Assembly: GCF_021502675.1 (NCBI RefSeq)
Contig: NZ_JAKFHA010000052.1
Span: forward strand, 1-40,840
Direction: 5' to 3'
Length of the DNA stretch: 40,840 nucleotides
Source: Yinghuangia soli
Lineage (GTDB): Bacteria > Actinomycetota > Actinomycetes > Streptomycetales > Streptomycetaceae
Notes under the pieces: generated by a model
The model's input: only the letters and a program-made list of their open reading frames with translations
Database searches by the model: none
What the model was told of the DNA's origin: nothing
Made by a program: the position numbers and the translations under genes
Part shown: positions 1 to 40,840 of the stretch, piece by piece
How positions within the stretch are numbered: position 1 is the first letter of the stretch
How the letters are laid out: each line of letters starts with the position of its first letter

Positions 1-40
1 AGTGCGGCGCAGAGCCGATCCGTTACGTCGGGTCCTGACG

Positions 41-1396
41 TCAGCCGCTGATGTCGGCGGTGTCCCAGGAGTCGCGGAAGGCGTACCGGCCGGTGGGGCC
101 GGTGTAGCGGAGGAAGGACGTCCCGGAGGCCGGGCCGAGTGCCTGGTTCGAGTGGTAGAACCGGCAGCCCTCGTAGATCATCTTGCCCTTGGAGAGTGCC
201 GCGCCCGGATTGTCGACCAGGTGGTAGCCGGCCAGGATGCAGTCCTGGTAGCGGACGATCGGTATCCGGTTCTGCGTGCCCGTGTAGCGGTGCAGGTTGT
301 AGTTGGCGGCGCCGGGGACCTGCACGGCGGCGATGTCGGAGCAGGACGTGAAGGTGACGTTGCCGTTGCCCCAGCCGCAGTCGATGATCCTCTGGTCGGG
401 GCTCTGCTTGGGTTCGAAGCGCACACCGTTGACGTTGAGCCGGGTCGCGGTGATGTCCCCGTTGCCGAGCGGCATGTAGAAGTAGCGCGCGGGGTCGGTG
501 CCGACCATCGACCACGAGCCGCCGAGCACGTTGATGGAACCGCCCCGGTCGAAGCGGAAGAAGTCGCCGCCTGCCAGCGCGAAGTTGCAGGACATCATGA
601 AGTAGTTGAGGAACTGGTTCTGCTGCGAGTTCGCACCTGGGTTGGTGATGCCGCAGTGCAGGAACGCGTCCGTGTAGCGCGATTGGGTGTCCGTCGAGCA
701 CATCAGGAAGTGGTGCTCGCTGTTGTTGTTGGCCTGCTTGTCGCCGTCGAGGCCGATGACCCGGTCCCACACGCCGCGCCACTCGACGTTCTGGTACACG
801 AAGTACTGGTTCTGGCCGACCCCGTACTGGGGGTAGTGCAGCGCGGTGTCGTCGCCGTCGCGCGACCACAGGTACGCGAAGCGGTTGTTCGGGTTGGTCG
901 AGCGGAAGCTCATGTCCAGGAAGTACGTGTACCGCAGCCGCACCGCGGCGGTGATCAGGTTGTTCTCCCTCGGGTCGGGGTTCGCACCGAACGTCGTCGC
1001 GAAGTCGATGTTGGTCACGCGCGGTCCCGCGCCGCGGAACCGGAGGCCGAAGATCTGGTCCGCGCTGCCGCCGGTCGGCGACCACATCAAGGTGTCCTTC
1101 TTCGTCACCTTGTAGTTGCCTGGCGGGAAGTACACCTCCTTCTGCGCGGCCCCGCCCACGCGTCCGGCGATCGCCGCCGTCACGGCGGCGCGGATGGCGT
1201 CCGAGTCGTCGGTCTTGCCGTCGCCCTTGGCGCCGTGGTCGCGCACGTTGACGGCATACGTGGACCCCGCGGTGTCCGCGTCGGCCGACCACTGGGTCGC
1301 CGCGACGGCCACCGCGCCGGCGCCGGCCGCGGCGCCCAGGCCCACCGCCCGCCGGCCGAAGGTTCTTCTGCTGGGCAGTGCGTGCTCACTGGGCAT
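41..1396 (-). CDS. Tat-exported right-handed beta-helix protein, pectate lyase superfamily
   Basis: The 451-residue product starts with a twin-arginine signal (SRRTFGRR at residues 9-16, then an Ala/Gly/Val-rich stretch to about residue 40), so it should be exported folded. From about residue 47 it reads NVRDHGAKGDGKTDDSDAI, the usual opening of the Pectate_lyase_3 / GH28-related beta-helix family, where the GDGxTDD segment begins the helix. The rest is rich in Asn, Gly and aromatic residues, as expected for stacked beta-helix coils. A role in cutting or binding plant or microbial polysaccharide is inferred; no catalytic residue can be assigned. The ATG has AAGGA about ten bases upstream. The gene lies 108 bp downstream of the HExxH gene on the same strand and may be co-transcribed or have its own promoter in that gap. 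Confidence 0.85.
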   Translation of the reverse strand: MPSEHALPSRRTFGRRAVGLGAAAGAGAVAVAATQWSADADTAGSTYAVNVRDHGAKGDGKTDDSDAIRAAVTAAIAGRVGGAAQKEVYFPPGNYKVTKKDTLMWSPTGGSADQIFGLRFRGAGPRVTNIDFATTFGANPDPRENNLITAAVRLRYTYFLDMSFRSTNPNNRFAYLWSRDGDDTALHYPQYGVGQNQYFVYQNVEWRGVWDRVIGLDGDKQANNNSEHHFLMCSTDTQSRYTDAFLHCGITNPGANSQQNQFLNYFMMSCNFALAGGDFFRFDRGGSINVLGGSWSMVGTDPARYFYMPLGNGDITATRLNVNGVRFEPKQSPDQRIIDCGWGNGNVTFTSCSDIAAVQVPGAANYNLHRYTGTQNRIPIVRYQDCILAGYHLVDNPGAALSKGKMIYEGCRFYHSNQALGPASGTSFLRYTGPTGRYAFRDSWDTADISG

Positions 1397-1504
1397 GATG
1401 ACGAATCCTTTTTGGTAGAGGGGGAGTTGATCGCCGTGGGAGGGGCGGCGTTCACGTGGGATTCTTCGGGGGCGGACGGCTGCCCGGGCGCGCTTCGGGG
1501 GCGA

Positions 1505-3430
1505 TCAGGCACGCGGGCCGGCGTCGGTCATCCAGCGGGCGAGTGCGAGCGGGATGGGCATCCGGCCGCGGCGCCGGCGGAGGAGTTCCGCGACGGAGAG
1601 GGCGAGTTCGGGGCGGTCGAGCAGCGCCGCCGCGGCCGGAGCATCCTGGGGACGCCCGCGCTCTTGCAAGGCGAGTCCCAGTCCGGCCCAGGCCGCCGGC
1701 CGGGCGCCGGGCTCGGCGAGTTCGTACGCGTACAAGTCGACGGCCTCCTCGTCGCCGCTCAGGAGCGCCACGTCGGCCGCGTGCAGGTCGTCCGGGTCGG
1801 CCGGGGCGGGGCGTCCTTGCTGGTGAAGGGCGGACGAGACGATCAGATGGCGGGCGGCGTATCCGAGGGCGTCCAGTCCGCATGCCTGAGGATCAGGGCT
1901 GATGCGGGACAGGTAGGTCCCCTGCGGGGAGGCCGGGCCGCCGGCCTCCCAGGCGTCGGCGTACGCGGATGCCAACGCGGGATCGACCCGCGTGTGGTGT
2001 GCGCGCCATCCCGATGCGTGGAACCGGGCCGCGAGTGCGGCCATGCGCGCCGCGGCTTCGGGGACGTCCCGCATGTCCCAACTGGCGAGGTCGCGCCGCA
2101 GGCCCGCGACCAGGGACCGGCCCTGGGGGGCGAGATGGAGGTTCGCGGCCAGACGGCCGGCGACCTGTGAGGTCTGCCGGTGCCACAGGGCGAACTCGAA
2201 TGCCGCCAAGAGGTGTTCGGGTGTGGAAGCCGTTTCGCGCGTGAGCTGTTCGCGCCAGAAGCGGGTGACGGCGGAGAACGAGTAGGCGCCGTGGAGTATG
2301 CCGGTCAGCGGTCGCGGGTCATCGCGCCAGGGCGCGTGGAAGAGTCCGTCGTGGTCCTCGACGAGCGGGGTCAGCGCGAGCAGGCCGTTCAGCAGCGAAT
2401 GGCGCATCTCGTGAACGAGGGTCACCGCGGCCTGGACGGCCCGGGATTCCTCGTCCCATCCCTCGGGCTCGGACATCAGGACGCATCCGAAGGCGTCGGA
2501 GGTCGAGGCGCTGCGCGGCCGCAGGTATTCGGCGCGGGGCAGGGGCATCACGGTCAGTACGCCGAAGCCGATGGCGGGAGCGGTTTCGAAATGGTCGCGG
2601 ACCAGAACACTCCAGGCGCCCTGCAGGGTGCGTTGCCAGCGTGCGGCCGCAGGCGTGTCCAGGCGGTCGACCGGATCCGCGCCGTCGCCGAATCCCCAGG
2701 GGCCCAGATCGTCGACCTCGACACCGATGCCGATCGAGACGGCCCCGCCCTTGGCTTCGACGCGCAGGATGCGCGTCGGCTCCCACGCGTCGGTCTGCGC
2801 CGTCGGGTCCGCGGGAACGGGGACCGTGACGTTCCCGTGCCGGAGCATGATGCGGCCGTCGTGCACGTCGGCGACGGCGCGGTCCCAATCCGCTGCCGAA
2901 CTGCCGAGCCGGAGGCGTCCGAGACCGGGCAGGACCACCGTGCCCTTCCGCAACGGCACCGTCAGTGTGCCCTCCAGGTTCGCGCGGAGCATCGCAGACA
3001 CCGCCAACTGGCTCAGGTAGCCGGCCTCGACCCAGAGCGGCGGGCGCCCGGCATCCGACGCGTCCGAGGTCGGTTCTGCCAGGCGGCGCAGCAGTTGAGC
3101 GGCCCACAGACCCGTCTGCGGATGCAGGAACAGGCCCCGCACAGCACCGGGTTCGGCCCGTTGGGCGGCCTCGAGGTACGCCCATGCGTCATCCGGTGCC
3201 CCGAGCGGCTCCGCCGCGGCTTGCGCGCGCACGGCCCTGACCACCTCGAAGACCTGCAGCATCCGCGTCTCGAATACGGTGTCCAGCAAGGCGCAGGTGG
3301 CCTCCAGGCTTCCGCCGGAGCCGCTCAGAGCCTCCAGAACGGTCTCGGGCAGGGGGCCCCGGGGCCGCGGCTTGCTGCCGGCTGAAGGGCTGGGCGAGCC
3401 CGGTTCGTGCGGTGCGGGGACTTCGAGCAT
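1505..3430 (-). CDS. HExxH-motif putative peptide-modification enzyme (peptide beta-hydroxylase type)
   Basis: The start is the ATG at 3430, with GGAGAG about six bases upstream; the open frame runs further 5' but that part has no coding character. The product is 641 residues. The diagnostic site is VHEMRHSLLNGLLALTPLVE, with His340, Glu341 and His344 forming HExxH. The surrounding layout (a helical N-terminal half with 'YLSQLAVSAMLRA', then an Arg- and Trp-rich C-terminal repeat region) matches the actinobacterial HEXXH-motif proteins called mod_HExxH. Family knowledge links these to RiPP loci, and some members are iron/2-oxoglutarate-type peptide beta-hydroxylases. No radical SAM partner (FxsB type) is present here. 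Upstream on the same strand lie a hairpin, a 26-residue coupled ORF, a recombinase-like gene and a 42-residue peptide gene, which are candidate substrates or partners. Confidence 0.72.
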   Translation of the reverse strand: MLEVPAPHEPGSPSPSAGSKPRPRGPLPETVLEALSGSGGSLEATCALLDTVFETRMLQVFEVVRAVRAQAAAEPLGAPDDAWAYLEAAQRAEPGAVRGLFLHPQTGLWAAQLLRRLAEPTSDASDAGRPPLWVEAGYLSQLAVSAMLRANLEGTLTVPLRKGTVVLPGLGRLRLGSSAADWDRAVADVHDGRIMLRHGNVTVPVPADPTAQTDAWEPTRILRVEAKGGAVSIGIGVEVDDLGPWGFGDGADPVDRLDTPAAARWQRTLQGAWSVLVRDHFETAPAIGFGVLTVMPLPRAEYLRPRSASTSDAFGCVLMSEPEGWDEESRAVQAAVTLVHEMRHSLLNGLLALTPLVEDHDGLFHAPWRDDPRPLTGILHGAYSFSAVTRFWREQLTRETASTPEHLLAAFEFALWHRQTSQVAGRLAANLHLAPQGRSLVAGLRRDLASWDMRDVPEAAARMAALAARFHASGWRAHHTRVDPALASAYADAWEAGGPASPQGTYLSRISPDPQACGLDALGYAARHLIVSSALHQQGRPAPADPDDLHAADVALLSGDEEAVDLYAYELAEPGARPAAWAGLGLALQERGRPQDAPAAAALLDRPELALSVAELLRRRRGRMPIPLALARWMTDAGPRA

Positions 3431-3467
3431 GACGTTCTCTCCGTGGTCCGTGCGTTGGCGGGATGCC

Positions 3468-3520
3468 GCCGGGCAGGCAGGCCGGCAACGGGAGACCGTT
3501 CCCGCACCTGCCTGCCCGGC
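3468..3520 (-). promoter_or_regulatory. Strong nested stem-loop upstream of the HExxH gene
   Basis: A perfect 14-bp inverted repeat (GCCGGGCAGGCAGG at 3468-3481 pairing with 3507-3520) encloses a second stem, AACGG-GAGA-CCGTT. It sits 38 bp upstream of the HExxH start and 57 bp after the 26-residue ORF. A hairpin between a small ORF and a modification enzyme often lowers read-through so the small product is made in excess. It could also be a plain terminator for the upstream genes. No U-tract follows. Confidence 0.6.
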
Positions 3521-3576
3521 CGCTGCGATCAGCTGCCCGAAGCACCCGCGTACGCGGACAGCGGCTTGCGCACCGG

Positions 3577-3657
3577 TCAACGGGTTTCGACCCGTTGCAA
3601 GCAGGGGGCGCGCCGTTTCGCGAAGGCGCGGAGTTGCTGGGATCCGATGGCGCTCAT
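3577..3657 (-). CDS. 26-residue ORF translationally coupled to the recombinase-like gene
   Basis: The ATG at 3657 overlaps the TGA of the recombinase-like gene (ATGA at 3657-3654), the usual sign of translational coupling. The peptide begins MSAIGSQQLRAFAKRRA and ends LQRVETR; it is basic and has one Cys. Third-position GC is moderate (about 19 of 26 codons), weaker than in sure genes. It lies directly before the hairpin and the HExxH gene, so it could be a modified-peptide precursor, a coupling ORF or chance. No leader or core motif is recognised. Confidence 0.35.
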   Translation of the reverse strand: MSAIGSQQLRAFAKRRAPCLQRVETR

Positions 3658-4745
3658 GGTCTTCGCATCGATGATTCACCGATCGCTTCCTGCCTTCCCG
3701 TCGCTGCCTCGGGGCCCACGGCACGATCGGCAAGGTCCGGGTATCTGTTGGCCGGAGCAGCGAACATGTCTGGTCGGTCCGGCAGTTCGGCGCGCATGGC
3801 GATGTCGCGGAGGCATTTCCGTGCCACGTCCTCGGTGACGCGGCGCCGGTTGTGCATCATGAACAACGGGCCGGAATTGCGGCCGCCGAGATAGAGGTCC
3901 AGCGCGTGCCAGGCGAGCGGCGGTATCGGGACCGGTCGGGTGCGGCCGTCCTGGGCCGTGAACGGCAGGGTGTGGTGCCCTCGGTCGTAGCCGAGATGCT
4001 CCACGTCGCGGGCGAGCAGTTCGCCCATGCGAGGGCGGATCAGGTACAGCATCGTGCAGAGCGCAAACGCGCGCCGCGAGTACTGGCGGGCGGTTTGGAT
4101 CAGCAGCGCGGTTTCGGAAGGCGGATTGCCGCCTCCGCAACCGAGCGGGGACACCGCGAGCAGCTCGGCGAACGCGAACGGGCTTACTGCGAGGCCCTGG
4201 CGGCGGACCACGCGGACGTAGAACGATCTGACTCCGGAGAGCAGGGCTGTCTGCGTGGTCGGCTGGTACGGGGGGCCGACGGGTGCGTATCGGGCAGGGG
4301 CGCCCGAGTTCCCGCCTCCGCCGACCTGCTTGAGGGACCGCGCGGTCTTCAGATGACCGGCGAAGGAGTCGGCGAGCGGGAAGTCGACCCGCAGCGGGTG
4401 GACGCCGCGTGCCCGGACGTACTCCTCCCAGACCACGAACGCGCGTGCGTAGGCATGGCGGGTCCGGTCGGAACGCAGCGAGGCGATCCAAGCCCCGACG
4501 AGGTCCGGCAGCGAGTCGTCGAGGCCGTACACCAACTCTCCGGCCTCGTCGGTGAGTTCACGCAAGTGACCGCACAGTGCGCGGGCCTCGGGCGGCCAGC
4601 CACCGCATGCCTCGGGCCGTCCCGTCGGGACGGCGACGCTTGGCACTCTCCTGGGTACGTCTCCCGTCGCGGAGCCAGTCGGCGTCGCCGGGTCGGCGGA
4701 GGCGTAGCCGGACCCGACGTTCGGGTTTGCTGCGACATAGCTCAT
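3654..4745 (-). CDS. Tyrosine-recombinase-like protein lacking the C-terminal catalytic boxes
   Basis: Start at ATG 4745, with AGGAGG seven bases upstream; product 363 residues. Residues about 90-200 resemble a SAM-like core-binding domain (SLRSDRTRHAYARAFVVWEEYV), and later LIRPRMGELLARDVEHL matches the first conserved Arg region of phage-type integrases (TGLRxSELL in typical members). The C-terminus then runs RAELPDRPDMFAAPANRYPDL and stops. The HxLR box, the second His and the catalytic Tyr expected after it are all missing, and the other frames do not supply them. It is therefore either a decayed recombinase or a non-cutting DNA-binding derivative. The start overlaps a possible 18-residue ORF and the stop overlaps the 26-residue ORF, so it lies within a coupled string of genes. 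Confidence 0.65.
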   Translation of the reverse strand: MSYVAANPNVGSGYASADPATPTGSATGDVPRRVPSVAVPTGRPEACGGWPPEARALCGHLRELTDEAGELVYGLDDSLPDLVGAWIASLRSDRTRHAYARAFVVWEEYVRARGVHPLRVDFPLADSFAGHLKTARSLKQVGGGGNSGAPARYAPVGPPYQPTTQTALLSGVRSFYVRVVRRQGLAVSPFAFAELLAVSPLGCGGGNPPSETALLIQTARQYSRRAFALCTMLYLIRPRMGELLARDVEHLGYDRGHHTLPFTAQDGRTRPVPIPPLAWHALDLYLGGRNSGPLFMMHNRRRVTEDVARKCLRDIAMRAELPDRPDMFAAPANRYPDLADRAVGPEAATGRQEAIGESSMRRP

Positions 4746-4798
4746 TCGGCTGCCTCCTGGTCCGACGCAGGCGCGCACAGGGCGCGCAAATTGCTCAT
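4742..4798 (-). CDS. Possible 18-residue ORF coupled to the recombinase-like gene
   Basis: ATG at 4798 to TGA at 4742-4744, with the TGA overlapping the ATG of the recombinase-like gene. The product would read MSNLRALCAPASDQEAAE. GAGGG lies eleven bases upstream of the start, a weak spacing. The AGGAGG ribosome site of the next gene lies inside it. The overlap is the only real support. Confidence 0.2.
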   Translation of the reverse strand: MSNLRALCAPASDQEAAE

Positions 4799-5155
4799 GA
4801 ATGTGGGAACCCTCAGCGTCCGCCGACCGTGTCCCGCGTGGCCCGAACACGGGCACGCGACGAGGCGCAGCAGGTCAGGGCAGGAGATGGAGGGGTCTTC
4901 CGTCGGTGTGGTCCGCCGAGGGGATGCGTCGTCCCGTTTCCCTGGGGAAGAAGATCGGCAGACCGTTGGTCTCGACGCCCAGGGCCGCGGCTGTGCGGTC
5001 CGGCAGGTGGCGGCGATTCGCGTCGTGCGGTCATCGGCGCCAAGGGGAACGGGCAATGAATACGGGGCACTTGGTGATCCACGTAGCCGGTTCGGGCAGA
5101 CGCGTATCGTCATCGCGCCGTTCGGCCGCTCGTGGCCGACCGGTGCCGTCCGGGT
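4799..5155. other. Gap without a confident gene; possible gene remnant
   Basis: No complete gene is supported. On the minus strand, in the frame of the recombinase-like gene, an open stretch of about 50 codons ends at TGA 4875-4877. It has high third-position GC and reads ...ALGVETNGLPIFFPRETGR..., but has no start codon and no family I recognise. It may be the 3' remnant of a lost gene. Nothing else stands out. Confidence 0.4.
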
Positions 5156-5284
5156 TCAGCTCTGGTTGTTGCCGACGAAGCTTGCGAACGCTTGTCCGGC
5201 GGCGCGGGCGGTGGTCACGCCGCTGATCCGGCTGACGCCTCGGGCCGGCGGGGAGTCGGCGCGGAGGGGAGCGGCGTGGTTCAT
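5156..5284 (-). CDS. 42-residue peptide, candidate RiPP precursor
   Basis: The ATG at 5284 is preceded by GGAG (CTGGAGAGCCC-ATG), a good ribosome site. Third codon positions are G or C in nearly all 42 codons, as in the sure genes of this window and unlike the flanking DNA. The peptide starts MNHAAPLRADSPPARG and ends AGQAFASFVGNNQS. It has no signal peptide and no membrane segment. Size, a charged N-terminal half and a short Phe/Ser/Asn/Gln-rich C-terminal tail suit a ribosomal peptide precursor. It is on the same strand as the HExxH enzyme gene 1.7 kb downstream, with the recombinase-like gene between. No known precursor family is recognised; the link to the enzyme is inferred from position. 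It could also be an unrelated small protein. Confidence 0.5.
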   Translation of the reverse strand: MNHAAPLRADSPPARGVSRISGVTTARAAGQAFASFVGNNQS

Positions 5285-5808
5285 GGGCTCTCCAGCTGTG
5301 GTGTCGGGCGTTGCTGGCGACAATGTAGGGACCCGGTCATTGCGTTGCCTGTGCGGCTTCCCCGGCTCGCGCAAAAAGGGTGAACGCTTCGCGTTATCAG
5401 CACCCGCGACGGGCTGATGGGGTGTCAGGACACCGATCCGAGCGCGGGCACATACGGCGGGGTGCGCCATCGCCCGCGCACCCCGTCGCGCCATCGATGC
5501 TTCGTCACGGAACCTGAACCGGAGCCACGGTCGGCGACGTCGCGGCTTCCGAGGGCTCGTTCGATCCGCCGGCCGTGGCGACCGCGGTCGCGACCGCGCC
5601 GGGTGCCCGGTTCGATCAGCCGCATCAGGCCAATTCGCGCATCCGCTCGCCTCGGGACCTGACGGATTATCGAGGGCAACCGGCTCTGGTATAACCGCAA
5701 TTCGGGTCAAAGGGAGCCGTGCGTCATCCACATCACGCCAGCGCGGCACCCCAGCGTGATCATGGGTTCTACGGTGACCGCAGTTGACCGACCTGCGAGA
5801 GGACACGT
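5285..5808. other. Intergenic region between divergent small genes
   Basis: About 520 bp without a supported gene. It should hold the promoters of the 42-residue peptide (minus) and the secreted protein (plus). On the minus strand TACATT lies about 45 bp before the peptide start and may be a -10 element. Around 5575-5600 there is a GC-rich alternation with the palindrome CGACCGCGGTCG. Frames here have no coding bias. Confidence 0.5.
5667..5695 (+). promoter_or_regulatory. Candidate promoter of the secreted protein gene
   Basis: TTATCG at 5667-5672 and TATAAC at 5690-5695 are separated by 17 bp. The -10 is close to consensus, the -35 is weak. The gene start lies about 110 bp downstream. Confidence 0.4.
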
Positions 5809-6258
5809 ATGCCCCGCATCACCACAAGCCCCACCACCAAGCGCTCCCGGCGCGCGCATCGCGTCGTCGGCGGCCTGTTCGGGGCCGCGGCCCTGGCAGC
5901 GCTGAGCGCCATAGCCGCGCCGACCGCCTCGGCCGCCCCGGACCCGGTCCCCACCACGTGGGACCACAGGTACATCGCCTCCGGCGTCACGGTCTACGTC
6001 AAGGAGAACGGGGACGTCATCTCCGTCTGCGACTCGGCCGCCAACGGCTACTCGGCCTGGGTGGACGTCGCCGAACCGTACGGCCCGGGGTACCAGATGA
6101 CAGTCACCGGGGGCTACGGTTCCTGCGTCACGCGCAGCGCCGGCAACGGCGGCGTGTACGACCTCCAGGAGAACGTGCAGATCGGCCTCAGCTTCATCGG
6201 CGCCGCGGCGGGCACCGGCGGCTACAAGACCTTCATCAACGACAATCGGGTCACCTGA
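5809..6258 (+). CDS. Small Sec-exported protein of unknown function
   Basis: A 149-residue protein. The first 43 residues form a Sec signal peptide: basic n-region (KRSRRAHR), hydrophobic core (GGLFGAAALAALSAIAAP) and an ASA/A-type signal peptidase I site at TASA-APDP. The mature part, about 106 residues, has two Cys (VCDSA and GSCVT) that can form one disulfide, and is rich in Gly, Tyr and Val. It ends with an amphipathic stretch before KTFINDNRVT. It looks like the many small secreted proteins of streptomycetes; no function can be given. It stands alone with its own promoter and a terminator. Confidence 0.8.
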   Translation: MPRITTSPTTKRSRRAHRVVGGLFGAAALAALSAIAAPTASAAPDPVPTTWDHRYIASGVTVYVKENGDVISVCDSAANGYSAWVDVAEPYGPGYQMTVTGGYGSCVTRSAGNGGVYDLQENVQIGLSFIGAAAGTGGYKTFINDNRVT

Positions 6259-6277
6259 TCCCTGACATCGACACGCG

Positions 6278-6307
6278 GTCCTGCCGGAACCACTTCGCCG
6301 GCAGGAC
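6278..6307. terminator. Terminator hairpin between convergent genes
   Basis: GTCCTGCCGG and CCGGCAGGAC form a perfect 10-bp stem with a 10-nt loop. It lies 20 bp after the secreted protein gene and 54 bp beyond the end of the convergent Lrp gene, so it can serve both. Confidence 0.7.
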
Positions 6308-6361
6308 TGCGGTCCGGGGCAGTTTTCCGCAGAATTGCGCGGTCCGGCCGGAGGCGATGCG

Positions 6362-6946
6362 TCAGCGCGCCGGCCGTTGGTCCAGCGCGCCGTTGCCGTG
6401 CGCGCCGGGGGTGTCGAGCAGCCCGGTCTCGACGCCGCCGACGCCCCAGCCGTACGCGAGCTTGTGCACTTCGAGGACGAAGAAGGAGTCGGTGGACACC
6501 ACTCCGTCGATCAGGTGCAGGCGGCGGTTGAGCAGGTCGGTGAAGTGGCTGGTGTCCCGGCAGATCACCTCGACCATGACGTCGTACTGCCCGGCGGTCA
6601 TGACGACGTACGAGGTCTCCGGCAATTCGCGCAGCTCGCAGCACACTTGGTGGGCCGTGCCGGGGCGGACGCGCATGCCGATCATCGCCAGCCGGTCGAA
6701 CCCGATGGTCAGCGGGTTGGCGATGCCGACGATCTGCAGTACCCCGGTTTCCTCGAGGCGTTGTACGCGGTAGCGCACGGACGAGGCCGGGATGCCGAGG
6801 TCTTCGGCTATCTGGCTGTAGGCGCGGCGTCCGTCGGCCTGGAGGGCGGCGATGATGCGCCGGTCGATGTCGTCGAGCGGTCCCGCGGCGACTCGTGCGC
6901 TGCGGAGCGCCGAAGCTCCCGGCGTCGCCGGATGCTGGTCGTCCAT
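6362..6946 (-). CDS. Lrp/AsnC-family transcriptional regulator
   Basis: The 194-residue product has the family layout: an N-terminal helix-turn-helix (LDDIDRRIIAALQADGRRAYSQIAEDLGIPASSVRYRVQRLEETGVL, about residues 24-68) and a C-terminal ligand-sensing domain with the RAM-fold beta pattern (TSYVVMTAGQYDVMVEVIC). These proteins assemble as dimers or octamers and respond to small amino compounds. ATG 6946 is preferred because GGGGAG lies upstream; an ATG at 6970 would add eight residues but has no ribosome site. It follows the FAD oxidoreductase gene by 38 bp, so it likely shares that transcript and controls the amine-use genes and the permease divergent from them. Confidence 0.85.
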   Translation of the reverse strand: MDDQHPATPGASALRSARVAAGPLDDIDRRIIAALQADGRRAYSQIAEDLGIPASSVRYRVQRLEETGVLQIVGIANPLTIGFDRLAMIGMRVRPGTAHQVCCELRELPETSYVVMTAGQYDVMVEVICRDTSHFTDLLNRRLHLIDGVVSTDSFFVLEVHKLAYGWGVGGVETGLLDTPGAHGNGALDQRPAR

Positions 6947-6984
6947 GTTCTGACGCGTCTCCCCGTTCATGGTTTCGTGCGGTG

Positions 6985-8409
6985 TCAGGAGTCGAAGCCC
7001 AGGCCCAGGCGGTCCAGCGTACGGAGCCACAGGTTGCGGCGTCCGTGCAGGTCTTCGCGGGCCATCGACCAGCGGGTCGCCTGGATGCCCAGGTAGCGCG
7101 CCGGTTCGGGCGGGAAAGGCAGCGGCTTGCGGCGGATCATCTCGAGCCGGGTGCGCTCGGTCTCGCGGCCGTCGAGCAGGTCGAGCACGACCTCGGCGCC
7201 GAACCGGGTTGCGCCGACGCCGAGTCCGGTGAAGCCGAGGGCGTAGCCGACCCGTCCGGCGGCCGCGGTGCCGGCGAACATGCAGAACCGGGTGGTCGAG
7301 TCGATGACGCCGCCCCACGCATGGGAGAAGGAGACGCCGGCCAGGGCCGGGAAGGTCTCGGCGAATTGTTCGGCCAGCACGTCGAAGGTGGCCGGGCGCT
7401 GCGTCAGGGCCTCGTCGACGCGGCCGCCGAACGGGTAGATGGCGTCGTAGCCGCCCCACAGGATGCGGTTGTCGTCGGTCTTGCGCAGGTAGTGGAACTG
7501 GTTTCCGGCATCGGTGATGCCGTGGTCGCCGGTCCAGCCCACGGCGGCGAGCTGATCGTCCGTCAGCGGCTCGGTGGTCAGCGCGTAGTCGTAGACCGGC
7601 ACCATGCTCAGCTTGAGCCGCTTGAGGAGCGGCGGGAAGATGTTGGTGGCCAACGCGACCTGGCGGGCGGTGACTTCGGCGTACGCAGTGGCCAGCCGGA
7701 CGCGGTCGGGTCCCTTCGCATCGAGCGCGGTGACCTCGGTGCGCTCGGCGATGCGGACGCCTGCGGCCAGGCATGCGGCGCGCAGCCCCCACACCAGGCG
7801 GGCCGGGTCGAGCAGGACGTAGTCGGGCTGCCAGAGACCGGCGCTCCACAGCGGGGAGTCGACCCAGTCGCGGAGTTCGTCGCGGTCGAGGAGCGTGGCC
7901 TTATCGCCGTGCCGCTCACCGAGGGCGGCGGCTTCGCGCAGGGCGTCGGCCTGCCAGGGGGTCGCCGCGACGGAGACCTTGCCGGTGCGGGCGAAGCCGC
8001 AGTCGACGCCGTGCGTGTCGAGGTCGCGTTCGAAGGCGTCGAGGTTGGCGCTGCCGAGCCGCTGCAGGGTGGCGATCTCGTCCGGCCAGCGGGCGGCGCC
8101 GTTGGCGAGCCCGTGCGTCAGGCTCGGCGAGCAGAACCCGCCGTTGCGGCCGCTCGCCGCATGCCCGCAGGTGCCCGCCTCCAGCACGAGGACGTCGCGG
8201 CCCGGGTCGCGCTGCTTGGCCAGCAGCGCGGTCCACAGTCCGGTGTAGCCGCCGCCCACCACGACGAGGTCGGCGGTGGTGTCGGCGGTGAGCCGGGGGA
8301 GCGCCTCGGGATGCTCGGGGCGGTCGAGCCAGTAAGGCGCGGTGGAGGTGGCGCGGAGCGCACTGCGGTGGGCGTCGCGTACGGGGCGGGCGACAGTGTC
8401 GACGCTCAT
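6985..8409 (-). CDS. FAD-dependent amine oxidoreductase, PuuB-like (DAO family)
   Basis: The 474-residue product starts at ATG 8409, with AAGGA eight bases upstream. A Rossmann FAD-binding segment TADLVVVGGGYTGLWTALLA lies at about residues 34-53, followed by the ASGRNGGF motif (residues about 74-81) typical of gamma-glutamylputrescine oxidoreductases and related DAO enzymes. Near the C-terminus HAWGGVIDSTTRF and GFTGLGVGATRFGAEV form the second FAD contact. The expected reaction is oxidative removal of an amine from a (gamma-glutamyl)amine, giving an aldehyde. The aldehyde dehydrogenase encoded upstream on the same strand would take the next step, and the divergent APC permease would import the amine. 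No gamma-glutamyl ligase is in view, so the exact substrate stays open. Confidence 0.85.
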   Translation of the reverse strand: MSVDTVARPVRDAHRSALRATSTAPYWLDRPEHPEALPRLTADTTADLVVVGGGYTGLWTALLAKQRDPGRDVLVLEAGTCGHAASGRNGGFCSPSLTHGLANGAARWPDEIATLQRLGSANLDAFERDLDTHGVDCGFARTGKVSVAATPWQADALREAAALGERHGDKATLLDRDELRDWVDSPLWSAGLWQPDYVLLDPARLVWGLRAACLAAGVRIAERTEVTALDAKGPDRVRLATAYAEVTARQVALATNIFPPLLKRLKLSMVPVYDYALTTEPLTDDQLAAVGWTGDHGITDAGNQFHYLRKTDDNRILWGGYDAIYPFGGRVDEALTQRPATFDVLAEQFAETFPALAGVSFSHAWGGVIDSTTRFCMFAGTAAAGRVGYALGFTGLGVGATRFGAEVVLDLLDGRETERTRLEMIRRKPLPFPPEPARYLGIQATRWSMAREDLHGRRNLWLRTLDRLGLGFDS

Positions 8410-8488
8410 GGGCGGTTCCTTGGCTGCTGGGCGGTACGTGCGCACGGCGGAGCGGGCGCGTAGCGGCGGGCGCGGTCAGCTGTCGGTG

Positions 8489-8524
8489 GGCGCCCGACCG
8501 GACAGGGGAGACCGGTCGGGCGCC
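8489..8524 (-). terminator. Hairpin after the aldehyde dehydrogenase gene
   Basis: GGCGCCCGACCGG (8489-8501) pairs perfectly with 8512-8524 across a 10-nt loop. It lies 70 bp past the end of the dehydrogenase gene and 80 bp before the FAD oxidoreductase start. It may end or only dampen transcription into the next two genes. Confidence 0.7.
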
Positions 8525-8594
8525 GCCGGGACCCGGCTGCCGCGCGGCGGAACTCCGGGATACGGAACTCTGTTGCGCGGCAACCGGGTTCGCC

Positions 8595-10043
8595 TCACAG
8601 GCTGATGACGCCGGTACGCAGGTCGGACATGTCGAGCAGGGTGTGCTTGCCGCCGATACGGCCCCAGCCGGTGCCGCGGTTGCCGGCGCCGCCGAACGGC
8701 ATGTTGATGTCCCAGAAGCAGGTGCTGTCGTTGACGACGACCTGGCCGACCGCCATCTCCTCCATGAAGCGGAAGGCCGCCGTCATGTTCTGGGTGAACA
8801 CCGCGCCCTGCAGGCCGAGCTTGTCGTCGTTGGCGATGCGCAGCAGTTCGTCGTCGTTGGCGCCGGTGATGATCGGGACGACCGGTCCGAACGACTCCTC
8901 GCGCGAGACCAGGCTGTCGACCGGGACGTCGTCGATGACGGTGAACTCGTAGTAGAGGTCGGTGGGCTGGCCGCTGCGGCGGCCGCCGCCGACGAGGATC
9001 TGCGCGCCGCGCTCGCGGGCGTCGGCCATGTGGCGGTCCATCTTTGCGGCGACGCCCTCGTTGTTGAGCGGGCCGAGGTTGGTGGTGCCGGCGAAGGGGT
9101 CGCCGAGCACGACGTCGGCGGCGGCGCGCAGCACGGCCTCCACGAACCCGTCGTGCGCGTCCTGGTGCACGACGACGCGCTCGGTCGCGCAGCAGACCTG
9201 GCCGGAACAGAGCTGCGCGCCGTAGACGGCGGCCTTCGCGGCGGCGTCGAGGTCGGCATCGGCGAGCACGACGAGAGGGCCGTTGCCGGAGCACTCCATG
9301 ATGGAGCGCTTGAGGCCCGCGGCGGCCTGGATCTTGGCGCCGGTCGCGGACGAGCCGATGAAGCCGATCGCGTCGATGCCGTCGTGGCGTACCAGTGCGT
9401 CGCCGGTGGCGCCTTCGCCCGCCACGATGTTGACCAGGCCCTCGGGCAGGCCGGCGGCGACGAACGCCTCCATGGCGCGCAGGACGGTCAGCGGCGTGTT
9501 GGCCGGGGGCTTCACGACGTGCGCGTTGCCGGTCGCGAGGCCCGGGGCGACGAACTCGGCGAGCATCAGCAGCGGGAAGTTCCAGGGCGTGATGATGCCC
9601 CAGGTGCCGACCGGCGCGTGGTACGTGAACATGCGCTTGTTGCCGATCGTGGACGGCATGGTCTCGCCGTGCAGCCGGACCGCGTCCTCCGCGTGCAGGT
9701 GGAACAGCTGCGCGGCCTCCTCGATGTCGGCGACCGACTCGGCCAGCGGCTTGCCCTGCTCGAGCGTCTGGAGGCGGGCCAGCTCGTCGACGCGCTTGGC
9801 GAGCTCGTCGCCGATGCGGTGGCAGACCTTGGCGCGCTCCCAGACGTTGACGCGGGCCCACTTGGCCTGGGCCTCGTTGGCGGCCTTGACGGCGGCGTCC
9901 AGGTCGGCGGCGGACGGCAGCGGGATCGTGCCGACCACCTCGCCGGTGGCGGGGCTGCGGACCTCGTACGAGTCCGGCCCGGTGCCGTCCACGTAGGCAC
10001 CGTCGACGAAGAGCTGGTACTGGGCGGGGCTCGTGGTGCTCAT
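8595..10043 (-). CDS. NAD(P)-dependent aldehyde dehydrogenase
   Basis: The 482-residue product has the full ALDH fold: TWGIITPWNFPLLM (cofactor site), FIGSSATGAKI (the FTGS-type loop), the general-base Glu in MECSGNGPLVVLADADLD, and the catalytic Cys in GQVCCATERV. The C-terminal part carries EESFGPVVPI and PFGGAGNRGTGWGRIGG. The Glu box is ECSGNGP rather than the common ELGGKSP, a variant that should be noted for substrate pocket or base geometry. The position opposite the permease and upstream of the PuuB-like gene suggests oxidation of an aminoaldehyde such as gamma-(glutamyl)aminobutyraldehyde; this is inferred. The ATG at 10043 is followed directly by the coding block, and a TTGACA element lies 77 bp upstream. 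Confidence 0.9.
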   Translation of the reverse strand: MSTTSPAQYQLFVDGAYVDGTGPDSYEVRSPATGEVVGTIPLPSAADLDAAVKAANEAQAKWARVNVWERAKVCHRIGDELAKRVDELARLQTLEQGKPLAESVADIEEAAQLFHLHAEDAVRLHGETMPSTIGNKRMFTYHAPVGTWGIITPWNFPLLMLAEFVAPGLATGNAHVVKPPANTPLTVLRAMEAFVAAGLPEGLVNIVAGEGATGDALVRHDGIDAIGFIGSSATGAKIQAAAGLKRSIMECSGNGPLVVLADADLDAAAKAAVYGAQLCSGQVCCATERVVVHQDAHDGFVEAVLRAAADVVLGDPFAGTTNLGPLNNEGVAAKMDRHMADARERGAQILVGGGRRSGQPTDLYYEFTVIDDVPVDSLVSREESFGPVVPIITGANDDELLRIANDDKLGLQGAVFTQNMTAAFRFMEEMAVGQVVVNDSTCFWDINMPFGGAGNRGTGWGRIGGKHTLLDMSDLRTGVISL

Positions 10044-10107
10044 GGGAAACCTCTCGGACGGGGCCGGCCGCGGCAGGCGGCTGCGCGATGCCCTCAGACT
10101 CTCCCCA

Positions 10108-10125
10108 GCAAGTTGAAGCTGTCAA
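10108..10125 (-). promoter_or_regulatory. -35/operator element of the aldehyde dehydrogenase promoter
   Basis: On the minus strand the sequence is TTGACAGCTTCAACTTGC. It contains a consensus TTGACA and a TTGA-N5-TCAA dyad, and matches the element of the divergent permease promoter at 15 of 18 positions. A clear -10 was not found. Confidence 0.6.
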
Positions 10126-10182
10126 TACCTACGAATCAACAACTCAGAGAGGTCTCATTTGCCGAATCAGCAGAGCGAACCG

Positions 10183-10212
10183 TTGACAGGGTCAATTTGC
10201 CGCGCCTATAAC
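10183..10212 (+). promoter_or_regulatory. Sigma-70-type promoter with operator for the permease gene
   Basis: TTGACA at 10183-10188 and TATAAC at 10207-10212 are 18 bp apart. The -35 region is part of TTGACAGGGTCAATTTGC, with a TTGAC-N3-GTCAA dyad, the mirror copy of the element at 10108-10125. The Lrp/AsnC protein encoded nearby is the likely reader. The permease ATG follows 50 bp downstream. Confidence 0.7.
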
Positions 10213-10261
10213 GGGACCCCTCGGATCCCCGTCACCGCTACTTCGCTCGAAGGGCACGCAC

Positions 10262-11683
10262 ATGTCCGCCCAGATCTCCTCCGCATCCCCGCCGCCGCCG
10301 GCCACTCCCCAGGAGCCGCCCGCGCTGGCCAAGAAGATGCGCTGGTACGACGGCTTCGCCATGTCCCTGGCCATGCCGGCCGCACTCATCGCCTCACTCG
10401 GCGCGTCCATCGGGGGTCTGGGCGCCTGGGGAGCGATCGCTCTGTGGGCCATATCGATGGTCCTGGCCACCGGCGCCAACTGGATCTACTCCGAGATGGC
10501 CGCGATGTTCCCGGAGTCCTCCGGCGGCATCGCGCACTACGCCACCGAAGGCTGGAAGACCCGCGCACCCTGGGTCGGACCGCTCGCCAGCATCGGCTAC
10601 TGGTTCGCATGGACCACGGCACTGTCCGTGTACGCGGGTATCATCGGCTCCCTCGTCCAGGCCCAGTGGTTCCCCGGCCAGGACTGGTCGTGGGAGCTCG
10701 GCCCGGCGACCGTCACCTTCCCGATCGCGGTGGGCATCGGCATCGTGTTCCTGCTCTTCGCGGCGGCCATGTTCGGCCTGCACGTCGCGATGTGGGTCGT
10801 CTACGTCACCGGCGGCATGCTGCTGGTCCCGCTCGCCGTCTTCCTGGTCGTGCCGTTCTTCAGCGGCGACTGGAGCGCGAGCGGCCTGCACTGGAACCTG
10901 CACGGCGCGAGCGGCCTGCGCGAGTCGCTGGTATGGCTGTACGTGATGGCGTGGACGTCCTTCGGCGTCGAGGTCTGCGCGACCTTCGCCCCCGAGTACA
11001 AGGACACCGTCCGCGACACCTCGCGTGCACTGCGGGCCGGCGTGCTCTTCTCGCTCGGCGTGTTCATCCTGCTGCCGCTGTCCCTGTCCGGCTACCTCGG
11101 CGAGGAGCGCATCGCCGAGGACCCGACCACCTTCTACGTCGGCGCGTTCAACGACCTGGTCGGCGGCGCGGCGGACCTGATGGTCGTGTTCCTCATCGCC
11201 TCGCTGCTGCTCATCATGATCACCGGCCTGGCGGACGGCTCCCGGGTCCTCTACAACATGGGCAAGGAAGGCACCACGATCAAGCAGGTCGGCGTGCTCA
11301 ACAAGCGCGGCGTCCCGGCCCGGGCCCTCACCGTCGCCCTGGTGATCAACATCCTGGCCCTGGTGTTCCTCAAGACCCCGCTGGCGATCGTGGTCACCGG
11401 CAACCTGGGCTACATCCTGACCCACATCCTGGCCATCTCCGGCTTCGCGATGCTGCGCCGGGACCGCCCCGACCTGGCCCGGCCGATCCGGCTGCCCGGC
11501 TTCTTCGTCCCGTTCGCCTGGCTGCTCGCAGCGCTGCTCGCGGTGATCCTCGTGGTCGGCGCCACCGGCTTCAAGATCACCGGCTACGGCGGCTACAAGG
11601 AACTCGGCATCGCCCTGGCCGTGTTGGCGTCGGCCGTCGCACTCTGGCTGTTCCGCACCAAGGTCCAGGACCGCCGCCGCTGA
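10262..11683 (+). CDS. APC-family amino acid/polyamine permease
   Basis: The 473-residue product has about twelve hydrophobic membrane segments beginning near residue 30 (DGFAMSLAMPAALIASLGASIGG), with GAWGAIALW and SEMAAMFPESSGGIAHY, the latter being the helix-2 signature of AA_permease_2 proteins (E-x-x-x-x-x-P-x-S-G-G). The N-terminus is short and cytoplasmic, and the C-terminus ends in a basic tail (KVQDRRR). Members use proton symport or exchange for amino acids, GABA or polyamines. Divergence from the aldehyde dehydrogenase with a mirrored operator supports uptake of the amine degraded by that module. GAAGGG lies seven bases before the ATG. The SMR gene follows by 26 bp without a terminator. 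Confidence 0.88.
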   Translation: MSAQISSASPPPPATPQEPPALAKKMRWYDGFAMSLAMPAALIASLGASIGGLGAWGAIALWAISMVLATGANWIYSEMAAMFPESSGGIAHYATEGWKTRAPWVGPLASIGYWFAWTTALSVYAGIIGSLVQAQWFPGQDWSWELGPATVTFPIAVGIGIVFLLFAAAMFGLHVAMWVVYVTGGMLLVPLAVFLVVPFFSGDWSASGLHWNLHGASGLRESLVWLYVMAWTSFGVEVCATFAPEYKDTVRDTSRALRAGVLFSLGVFILLPLSLSGYLGEERIAEDPTTFYVGAFNDLVGGAADLMVVFLIASLLLIMITGLADGSRVLYNMGKEGTTIKQVGVLNKRGVPARALTVALVINILALVFLKTPLAIVVTGNLGYILTHILAISGFAMLRRDRPDLARPIRLPGFFVPFAWLLAALLAVILVVGATGFKITGYGGYKELGIALAVLASAVALWLFRTKVQDRRR

Positions 11684-11709
11684 CGCCGCCCCGGAAAGCG
11701 AACTCCCCT

Positions 11710-12033
11710 ATGCCGTATGTGTTCTTGTCCTTCGCCATCGTGGTCGAAGTGCTCGCGACCAGCCTCCTCAAATCCACCGAAGGCTTCTCGCGGCCGCTTC
11801 CGTCCGTGGTCTGCCTGGTCTGCTACGGCGCCTCGTTCTACCTGCTCGCCAAAGCACTCCAGCAAGGGCTGCACGTGGGCATCGGATACGCCATCTGGTC
11901 CGGTGTGGGCACCGCCCTCATCGTGGTCATCGGCGTGCTGTTCCTGCACCAGGCCGTCAACCTGCCCACGGTGCTGGGCATCGCCATGATCGTCGGCGGC
12001 GTCGTCGTCCTCAACACCACCGGCGCGCACTGA
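11710..12033 (+). CDS. Small multidrug resistance (SMR/EmrE-type) membrane protein
   Basis: The 107-residue protein has four transmembrane helices and the SMR signatures: the membrane-embedded Glu at residue 13 (AIVVEVLATSLLKSTEGF), the SFYLLAKAL helix, GIGYAIWSGVGTALIV, and the closing helix LGIAMIVGGVVVLN. SMR dimers exchange protons for cationic amines, quaternary ammonium or guanidinium. Being 26 bp downstream of the amine permease suggests it exports an amine or limits toxic accumulation, rather than serving drug resistance; this is inferred. GGAAAG upstream of the ATG is the likely ribosome site, at long spacing. Confidence 0.9.
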   Translation: MPYVFLSFAIVVEVLATSLLKSTEGFSRPLPSVVCLVCYGASFYLLAKALQQGLHVGIGYAIWSGVGTALIVVIGVLFLHQAVNLPTVLGIAMIVGGVVVLNTTGAH

Positions 12034-12062
12034 CCCGGCCCGACCCGCACCCCGAATTGCAT

Positions 12063-12092
12063 GAGGCCAGGCACCTTCAGGTGCCTGGCCTC
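12063..12092 (+). terminator. Terminator of the permease-SMR operon
   Basis: A 14-bp perfect inverted repeat, GAGGCCAGGCACCT and AGGTGCCTGGCCTC, with a TC centre (effective loop of four). It begins 30 bp after the SMR stop codon. Confidence 0.8.
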
Positions 12093-12472
12093 GCGCATGC
12101 CTGCGGTCCCTGGAAAGCCCGTTCGGTGTGGGGCAGTGTGCTCGATCGGCCACGAACTCCGTTGGCCCGAACCTATATTCGTTGTCGGGGACAGGAACGG
12201 GGCGGTCGGGGCGACCTTGCGGAATCGGGCGTGCCGCGGCAGGCGCCGCGCATCGTGCAGCACAACACCGCCAGGGGGAGCGGCACCGTCAACGCGGTCG
12301 CCCAGGGCTCCCAGACGATCCACCACCACGGGCCGACGTCGCACTAGTGCTGTGACTGGGAAGGTTCGCCGGGTCGCCGGGCCGGCTTCATGGCCGGCCT
12401 GGACCCTCTCGACCAGGGTGGCGGCCGAGTGTCCGATGCGCAGCTGCACCTCGTCCTGCGCCGGCTTGCGGG
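12093..12472. other. Decayed intergenic region with possible insertion-element end
   Basis: About 380 bp with no sure gene. It holds TATATT near 12172, a short ORF (listed separately), and at about 12345-12375 CTAGTGCTGTGACTGGGAAG and following bases, which resemble the ends of actinomycete insertion elements; no partner end was found. A 7-bp GC hairpin follows at 12380-12399. On the minus strand a high-GC3 open stretch begins at a GTG overlapping the TGA of the remnant at 12473 and reads VTRKPAQDEVQLRIGHSAAT; it runs into the insertion-like end and looks cut short. Confidence 0.4.
12231..12347 (+). CDS. Possible 38-residue ORF with an amyloid/RHIM-like repeat
   Basis: From GTG 12231 to TAG the frame gives a C-terminal half NTARGSGTVNAVAQGSQTIH followed by HHGPTSH. 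The Asn-x-x-x-Gly-Ser-Gly-Thr-Val-Asn-Ala-Val pattern with a second Gly-Ser-Gln-Thr-Ile unit recalls the short amyloid signalling (RHIM/BASS-like) motifs found at the ends of actinobacterial signalling proteins. The ribosome site is poor and the N-terminus uncertain. It may be a remnant of a longer gene. Confidence 0.25.
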   Translation: MPRQAPRIVQHNTARGSGTVNAVAQGSQTIHHHGPTSH

Positions 12473-12998
12473 TCACTCCCAGACGGTGGCCTCGAAGGTA
12501 ACCGCTTTGCGGGTGGGGGCGGCGCTGATGCGCAGGTAGGCGGTGTGGCCTTCCTCGGTCTGGATGCACACGCGCATGCCCTGGGCCAACTTGCCGCTGC
12601 TCTCGGAGCCGCGTTTGGCGATGGCCTGCGCGCAGTCGTCGCGGGTCGGCTCGGGGCCCTCGGCCGGCACAAGCGCGATGACCTCGCCCGCATGGTTGAG
12701 TGTCAGGTCCGGGAGGTTGAACCCGATCCATGCATCCGCGCCCTTCTCCCCGGGCTGGGCGAGGGTCCAGGTCGACGTTGCCGGCGTCCTCGGTGAGGAT
12801 GACGCGTACCGGTCCGGCCAGCACCTTCGCAGGCTGGGCCGACGTCGGCGCGTTCCCTCCGCCGGACGCGGGAGCGGCGTTCCCACCGGTCGACGCGGAG
12901 GATGCGGCAGCGCCGGTGCCGGTCGGTTGCGCCTTGTCGTCGTCGGAGTTCCCCGCAGCGACATCGTTCAAGCCCGGCGAGCCTACCAACGGCGACAT
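12473..12998 (-). pseudogene. Frameshifted remnant of an actinobacterial extracytoplasmic domain protein
   Basis: Two frames join into one protein. The first, from about 12998, reads MSPLVGSPGLND, then an Ala/Gly/Ser/Thr-rich linker, then AKVLAGPVRVILTEDAGNVDL. The match then moves to the next frame near 12770: LAQPGEKGADAWIGFNLPDL, DDCAQAIAKRGSESS, MRVCIQTEEGHTAYLRISAA and finally TVWE before the stop. This C-terminal pattern (DC-A-----G, CV-TxEG--A-L, TVWE) resembles the outer domains of actinobacterial Ser/Thr kinases and lipoproteins. The expected N-terminal anchor is missing. A third-frame ORF of 37 codons (12983-13096, MRPQTTHLTRPAARAAV...) just after vanS may be another fragment. A base-calling error at the shift cannot be excluded. 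Confidence 0.5.
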
Positions 12999-13104
12999 GC
13001 TGCGGAGCCGGCCCGGACATGCTCCATGGCGTCCTGGATGGCGAGGACTGCGGCGCGTGCGGCGGGTCGGGTGAGGTGGGTGGTCTGCGGGCGCATCCTC
13101 ACCG

Positions 13105-14220
13105 TCAGCCGTCGATGTGCTGGGCTGTCGCGGGTAGTTCGACCGTGACCCGGATCCCGCCCGAGGCGCGGGGGGTGAGGGTGAGCGTCCCGTCGTGTGC
13201 TCGGGTGATGGTGTTGACGATTGCCAGGCCGAGGCCCACACCCGCATGGTCGGTGCTCACGCGTTCGCTGCCGCGCTGGAACGGTTCGGTGAGTGTCGAG
13301 GCCAGCTGCGGGCTGATCTTCTCGCCGGTGTTCTCGACGGTGAGCACCACGGTCTTGGCACGGACGCTGGTGTCGACCCACACGGTCCCTTGTGCGGGCA
13401 GGTTGTGGACGATCGCGTTGTGCACGAGGTTCGTGGTCAGCTGCAGCAGAAGCGCCGGTGATCCGAGCGTGGCGGCGAAGTCGCCTCCGGTCTCGAGGGC
13501 GACGTCGTTCTTCTCCGCGAGCGGGAGCAGTGTCTCGGTGGCTTCTTCCACCAGGAGGGACAGGTCGACGGATTCCCGGGTGAACGACCGCTGACCGGCG
13601 CGGCCGAGCAGGAGCAGCGCCTCGATGAGGTCGATCGCCCGGGTGTTGACGGTGTGGAGGCGGTCGATGACCTCGTGGGTGTCGCCGTGCGGATCGGTGC
13701 GGGCCACGTCGATGAGCGTCTTCGAGATCGCCAGCGGGGTGCGCAGTTCGTGCGAGGCGTTGGCCACGAACCGCTGTTGTTCGATGGCGTGTGCTTCGAG
13801 CCGGGCCAGCATGGCGTCGAAGGCGTCGGCGAGTTCGCGGAACTCGTCCTCGCTGCCTTCGAGGCGGATGCGGTGGGCGAGCGATCCGGTCGAGACCCGG
13901 CGGGTGGCGTCGGTGATGCGGGTCAGCGGGGCGAGCATCCGGCCGGCGAGGAACCACCCGCCCGCGAGGCCGAACAGCAGCAGGAACGCCAGCACCGCCG
14001 CCGCCCTCGGCGCGAACACCTCCAGGAGGCGCGACCGGACGGGGAAGACGCTGCCGTTGCCGAAGTCGTCGTCGGGAACGATGAGCATGGCGCGGTCGGG
14101 GACGTAGCGCAGCAGGAACACCCACACCGCCGCGAGCAGCAGCAGGCCGGCCAGCACGATGAATCCGGCGTAGCTGAGGGTGAACTTGAGGCGGACGCTC
14201 GCCCCGGGCCGTCTAGGCAC
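13105..14220 (-). CDS. vanS: VanS-type sensor histidine kinase
   Basis: The start is GTG 14220, which overlaps the vanR stop by 8 bp; the product is 371 residues. Two membrane helices (about 12-38 and 71-92) frame a short outer loop of about 32 residues, as in the VanS proteins of streptomycetes. A HAMP segment follows (about 93-145), then the dimerisation box FVANASHELRTPLA with the phospho-acceptor His157, an N box (LTTNLVHNAIVHN), and G boxes (DHAGVGLGLAIV, near 310). VanS senses glycopeptide or its cell-wall effect and phosphorylates VanR; without drug it acts as a VanR phosphatase in the well-studied systems. It is co-transcribed after vanR. Confidence 0.93.
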   Translation of the reverse strand: MPRRPGASVRLKFTLSYAGFIVLAGLLLLAAVWVFLLRYVPDRAMLIVPDDDFGNGSVFPVRSRLLEVFAPRAAAVLAFLLLFGLAGGWFLAGRMLAPLTRITDATRRVSTGSLAHRIRLEGSEDEFRELADAFDAMLARLEAHAIEQQRFVANASHELRTPLAISKTLIDVARTDPHGDTHEVIDRLHTVNTRAIDLIEALLLLGRAGQRSFTRESVDLSLLVEEATETLLPLAEKNDVALETGGDFAATLGSPALLLQLTTNLVHNAIVHNLPAQGTVWVDTSVRAKTVVLTVENTGEKISPQLASTLTEPFQRGSERVSTDHAGVGLGLAIVNTITRAHDGTLTLTPRASGGIRVTVELPATAQHIDG

Positions 14221-14908
14221 GCTCTCTTCCTTGCCGACTGCCCTCCGATCGGGTGTCGATGCGGTACCCGGCGCCGGCCACGGTGGCGATGATCCCGGGT
14301 TCGCCGAGCCGCTTGCGCAGTGCCGAGACGGTGATGCGTACGGCGTTGGTGAACGGGTCGGCGTTGGCGTCCCAAGCACGTTCGAGGAGGTCTTCGGCAC
14401 TGACCACACCACCTTCGGCGGCTACGAGGACTTCGAGTACGGCGAACTGCTTCCTGGTCAGCGCCACATAGTGGCCGTCCCGGTGGACCTGTCTGCGGAA
14501 CGAGTCCAACCGCAGGCCCGCGATCTCGCGGACGGGGGGCCTGTGGTGGGCACGCCTGCGGTCGAGTGCTCGGAGCCGGAGGACGACTTCCCGGAGTTCG
14601 AACGGTTTGGTGAGGTAGTCGTCGGCACCGAGCCCGAACCCGGAGGCCTTGTCGTCGAGGCGGTCGGCGGCGGTGAGCATGAGGATCGGCATGCCGCTGC
14701 CGGAGGCGACGATGCGTTCGGCGATCTCGTCGCCGGACGGTCCGGGGACGTCGCGGTCCAGGACGGCGATGTCGTAGGTGTTGGTGCTCAGCAGTTCCAG
14801 GGCGGTGTCGCCGTCACCGGCGATGTCCGCGGCGATCGCCTCCAGGCGCAGGCCATCCCGGATGGCCTCGGCCAGATAGAGCTCGTCCTCGAGGATCAAC
14901 ACGCGCAT
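14213..14908 (-). CDS. vanR: VanR-type OmpR-family response regulator
   Basis: The 231-residue product has an N-terminal receiver domain with acidic pocket residues (LILEDEL), the phospho-acceptor Asp51 (DIAVLDRDVPGPSGD), a conserved Thr (LMLTAADR) and Lys (DDYLTKPFE), and a C-terminal winged helix (LTRKQFAVLEVLVAAEGGVVSAEDLLERAW to GYRID). It activates the resistance genes. Candidate binding sites, TATCG-like units 11 bp apart, lie before vanK, murF and vanH. Its own start is divergent from vanK with 86 bp between; the vanK-side operator may also affect vanR. Confidence 0.93.
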   Translation of the reverse strand: MRVLILEDELYLAEAIRDGLRLEAIAADIAGDGDTALELLSTNTYDIAVLDRDVPGPSGDEIAERIVASGSGMPILMLTAADRLDDKASGFGLGADDYLTKPFELREVVLRLRALDRRRAHHRPPVREIAGLRLDSFRRQVHRDGHYVALTRKQFAVLEVLVAAEGGVVSAEDLLERAWDANADPFTNAVRITVSALRKRLGEPGIIATVAGAGYRIDTRSEGSRQGRERA

Positions 14909-14932
14909 GTCGCCAGGCTACGAGCCGCCGCA

Positions 14933-14994
14933 TATTGCCGGCGTATCGAAATCGCCATACGGGACGGCAACACCGCGCAGCCTTGACTGGAGGC
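14933..14994 (+). promoter_or_regulatory. VanR-type operator/promoter cassette, copy before vanK
   Basis: TATTG (14933) and TATCG (14944) are spaced by 11 bp, followed by CATACG (14956), CAAC, and GGAGG just before the ATG. The 54 bp from GCGTATCG to the start codon align without gaps to the murF copy (40/54) and the vanH copy (41/54). Confidence 0.8.
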
Positions 14995-16254
14995 ATGTCC
15001 TACCGTGAAGCAGCACGAGCAGCGGCCCGGTCTCTGGCGTCGCTTCGCGCGCTGGAGGAGACCGGACCTGTCCGCCGAACCGCCGACTACCGGGGGGTTA
15101 CGGGTGTGCGTCCGACCGTCAGGCCGATCAGCGCCGCCGAGCACTTGGCGTACGTGCGGGCGCAGCGGTCGGTCAGTTTCCTGCAGACCCCGGCCTGGGG
15201 CGGCGTCAAGACCGAGTGGCGCAGCGAGTCCCTCGGTTGGTTCGACGGTGGGCGGCTGGTCGGCGCCGGACTCGTCCTGCACCGCCCGGTGCCGCGGCTC
15301 CGGCGCTTCACGCTGGCGTACCTGCCGGAGGGTCCGGACATCGACTGGACCGGCGAGCTCGACGTGTGGCTCGATCCGCTGGCGGCCTACCTCAAGGCAC
15401 AGGGCGCGTTCGCGATCCGGCTCGGTCCGCCGGTGCGCACGCACACGTGGAGCGCCGCCCAGGTCAAGGAGGGCCTCGCCGATCCGGGCGTCGAGCGGCT
15501 CACCGACCTGTCCGGCGGGCCGACCGGCCCGGTCGGTGCCCGCGTGACCGGGCGGCTCAGGGACGCCGGGTGGCTGCTGCAGAGCCCGCAGGACGGCTTC
15601 GGGACGGGGCATCCGCAGTTCAAGTACGAGATCCCGCTGGTCGGCCGGACGGAGGACGACCTGCTCGGAGGCATGAACCAACTCTGGCGCCGCAACATCA
15701 GGAAGGCGGCCAAGGAGGGCGTCGAGGTCACCGTCGGCGAAAACCTCGGCGAGGACCTCGGCCAGGACCTCAAGGCCTTCCACGACCTCTACGTGCACAC
15801 CGCCGAGCGCGACCGCTTCACGCCGCGGCCGCTGCGCTACTTCGAGGGCATGTTCGCGGCGCTGAGCGCCGAGGACCCCGAGCGGATCAGGCTCTACCTG
15901 GCGCGCCACCAGGGCGACTTGGTCGCCGCCGCCATCCTGGTCCGCGTCGGCGCGCATGCGTGGTACGCCTACGGCGCCTCCGCCACCGAGAAGCGCGAGG
16001 TGCGCGGTTCCAACGCCTGCCAATGGGCGATGATCCGCGATTCGCTGGCGGTCGGCTGCGACGTGTACGACCTGCGCGGCATCACCCCCACCCTCGACGC
16101 CGACGACCCGCACGTCGGGCTGATCCAGTTCAAGGCGGGCGCCGGCGGTCAGGCGGTGCGCTACACCGGCGAGTGGGACCTGCCGCTGCGGCCGACGGTC
16201 TACCGGGCCTTTGAGCTCTACATGCGGCATCACATGCGGAATCGCGGCCGATGA
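14995..16254 (+). CDS. vanK: VanK/FemX-type peptidoglycan side-chain aminoacyltransferase
   Basis: The ATG at 14995 lies six bases after GGAGG and inside the shared cassette; product 419 residues. From about residue 40 it is a FemABX protein: VRPISAAEHLAYVRAQRSVS, FLQTPAWGGVKTEWR, then two GNAT-like halves, with NQLWRRNIRKAAKEGVEV, LYVHTAERDRF, and GLIQFKAGAGGQAVRYTGEW at the C-terminal substrate site. Family members use aminoacyl-tRNA to add the cross-bridge residue (Gly in streptomycetes). VanK is the version that accepts precursors ending in D-Lac. About 35 N-terminal residues (MSYREAARAAARS...) precede the family's usual start and appear to come from the cassette; a GTG at the VRPTVRPIS segment with GGGGGG upstream is a possible older start. 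It ends 7 bp from the convergent murF stop. Confidence 0.9.
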   Translation: MSYREAARAAARSLASLRALEETGPVRRTADYRGVTGVRPTVRPISAAEHLAYVRAQRSVSFLQTPAWGGVKTEWRSESLGWFDGGRLVGAGLVLHRPVPRLRRFTLAYLPEGPDIDWTGELDVWLDPLAAYLKAQGAFAIRLGPPVRTHTWSAAQVKEGLADPGVERLTDLSGGPTGPVGARVTGRLRDAGWLLQSPQDGFGTGHPQFKYEIPLVGRTEDDLLGGMNQLWRRNIRKAAKEGVEVTVGENLGEDLGQDLKAFHDLYVHTAERDRFTPRPLRYFEGMFAALSAEDPERIRLYLARHQGDLVAAAILVRVGAHAWYAYGASATEKREVRGSNACQWAMIRDSLAVGCDVYDLRGITPTLDADDPHVGLIQFKAGAGGQAVRYTGEWDLPLRPTVYRAFELYMRHHMRNRGR

Positions 16255-16261
16255 GTGCGAA

Positions 16262-17605
16262 CTACACGAGCGCGGCCGCGACTTCGTCCAGGTTTGCGCC
16301 TCGGGAGGCCTTGACGAGCACCACATCGCCGGCGGCGAGCAGACCGCGGAGCCAGTCGGCGGCCGCGCCGTTGTCGGCGAGTACCACCCCGCGCTTCCCC
16401 GCGCCCTCGGCGATAGGCCGGGCGGCTTCGCCGACCGCGGCCACCAGGTCGGCCCGGGCGGCGGCGTACTCTCCCACGGCGCGGTGCTCGGCCTCGCCGG
16501 TGTCGCCGAGTTCGCGCATCTCGCCGAGGACGGCGATGCGGCGGCCGCCCTCGACCGCCGCCAGCGCGTCCAGGGCGGCGCGGGTCGAGTCGGGGTTGGC
16601 GTTGTAGGAGTCGTCGAGCAGGGTCGCGCCGCCGGCGAGATCGCGCAGCTCCAGGCGCCACTTCGACAGCGCGGCGGTGGCCAGCGCGGCGGCGGCCACG
16701 TCGAGGGGTACGCCGGCCGCCAGTCCCGCCGCCGCGGCGGCCGACGCGTTCAGTGCCTGGTGGGCACCCACGAGCGGCAGCGCGACGGGTACCGAGGCGG
16801 CAGCGGTTCGCAGCCTGAAGGACGGCCGGCCGAGCCGGTCCAGCGCCAGATCGAGCACCCGCACGTCGGCGCACTCCGTCCGGCCGAAGGTCAATACGGG
16901 GCCGTCGGTGAGCGAGCGCATCGCAACCACCCGGGGATCGTCGGCGTTGAGGACCGCTGTGCCGCCTGGCGCCAGGCCGCGCACCAACTCGCCCTTGGTC
17001 CTGGCGATGGCCGCGCGCGAGCCGAACTCGCCGAGGTGGGCCTGGCCGACGTTGAGGACGACGGCGATGTCGGGCGCGACCAGGCCGGTGAGCGCGGCGA
17101 TGTCGCCGACGTGGCGGGCGCCCATCTCCAGAGCGAGGAACCGGGTGGCCTCGTCGGCGCGCAGCATGGTGAGCGGCACGCCGAGTTCGTTGTTGAGCGA
17201 GCCGATCGTGGCGACCGTGGGCGCGGTGCCGGAAAGCACGGACCCCAACAGGTCCTTGGTGCCGGTCTTGCCCTGCGAGCCGGTCAGTGCGGCAACGGTC
17301 AGCCCGCGCCGCAGCCGGGCCACGACGTGTGCAGCGAGGGCCTGCAGTGCGGCCCGGACGTCTTCGACGACGACGGTGGGCAGCGGCGTGGGCCGGGAGC
17401 CGAGCACGGCGGCCGCGCCGGCCCGGGACGCCTGCTCGGCGAACCGGTGGCCGTCGACGTGCTCGCCGGCGAAGGCGACGAAGAGGCCGCCTGGTTCGGC
17501 TTGCCGGCCATCGAGCACGGCCGGCGCGGTCACTGTCACGGCGCGGTCGCCCGCGACCGTCCCGCCGACGACTTCGGCGATCTCGCCGAGGCTGAGCGGG
17601 ATCAC
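16262..17605 (-). CDS. murF: MurF-type ligase dedicated to D-Ala-D-Lac precursors
   Basis: The product (447 residues, GTG 17605) has the Mur ligase layout: N-terminal uridine-recognition domain ([14 protein letters not shown]), P-loop [14 protein letters not shown] near residue 105, central ATPase with [14 protein letters not shown] and [16 protein letters not shown], and a C-terminal domain with [17 protein letters not shown]. MurF joins the terminal dipeptide to UDP-MurNAc-tripeptide. Because it has its own copy of the van cassette, it is probably the induced enzyme that loads D-Ala-D-Lac; housekeeping murF should be elsewhere. The GTG start overlaps the stop of a 27-residue leader ORF by four bases (GTGA), so translation is probably coupled. 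Similar extra MurF enzymes are known in some glycopeptide-producer clusters. Confidence 0.9.
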
Positions 17606-17685
17606 GCCCGGGCCAGGTGGAGGCCGGCGCACGGGCGCGGGCCGACGTGGTGGACGTCGACGGAGGCTGATTCGCTGTTGGTCAT
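17602..17685 (-). CDS. 27-residue leader ORF of murF, derived from the van cassette
   Basis: ATG 17685 is preceded by GGAGG (GGAGGC-ATG) exactly as in vanK, and stands at the same distance from the operator as the vanK and vanH starts. The peptide begins MTNSESASV, close to MSYREAA (VanK) and MTYRESA (VanH), and ends [13 protein letters not shown]. Its TGA overlaps the murF GTG in GTGA. The simplest reading is that ribosomes load at the cassette and reinitiate on murF. A separate role for the peptide is not suggested by its sequence. Confidence 0.6.
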
Positions 17686-17747
17686 GCCTCCAGCCAATGC
17701 GGGGTGATGTTGCCGGAGCGTATGCGCGTTTCGATATGCGGACGACA
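17686..17747 (-). promoter_or_regulatory. VanR-type operator/promoter cassette, copy before the murF leader
   Basis: On the minus strand TGTCG (from 17747) and TATCG (from 17736) are 11 bp apart; CATACG follows from 17724 and GGAGG lies before the ATG at 17685. The distance from GCATATCG to the ATG is 54 bp, as in the other two copies; it matches the vanH copy at 42/54. The copy faces away from the vanH copy across about 60 bp. Confidence 0.8.
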
Positions 17748-17809
17748 AGCTACCGGAAAGTACCCACCGTTCGGCAGGAAATCCACCCAGGCATGACCTG
17801 TGCGCAACC

Positions 17810-17871
17810 TATCGTCGGCATATCGAAATGCGCATACGCTGCGACAACACCGTGCCGCCTTGAATGAACGC
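17810..17871 (+). promoter_or_regulatory. VanR-type operator/promoter cassette, copy before vanHAX
   Basis: TATCG at 17810 and at 17821 (11 bp apart), CATACG at 17833, and a start codon 54 bp after GCATATCG. The ribosome site is weaker here (GAATGAACGC-ATG) than in the vanK and murF copies. Confidence 0.8.
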
Positions 17872-18912
17872 ATGACGTACCGCGAATCAGCTTGCCCACC
17901 GGCCCGCCGCACGCGATCGCCGGTGCCCTTGCTCTCTTCTGCGGCCCCGACCACGGGAATCACCGTGTACGGCTGCGGGCAGGACGAGTCGGCCCTGTTC
18001 CGAGATATGGCGCCCCGCCTCGGTGTGACGCCGACGATCACCGCCGCCGCGGTGTCCGAAGCCAACGTCGGGCTGGCCCGCGGAAACCGCTGCATCAGCG
18101 TGGGTCACAAGACTCGGATCAGCAATCCCACGCTGGTTGCGCTCAGCAGGGTCGGCGTGACCTATCTTTCCACCAGAAGCATCGGATACAACCACATCGA
18201 CCTGACGTACGCGGAAAGCGCCGGCATTACCGTGGAGAATGTCGCCTATTCGCCGGACAGCGTGGCCGACTACACGCTGATGCTGATACTGATGGCGATA
18301 CGCGACGCGCAATCCGTCGTGCGCCGTATGGACCTCCACGACTACCGGCTGAACGACGTACGCGGCAAAGAGCTGCGGGACCTCACCGTCGGGGTGATCG
18401 GAACAGGGCGCATCGGCTCGGCGGTCGTCGACCGGCTGCGCGGCTTCGGCTGCCGAATGCTGGCCTGCGACAGCCGCCCCAAGAGCGATGTCGACTACGT
18501 TCCGCTCGACGAGTTGGTCCGGCGCAGCGACGTGGTGACTCTCCATACACCGCTGACCGCGGCCACCCACCACCTCCTCGATCGCCGACGGATCGAGCGG
18601 ATGAAGCCCGGCGCGATCGTCGTCAACACCGGACGCGGTGCGCTGATCGACACCGAGGCCCTGATACCGGCGCTGGAGAGCGGCCGACTGGGCGGTGCGG
18701 CGCTGGACGTCCTCGAAGGCGAGGAAGGGATCTTCTACGCCGATTGGCGGGACAGAGCCGTCGAGAGCAAGTCCCTGCTGCGGCTGCAGGAGCTGCCGAA
18801 CGTGCTGATCAGCCCGCACACCGCGTACTACACGGACCGCGCCCTGCGCGACACCGTCAAAAATTCCCTCGTCAACTGCCTGGAATTCGAAAGCAGGAAC
18901 CGGCATGGCTAG
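17872..18912 (+). CDS. vanH: VanH-type D-lactate dehydrogenase
   Basis: The 346-residue product belongs to the D-isomer-specific 2-hydroxyacid dehydrogenases. It has the NAD fingerprint VGVIGTGRIGSAV (about 188-200), catalytic Arg in NTGRGALIDTEAL, the Glu region LDVLEGEEGIF, and catalytic His in ISPHTAYYTDRAL. The early segment GITVYGCGQDESALFRDM is typical of VanH. It reduces pyruvate to D-lactate for VanA. The ATG at 17872 is the cassette start, giving about 27 residues (MTYRESACPPARR...) ahead of the usual VanH beginning; a GTG near 17921 is an alternative with no ribosome site. The gene overlaps vanA by 8 bp. Confidence 0.95.
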   Translation: MTYRESACPPARRTRSPVPLLSSAAPTTGITVYGCGQDESALFRDMAPRLGVTPTITAAAVSEANVGLARGNRCISVGHKTRISNPTLVALSRVGVTYLSTRSIGYNHIDLTYAESAGITVENVAYSPDSVADYTLMLILMAIRDAQSVVRRMDLHDYRLNDVRGKELRDLTVGVIGTGRIGSAVVDRLRGFGCRMLACDSRPKSDVDYVPLDELVRRSDVVTLHTPLTAATHHLLDRRRIERMKPGAIVVNTGRGALIDTEALIPALESGRLGGAALDVLEGEEGIFYADWRDRAVESKSLLRLQELPNVLISPHTAYYTDRALRDTVKNSLVNCLEFESRNRHG

Positions 18913-19945
18913 GCTGAAAATCGGCATCATATTCGGCGGTCACTCCGAAGAGCATCCCGTCTCCGTGAAGTCCGCGCAGGAGGTGGCCAGTCACCTCGAC
19001 CCGGAAAAGTACGAACCTTTCTATGTCGGGATCACCAGGGACGGCGTCTGGAAACTCTGTGACGGCCCCACCGCCCACTGGGAGAGCGGAAGTTGCCGCC
19101 CGGCGGTGCTGTCGCCGGACCGGGGCGTACGCGGACTGCTCGTGTTGACGCAGGGGAAATACACATCGGTCCCGTTGGACGTCCTGTTGCCCGTGCTGCA
19201 CGGCAAGCTCGGCGAAGACGGCGCGATACAAGGCCTCTTCGAGCTGTCCGGCATTCCCTATGTGGGCTGCGACGTGCAAAGCTCGGCCCTCGCCATGGAC
19301 AAGTCCCTGACCTACCTCGTCGCGCGCGCCGCCGGAATCGCCACACCGAACTTCTGGACCGTCACGGAAAACGACACGATCGATCCCGACCGGCTCTCCT
19401 ATCCGGTCTTCGTGAAGCCGGCTCGTTCCGGGTCGTCCTTCGGGGTCAGCAAGGTGTCCCGCAGCGCAGAACTGCCGACTGCGGTGGAAACGGCACGACG
19501 ATACGACGCGAAGGTGCTGGTCGAGGAGGCCGTCGCCGGCCGCGAGATAGGGTGTGCCATTCTGGGCAACGAACAGGACCTGACGGCAGGCGAGTTGGAC
19601 CACATCGCGCTGTCCGGCGGATTCTTCCGGATCCATCAGGAGGACGCGCCGGAGACTGGCTCCGAGAACTCCGTCGCAATCGTGCCCGCCGATGTCTCGG
19701 CGGAGTCGCGAGCGCGGGTCCAGGAGGCCGCGAAGTCGGTGTACCGCGCGTTGGGCTGCCGGGGGCTGGCCCGCGTGGACATGTTCCTCACGGGTGACGG
19801 AGAAGTGGTCCTCAACGAGGTCAACACCCTGCCCGGTCTGACCTCCTACAGCCGCTATCCGAGAATGATGGCGGCCGCCGGCTTGCCGCTCGGCGAAGTC
19901 CTCGACCAGTTGGTCGCGTTGGCATTGACCGGGAAGCGCCGATGA
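18905..19945 (+). CDS. vanA: D-alanine--D-lactate ligase
   Basis: The 346-residue ATP-grasp ligase joins D-Ala to D-lactate, making the depsipeptide that vancomycin binds poorly. KIGIIFGGHSEEHPVSVKSA is the N-terminal D-Ala site and YPVFVKPARSGSSFGVSKV the ATP-binding loop. The omega-loop reads GGFFRIHQEDAPETGSEN, with His244 in the same place as the His that sets VanA apart from D-Ala-D-Ala ligases (which carry Tyr). GLARVDMFL and LNEVNTLPGLTSYSRYP are the Mg/ATP and substrate segments. It overlaps vanH at the start and vanX at the stop (ATGA). Confidence 0.96.
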   Translation: MARLKIGIIFGGHSEEHPVSVKSAQEVASHLDPEKYEPFYVGITRDGVWKLCDGPTAHWESGSCRPAVLSPDRGVRGLLVLTQGKYTSVPLDVLLPVLHGKLGEDGAIQGLFELSGIPYVGCDVQSSALAMDKSLTYLVARAAGIATPNFWTVTENDTIDPDRLSYPVFVKPARSGSSFGVSKVSRSAELPTAVETARRYDAKVLVEEAVAGREIGCAILGNEQDLTAGELDHIALSGGFFRIHQEDAPETGSENSVAIVPADVSAESRARVQEAAKSVYRALGCRGLARVDMFLTGDGEVVLNEVNTLPGLTSYSRYPRMMAAAGLPLGEVLDQLVALALTGKRR

Positions 19946-20550
19946 ACGACGACTTCGTCTTCGTCGACGATTTCGCGTCCGGGATACGTTGGGACGCCAA
20001 GTACGCCACCTGGGACAACTTCACCGGCAAGCCGGTGGACGGCTACCTGGTCAACCGGATCGTCGGCACCCGGACGCTGTGCGCGGCCCTGGAGAGCGCG
20101 CGCGACAGGGCCCGGGACCTCGGCTTCGGCCTGCTCCTGTGGGACGGCTACCGCCCGCAACGCGCGGTCGACTGCTTTGTGCGCTGGCCGCAGCAGCCGG
20201 AAGACGGCCGGACGAAGCGGCGGCACTACCCGAACATCGACCGGGCCGAGATGTTCGAAAAGGGATATGTGGCCGCCAAATCAGGTCACAGCCGCGGCAG
20301 CACCGTCGACCTGACGCTCTATCACCTCGCCACCGGCGAACTCGCCGCCATGGGCGGCGACCACGACCTGATGGACTCCGCCTCACATCACGGGGCCAAG
20401 GGAATCGGCCCGATCGAGGCCGGGAACCGCCACGACCTGTGCACCATCATGACGTCCAGCGGCTTCAGCTCGTACGAGTGCGAGTGGTGGCACTACACGC
20501 TGAAAGACGAGCCGTACCCGGACACGTATTTCGACTTCCCCATCGCCTGA
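19942..20550 (+). CDS. vanX: VanX-type D-Ala-D-Ala dipeptidase
   Basis: The 202-residue zinc dipeptidase hydrolyses D-Ala-D-Ala so that only D-Ala-D-Lac enters the precursor. The metal and catalytic residues sit at the numbers known for enterococcal VanX: His116 and Asp123 in SGHSRGSTVDLTL, Glu181 and His184 in CEWWHYTL; Arg71 lies in WDGYRPQ. There is no signal peptide, as expected for a cytoplasmic enzyme. The ATG overlaps the vanA stop, completing the vanHAX operon. No hairpin was seen in the 67 bp before the convergent rhamnosidase gene. Confidence 0.96.
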   Translation: MNDDFVFVDDFASGIRWDAKYATWDNFTGKPVDGYLVNRIVGTRTLCAALESARDRARDLGFGLLLWDGYRPQRAVDCFVRWPQQPEDGRTKRRHYPNIDRAEMFEKGYVAAKSGHSRGSTVDLTLYHLATGELAAMGGDHDLMDSASHHGAKGIGPIEAGNRHDLCTIMTSSGFSSYECEWWHYTLKDEPYPDTYFDFPIA

Positions 20551-20617
20551 CCGGCGGCACGCTCGCCTGCGTGACGCGGTGGGCGTGCGCGTCGATACCT
20601 CAGGCCTGGTTCGTCGT

Positions 20618-23434
20618 TCAGAGAGCGGCGAGGAGTCCTTCGAGTTCCGCCAGCCAGGCGTCGCCCCCCGCGAAGAACGCGGCGAGTTGGCGGGGTGAGA
20701 CCTCGGCGTAGCCGGCGCTGCCCGTGGACTCGGTGTCCATGTGGGCGGCGGCTTCGGGCCAGTGCCTGGCCAGCGTCTCCCGCAGGACGGCCATGGCCTC
20801 GGGGTGGTCGAGCATTTCCGACATGGGGGTGTCGGCGGTCAGCGGGGCCCGTGTGGTTTCGGACGGTACGGCGGTCGTCCAGGTGTGCTGTCCGGAACCT
20901 ACGGTGAACGGCGTTCCACCGTAGGGGAGTTCCACCTCGGCGGTGGTGTTGGGCGGCACTTGCGCGTCGATGGTAAGGGTGTCGTCGTCGCGGTGCCAGG
21001 ACACGGATGCGGGGCCGTAGGGGGTGTGCAGGTCGGCGCGGGCGTGGCCGAGGCCGCCGCCCGGGCGCGGGGCGATGCGCAGGCGGCGGTAGCCGGGTTC
21101 GGCGGCGTCCAGGCCGGCCACGGTCCGGTAGAGCCAGGCGACGACGGCGCCGAGCGCGTAGTGGTTGAAGGAGGTCATGCCGCTGGGGTTCAGGGTGCCG
21201 TCGGGGCGCAGGCTGTCCCAGCGTTCCCAGATCGTGGTGGCACCTTGGGTGATCGGGTAGAGCCAGGAGGGGCATTCCTGCTGGAGGAGCAGGCGGTACG
21301 CGGCATCCAGGTGGCCGTGGTCGGCCAGGGCGTCGCACATGAGCGGAGTCCCGACGAATCCGGTGCCGATGCGGTAGCCGTTCTCGCGCAGGAGGGCCGC
21401 CAGGCGGTCGGCGGCGCGGGCGCGTTGCTCCGGGTGGGGGAGCAGGTCGAATTCGAGGGCGAGGGCGTAGGCGGTCTGGGCGTCGGGGATCACGCGGCCG
21501 TTGGCGGTGGTGTATTCGTCCTGGAACGCGGTGCGGACGCGGGCGGCAAGGTCGCTGTAGTGCAGCGCCTCCTTGTCGCGGCCGAGGACCGTGGCGGCGT
21601 CGGCCACGATCTGGGCGGAACGCGCGAAGTACGCGGTGGCCACGACGTCCGGTGGGGTCTTGCCGGCTTGGGGCTGCTCGGGCGGGGCGGAGGGGTCGAG
21701 CCAGTCGCCGAACTGGAAGCCGGAGTTCCACAGCAGGTCGGGGCCGGCCAGTTCGGCGACCTTGTCGACCCAGGCGCGCATGCTGTCGAACTGGGCGTCC
21801 AGCACGCCTGCGTCGCCGTAGCGGAGGTAGAGCGTCCACGGCACGATGGTGGCCGCGTCTCCCCACGCCGCAGTGGGCAGGTCGGAGCCCGAGGCGGCCG
21901 CCTTGGGCACGATGAAGGGCACAGTGCCGTCGTCGCCTTGCTCCAGGGCGAGGTCCTGGAGCCACGAGGTCAGGAACCCGGCGCTGTCGTACAACTGGCA
22001 GGCGGTGGGGGCGAAGGCCTGGATGTCGCCGGTCCAGCCCAGGCGTTCGTCGCGTTGCGGGCAGTCGGTGGGCACATCGAGGAAGTTGCCGCGCATGCTC
22101 CACACGGCATTCTCGTGCAGGCGATTGACGAGGTGCTCGGAGCAGCTGAAGCTGCCGGTGCGCGTCATGTCGGAATGGACGACGACGGCCCGCACGGCGT
22201 CGGGGTCGACGTCGCCCGGCCAGCCCGCGATCTCGGCGTACCGGAAGCCGTGGAAGCTGAAGCGCGGTTCCCAGGTCTCGGGGCCGCCGCCGCGCAGGAT
22301 GTAGCGGTCGGTGGCTTCCGCGGTGCGCAGGGGTTCGAGGGCGAGTTCGCCGTCCTGGAGGACTTCGGCGTGGCGCAGCACTACCTCTCGGCCGGCGTCG
22401 CCGTCGACCGTGATGCGCATCCATCCGACCAGGTTCTGGCCGAAGTCGAGGATCGTCTTGCCGGAGGGCGAGGCGGTGACCGTGATCGGCGCCAGTTCCT
22501 CGGTCGGGCGGACCGGGGGGCCGGTGGGCGCGGTCAGCAGGGCCAGATCGTAGGGCTCGGTCCGTACGCCGTGCCACGAGTCCGGTGTGATCCGCGCGTC
22601 GCAGGTCTCGCCGTCGTACAGGCTCGCGCGCAGGACGGGGCCTGGCGCGGCTTGCCATCCCGTACCGTCCGAGGTGTCGACGACCAGCACGGTTCCGTCG
22701 TCGTAGGTGACCTCCAACTGGGCCAGCAGGGCGAGGCGTTCGCCGTACAGCGCGCGCTTGCCCTCGAATCCGAGGCGTCCGCGGTACCAGCCGTCGGCCA
22801 ACGTGGCCGTGAGTTCGTTGGAGCCGACGGCAAGGAGATCGGTGACGTCGTAGGTCTGGTACTTCAGGCGTTTGCCGTAGGGAGTCCAGCCTGGGGCCAG
22901 CACGGTGTCGCTGACCTTCTTGCCGTTCAGCTCCGCCTCGTACACGCCGAGGGCGCTCGCGTACAGGCGGGCCGATCGGACCGGGGTGCGGATGTCGAAG
23001 CGGCGCCGCAGGACCGGACACGGATTGTCGCGGGTGGTGTCGTCGTCCCAATCCGGCGTGATGAATCGCGCGGTCCAGTCGCCCTCGGCGAGGAGCCCGG
23101 TCTCGGCCCAGGCCGCCTCGCTCCAGGGCGACCAGCCGCTCGGTGCGTCGGAGCCGGCCACGCGCACACGTACGCCGACCGACTCACGTGAGGCCAGACC
23201 GGCGAAGGGCCAGGGCACCAGCACCGACGCGTCGGACTGGACGGCGACCGACTCCCCGGGGGCGCCGTCTGCGGCCATCAGCTGAAGTTCGTAGGCGTGC
23301 TGCCGCCAGTCGGGTGTGACTGTGGTGGTGATCCAGGACAGGCGGGGACGCGCGTGGCCGATGCCGAGGCCGTCGCTCAGGTGCTCGAACTTCACGGGGG
23401 CCACGGCGAGCGTCGCCGCGGGGGATTCCGACAT
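20618..23434 (-). CDS. GH78 alpha-L-rhamnosidase
   Basis: The 938-residue product starts at ATG 23434 with GAGGAG upstream. It follows the multidomain plan of bacterial GH78 enzymes: N-terminal beta-sandwich domains (RARLYASALGVYEAELNGKKV, APGWTPYGKRLKYQTYDVT), LDFGQNLVGWMRI, then the (alpha/alpha)6 barrel with VPTDCPQRDERLGWTGDIQ, the GH78 signature that holds catalytic acidic residues, and TTIWERWDSL plus SFNHYALGAV near the end. It should release terminal L-rhamnose from plant glycosides. No signal peptide is present. About 65 residues after the usual C-terminal sandwich (SEMLDHPEAMAVLRETLARH...) form a helical tail that is not part of the standard fold. A LacI-type operator lies about 100 bp upstream. 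Confidence 0.92.
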   Translation of the reverse strand: MSESPAATLAVAPVKFEHLSDGLGIGHARPRLSWITTTVTPDWRQHAYELQLMAADGAPGESVAVQSDASVLVPWPFAGLASRESVGVRVRVAGSDAPSGWSPWSEAAWAETGLLAEGDWTARFITPDWDDDTTRDNPCPVLRRRFDIRTPVRSARLYASALGVYEAELNGKKVSDTVLAPGWTPYGKRLKYQTYDVTDLLAVGSNELTATLADGWYRGRLGFEGKRALYGERLALLAQLEVTYDDGTVLVVDTSDGTGWQAAPGPVLRASLYDGETCDARITPDSWHGVRTEPYDLALLTAPTGPPVRPTEELAPITVTASPSGKTILDFGQNLVGWMRITVDGDAGREVVLRHAEVLQDGELALEPLRTAEATDRYILRGGGPETWEPRFSFHGFRYAEIAGWPGDVDPDAVRAVVVHSDMTRTGSFSCSEHLVNRLHENAVWSMRGNFLDVPTDCPQRDERLGWTGDIQAFAPTACQLYDSAGFLTSWLQDLALEQGDDGTVPFIVPKAAASGSDLPTAAWGDAATIVPWTLYLRYGDAGVLDAQFDSMRAWVDKVAELAGPDLLWNSGFQFGDWLDPSAPPEQPQAGKTPPDVVATAYFARSAQIVADAATVLGRDKEALHYSDLAARVRTAFQDEYTTANGRVIPDAQTAYALALEFDLLPHPEQRARAADRLAALLRENGYRIGTGFVGTPLMCDALADHGHLDAAYRLLLQQECPSWLYPITQGATTIWERWDSLRPDGTLNPSGMTSFNHYALGAVVAWLYRTVAGLDAAEPGYRRLRIAPRPGGGLGHARADLHTPYGPASVSWHRDDDTLTIDAQVPPNTTAEVELPYGGTPFTVGSGQHTWTTAVPSETTRAPLTADTPMSEMLDHPEAMAVLRETLARHWPEAAAHMDTESTGSAGYAEVSPRQLAAFFAGGDAWLAELEGLLAAL

Positions 23435-23721
23435 GGTGCTCCTCGGCATCGGGCGATCTGTCACGTACGACCGGGTGCTCGGAGCACGCGGTCGTACGCC
23501 AGAGGACCGGCATGTTTCTGAAACGGACTTGAAACGTTTCGATGACGTGACGGTAGGCGATAGTCCGCCCTCGGGCAAGGCATGAAGGCCCGTACTAGCG
23601 GGTTTGCTCAAGAAAACCTGGTGCTCTTCTGTTTTTGCCTCTAGGCTGCACCTCGATCACCCGGAATGAATCGTTCCAGACGGTGCGGCAGCGCGGGGAG
23701 CAGCAGCCGACGGCCAGGCGG
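23435..23721. other. Intergenic region upstream of the rhamnosidase
   Basis: About 290 bp with no supported ORF. It carries the rhamnosidase promoter side with the operator at 23531-23540. The end facing the TetR gene, which is transcribed away from it to the left stop at 23722, shows no clear terminator. Confidence 0.5.
23531..23540. promoter_or_regulatory. LacI/GalR-type operator before the rhamnosidase
   Basis: GAAACGTTTC is a perfect palindrome with the central CG typical of LacI-family sites, inside TTGAAACGTTTCGA. A partial copy, CTGAAACGG, precedes it. It differs from the CTAGCG-type operator of the LacI gene at 30422, so another regulator is expected to read it. Confidence 0.6.
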
Positions 23722-24333
23722 TCAGTCCGAGGGAAAGCTCGTGATCATCGTCACCAGTCCGTCGACGGCCCGGATCATGTCCACCTCCGGGTCGACCAGC
23801 CATTGCATCTGGAGTCCGTCTATTGCGGCGATCACCAGCCTCGCGAGCTCGTCGGCGCCGACGTCGGTGCGCGCGCGGCCGTCCGCTTGCATCGCTTCGA
23901 TGCCGCGGCGTAGCGCCCCGTGCAACCCCTGGTACCGGCGGGCGAAATAGGGGCCGGCCGGGTGCCCCGGATCCGCGGCGGACGCGGTGAGCGCCACGTA
24001 CAACCGCACGAGTCCGGGGACTCCGAGGTTGTGTTCGACGGTCCGCGTCACGGCCTCCAGGGAATCGGCCACCCCCTCGGCCGCCGCCGTGGCTTCCCGG
24101 TCCCGCTCGTCCAGCACGGCGAGGAACAGTTCCTCGCGCGTTCCGAAGTAGTGCGTGAGCCCGGTCGCCGTCAGTCCCACGCGGTCGGCGATCACGCGTA
24201 GCGACGCTTTGCGGTCGCCTTCGGCCGCCAGTACCTCCAGCGCGGTGCGCAGGATCTCTGCGCGCTTGGCCTCGCCTTTGGGATAGCGGCGGCGGGGCCC
24301 CGGGGCTTTGCGGGCGGGGTCGGTGTTCGGCAC
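23722..24333 (-). CDS. TetR-family transcriptional regulator
   Basis: The product is about 203 residues from GTG 24333; a TTG two codons earlier is also possible. The N-terminal helix-turn-helix reads RAEILRTALEVLAAEGDRKA, IADRVGLTATGLTHYFGTREELF. The C-terminal ligand domain is of the TetR_C type found in BetI-like proteins (GHPAGPYFARRYQGLHGALR). It is divergent from the solute-binding protein gene at 24455, which has an 11-bp dyad just before its start. Control of that gene is likely; the ligand is unknown. Confidence 0.82.
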   Translation of the reverse strand: MPNTDPARKAPGPRRRYPKGEAKRAEILRTALEVLAAEGDRKASLRVIADRVGLTATGLTHYFGTREELFLAVLDERDREATAAAEGVADSLEAVTRTVEHNLGVPGLVRLYVALTASAADPGHPAGPYFARRYQGLHGALRRGIEAMQADGRARTDVGADELARLVIAAIDGLQMQWLVDPEVDMIRAVDGLVTMITSFPSD

Positions 24334-24421
24334 GTCCAAACCGTAGTGCAGCAGGTTTTTGCTCGTTGCTCCGGCGCGCCCACAGCTCCCGCGATCACCC
24401 GGCCGCTCCGGCCTTCCCGGT

Positions 24422-24446
24422 TCGGTGGCGCAAGCTGCGCCACCGA
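24422..24446. promoter_or_regulatory. Perfect 11-bp dyad just before the solute-binding protein start
   Basis: TCGGTGGCGCA and TGCGCCACCGA are separated by AGC. The element ends eight bases before ATG 24455 and touches the GAGAG ribosome site. It could be the operator of the adjacent TetR or an RNA hairpin that hides the ribosome site. Confidence 0.5.
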
Positions 24447-24454
24447 GAGACTGA

Positions 24455-26083
24455 ATGGGTCCAGACACCGTGATTCTGCTTTCCCGTAAGCGTCGCGCCA
24501 TGGGGTTCGCGCTCAACGGCCGACCGATGAGGGGCCGACGCATCAGCGCACTCCTGGCAGCCTCGACGCTCGTTGCGGTCGGGGCCTGCGGCTCCGGTGG
24601 CGGCCGAGCCCCGGACGCCTTCGGTACGCCGCAGCCCGGAGGCGTCCTGCGTCTGGGGATCATCGCCGACCCGCCTGCCCTCGACCCGTTCACCGCCTCC
24701 AATTTCGCCATCGCCTGGGGCAACCTGCTCTCCGCGATCTACGACCCGCTCGTCTGGTCCGACCCCAACACCGGCACGGTCCAACCGCACATCGCCGAGA
24801 GCCTGGTCTCGGACGCCACAGCAAAGGTGTGGACCCTGACGCTGCGCCCAGGGGTCGAGTTCTCGGACGGCGCGCCGTTCGACGCTGCCGCGGTCAAGGC
24901 GAACTGGGAGCTCCACGCGGACCCCAAGACCGGCTCGTCGTACGCGTCCGGCGCCGTCGGGCTTCGCCTCACTGTCGCCGACCCGCTCCATCTCGCGATC
25001 GAACTGCCAAGTCCGAACGCCAACTTCGATCGCGCGGTGGCCAGCGGACTGAACTACATCGCATCGCCACGTGCACTCGGCGATCTGGCCGCCTTGCGCG
25101 TCGATCCGGTGGGTGCAGGGCCGTTCGTGCTGGCCGCCCGAGAACCGGGCAAGAGCCTGACCCTGCGCCGGAACCCGAGGTACTGGCAGCCCGGGCGGCC
25201 CCTTCTCGACGAGATCGATGCCCGCGTGCAGGCACCGGGAACCACCGTTTCCACGGCGATCGATGCGGGCGATGTCGACCTGGGGGAGATCACCGATCCG
25301 GCCGTCGCGGACGCCGCCAAGCGCATGGGGCTCGGGACGTTGGGGCTCAACCTGAACGGCGGGCTCATGGTCGTCTTCAACACCCGGCGACCGCCGTTCG
25401 ACGACCCCGCGGCCCGGCAGGCCGTGGTGGACAGCCTCAGCGCCGGCGAGATCAACGAGCGCTTCCACGAAGGGGCCGGTACGCCCGCGAACGGGATCTT
25501 CGACTCTGCCTCTTCGCTGGCGAACCTCCAGTTGAGGCCGCGTGAGAACGACGCCGACCAGGCCCGGCAGGCGTTCGAACGCCTGACCGCCGCGGGAACC
25601 CGGCCGCTGGAGTTCTCGTTCATGACGACGGGCAGCACGCCCGGCACCCTGGAGCCCGAGACGCTCTACATGCAGCAGCAAGTCCAGCGCTTTGCCGGCG
25701 TGAAGATGCATGCCGAGAGCGTCGACGTGGTGACGCTGACACGGCGGCTGATCACCGGCGACTTCGACATGGCGCTGTCGGCCTTGTGGATGAACGATCC
25801 GGAGCCGAGCCTGTTCGACTTCCTGCGCCCGGGAAGCCCGGCGAACATCACCGGATACAGCGATCCCCAGGTCACCGAGGCGATGACCGCGGCACGGCTG
25901 AGCACCCGGACCGACCAGCGGTCCGAGGCATACACCAAAGTGCAGGTCCAGTTGAACAAGGATCTGCCGTTCTGGGTCTACCAGGAGGCGGTGAACACGG
26001 TCGTGTTCGGCCGCAAGGTGACCGGCATCCAGGTCATGGGCGACGGCGTCGTGCTGTTCGACCGCATCGGCTTCCGCGGTTAG
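24455..26083 (+). CDS. ABC transporter family-5 solute-binding lipoprotein
   Basis: The product (542 residues) carries a lipoprotein signal with lipobox VGAC (Cys near residue 45) after MRGRRISALLAASTLVAV. The mature part is an SBP_bac_5 protein (oligopeptide/nickel/dipeptide class): GVLRLGIIADPPALDPFTAS, WTLTLRPGVEFSDGAPFDAAAVKANWE, GAGPFVLAAREPGKSLTLRRNPRYW. The N-terminal end is uncertain: ATG 24455 has GAGAG upstream; ATG 24500 and 24527 have none but would give more normal signal lengths. No permease or ATPase genes lie nearby, so it must use a distant transporter or act as an orphan binding protein. It is divergent from a TetR gene. Confidence 0.85.
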   Translation: MGPDTVILLSRKRRAMGFALNGRPMRGRRISALLAASTLVAVGACGSGGGRAPDAFGTPQPGGVLRLGIIADPPALDPFTASNFAIAWGNLLSAIYDPLVWSDPNTGTVQPHIAESLVSDATAKVWTLTLRPGVEFSDGAPFDAAAVKANWELHADPKTGSSYASGAVGLRLTVADPLHLAIELPSPNANFDRAVASGLNYIASPRALGDLAALRVDPVGAGPFVLAAREPGKSLTLRRNPRYWQPGRPLLDEIDARVQAPGTTVSTAIDAGDVDLGEITDPAVADAAKRMGLGTLGLNLNGGLMVVFNTRRPPFDDPAARQAVVDSLSAGEINERFHEGAGTPANGIFDSASSLANLQLRPRENDADQARQAFERLTAAGTRPLEFSFMTTGSTPGTLEPETLYMQQQVQRFAGVKMHAESVDVVTLTRRLITGDFDMALSALWMNDPEPSLFDFLRPGSPANITGYSDPQVTEAMTAARLSTRTDQRSEAYTKVQVQLNKDLPFWVYQEAVNTVVFGRKVTGIQVMGDGVVLFDRIGFRG

Positions 26084-26095
26084 TACTACGCAGCG

Positions 26096-26149
26096 CGCGT
26101 GTGCCGGGGTGCGGGGCCCACCGCAGCAGCGGTGGCCCCGGCACACGCG
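26096..26149. terminator. Bidirectional terminator between the two solute-binding protein genes
   Basis: CGCGTGTGCCGGGG (26096-26109) pairs perfectly with 26136-26149; an inner stem CCACCGC-AGCA-GCGGTGG adds to it. It lies 12 bp after one gene and 24 bp after the convergent one. Confidence 0.85.
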
Positions 26150-26173
26150 GACGTCTCGCGGCGGCTGACGCCG

Positions 26174-27781
26174 TCAGCCCTTGAGGCCGAGCCGGTCCAT
26201 GAAGACGACGCCGGCGTTGTAGTGCTCGATGCCGGTCACCTTGCTGCTGTGGATCACACCGGTGTCCGACTCGGCGTACGCCCACAGCGGGACGTCGGCG
26301 ACGATCGCCTTCTGCAGTTCGCCGTAGGCCTGCTTGCGGACCGCCGGATCGGTGCTTGCCCGGCCTGCGGCGAGGGCGGCGTCGGCCTGCGGGTTGTTCC
26401 AGCCGCTGAGGTTGAACAGGCTCTGCGACTGCCAGTAGCCGTACAGCATGGGCTCCGGGTCGACCGCCCAGATCTGTGTGAGGGTCGCCTGGTAGTCCCG
26501 CTGGACCGCGTACTTGGCGATGTACTGCCCGATCTCCAACGGCTCGATCCGCATCGAGACGTTCTTGAACTCCTTCAAGCGGCTCTGCATGAACTCGGCG
26601 ACCGCGACGGACGAAGGGTTCTGCGGGACCAGGTAGGAGAAGTCGACCTTCTTGCCCTCCGCGGCCAGTTCGTCGAGCAGCCGCTGTGCCTCGGCCTTGT
26701 CCTGGGCCGGCTGGACGACTGCCGGGTCGGCGAACGGGCCGCCTGCGGTGAACACGCTCTTTGCCGGGGTGTACCCGTTATTGAGCGTCTTCGGGATCTC
26801 GGCCGGGTCCAACGCCAGCGTGATCGCCTTGCGGGCGCGGACGTCGTCGAACGGCGCCTTGCGGAGGTTGAACTGCACGATCTGGCCGCCGTCGGTCTTG
26901 AACGGAGCCAGGTTCAGCTCCTTGCCGGCCTGTTCGAGGACGCGGCCGTCGGAGCTGATGAACAGGTCCGCCTGCCCGGACTTGACGGTGTTGTACTGCT
27001 GCTTGATGTCCGGGATGCTCTTGATCGACAGCTGGTCGAGCTTGGGCAGGCCCTTGTCCTTCTGCCAGTAGTTCGGATTGCGCGTGAAGGTCTGCTCGGA
27101 TCCCCGTACCCAGTTCGAGAGCACGAACGGACCCGCGCCGATCGGCTCGGAGCCGTACTTTTCCGGCCCCTTCGCGATGGCGGACGGCGCCATGATGTAC
27201 GTCAGTTCGGTTGCGATCGCACGGTCGAGGTTGGGGTTGGGCGCGCCGACCGGGGTGAGCTTCACGGTCGTGCTGTCCACGACCTCGGTCTTGATCCCGA
27301 TGGCGACGGCGATGTGCACGGAACGGGTCGCCGGGTTCGCGTGCGTGTCGTAATTGGCCTTGACCGCCGCGGCGTCGAACGGGGTGCCGTCGCTGAAGAC
27401 GACGCCCGGCCGCAGCTTCATGGTCCAGGTCGCACCGTTGTCGGCGGTGGTCAGCGACTCGCCGAGGTGCGGAGCGACCGACCGGGTCTTGGTGTCGAGG
27501 TAGAAGAGCGGGTCGTACAAGGCCGCCATGCGCGGCTCGTCCGCCAAGGCGACGTTGGACACGCGGAAGGGGTCGAGGGTCGCCGAATCCTGGACGGCCA
27601 GCATCGTCATCTTGCCGCCGGACTTCGCCGGGGCGGAAGCGTCGCCGCCGCCCTTGCCGGTGCTGCCGCCCCCGCAGGCGCCGGCGGTCAGGGCCAGTGC
27701 GGCCACCAGGCCGGCCGCGGCGAAGGCGCGCATCGGGGTGCGCCGGTGGGATGTGCTCGGTGCCATGGGTCTTGCTGCCAC
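26174..27781 (-). CDS. ABC transporter family-5 solute-binding lipoprotein
   Basis: The start is taken as GTG 27781, with GGAGG eight bases upstream; ATG 27766 is the alternative. The 535-residue product has a lipobox TAGAC after MRAFAAAGLVAALAL and a Gly/Ser/Lys-rich tether. The mature part is SBP_bac_5: ATLDPFRVSNVALADEPRMA, WTMKLRPGVVFSDGTPFDAAAVKANYD, GAGPFVLSNWVRGSEQTFTRNPNYW. It is clearly related to the convergent neighbour at 24455 (shared PFDAAAVKAN, DPEP and final G-[FL]-[RK]-G pattern), so one probably arose by duplication. No permease genes are in view. The promoter carries the GTA-N6-ACGT-type operator found also at 34749 and 38825. Confidence 0.87.
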   Translation of the reverse strand: MAARPMAPSTSHRRTPMRAFAAAGLVAALALTAGACGGGSTGKGGGDASAPAKSGGKMTMLAVQDSATLDPFRVSNVALADEPRMAALYDPLFYLDTKTRSVAPHLGESLTTADNGATWTMKLRPGVVFSDGTPFDAAAVKANYDTHANPATRSVHIAVAIGIKTEVVDSTTVKLTPVGAPNPNLDRAIATELTYIMAPSAIAKGPEKYGSEPIGAGPFVLSNWVRGSEQTFTRNPNYWQKDKGLPKLDQLSIKSIPDIKQQYNTVKSGQADLFISSDGRVLEQAGKELNLAPFKTDGGQIVQFNLRKAPFDDVRARKAITLALDPAEIPKTLNNGYTPAKSVFTAGGPFADPAVVQPAQDKAEAQRLLDELAAEGKKVDFSYLVPQNPSSVAVAEFMQSRLKEFKNVSMRIEPLEIGQYIAKYAVQRDYQATLTQIWAVDPEPMLYGYWQSQSLFNLSGWNNPQADAALAAGRASTDPAVRKQAYGELQKAIVADVPLWAYAESDTGVIHSSKVTGIEHYNAGVVFMDRLGLKG

Positions 27782-27868
27782 GCGCGGTGCCTCCTGAAAA
27801 CGGGTGGGTGCAGCCGGAGGGGACGCCTCGACGGCGATGCCGTGCAGTCGCGGCACGGGGTGAGACAT

Positions 27869-27887
27869 ATTTAACGTAAGGCATACG
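27869..27887 (-). promoter_or_regulatory. Operator fused to -10, before the solute-binding protein gene
   Basis: On the minus strand: CGTATGCCTTACGTTAAAT. The 13-bp CGTA-N5-TACG dyad runs straight into a TTAAAT -10 element, about 90 bp before the GTG. The same layout occurs at 34749-34767 and 38807-38825. Confidence 0.6.
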
Positions 27888-27928
27888 CATTTACTAGAGG
27901 CCCTTGCCGACCGGCGCCGGAAACGACG

Positions 27929-27971
27929 GGTGCCCGGCGGCTCCTCGTCATGCGAGGAGCCGCCGGGCACC
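27929..27971 (-). terminator. Terminator of the GH3 gene
   Basis: A perfect 19-bp stem (27929-27947 with 27953-27971, GGTGCCCGGCGGCTCCTCG side) and a TCATG loop. It starts 19 bp past the GH3 stop codon and separates it from the promoter of the solute-binding protein gene. Confidence 0.9.
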
Positions 27972-27989
27972 AGGAAGGGGCAGGCGGTA

Positions 27990-30236
27990 TCAGCCTTCGT
28001 GTGACAGGGCGACCAGGTCGTCGAGGTGCTCGGTGGTGACGAGGTGGCCGACGAAGCCGACGAACTGGCGCATGGGCATGGAGTCGACCATGCGCATCAT
28101 GCGGGCGTTCTCCTCGGCTTCCTCGGGGCTCAGTTCGGGCATGCCCTGGCTCAGCTTGTCCAGAAGCTTCGGGCCTATGACCGGGTGTGTGAACCAGTCG
28201 TTGACCGTCGAGTCCAGGGACAGCGGCTGGGTGATGACGTCCCCGGCAAGCGTGAGCGTGGTCTCGGCGACGATGTCCGCGGCGTCGCGGCCGACCTGGA
28301 CACGGTACTCGCCGCCGGCGACGACCCAGCCTCCCCGGACGATGTCGTAGTAGGCGAAAGCCCTTCGGTCGAGGCTCAGTTCGACGGTCCGCGACTCCCC
28401 GGGCCGCAGAGCGACCTTGGTGAACGCGCGCAGTTCCCGGGTGGGTCGGCGCACGGGGCCGGCGGTCGTGGCGACATAGACCTGCACGACGTGCTTTCCG
28501 GGACGCCCGCCGGTGTTGGCCACGGTGACGGACACGGTCGCGGTGTCGTCACCGGCGAGCACCGCGGAGACGTCGCGGGTCTCGAACGTGGTGTAGCTCA
28601 GGCCGTGCCCGAACGGGTAGCGGACCGGCAGATCGATGCTGTTGTAGTGCCGGTAGCCGACCATCACGCCCTCCCCGTAGCGCACTTGCAGGTTCTCGCC
28701 GGGGAAGTTCAGGTAGCTCGGATTGTCCTGCAGGCGCACCGGGATGGTCTCGGCGAGATGCCCGGACGGGTTCGCAGCGCCGAACAGGATGTCAGCGATG
28801 GCTTCACCGCCGGCCTGCCCCAGCAGCCAGCCCTCGACGATGGCATCGACGTCGTCGTGCCAGCCCTCGAGGGAGATCACGCCGCCGTTGGACAGGACGA
28901 CCACCGTACGTGCTGCGACGGCAGCGACCGCGCGGATGACGTCCACCTGGGCGGAGGGCAGATCGAGGGTCTCGCGGTCGAAGCCCTCGGATTCGTCGCG
29001 TTCGGCCAGGCCCGCGAACACCACGGCGACCTCGGCCTTCCGCGCCGCGTCGACCGCCTCGGTGAGCAGTGCCTCGGCATCCGCGGACGCGTCGAGGGCG
29101 AAGCCGCGGGCGTAGGAGACGGCACGGCCCTCATCCGCGGCGAGGGAGCGAATGGCGTCCACGGCAGCAGGCTTGCGGGTGGCGTTGATGTGCGAGCTGC
29201 CGCCGCCCTGGAACCGCGATGCCGCAGCGAACTCCCCGATTACGGCGATGCGTGTGTCCAGGGCGAGCGGGAGTACTCCGCCGTCGTTCTTGAGCAGGAC
29301 CACGCACTCCGCGGCGAGTTCCCGGGCCAGGGCGTGATGCTCCTCTTCGTCCTCCTCGAGGCCGTTCGTCGCGTCGGCGACCAGGTCGGTCAAGGCGACT
29401 ACGCGGCCCACTGCCCGGTCCACGGCCGCCTCGTCCAGGGACCCGTCGCGGACCGCCTCGACGATCTTGGCCGGTCCGGTGCCGTCGTCGGCCGGCATGG
29501 CCAGGTCCAGGCCCGCGGCCAACGCCGCCACCCGGTCGCCGACCGCACCCCAGTCGGACACCACCAGGCCCTGGAAGCCCCACTCGTCGCGCAGCACTTC
29601 GGTCAGCAGCCACCGGTTCTCGGAGGCCGGCACGCCGTTGATCCGGTTGTAGGCGCACATCACGGTCGCGGGCCGGGCCTCGGTGACGACGCGCTCGAAG
29701 GCGGGGAAGTAGATCTCGCGCAGCGCGCGTTCGTCCACGTCGGCGCTGACCCGCATGCGTTCGTGTTCCTGGTTGTTGGCCGCGAAGTGCTTGACCGAGG
29801 CGCCGACGCCCCCGGCCTGCATGGCCTTCACGTGGGCTGCGGCCAGGACGCCGGACAGCAGCGGGTCCTCGGAGTAGTACTCGAAGTTCCGGCCGCAGAG
29901 CGGAGAGCGCTTGATGTTGACGCCCGGGCCGAGCACGACGTGGATGCCGTACGCCCGGGCCTCGCGCGCGACGGCCGCACCGACCCGGGCGGCGACCTCG
30001 GGATCCCAGCTGGAGCCGACGGCGACTGCCGGCGGGAAGCAGGTGGCCGGGAGGCTGTTGTTCACGCCCAGGTGGTCTGCCGCGGCGTCCGGCGGCCGGA
30101 CACCGTGCGGTCCGTCGACCAGCACGATCGACGGGATGCCCGCGTGCTCGATGGGCCGGGTCGTGCTGAAGTCCCGGCCGGTGAGCAGTGCGGCCTTCTC
30201 TTCGAGGCTGAGGGATTCGGGAGTGGCGTCGGGCAC
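27990..30236 (-). CDS. GH3 beta-glucosidase-type glycoside hydrolase
   Basis: The start is GTG 30236, with GAAAGG eight bases upstream; product 748 residues. The N-terminal TIM-like domain has LVDGPHGVRPPD, KHFAANNQEHERM (the KH-acid/His motif) and the nucleophile Asp in GLVVSDWGAV. The (alpha/beta)6 sandwich follows (VVLLKNDGGVLPL, RFQGGGSSHIN), then a fibronectin-III-like domain ending in HVVQVYVATT and the family closing region. There is no signal peptide, so it acts on imported beta-glucosides or other beta-linked sugars. The last 70 residues (VIGPKLLDKLSQGMPELSPEE...) form a helical tail beyond the usual end. It is divergent from a LacI regulator and shares its operators. Confidence 0.92.
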   Translation of the reverse strand: MPDATPESLSLEEKAALLTGRDFSTTRPIEHAGIPSIVLVDGPHGVRPPDAAADHLGVNNSLPATCFPPAVAVGSSWDPEVAARVGAAVAREARAYGIHVVLGPGVNIKRSPLCGRNFEYYSEDPLLSGVLAAAHVKAMQAGGVGASVKHFAANNQEHERMRVSADVDERALREIYFPAFERVVTEARPATVMCAYNRINGVPASENRWLLTEVLRDEWGFQGLVVSDWGAVGDRVAALAAGLDLAMPADDGTGPAKIVEAVRDGSLDEAAVDRAVGRVVALTDLVADATNGLEEDEEEHHALARELAAECVVLLKNDGGVLPLALDTRIAVIGEFAAASRFQGGGSSHINATRKPAAVDAIRSLAADEGRAVSYARGFALDASADAEALLTEAVDAARKAEVAVVFAGLAERDESEGFDRETLDLPSAQVDVIRAVAAVAARTVVVLSNGGVISLEGWHDDVDAIVEGWLLGQAGGEAIADILFGAANPSGHLAETIPVRLQDNPSYLNFPGENLQVRYGEGVMVGYRHYNSIDLPVRYPFGHGLSYTTFETRDVSAVLAGDDTATVSVTVANTGGRPGKHVVQVYVATTAGPVRRPTRELRAFTKVALRPGESRTVELSLDRRAFAYYDIVRGGWVVAGGEYRVQVGRDAADIVAETTLTLAGDVITQPLSLDSTVNDWFTHPVIGPKLLDKLSQGMPELSPEEAEENARMMRMVDSMPMRQFVGFVGHLVTTEHLDDLVALSHEG

Positions 30237-30337
30237 CAGGGGTCCTTTCGAGGCGGGCGGCAGCCTTGCGCCCGGCAAGGCCCGAAGCGGCGCGATCGGC
30301 CGGGCGTCACCCGGCGCCGGGTGCTTTCCAGCACAAG

Positions 30338-30351
30338 CTAGCGCGCGCTAG
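30338..30351. promoter_or_regulatory. LacI operator O1 (GH3-LacI intergenic)
   Basis: CTAGCGCGCGCTAG is a perfect 14-bp palindrome with the LacI-family central CG. It lies about 100 bp before the GH3 start. Confidence 0.7.
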
Positions 30352-30382
30352 TACATGGTGCGACGTACGTTATGCTGCGGAA

Positions 30383-30396
30383 CTAGCACGCGCAAG
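30383..30396. promoter_or_regulatory. LacI operator O2 (GH3-LacI intergenic)
   Basis: CTAGCACGCGCAAG matches O1 at 12 of 14 positions and its centre lies 45 bp from that of O1, about four helical turns. It ends 25 bp before the LacI GTG, fit for autorepression. Confidence 0.6.
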
Positions 30397-30421
30397 CAGC
30401 TCAGCAGAACAAGGGGGATCC

Positions 30422-31465
30422 GTGCCCAAACCGGCACCGGCACGCCGGGTCACCGCGGCGGACATCGCCCAGGCCGTCGGCGTCTCCCGCGCCACGGTCG
30501 GCTTCGTGCTGAACAACACCCCGGGCCAGACGATCTCCGAAGGCACGCGGACCCGGGTCCGCGAAGCGGCCGCCCGGCTCGGCTACCGCCCGAACAAGGC
30601 CGCGACCGCGCTGGCCGGCGGTCGCAGCCGGATCGTGCTCCTGATGCTGCCGGACTGGCCCGCCGACTTCAGCATGCGCACCTACCTCGAGGAGGCGTCC
30701 CGCGCGCTGGACGAAGCGGGGTACTCGCTGGTGACGCAGACCCACTCGGCCGCCCGCATGGCCCGCCCGCTCTGGGAGGCGCTGAACCCTGATGTCGTGG
30801 TCGGCTGGGCCCGCTTCGAGGACCAGGACGTCGCGTCCATGCGGGCGGCCGGCATCACCCGCATCGTGCCGGGCCCGGACGCGCAGGTCCCGCTCGACGA
30901 GGCTCCCGGTGTCGGCGACGGAGCACGCCTGCAAGTGGACCACCTGTACGACCTGGGCCACCGCCGACTCGCCTTCGCGGCAGCGGCAGACCCCCGCATC
31001 GCCGACCTGGTGGGGGCACGGGCGTCGGCCGCGCAGGACCGGGCCGTCATCCGCGGCGCCGAACTGCGGGACGTGCGCGCGGTGGGGGACGCGGCCTGCT
31101 CGGCGGCCGAGGCGGTGCGCGCGTGGCATGAGGCCGGGGTCACCGGGATCGTCGCGTACAACGACGAAGTCGCCGCGGCCCTGGTGGGCGCGGCGGTCCG
31201 GGCCGGCCTCCGGGTCCCGCAGGACCTGGCGGTGATCGGACACGACGACAGCCCGCTGGCGGCGCTGTTCGTGCCGTCGCTGTCGAGCGTGCGCATGGAC
31301 GCGGTGCGGGCCGGCCGATTCCTTGCCGAGGTGGCCTTGCGGGAAGCGGAGGGCCGGCCCCTGTCGCCGCTGCGCTACGAGCCCGACACGCGCCTGGTCG
31401 TCCGCGAGTCCACGGCCGCCGGTGCCGCCGCGGGGATCGACGAAGCCGGTGCGGACGACGCCTGA
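30422..31465 (+). CDS. LacI-family repressor, probably of the GH3 gene
   Basis: The start is GTG 30422 with AAGGGGG upstream; product 347 residues. Residues 9-60 form the LacI helix-turn-helix and hinge: RVTAADIAQAVGVSRATVGFVLNN, GYRPNKAATALAGGRS. The sensor domain shows [46 protein letters not shown] and VIGHDDSPLAALFVPSLSSV, as in sugar-binding LacI members. It should bind the two CTAGC(G/A)CGCGC operators in the shared promoter and be released by a sugar from the GH3 pathway. Confidence 0.9.
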   Translation: MPKPAPARRVTAADIAQAVGVSRATVGFVLNNTPGQTISEGTRTRVREAAARLGYRPNKAATALAGGRSRIVLLMLPDWPADFSMRTYLEEASRALDEAGYSLVTQTHSAARMARPLWEALNPDVVVGWARFEDQDVASMRAAGITRIVPGPDAQVPLDEAPGVGDGARLQVDHLYDLGHRRLAFAAAADPRIADLVGARASAAQDRAVIRGAELRDVRAVGDAACSAAEAVRAWHEAGVTGIVAYNDEVAAALVGAAVRAGLRVPQDLAVIGHDDSPLAALFVPSLSSVRMDAVRAGRFLAEVALREAEGRPLSPLRYEPDTRLVVRESTAAGAAAGIDEAGADDA

Positions 31466-31473
31466 CGCACGCC

Positions 31474-31505
31474 GGGGCGGCGCGGCGCACGGGCCGCGCC
31501 ACCCC
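31474..31505. terminator. Hairpin between convergent LacI and monooxygenase genes
   Basis: GGGGCGGCGCGGC (31474-31486) pairs with GCCGCGCCACCCC (31493-31505) with one mismatch; six-base loop. It lies in the 48-bp gap and can serve both genes. Confidence 0.65.
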
Positions 31506-31513
31506 GGGACGGG

Positions 31514-33466
31514 TCAGCCGAGGATGTGGTCCGCCGGGTCCGGCGAGCGCAGCATCGTCCAGTAGTCGACGAGCCGCCACGGATTGGAGACGACCACGCG
31601 GCCCTTGCTGTTCTGGTAGTAGCTGCGCACGCTCGGATGGCTCCACACACGCTGCTCCAAGGCCTTCTCGACCTGGTCGTTGTAGGCGTCGTGGACGTCC
31701 TGCCGCGGCTCTATCGCCCGGGCACCGTGCGTGTGCAGCAGCGCGAGGCACTGCAGAACGTAGTGCACCTGCGTCTCGGCGGTGATGTTGACGCCCGCGC
31801 CGTGGTTCGGCGCGCTGTTCGGCCCGCCGAGGACGAAGAGGTTGGGGAAGCCGGGGACGGTCAGGCCCAGGTGTGCGCGGGGGTCGTCCACGCCCCACAC
31901 GTCGGTGAGGGCGACACCGGAACGGCCGGTGATCTCGATGCCGTCCAGCATCGGCAGCACCTTGTAGCCGGTCGCCAGAATGAGGACGTCGGCCGCGGTC
32001 TCCTTGCCGTCGGCGGTCACCACGCCGCCGGGGACCACGCGTTCGATGGGCGAGGTGACGAGGTCGACGTGGTCGCGGCGCAGCATCCGGTACCAGTTGC
32101 TGTCCCGCAGGATGCGCTTGCCGAACGGCGGGTACGCGGGGATCACCCGCGCGAGCAGGTCGGGGCGATCGGCCAACTCCTCTTGTGCGTAGTCGAGAAG
32201 CCACTGGCGCATCTTCTCGCTGGGTTCGGAGACCGAGCCCGGCGTCGTCCAGTCCGGGTCGATCACGACGCGCACGAAGTTGCCGTCGGAGGCGAACCAG
32301 TAGGTGAAGAAGCGGAACCACTCGCCGTAGTAGGGCACGTGCCGCATTGCCCACAGCGCGCCGTCCGGGACGGTCAGGTCCTCCTTGCGACGCGGCATGA
32401 CCCAGGAGGGGGTGCGCTGGAAGACGGCGAGTTCGGCCACCTCGTCGACGATCGCCGGTCCGGCCTGCATGGCGCTGGCGCCGGTGCCGATCATGGCGAC
32501 GCGCTTGCCGGACAAGTCGACGTCGGGGTCCCAGTCGGCGGTGTGCAGTGCGGGGCCGGCGAAGTCCGCGAGGCCGGGAATGTCGGGCCGTACCGAGCCC
32601 TGGAAGAAGCCCATCGCGGTCACCACGGCGTCGGCCCATTCGGTGGCCTCGCGGCCGTCAGGACCGCGGGTGGTGATCCGCCAGCGTGTGGAGGCTTCGT
32701 CGTAGGCGCAGGAGAGCACTTCGGTCTCGAAGCTGGTGTGGTCGCGCAGCCCGTGGCCGTCGGCGCAGCGCCGCAGGTAGTCCAGGACGTAGGCGCCCTT
32801 GGAATAGAACTCCGGCCAGTCCGAGGTGATCTCGAACGAGTACGAGTAGAAGTGGCTCGGTGTGTCGACGCCGACGCCCGGATAGACGTTGGTGAGCCAG
32901 GTGCCGCCGACGTCCTTGTTGCGGTCGTAGATGCGGTAGCTGTAGCCGGCCTCGGCGAGTTTGATGCCCGCGCAGATGCCCGACAGGCCCGCGCCGATCA
33001 CCGCGACATGGAAGCCGTCCGGCGGCTGCGGCTTTTCGGGGGTGGGGAGTTCGGGGGCACCAGGCAGCCGGTCGAAGCCGCACTGCTCGAGAAGCAGAGG
33101 CACGAACTCCGCGTCGACAGGTTCACGCACGTATGCGGTCGCCATCTGCTGGAACAGCCCGACCGTCATCGGCGCCGGGTCGGGTACGAAGGCCGGGTCG
33201 GTCAGCACCACGCTCAACAGGTCGCGGATCTCGTCCGCCTCGGCTTCGGCCCCGGTCTCGGCGTTCGCCGGATCGCACACGGCCGCGAAGCGCTCCAGAT
33301 GGCCGGCATCGCGGGTCAGCATCGTCAGCGACATGAGCAGGGTGCGGGCGTCGGCGTCGGCCAGCCTTGCGCGGACGGCCGCGCTGTCGAGCCCGGCGCC
33401 GGCAAGGGGAAGGTCGTCCGGCGTGGGGCGGCGGTACACAGGCGTCCGCCGGGGCGATGCGGTCAT
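31514..33466 (-). CDS. Baeyer-Villiger monooxygenase, HAPMO-like
   Basis: The start is ATG 33466, with GGAGAG upstream; product 650 residues. After an N-terminal extension of about 150 residues there is the FAD site VAVIGAGLSGICAGIKLAEAG, the BVMO region GGTWLTNVYPGVGVDTPSHFYSYSF, the fingerprint FAGPALHTADWDPDVDL, and the NADPH site VAMIGTGASAMQ. The long extension and overall size match 4-hydroxyacetophenone monooxygenase rather than the shorter cyclohexanone-type enzymes. It should turn a ketone into an ester or lactone with NADPH and O2. The divergent HSL-type esterase would cut that ester, so the two probably work in sequence. The ketone is unknown. Confidence 0.9.
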   Translation of the reverse strand: MTASPRRTPVYRRPTPDDLPLAGAGLDSAAVRARLADADARTLLMSLTMLTRDAGHLERFAAVCDPANAETGAEAEADEIRDLLSVVLTDPAFVPDPAPMTVGLFQQMATAYVREPVDAEFVPLLLEQCGFDRLPGAPELPTPEKPQPPDGFHVAVIGAGLSGICAGIKLAEAGYSYRIYDRNKDVGGTWLTNVYPGVGVDTPSHFYSYSFEITSDWPEFYSKGAYVLDYLRRCADGHGLRDHTSFETEVLSCAYDEASTRWRITTRGPDGREATEWADAVVTAMGFFQGSVRPDIPGLADFAGPALHTADWDPDVDLSGKRVAMIGTGASAMQAGPAIVDEVAELAVFQRTPSWVMPRRKEDLTVPDGALWAMRHVPYYGEWFRFFTYWFASDGNFVRVVIDPDWTTPGSVSEPSEKMRQWLLDYAQEELADRPDLLARVIPAYPPFGKRILRDSNWYRMLRRDHVDLVTSPIERVVPGGVVTADGKETAADVLILATGYKVLPMLDGIEITGRSGVALTDVWGVDDPRAHLGLTVPGFPNLFVLGGPNSAPNHGAGVNITAETQVHYVLQCLALLHTHGARAIEPRQDVHDAYNDQVEKALEQRVWSHPSVRSYYQNSKGRVVVSNPWRLVDYWTMLRSPDPADHILG

Positions 33467-33777
33467 GGCTTCTCTCTCCGTAGGGCGGCGGGAGCAAGGG
33501 CGGAGGCGCACGCCGAGTGGCACGGAGGCGGCCCTTCCGGGACGGGTGACCAGCTGCGGCATGCGCAAGCTCGGTAGACACTCCATCTAGTGAATGAATG
33601 ATGCATGCAGTCTTGGCGACTGTCCAGGATGAATGCGGGTCATCGTTTCGCGCACTGGAAGTCCACGCGGTTTGGGTGCATGATCTGGCTCTTGGATAGA
33701 CAGACTGTCCATCCTCACCGTCCGCTCGGCGATACCTGCGAGGCACGTCACGAGCTGCCCGCCACCGGAGGCCATAG
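33467..33777. other. Divergent promoter region of the monooxygenase and esterase genes
   Basis: About 310 bp with no ORF. It holds the dyad at 33694-33714 and, near 33625, a second ACTGTCCA half. The stretch around 33590-33615 (TGAATGAATGATGCATGC) is unusually AT-rich for this DNA and probably includes the monooxygenase promoter; no clear -35/-10 pair could be fixed. Confidence 0.5.
33694..33714. promoter_or_regulatory. 21-bp dyad operator before the esterase gene
   Basis: GGATAGACAG and CTGTCCATCC flank a central A, with one mismatch, 64 bp before the esterase start. The shape suits a TetR- or GntR-type repressor. A related half-site, GACTGTCCA, occurs about 75 bp to the left. Confidence 0.55.
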
Positions 33778-34731
33778 ATGAAGCCGCACATGCACGAGTT
33801 CGACCTCATCCCGGAGTTGGCGGCCATCATGGCGGCCATCCCGCCCCTGCCGGTCATCTCGCGTGAGACCGTCGCCGCCGTCCGGGAGCGGGTCACCGCC
33901 GCGGCAGCGCGGCAGCCGCGACCCGACGTGCATGCCGTCGAGGACCGCACGGCGCCCGGGCCGGCCGGTGATGTACCCGTCCGGATCTACCGTCCGCTGG
34001 ACGCGTCCGGGCTTCCGGTCCTGGTCTTCGCACACGGGGGCGGCTGGTCGATCTGCGGCATCGAGACCCACGACGGTCTGTGCCGCGAGATCGCCAACCG
34101 CAGCGGCTGCGTGGTGGTCTCGGTCGAGTACCGGCTGGCCCCGGAGCACGTGTTCCCGGCCGCCGCCGAGGACTTCTATGCGGCCGCTGCCTGGGTGGCC
34201 GAGAACGCCCGCGATTTCGGCGGCGACCCCGGTCGGGTCGCGGTGGGAGGCGACAGCGCCGGCGCGAACCTGGCCGCCGTCGCCGCCCTGATGGGACGCG
34301 ACCGCGGCGGCCCCCGGTTCGCCTTCCAACTGCTGGCCTATCCAGGGCTCGACGCCCTCTCCGAGCGGCCGTCCACCGTGGAGAACGGCAGCGCGCCCAT
34401 GCTCGACCGCGAGACGTCGCAGTCGATGTGGCGCGCCTACGCCGGGGACGCCGACCTGCGGAACCCCTACCTCTCGCCGCTGCACGCCGACGACCTCACC
34501 GGGCTTCCCCCCGGGATCGTCGTCACCGCGCAGTACGACATGGGACGCGACGACGCCCACGCCTACGCCGAGGCGGTCGGCAAGGCCGGCGGCGCGGTCG
34601 AGGTGCTCGAGGTGCAGGGGGCGGTGCACGGATTCCTCTCGTACTACGCGCAGGTCCCCGCGGCCTCGGCCGCACTGGACCACGCCCTGTCGGCCCTTCG
34701 GGCGGCGGTGGCTGCCGAGGGTGTCGCCTGA
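33778..34731 (+). CDS. HSL-family alpha/beta hydrolase (esterase)
   Basis: The 317-residue product is a type-3 alpha/beta hydrolase. It has the oxyanion motif FAHGGGWSICG (about 86-96), the nucleophile Ser in VGGDSAGANLA (about 161), Asp in TAQYDMGRDDAHAYAE and His in VQGAVHGFLSYY. The N-terminal cap (MHEFDLIPELAAIMAAIPPLP) is that of hormone-sensitive-lipase-like esterases. No signal peptide. GGAGG lies eight bases before the ATG. Its position opposite the Baeyer-Villiger monooxygenase suggests hydrolysis of the ester or lactone made there; this pairing is known from ketone degradation routes. Confidence 0.9.
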   Translation: MKPHMHEFDLIPELAAIMAAIPPLPVISRETVAAVRERVTAAAARQPRPDVHAVEDRTAPGPAGDVPVRIYRPLDASGLPVLVFAHGGGWSICGIETHDGLCREIANRSGCVVVSVEYRLAPEHVFPAAAEDFYAAAAWVAENARDFGGDPGRVAVGGDSAGANLAAVAALMGRDRGGPRFAFQLLAYPGLDALSERPSTVENGSAPMLDRETSQSMWRAYAGDADLRNPYLSPLHADDLTGLPPGIVVTAQYDMGRDDAHAYAEAVGKAGGAVEVLEVQGAVHGFLSYYAQVPAASAALDHALSALRAAVAAEGVA

Positions 34732-34740
34732 CGCATCGCT

Positions 34741-34767
34741 TTGATAAGTGTAAGGCATACGTAAAAT
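34741..34767 (+). promoter_or_regulatory. Promoter with operator fused to -10, before the VOC-SDR operon
   Basis: TTGATA (34741-34746) and TAAAAT (34762-34767), 15 bp apart. The spacer holds TGTAAGGCATACG, the same dyad as at 27875-27887 and placed in the same way against the -10. Confidence 0.6.
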
Positions 34768-34815
34768 CCGGCCCGGCCTTCCGCCTGCAAGCCACCCGCC
34801 CGTGGAGGTAATCGA

Positions 34816-35370
34816 ATGGCTGCCCCCGACCCGGCCACGCGCCGCATCACCCACGCCGAACTCGTCCATCGCCCCGGCGAGCGCGCCCTGGCCGCACGGG
34901 TCTTCGAACTCCTCGGGTGCCGCGTCAAGGACCGGGGCGGGCACTGGTTCACCGCCTTCGTCGACCCGGCCGTCGAGGACTACACCACCAACACGCTGTA
35001 CGCGTCCGAAGTCACCCCGGGGCAATGGGCTTTCGAGCAGACGCTCGCCGGACGGCTCACCGGCGACCTGGCCGCTACTGCCGACGTCTGGACCGCACAC
35101 GTGCGTGCCAATCCGCAGTACTCATTCCACTTCGGCATGCGCCTCCCCACCCGGGAAGCCCTTGAACAGGCCATCGTCGACATCGAAGCCGCGGCAAAGA
35201 GCGACCCCGAACTTGCCGGACGCATCAGCATCTCCGGCGTCTACCGGCCAGAGGACCCCGGCGCTGCCACCGACACGATGATGCAGGTCTTCGTGCACAC
35301 CGACGTCCTCGCCTGCGGACTGCTCACCTTCGGCCAGCACATCGAGCTGCAGTGGCACGTCCCCCGCTAG
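34816..35370 (+). CDS. VOC (glyoxalase-fold)-like protein
   Basis: The 184-residue product begins ITHAELVHRPGERALAARVFELLGCRV (residues about 11-38), which resembles the first beta-alpha-beta unit of vicinal oxygen chelate proteins (metal His, then an aromatic/helix segment and 'LLG'). A second unit is suggested by NPQYSFHFGMRLPTREALEQAI. The end, LTFGQHIELQWH, would supply further metal ligands. The match is partial; a function cannot be named. GGAGG lies seven bases before the ATG. The SDR gene follows by 49 bp, in the same operon under the shared operator. Confidence 0.6.
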   Translation: MAAPDPATRRITHAELVHRPGERALAARVFELLGCRVKDRGGHWFTAFVDPAVEDYTTNTLYASEVTPGQWAFEQTLAGRLTGDLAATADVWTAHVRANPQYSFHFGMRLPTREALEQAIVDIEAAAKSDPELAGRISISGVYRPEDPGAATDTMMQVFVHTDVLACGLLTFGQHIELQWHVPR

Positions 35371-35419
35371 CTGCGGCGATCACGCGGCACGCACCCCCAC
35401 ACTTCCAAGGAGCAACCCC

Positions 35420-36202
35420 ATGTACGACCTCGACGGCACCGTCGCTCTCATCACCGGTGCCGCACAGGGGCAAGGCGCAGCCGAGGCACGCATGTTCGCC
35501 CGCTGCGGCGCGCGGGTGCTGCTGACCGACGTCCAGGAGGACGCCGTGGCGGCCGTCGCCGCCGAGCTCGGCGATGCGGCAGCCTGGATCCGCCACGACG
35601 TCAGCGACGAGAAGGACTGGGCCGCCGCGGTCGATACGGCACTGGCCCGGTTCGGGCGGCTCGACGCCCTGGTCAACAACGCAGCCGCCATGCGCCTCGT
35701 AGCCGTCGAGGACGAATCGGCGGAGGCCTTCCGCCGCATCCTCGACATCAACCTGGTCGGCGCGTTCCTGGGCATACGCGCAGCCGCTCCCGTGATGCGC
35801 GAGGCCGGGGGAGGCGCGATCGTCAACGTCGCCTCGGCCAGCGGCATGCAGGGCCAGGCCTGGGCCGCGGCCTACTCGGCGAGCAAGTGGGGCATCCGCG
35901 GGCTGACCCGGACCGCCGCCATCGAGCTCGGCCCGGCCGGCATCCGCGTCAACGCGCTGGTCCCCGGGCCGATCCGCACCGCGATGCTGCCGGGCGACCG
36001 CAGCGGAACCGAGGCCGACACCCGGTTCGCACGCCTGCCCCTGGGCCGCGCCGGGGACGTCGACGAGGTGGCCCACATGGCAGCCTTCCTGGCCTCGCCG
36101 GGCGCGTCGTACCTCACCGGCGCCGACTACGTGGTCGACGGCGGCCTGCTGGCCGGCCCGGTGGCCGCACCGCGACCGGACGCACCCATGCTCTTCCACT
36201 GA
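35420..36202 (+). CDS. Short-chain dehydrogenase/reductase, hydroxysteroid-type
   Basis: The 260-residue classical SDR has the NAD-binding motif TGAAQGQGAAEA (about residues 12-23), Asp in LLTDVQED for NAD preference, NNAA, and the catalytic Ser-Tyr-Lys set in VASASGMQGQAWAAAYSASKWG. The closing AASYLTGADYVVDGG-type segment (SYLTGADYVVDGGLLAG) is normal. It resembles 3-alpha/20-beta-hydroxysteroid dehydrogenases and related alcohol/ketone oxidoreductases. It could supply or reduce the ketone used by the monooxygenase pathway. AAGGAG lies seven bases before the ATG. Confidence 0.9.
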   Translation: MYDLDGTVALITGAAQGQGAAEARMFARCGARVLLTDVQEDAVAAVAAELGDAAAWIRHDVSDEKDWAAAVDTALARFGRLDALVNNAAAMRLVAVEDESAEAFRRILDINLVGAFLGIRAAAPVMREAGGGAIVNVASASGMQGQAWAAAYSASKWGIRGLTRTAAIELGPAGIRVNALVPGPIRTAMLPGDRSGTEADTRFARLPLGRAGDVDEVAHMAAFLASPGASYLTGADYVVDGGLLAGPVAAPRPDAPMLFH

Positions 36203-36211
36203 CACCCCGAC

Positions 36212-36240
36212 CCCTGCCTGCGGCGAACCTGCAGGCAGGG
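36212..36240 (+). terminator. Terminator of the VOC-SDR operon
   Basis: CCCTGCCTGC and GCAGGCAGGG form a perfect 10-bp stem with a 9-nt loop, 10 bp after the SDR stop. Confidence 0.8.
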
Positions 36241-36259
36241 TGCGTAACCTTGAGCCACA

Positions 36260-36279
36260 CCCCGCCGGAGCCGGCGGGG
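36260..36279. promoter_or_regulatory. GC hairpin before the TetR gene
   Basis: CCCCGCCG-GAGC-CGGCGGGG, a perfect 8-bp stem ending 19 bp before the TetR ATG. It may be a second terminator stem or an operator. Confidence 0.4.
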
Positions 36280-36298
36280 CGCGGTGAAAGGGACGTGG

Positions 36299-37036
36299 AT
36301 GCCTCAGGAGACCGGTGGCGCGCGGGGGCGCGGTCGCCCCCCGCGCCTGTCCCGCGACCAGATCATCGACGGGGCCGTCGCGCTGGTCTACGCGGACCCG
36401 GCCACCCCGCTGACCATCAAGCGGGTATCGGAAGCCGTGAACTCCGCGCCCATGGCGCTCTACCGGTACTTCCCGGACCGCGACGACCTCCTGCACGCGG
36501 TCGCCGACCGGGTCGCGGCCGACATGCGGTTCGACCGGCCGGCCGGCGCGACGTGGCAGGAGCAGCTGCGCCAGTGGATGCTGCTGAGCCTGGACCACCT
36601 GCAGCCCTACCCGCAGCTGCTGCCTTACATCGCGTCGACCCGCAAGCCCGCATGGCTGCCGTCGTTCATCGTGCTCACCGAGATCCTCCAGCCGCTCGGC
36701 CTCGATGACGAAGACGTCGCGCTCGCGGTCGCGCTCATCGGCACGACCATCGTCGGACACGCCACACTGGCCGCCCAGCGCCGCCCCGTCGGAGAGATGC
36801 TCCCGACCCTTCACGAGGCGCTGCGCGCCGAGACGCCGGCCGACCAACAACGCGTCGCTCCGGTCCTCGACCAACTGCCCAACGCCTTCACGCGCCTGTA
36901 CGACGTGGTGATCGACAACACGATCGCTGCGATCGAGGCACTGGCCGGCAAGTCCCCGGCGCGGCGCAGCCGGTCGAAGCCGGCCGCCCGCAAAGCGCCC
37001 TTGTCCCCGATATTCAGCAACTCCTCGCCGTCGTAG
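36299..37036 (+). CDS. TetR-family transcriptional regulator
   Basis: Start ATG 36299 with AAAGGGA six bases upstream; product 245 residues. Helix-turn-helix: LSRDQIIDGAVALVYADPATPLTIKRVSEAVNSAPMALYRYFPDRDDL, residues about 17-63. The C-terminal domain is of the TetR_C type with WQEQLRQWMLLSLDHLQPYPQLLPYIAST and ends in a basic tail (RRSRSKPAARK). It follows the VOC-SDR operon after two hairpins, and is one candidate reader of the shared GTA-N6-ACGT operator. Confidence 0.87.
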   Translation: MPQETGGARGRGRPPRLSRDQIIDGAVALVYADPATPLTIKRVSEAVNSAPMALYRYFPDRDDLLHAVADRVAADMRFDRPAGATWQEQLRQWMLLSLDHLQPYPQLLPYIASTRKPAWLPSFIVLTEILQPLGLDDEDVALAVALIGTTIVGHATLAAQRRPVGEMLPTLHEALRAETPADQQRVAPVLDQLPNAFTRLYDVVIDNTIAAIEALAGKSPARRSRSKPAARKAPLSPIFSNSSPS

Positions 37037-37056
37037 CCGCTTCGGATACGGCACAG

Positions 37057-37097
37057 GCCCGGGCGGCATGTCGGCGGAGGTGACGTGCCGCCCGGGC
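37057..37097. terminator. Terminator between convergent TetR and SnoaL-like genes
   Basis: GCCCGGGCGGCA (37057-37068) pairs perfectly with TGCCGCCCGGGC (37086-37097), 17-nt loop, inside the 81-bp gap. Confidence 0.8.
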
Positions 37098-37117
37098 GGT
37101 TCAGGCGAGCCGAAGCA

Positions 37118-37594
37118 TCAGCTCAGGTCGGGCGGCACGATCGGCCGGTCCATCGTGAACTCGCGCCGGTGGATACGCCAGCCGACCGGAGTCCGGGTGA
37201 CATGGTCGACGAAGCGGCCGGTGGTGTTGACCGTCCCACCGCCCTCGGCCCCCATCCGCAGCATGCCGATCAGGTAGTAGCGGACCGTGGCGCCGGTCGG
37301 CGTCGGTTCGATCCACATGTTGGCGACGAGATGCCAGGCGTGCCCCGACGTCCAGGCCGCCGTGTCGCGGGCATGCCGGATCTGCGCCTCAAGGCCTTGG
37401 TATTCGCCGATGCCGATCAGCTCGGTGACCACGTCCTCGGTGAACAACTCGGCGAATCGTTCGTACTCGGCATAGTCGGAGTGGTGGCAGAACCGGGCCG
37501 GAAGCTCGGCGATCGCCTGGCGGTCTGCCGCGGACAGCGAAGGCCATGCATCGGAGGAATCGGCGGACTCGGTGGTCGCGGTGGGGGCCGTCAT
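37118..37594 (-). CDS. SnoaL-like (NTF2-fold) protein
   Basis: The 158-residue product has the SnoaL_4 pattern: LSAADRQAIAELPARFCHHSDYAEYERFAELFTEDVV, then HARDTAAWTSGHAWHLVANMWIEPTPTGATVRYYLIGML, TGRFVDHVTRTPVGWRIHRREFTMDRP. Such cone-shaped proteins act as isomerases, dehydratases or ring-hydroxylating-dioxygenase-type small units in aromatic and steroid catabolism. The ATG overlaps the amidohydrolase stop (ATGA), so the two are coupled and probably act in one pathway. Confidence 0.82.
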   Translation of the reverse strand: MTAPTATTESADSSDAWPSLSAADRQAIAELPARFCHHSDYAEYERFAELFTEDVVTELIGIGEYQGLEAQIRHARDTAAWTSGHAWHLVANMWIEPTPTGATVRYYLIGMLRMGAEGGGTVNTTGRFVDHVTRTPVGWRIHRREFTMDRPIVPPDLS

Positions 37595-38784
37595 GCCGCT
37601 GCCACCGGAGCGGGCAGCGGGTCGCCCATGCGTGCGTACGCCTCGGCCATGCTGCCGCCGATGAAGCGTTCCCAATCGCCGGTGCCGGCGTCGGCCAGTT
37701 CGCCGCGCCAGAACTCGACCGGCGCCAGGTTCCCCTCGAAGTGCGGCATGTCGGAGGAGAAGACGGCGACACCCGGCAGGTTCTCGAACAGCCGGACCGG
37801 GGACTGGGCGGCTTGGGGGAGTGGGCTGATGCGGACGTTGCGCATGATGTATTCGCTCGGTTTGAGAGGGAGTTCGTAGGGTCCGAGCAAGGCGGCGGAG
37901 CCTGGTGCGGCCCGCCCGTCCATGTTCGCCACCGCGAACTCCAGCCAGTCGATCCCTGTCTCGCAGAGCAGCAGGGTCAGGTTCGGGTGACGCTCGAAGA
38001 CCCCGCCGAACACCAGCGCGTTCAGGTAGACCTGGGCGGCCTGGAACGACTGGCTGGTGCTCATCCGGGTGATCAGCGCCGGGTCGGACGTGTTGGCGTA
38101 GGCGGGGTGGTAGCGGGGCGGCATGAGGCCCACGTGCAGCACCGCCACCATGCCCAGGTCCGTCGCGGCGGACCAGACCTTGTCGAACTCCGGGTGGTAG
38201 GGCGGGATGTTGTTGCTGAACTCGGTCGTGACATGGAAGGCCCGGCTGCCGCGAGCACGCATACGCGCCATCTCGCCGACCACCCAGTCCAGGTCGTCGA
38301 AGTGCGTGACGGTGACCGGCAGCAGCCGCTCGCGGTGGCCCGACATCGCGTCGCTGAGGCAGGTGTTGAGAGCCTCGGCTGTCTCGCGGGCCAGGCCGGG
38401 GTCCTCGAGACAGCGCATCAGGGTGTAGCCGGCCCCGGTGATGACGTTCTGCGCGTCGATGCCTTGGGCGTCCAAGGTGGCGACCCGCGCATCGGCGTCC
38501 ACGGACGGGTGCTGGCAGTGGCCGTCGATGGTGGCCGGCCCGCTCTCCGGGTACATCGCCCGGAGGAACGGCGTCACCAGCCGGTCCAGCGGGACCCGCT
38601 CGGACCGCGGAGCCATCGGACGGATGCCGTCGGAGACGAAGTAGGCGAACTGCTCCGGGCCGCGCAGCGCGAACTCCGGTTCGTGCTGCGGAAAGAGCTC
38701 GGGGATCCTCGCCTTGAGCGCGGGGAAGGCGTCCAGCCAGTCCGACGGCGGTTCGAAGTGGGAGTCGACGTCGTAGACGTACAC
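37591..38784 (-). CDS. Amidohydrolase-2 (ACMSD-type) family protein
   Basis: Start GTG 38784 with GAAGGA upstream; product 397 residues. The beginning, YDVDSHFEPPSDWLDAF, is the metal-binding strand of actinobacterial amidohydrolase-2 proteins, with the acidic/His set in DSHxEP. Further ligands are His in AVLHVGLMPPRY, and Asp in FSSDMPHFEG. The Glu segment reads LLLCETGIDWLEF, where many relatives have ESG. Members are decarboxylases or hydrolases acting on aromatic or unsaturated acids (ACMSD, gamma-resorcylate decarboxylase). The promoter carries the operator shared with two other units. The SnoaL-like gene is coupled downstream. Confidence 0.87.
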   Translation of the reverse strand: MYVYDVDSHFEPPSDWLDAFPALKARIPELFPQHEPEFALRGPEQFAYFVSDGIRPMAPRSERVPLDRLVTPFLRAMYPESGPATIDGHCQHPSVDADARVATLDAQGIDAQNVITGAGYTLMRCLEDPGLARETAEALNTCLSDAMSGHRERLLPVTVTHFDDLDWVVGEMARMRARGSRAFHVTTEFSNNIPPYHPEFDKVWSAATDLGMVAVLHVGLMPPRYHPAYANTSDPALITRMSTSQSFQAAQVYLNALVFGGVFERHPNLTLLLCETGIDWLEFAVANMDGRAAPGSAALLGPYELPLKPSEYIMRNVRISPLPQAAQSPVRLFENLPGVAVFSSDMPHFEGNLAPVEFWRGELADAGTGDWERFIGGSMAEAYARMGDPLPAPVAAA

Positions 38785-38806
38785 GGCACATCCTTCCGGA
38801 AGCACA

Positions 38807-38825
38807 ATTAAACGTTGCCGTTACG
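38807..38825 (-). promoter_or_regulatory. Operator fused to -10, before the amidohydrolase gene
   Basis: On the minus strand: CGTAACGGCAACGTTTAAT, 23 bp before the GTG. It keeps GTA-N6-ACGT-xx-AAT of the elements at 27887 and 34749, with a less regular dyad. The TetR gene at 38919 diverges from here. Confidence 0.55.
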
Positions 38826-38918
38826 CTAAATCGAGGATGCGGCAAATGGAAGACATAGTGACCAGTGAGTGGACGCATATCGCCCCACCGTCAGGGACCG
38901 GCCGCTAGGCTGGGCGGC

Positions 38919-39551
38919 ATGTCTGCCACCACTCGCCGGTCGTCCGGCTCCGCGGACCGCGCGTCGGCTCCGGACCTGCGGGCCCAGCAGAAGCAGTACA
39001 CGCGGGAGCGACTCCTCGCGGCGGCCTGCGACTCCTTCGAGGCCAAGGGGTACGACGCGACCACCGTCGACGACATCGTCGCCGCGGCCGGCGCCGCACG
39101 CGCCACGTTCTACCTGCACTTCACCGGCAAGGCCGACATCGTCACCCTGCTCGCCGACCGCATCTGGACGACCACCGGCGCGCGGTTCGCCGCCTTCGGC
39201 GAACTCCCCGACTGGTCGCACGCGACCATCCGCGCCTGGCTGGAGGAGTACGTCACCGGCGGCCTGGAGAACAAGCAGGCGCTGCGCATGTTCGCCGACC
39301 AACTGCCGCACACGCTGCGCGAGCAGCACCAAGAGCACCTGAAGGTCTTCGTGGCCTCGCTGCTGCAGCCGCCGGAGCGCTGGGCGCACTTCTCCAAGCC
39401 CGAGGCCCGGCGCCGCGCGTACCTGCTGATCACCCAGCTGGAGACGTTCATGCCGTCGTGGATGGCCGGACGGTGGGTACGCGAACGGTCCGCAATGCTC
39501 GACACCCTGGCGTCCGTGTGGTGCAACACGCTCGAGGCTGATCGCCGGTGA
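38919..39551 (+). CDS. TetR-family transcriptional regulator
   Basis: The 210-residue product begins after an Arg/Ser-rich N-terminus with the helix-turn-helix TRERLLAAACDSFEAKGYDATTVDDIVAAAGAARATFYLHFTGKADI (about 27-73). The C-terminal domain has HTLREQHQEHLKVFVASLL and ends SVWCNTLEADRR. It diverges from the amidohydrolase-SnoaL operon, with the operator at 38807-38825 in between, so it most likely controls that operon and perhaps the two other promoters with the same element. Confidence 0.87.
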   Translation: MSATTRRSSGSADRASAPDLRAQQKQYTRERLLAAACDSFEAKGYDATTVDDIVAAAGAARATFYLHFTGKADIVTLLADRIWTTTGARFAAFGELPDWSHATIRAWLEEYVTGGLENKQALRMFADQLPHTLREQHQEHLKVFVASLLQPPERWAHFSKPEARRRAYLLITQLETFMPSWMAGRWVRERSAMLDTLASVWCNTLEADRR

Positions 39552-39563
39552 GGTCGAGCGCGA

Positions 39564-39588
39564 GCCGCCCCTCCCCGGCCGAGGCGGC
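39564..39588. terminator. Weak hairpin between convergent TetR and AKR genes
   Basis: GCCGCC and GGCGGC (39564-39588) with a long loop that contains CCCGGCCG. A 6-bp stem only; the best candidate in the 46-bp gap. Confidence 0.35.
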
Positions 39589-39597
39589 CCGCGCGGT

Positions 39598-40533
39598 TCA
39601 GGAGGCGGACACCGCCGCTTCGATGTCCGCGAGCAGGTCCGGCGTCAAGACGGACAGTGCCTCGGCGTTGGAGGTCACCTGCTCCGCGGACGTCGCGCCG
39701 ACCAGCACCGAAGGCACCGACGGCTGAGCGGCAAGCCAGGACAGTGCCACCCCGACCAGACTCAGACCGGCCTTGTCCGCTACCGCGCGAAGCCGTTCGA
39801 CCGCCGCGAAGTTCGCCTCGGTCGCCACCGACGCGAAGTACGGCAAGGCGGCGAGCCGGGAGCCCTCGGGGTAGTCGGCGCCCTGCCGGTACTTGCCGGT
39901 GAGGAGCCCGGACGCCAGAGGGAAGTACGGGATCACGCCAACGCCGAAACGCTCGGCTGCCGGTACGAGTTCGCGCTCTGCGCCGCGGGTGAGCAGATTC
40001 CACTCCGCCTGCACGGCGACGAACTGGGCCACCCCGTCGCGGCGGGCCGTGTGTGCAGCGTCGGCCAGCTGCCATGCCGCCAGGTTGGACGCCGCCACGT
40101 AGCGCACCTTGCCGGCCCGGACGAGTTCGTCCAGCGCGGCCAGTGTCTCTTCGACCGGTGTCTCGGGATCGGGGTAGTGCTGGTAGTAGAGGTCGATGTG
40201 GTCGGTCCCCAGCCGCTGGAGGCTGGCCTCGCAGGCTCGGATGATGTACCGGCGCGATGAGCCCCCGCCGTACGGGCCGGGCACCATCGGTGCTCCGAAC
40301 TTCGACGCGATCACCACCTCGTCCCGGCGTGCGCCGAGGGCCTTGCCAAGGATCTCCTCGGACTTGCCCTTGGCGTAGATGTCGGCGGTGTCGAAGAGAG
40401 TGATCCCGGCGTCCAGGGCGGTGCCGACCACCGCGTCGGCGGCGCTCTGGTCGATCTTCATGCCGAAGTTGTTGCAGCCGAGGCCGAGGGACGACACCTT
40501 CAGGCCGGATCGGCCGACGTTCGAGTACTGCAC
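39598..40533 (-). CDS. Aldo/keto reductase
   Basis: The 311-residue product has the catalytic tetrad of the family: Asp and Tyr in TLFDTADIYAKGKSEEILG (about 46-64), Lys in VVIASKFGAP (about 78) and His in YYQHYPDPETPVEE (about 117). NADPH contacts are at VGATSAEQV near the C-terminus. It fits the YghZ/PerR-like group (AKR12-14 type) that reduces aldehydes and ketones, with a preference that cannot be predicted. It lies between a TetR gene and an acyl-CoA synthetase gene, on the same strand as the latter. Confidence 0.9.
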   Translation of the reverse strand: MQYSNVGRSGLKVSSLGLGCNNFGMKIDQSAADAVVGTALDAGITLFDTADIYAKGKSEEILGKALGARRDEVVIASKFGAPMVPGPYGGGSSRRYIIRACEASLQRLGTDHIDLYYQHYPDPETPVEETLAALDELVRAGKVRYVAASNLAAWQLADAAHTARRDGVAQFVAVQAEWNLLTRGAERELVPAAERFGVGVIPYFPLASGLLTGKYRQGADYPEGSRLAALPYFASVATEANFAAVERLRAVADKAGLSLVGVALSWLAAQPSVPSVLVGATSAEQVTSNAEALSVLTPDLLADIEAAVSAS

Positions 40534-40589
40534 GCGTGCTCCTTGCTCGTGGGTGATGCCTTCGGCCGGGTCGGCGAGTCGGCGAGCCG

Positions 40590-40840
40590 CTACCCGTCGG
40601 CCAAGTGCGCGTAGGCGTCGCGCAGTTCGCGTTTGAGGATTTTGCCGCTGGGGTTCTTGGGTAGGGCTTCGGTGATCACGACGTATTTGGGGATCTTGAA
40701 CCCGGCGAGGTGTTCGCGGCAGTGCGCGGTGATCTCGTCGGGTTCGATCTTCTCGCCGGGCTTGGGGACGACGACGGCGGTGACGGCTTCGATCCAGTAC
40801 GGGTGGGTGATCCCGAAGACGGCTGCCTCGGCGACGGCGG
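40590..40840 (-). CDS. Acyl-CoA synthetase (AMP-binding), 3' end only
   Basis: The gene runs off the right edge; only about 83 C-terminal residues are present and no start is visible. They read AVAEAAVFGITHPYWIEAVTA, VVVPKPGEKIEPDEITAHC, AGFKIPKYVVITEALPKNPSGKILKREL and end AHLADG. PSGKILKREL with the catalytic Lys is motif A10 of the ANL superfamily, and GFKIPKYV precedes it as in fatty-acyl and aryl-CoA ligases. It should activate an acid to its CoA thioester, a fitting last step for a degradation region. The frame ends at TAG 40590-40592. Confidence 0.88.
   Translation of the reverse strand, partial: AVAEAAVFGITHPYWIEAVTAVVVPKPGEKIEPDEITAHCREHLAGFKIPKYVVITEALPKNPSGKILKRELRDAYAHLADG

Follow-up and report, generated by a model that had tools for sequence, protein, structure and literature searches.

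Matching starts of vanK, a murF leader, and vanH in the van cluster of Yinghuangia soli suggest VanR-controlled promoters with a fixed operator-to-start geometry

The window, i.e., the whole stretch of 40,840 nucleotides of Yinghuangia soli DNA analysed here, contains a van cluster of the D-Ala-D-Lac type, in which vanH, vanA, and vanX are consecutive and a VanR/VanS pair lies next to them. The D_ala_D_lac model scores 596 bits (cut-off 550) and the VanX model 397 (cut-off 320); for VanH, VanR, and VanS, the best models are van models, yet the scores are under the type-specific cut-offs. The features are as follows:

13105..14223, minus strand: vanS, sensor kinase (best model VanS-O, under its cut-off)
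14213..14908, minus strand: vanR, OmpR-type response regulator (best NCBIfam model vanR-O, under its cut-off)
14915..14920, minus strand: TAGCCT, proposed −10 hexamer of vanR, 6 nt 5' of the vanR ATG
14933..14948, no strand assigned: VanR-box-like pair of vanK/vanR, TATTG-N6-TATCG on the plus strand and CGATA-N6-CAATA toward vanR (from the sequence; like pairs in 50/50 vanR upstream regions)
14956..14971, plus strand: vanK cassette, CATACG (14956-14961) and GGCAAC (14966-14971), conserved columns −39 to −24 of 67 cassettes
14983..14988, plus strand: vanK cassette, hexamer TTGACT, proposed −10 (from cassette comparison)
14995..16254, plus strand: vanK (FemX-like), 419 aa, from the cassette ATG (MSYREAA)
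16262..17605, minus strand: murF, 447 aa, from the GTG within the overlap
17602..17685, minus strand: murF leader ORF, 27 codons plus TGA, its stop overlapping the murF start (GTGA)
17692..17697, minus strand: murF-leader cassette, hexamer TTGGCT, proposed −10
17709..17724, minus strand: murF-leader cassette, CATACG (17724-17719) and GGCAAC (17714-17709)
17732..17747, minus strand: murF-leader cassette, TGTCG-N6-TATCG
17810..17825, plus strand: vanH cassette, TATCG-N6-TATCG
17833..17848, plus strand: vanH cassette, CATACG (17833-17838) and GACAAC (17843-17848)
17860..17865, plus strand: vanH cassette, hexamer TTGAAT, proposed −10
17872..18912, plus strand: vanH, 346 aa, from the cassette ATG (MTYRESA)
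18905..19945, plus strand: vanA (D-Ala-D-Lac ligase)
19942..20550, plus strand: vanX (D-Ala-D-Ala dipeptidase)

Three starts in this cluster resemble one another: 14995 (plus strand, vanK), 17685 (minus strand, murF leader), and 17872 (plus strand, vanH). The original prediction was that the 54 bp 5' of their ATG codons align without gaps, and they do: 40 of 54 bases are identical between vanK and the murF leader, 41 between vanK and vanH, and 42 between the murF leader and vanH. It also held that the likeness runs past the start codon, and the matches do reach about 20 nt into the ORFs, which begin with MSYREAA in vanK, MTNSESA in the 27-codon murF leader, and MTYRESA in vanH. In bins of 20 nt, 12–18 positions are identical from −60 to −1 and 15–17 from +1 to +20, and the remaining bins have 3–10, with the single exception of murF/vanH at −140 to −121 (16 of 20), where each sequence holds part of the other's promoter. 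A repeat finder independently returned the same three pairs (104 nt at 74%, 80 nt at 80% and inverted, and 85 nt at 72% and inverted). The predicted spacing of 11 bp between two TATCG units is present at all three starts, but the units themselves vary, the upstream half site being TATTG at vanK, TGTCG at the murF leader, and TATCG at vanH.

Comparison with other actinobacterial van clusters showed that a matching unit, here termed the cassette, precedes the same genes in many genera; it is found before vanH, vanK, murF, vanJ, vanY, and vanZ genes, and MSYSEPAR-like starts occur on VanH, VanK, and some VanY proteins as well as on murF leaders. A first scan gave 73 matches in 38 of 39 records, of which six were dropped to leave 67 seed cassettes: two matches in L038 (a repeat of L037), the minus-strand match of L021 and the second match of L026 (no start codon), and, as dubious, those of L021 at 16008 and L042 at 15282. 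A 60-bp model was based on actinobacterial loci and L012 (a contig binned as Chloroflexi). Of the 391 genomes of the order that were sampled with it, 186 have a site, and of the 30 3-kb loci with the highest scores, 28 have a VanR gene beside the cassette. In the genome of the window, where a motif search had been proposed, only the three window sites scored better than E 0.8 with the 60-column model, the next match having E 0.8. As to gene assignment in the later set, 8 of 73 cassettes were classed as 'other'; in two of them, L072 and L085, VanY is matched ahead of VanJ. The cassette common to VanR-linked genes of many actinobacteria looks like an ancient unit.

One explanation for the three starts, and the one originally proposed, is a recent local duplication in which vanK, murF, and vanH obtained their promoter, ribosome site, and first codons from one another within this lineage. 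Over their first codons (+4 to +24), the three copies in the window are slightly more alike than usual, at 57–76% versus about 49% between genomes, and the vanH and murF copies, which form an inverted repeat, rank second to each other and are the only relatively close pair; the murF copy could have arisen from the vanH cassette by a later inverted duplication. However, the likeness is 0.77 for within-genome pairs (n = 41, including genes not named by BLAST) versus 0.76 for pairs of different genes from different genomes (n = 636, excluding such genes). Since copies of one genome are no closer than foreign copies, the cassette looks ancient and maintained rather than recently copied here. Moreover, the six nearest neighbours of the window's vanK copy are vanK copies of other genomes, with its own vanH at rank 14 and its own murF at rank 55 of 66, and for vanK such a duplication is already disfavoured. 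Given also that the cassette recurs in many genera in front of these genes, this explanation is very improbable; what stands of the one-cassette claim is a single unit of promoter and first codons adjoining vanR, and what lacks support is the copying inside the cluster.

Another possibility is that the copies share no descent at all, the geometry of VanR and RNA polymerase forcing the likeness upstream and the first codons being selected for an open leaderless start. Conservation is indeed strongest at the half sites and the hexamer, and G/C third bases are rarer in codons 2–8 than in codons 31–130 (0.65 versus 0.87). However, this leaves aside that the less constrained stretch from CAAC to the hexamer, together with codons 2–8, stays alike between unrelated genes. 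Independent origin appears quite improbable; the copies that stand before unrelated genes likely descend from one ancestral unit.

The most regular property of the cassette is the distance from operator to start. In the 67 seed cassettes, this distance falls into two classes of 48 and 19 copies, one base apart, which are not independent observations because the seed matrix included the start codon; the seed-set misses were the minus-strand match of L021, the second match of L026, and L021 at 16008, with a start 2 nt early and an ORF of 3 codons. A model without the start codon found 74 copies non-identical to the seed, 73 of which have ATG or GTG 6 or 7 nt past a TTNNNT hexamer. When loci from the phylum were added and copies were selected by the 54 columns upstream of the start, a start codon stood at one of these two positions in 85 of 86, against a background of 5.6%. 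Among the later misses, L107 has no start at 6 or 7 nt, nor do two weak phylum matches (L156 and L158), a start being present in 16 of 18 of those phylum loci. The hexamer, the register of which follows the operator and not the ATG, has T-12 in 99%, T-11 in 95%, and T-7 in 99% of 152 distinct copies, the frequencies at the later loci not being fully independent since the model that fetched them contained the hexamer columns. The gapless alignment is better explained by a geometric constraint holding in many genera than by copying within the cluster.

The ribosome site that the original prediction placed in the cassette was not recovered. A Shine-Dalgarno match of at least 4 nt at a spacing of 4–10 nt occurs in 0/67 seed and 0/73 later cassettes; the GGAGG of vanK and murF sits 1 nt from the ATG, and a ribosome site was dropped from the description of the unit. 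By the same criterion, VanA has a match in 19/36 cases and VanS in 19/33; VanX has one in just 5/35, a point against reading the absence as a sign of a leaderless start. Two further candidates were rejected. One took TTGACT for a −35 element and placed the −10 within the ORF; it was dropped because, as judged by eye, no TA..T stands out in the conserved columns where such a −10 should lie. The C that precedes the ATG fits a transcription start, but it does not discriminate, being frequent also at VanA (31/36) and VanS (24/33).

The divergent vanR gene has a similar arrangement in mirror image. In 50 distinct regions (those with 90 nt upstream present and with a VanR match that begins at residue 1 and exceeds 100 bits, or 200 in the seed set), the pattern CGATA-N6-CGATA-N12-TANNNT-N6/7-start was found 50 times, so that the proximal CGATA lies exactly 17 nt, and the paired CGATA 28 nt, 5' of the hexamer. 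TANNNT occurs within −14 to −7 of the vanR start in 25/25 and 45/45 cases, compared with 0/104 for the VanA, VanX, and VanS controls, and a Shine-Dalgarno match in just 1/25. vanR thus has the sequence features of a leaderless gene, with TANNNT 6–7 nt before the start and no usable Shine-Dalgarno.

Taken together, these observations make it probable that the three starts are VanR-controlled promoters at which transcription most likely begins at the start codon, giving a leaderless mRNA. The sequences and their geometry, the distribution in the sampled genomes, and the ORF frames and overlaps were observed directly, whereas VanR binding, the transcription start, leaderless translation, translational coupling, and common descent are inferred. 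Codon choice also speaks for this reading: glutamate is GAA 34 times and GAG 8 times in codons 2–8, versus 88 and 231 times in codons 31–130. The half sites for phosphorylated VanR would form two pairs upstream of the start, each with a spacing of 11 bp: a first pair, TATCG/TATCG, which would also serve the divergent vanR, and a second pair, made up of the stretches that contain CATACG and GGCAAC. The TTNNNT hexamer would work as the −10, and the start codon, 6 or 7 nt further, would itself be the 5' end of the mRNA. Since such a promoter would fix the start of the RNA, indels between operator and ATG would hardly be tolerated, and hence unrelated genes would align without gaps. Because it would also bring its own start codon, a gene acquiring the cassette in frame would gain an N-terminal extension (vanK, vanH), and one acquiring it out of frame would gain a short leader ORF with a stop overlapping the gene's own start (murF).

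A cassette start that is out of frame with its gene begins a short ORF, and in most cases this ORF and the start of the next gene share 4 nt (18/23), namely in 8/8 of the short ORFs kept in the seed set and in 10/15 of the later ORFs under 100 codons; the two seed ORFs without this overlap (L021 at 16008 and L042 at 15282) are among the dropped matches. The null expectation is 0.28 per case, or 0.42 if out of frame, and 18/23 gives p = 0.0004; in any one case the overlap is only moderately improbable. In the window, the stop of the murF leader overlaps the gene start (GTGA) as in a coupled leader ORF, and murF translation may be coupled to that of the leader.

However, the leaderless reading meets difficulties. 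One is that the canonical TANNNT 6–7 nt before the start is mostly TTNNNT in the cassettes: the position fits, and the usual A at −11 is missing. Another comes from S. coelicolor, where a vanH-promoter reporter was induced about 20-fold (PMC9779433). When its reverse primer is placed on L033 and L099, the match extends just 7 nt past CATACG and so stops about 27 nt short of the ATG. As the hexamer is absent from this induced fragment, transcription might start near CATACG unless the vector supplied a −10, and the shortened reporter argues against a leaderless start. TACGNN within CATACG would then be the −10, with a start near the AA at −26/−25 and a 25-nt leader without a Shine-Dalgarno. In the 67 cassettes, T-37 is conserved in 98% and A-36, A-26, and A-25 each in 100%, as this alternative would have it, and the reporter ending about 27 nt before the ATG was inducible. 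It would, however, leave unexplained the TTNNNT hexamer and its fixed register with the operator, the near lack of indels down to the ATG (85/86), the missing usable Shine-Dalgarno (0/67 and 0/73), and the mirrored vanR geometry (50/50), and we consider it unlikely.

The cassette can be set beside known systems. In E. coli phoA, the repeats lie 28 and 17 nt 5' of the −10. The CATACG and GGCAAC elements lie at these same distances from the TTNNNT hexamer, and the cassette resembles OmpR/PhoB- and PhoP-type boxes in having direct repeats of about 11 bp at a fixed distance 5' of the proposed −10; it differs from them in its two tandem pairs, one of which faces and would serve the divergent vanR. 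In the enterococcal vanH promoter (VanA/VanB type), too, an OmpR-family VanR activates vanHAX. The VanRS system of S. coelicolor was reportedly first characterised by Hong in 2004. Its VanRS-controlled vanJ, vanK, and vanHAX promoters involve the same genes and regulator as the window, and the vanJ and vanH promoters are vancomycin-inducible (PMC6001138, PMC9779433); the available passages of these two papers mention no operator consensus, fixed operator-start geometry, or leaderless start. In the same species, leaderless mRNAs make up about 21% of primary starts and have TANNNT as the −10 (PMC4895711), and they are reported to be under-represented among glycopeptide-responsive genes (PMC7947799), which speaks against the leaderless reading. 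The cassette is like actinobacterial leaderless mRNAs in lacking a usable Shine-Dalgarno and in having its start codon 6–7 nt past the hexamer, and it is unlike them in that the hexamer is TTNNNT and that its start, common to unrelated genes, is linked to an activator box. A literature search, which covered mostly the openings of abstracts and passages of accessible papers, found no account of this operator or of leaderless van genes.

A broader proposal, which we advance tentatively and at somewhat less than even odds, is that actinobacterial genes come under VanR control by receiving a mobile module of box, TTNNNT −10, start, and first codons, through which each target gains a short N-terminal tag or an out-of-frame leader ORF coupled to it by the 4-nt overlap; TTNNNT might silence these promoters without VanR, and vanR itself, unlike the cassette promoters, keeps the canonical TANNNT. 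If so, leaderless starts would constrain how a regulon can grow, and the in-frame tag or coupled leader ORF would be a way for a leaderless promoter to join new genes. A gapless likeness of promoters and first codons does not necessarily imply recent copying. In practical terms, the 60-bp model defines the VanR regulon by an exact rule that can be put to the test, with start codons predicted to within one base (85/86), and it calls for a second look at how the starts and promoters of van genes are annotated.

Finally, 6 of the 10 divergent murF genes have a cassette of their own, three others seemingly use the vanH operator in reverse, and L035 has neither arrangement. In the three, the hexamer before murF is TAGCGT, 7 nt before a start, in both L009 and L010, and TTCACT, 6 nt before one, in L031; the spacing between these hexamers and the vanH operator, read in reverse, equals that seen at vanR or differs from it by a single base.

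The original prediction aligned the sequences before vanK, the murF leader and vanH without gaps. This alignment is correct, with 40, 41 and 42 of 54 bp identical, and concerns the following starts:

14995, + strand: ATG of vanK, in gap-free alignment with the other two starts
17685, − strand: ATG of the murF leader, in gap-free alignment with the other two starts
17872, + strand: ATG of vanH, in gap-free alignment with the other two starts

The likeness extends about 20 nt into the open reading frames, then drops to background, and a repeat finder returns the same three pairs. The genes of the window encode VanR and VanS (nearest type: O), a FemX-like VanK, MurF, VanH, VanA and VanX. When the genome was searched for the pattern with up to 3 mismatches, the three window sites appeared at 0 or 2 mismatches, together with nine further sites, each with 3 mismatches; the control gave three matches. 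A 60-column model recovered the three window sites at E 5.4e-13 or better and, beyond these, no match in this genome better than E 0.8. The longest open reading frame of murF (16262-17632) starts at GTG 17632, which is probably not the start used; a better candidate is the GTG at 17605, which overlaps the stop of the leader.

The shared unit, or cassette (operator, hexamer, start codon and first codons), is not local: it occurs in 38 of the 39 records scanned, the window included. A search for relatives of VanH yielded 53 loci, of which 37 (L009-L045) and L063 were examined alongside the window; a weight matrix seeded from the three window copies, then iterated over these 39 records, gave 73 matches in 38 of them, of which 67 were kept (the seed set) and six dropped. 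The cassette precedes vanH in 34 records (35 counting the duplicate L038), 10 vanK genes and, where murF is divergent, murF in 6 of 10 loci. No cassette was found in the 39 records before vanH of L014, L044, L045 and L063 or before two more VanK-like genes, in L010 and L039. Behind other cassettes are 17 further proteins (VanY 9, VanJ-type Exo_endo_phos 3, VanZ 2, PhyH-family oxygenase 2, S11 D-Ala-D-Ala carboxypeptidase 1), so that the unit is common to eight protein families. In the window's genus (three genomes examined), VanH is missing from G001 at E 1e-80; G002, the source of L063, has a 38-codon leader ORF before vanK instead of an in-frame start, and a vanH lacking the cassette.

Conservation across the 67 copies is strongest in a pair of TATCG units spaced 11 bp (−62, −51), in CATACG (−39 to −34), in CAAC (−27 to −24), in a hexamer at −12 to −7 and in the start codon. 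This hexamer, TTNNNT, reads TTGACT in 37 copies, TTCACT in 9, TTGAAT in 5 and TTGGCT in 5. The operator-to-start distance falls into two classes (48 and 19 of 67) differing by one base, although the scan matrix contained the start and this set is no independent test of that distance. In the longer class, the additional base sits between hexamer and start; the hexamer is thus in register with the operator (first T 98%, last T 100% when so aligned), not with the start codon. Register with the operator is as expected of a promoter element, and register with the start as expected of a ribosome signal. These are probably promoters activated by VanR, with an RNA that begins at the start codon itself, i.e., is leaderless.

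A model built from columns −66 to −7, hence without the start codon, matched 186 of 391 genomes of an order sample at E 0.01 and 18 of 396 of a phylum sample at E 0.001; the 18 include five from the family of the window, its own genome among them, and two (L156 and L158) that seem to match by chance. Among 74 later copies, taken from the fetched order loci and not identical to any seed copy, an ATG or GTG lies exactly 6 (70) or 7 (3) nt past the hexamer in 73, in loci that comprise the highest-scoring ones and 40 regions hand-picked from the listed matches rather than a random sample, some from closely related genomes and all fetched with a model containing the hexamer columns. None of these 73 has a usable Shine-Dalgarno sequence. 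In 86 copies selected on the first 54 columns only, phylum loci included, the start is at 6 or 7 nt in 85 (chance expectation, 5.6%). Six proteins checked in the phylum loci were VanZ (2) and VanY (4); L150 and L152 have the cassette before a VanZ-family gene. Many order genomes (L072-L101) show a single match (E 0.01, strict filters), frequently lying between vanRS and a vanY and/or vanJ gene that runs divergently, in 3-kb loci too short to reveal vanHAX elsewhere in the genome.

In the seed set, the start codon of the cassette is fused in frame with 34/34 VanH and 8/10 VanK, and two vanK and all six murF cassettes open a short ORF (11 to 38 codons) that overlaps the next start by 4 nt (ATGA or GTGA). 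Of the 73 later copies, 50 are fused in frame, 10 have the 4-nt overlap, one overlaps by 8 nt, four open into an unnamed gene and eight are other; murF is here fused twice, overlapping once and other once. The 4-nt overlap occurs in 18/23 (p = 0.0004 against a null model in which the gene retains its own start and each overlap has a chance of 0.28, or of 0.42 where the start is out of frame); any single overlap is of only moderate improbability, since an A after ATG or GTG is enough to make the TGA. The third base is G or C in 0.65 of codons 2-8 versus 0.87 of codons 31-130, and the Glu codons GAA:GAG stand at 34:8 versus 88:231.

The vanR gene runs divergently from the cassette operator. Between −14 and −7 relative to its start, TANNNT occurs in 25/25 seed and 45/45 later loci, versus 0/104 in the same test at VanA, VanX and VanS starts, and CGATA-N6-CGATA-N12-TANNNT-N6/7-start is present in 50/50 distinct vanR upstream regions, the paired CGATA units scoring 8-10 of 10. 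Given this fixed place and arrangement, vanR is very likely leaderless. On the cassette side, GCATACG starts 28 nt and GGCAAC 17 nt before TTNNNT, and the two CGATA units of vanR are equally far from TANNNT; PhoB at E. coli phoA has the same spacing. In L009, L010 and L031, murF has no cassette of its own, and a start follows TAGCGT, TAGCGT and TTCACT at 7, 7 and 6 nt, these hexamers lying, by eye, 13, 13 and 12 nt past CGATA of the reversed vanH operator. These murF genes appear to use the vanH operator in reverse, so that one operator would serve two divergent promoters. L009 and L010 have a second candidate hexamer, TTCGCT, farther upstream; the same search found no such hexamer at murF of L035.

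The main result against the leaderless reading comes from S. coelicolor, where passages of PMC9779433 report vancomycin induction of about 20-fold for a vanH and 40-fold for a vanJ promoter fragment. The reverse primer of the vanH fragment stops some 27 nt short of the ATG, a position inferred from L033 and L099. If the vector gives no −10, transcription would start farther upstream; possibly, the SpeI site fused there offers one in the form of TAGTNN, at a distance from the operator that differs from the canonical one by about one base. Also against a leaderless start, TTNNNT lacks the A of TANNNT, and leaderless transcripts are under-represented among glycopeptide-responsive genes (PMC7947799, in passages that do not state how van genes start).

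Regulation had been proposed to spread by copying of the cassette. The whole unit is likely to have a common origin, since MSYSEPAR-like starts recur in unrelated proteins, though selection on a leaderless start could add to that likeness. The unit is old, and copying within the window's cluster is not supported. Mean identity is 0.77 within genomes (n = 41) and 0.76 between different genes of different genomes (n = 636), and the six copies nearest to the window's vanK copy all stand before vanK in other genomes, whereas the vanH and murF copies of the window itself rank 14 and 55 of 66. The vanH and murF copies rank 2 to each other.

Leaderless mRNAs (PMC4895711), the control of van genes by VanRS (PMC6001138, PMC9739842) and the structure of VanR (PMC8329863) are already known, and the van clusters of Actinobacteria were mapped in PMC8698665, the main text of which does not contain the word 'promoter'. 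The operator, the fixed start distance and leaderless van genes were not found in the literature searched; their novelty is not certain since Hong 2004, the likeliest place, lay outside that search.

On a contig binned as Chloroflexi (L012:1991-2057), a vanHA start of actinobacterial look keeps CATACG, CAAC, the hexamer and the SEPAR start intact with a degenerate TATCG pair, which may reflect contamination, transfer or decay. The PhyH-family oxygenase genes with a cassette are in two Solirubrobacter loci (L024:14493-15260 and L037:14759-15535), and this oxygenase may be a further member of the VanR regulon.
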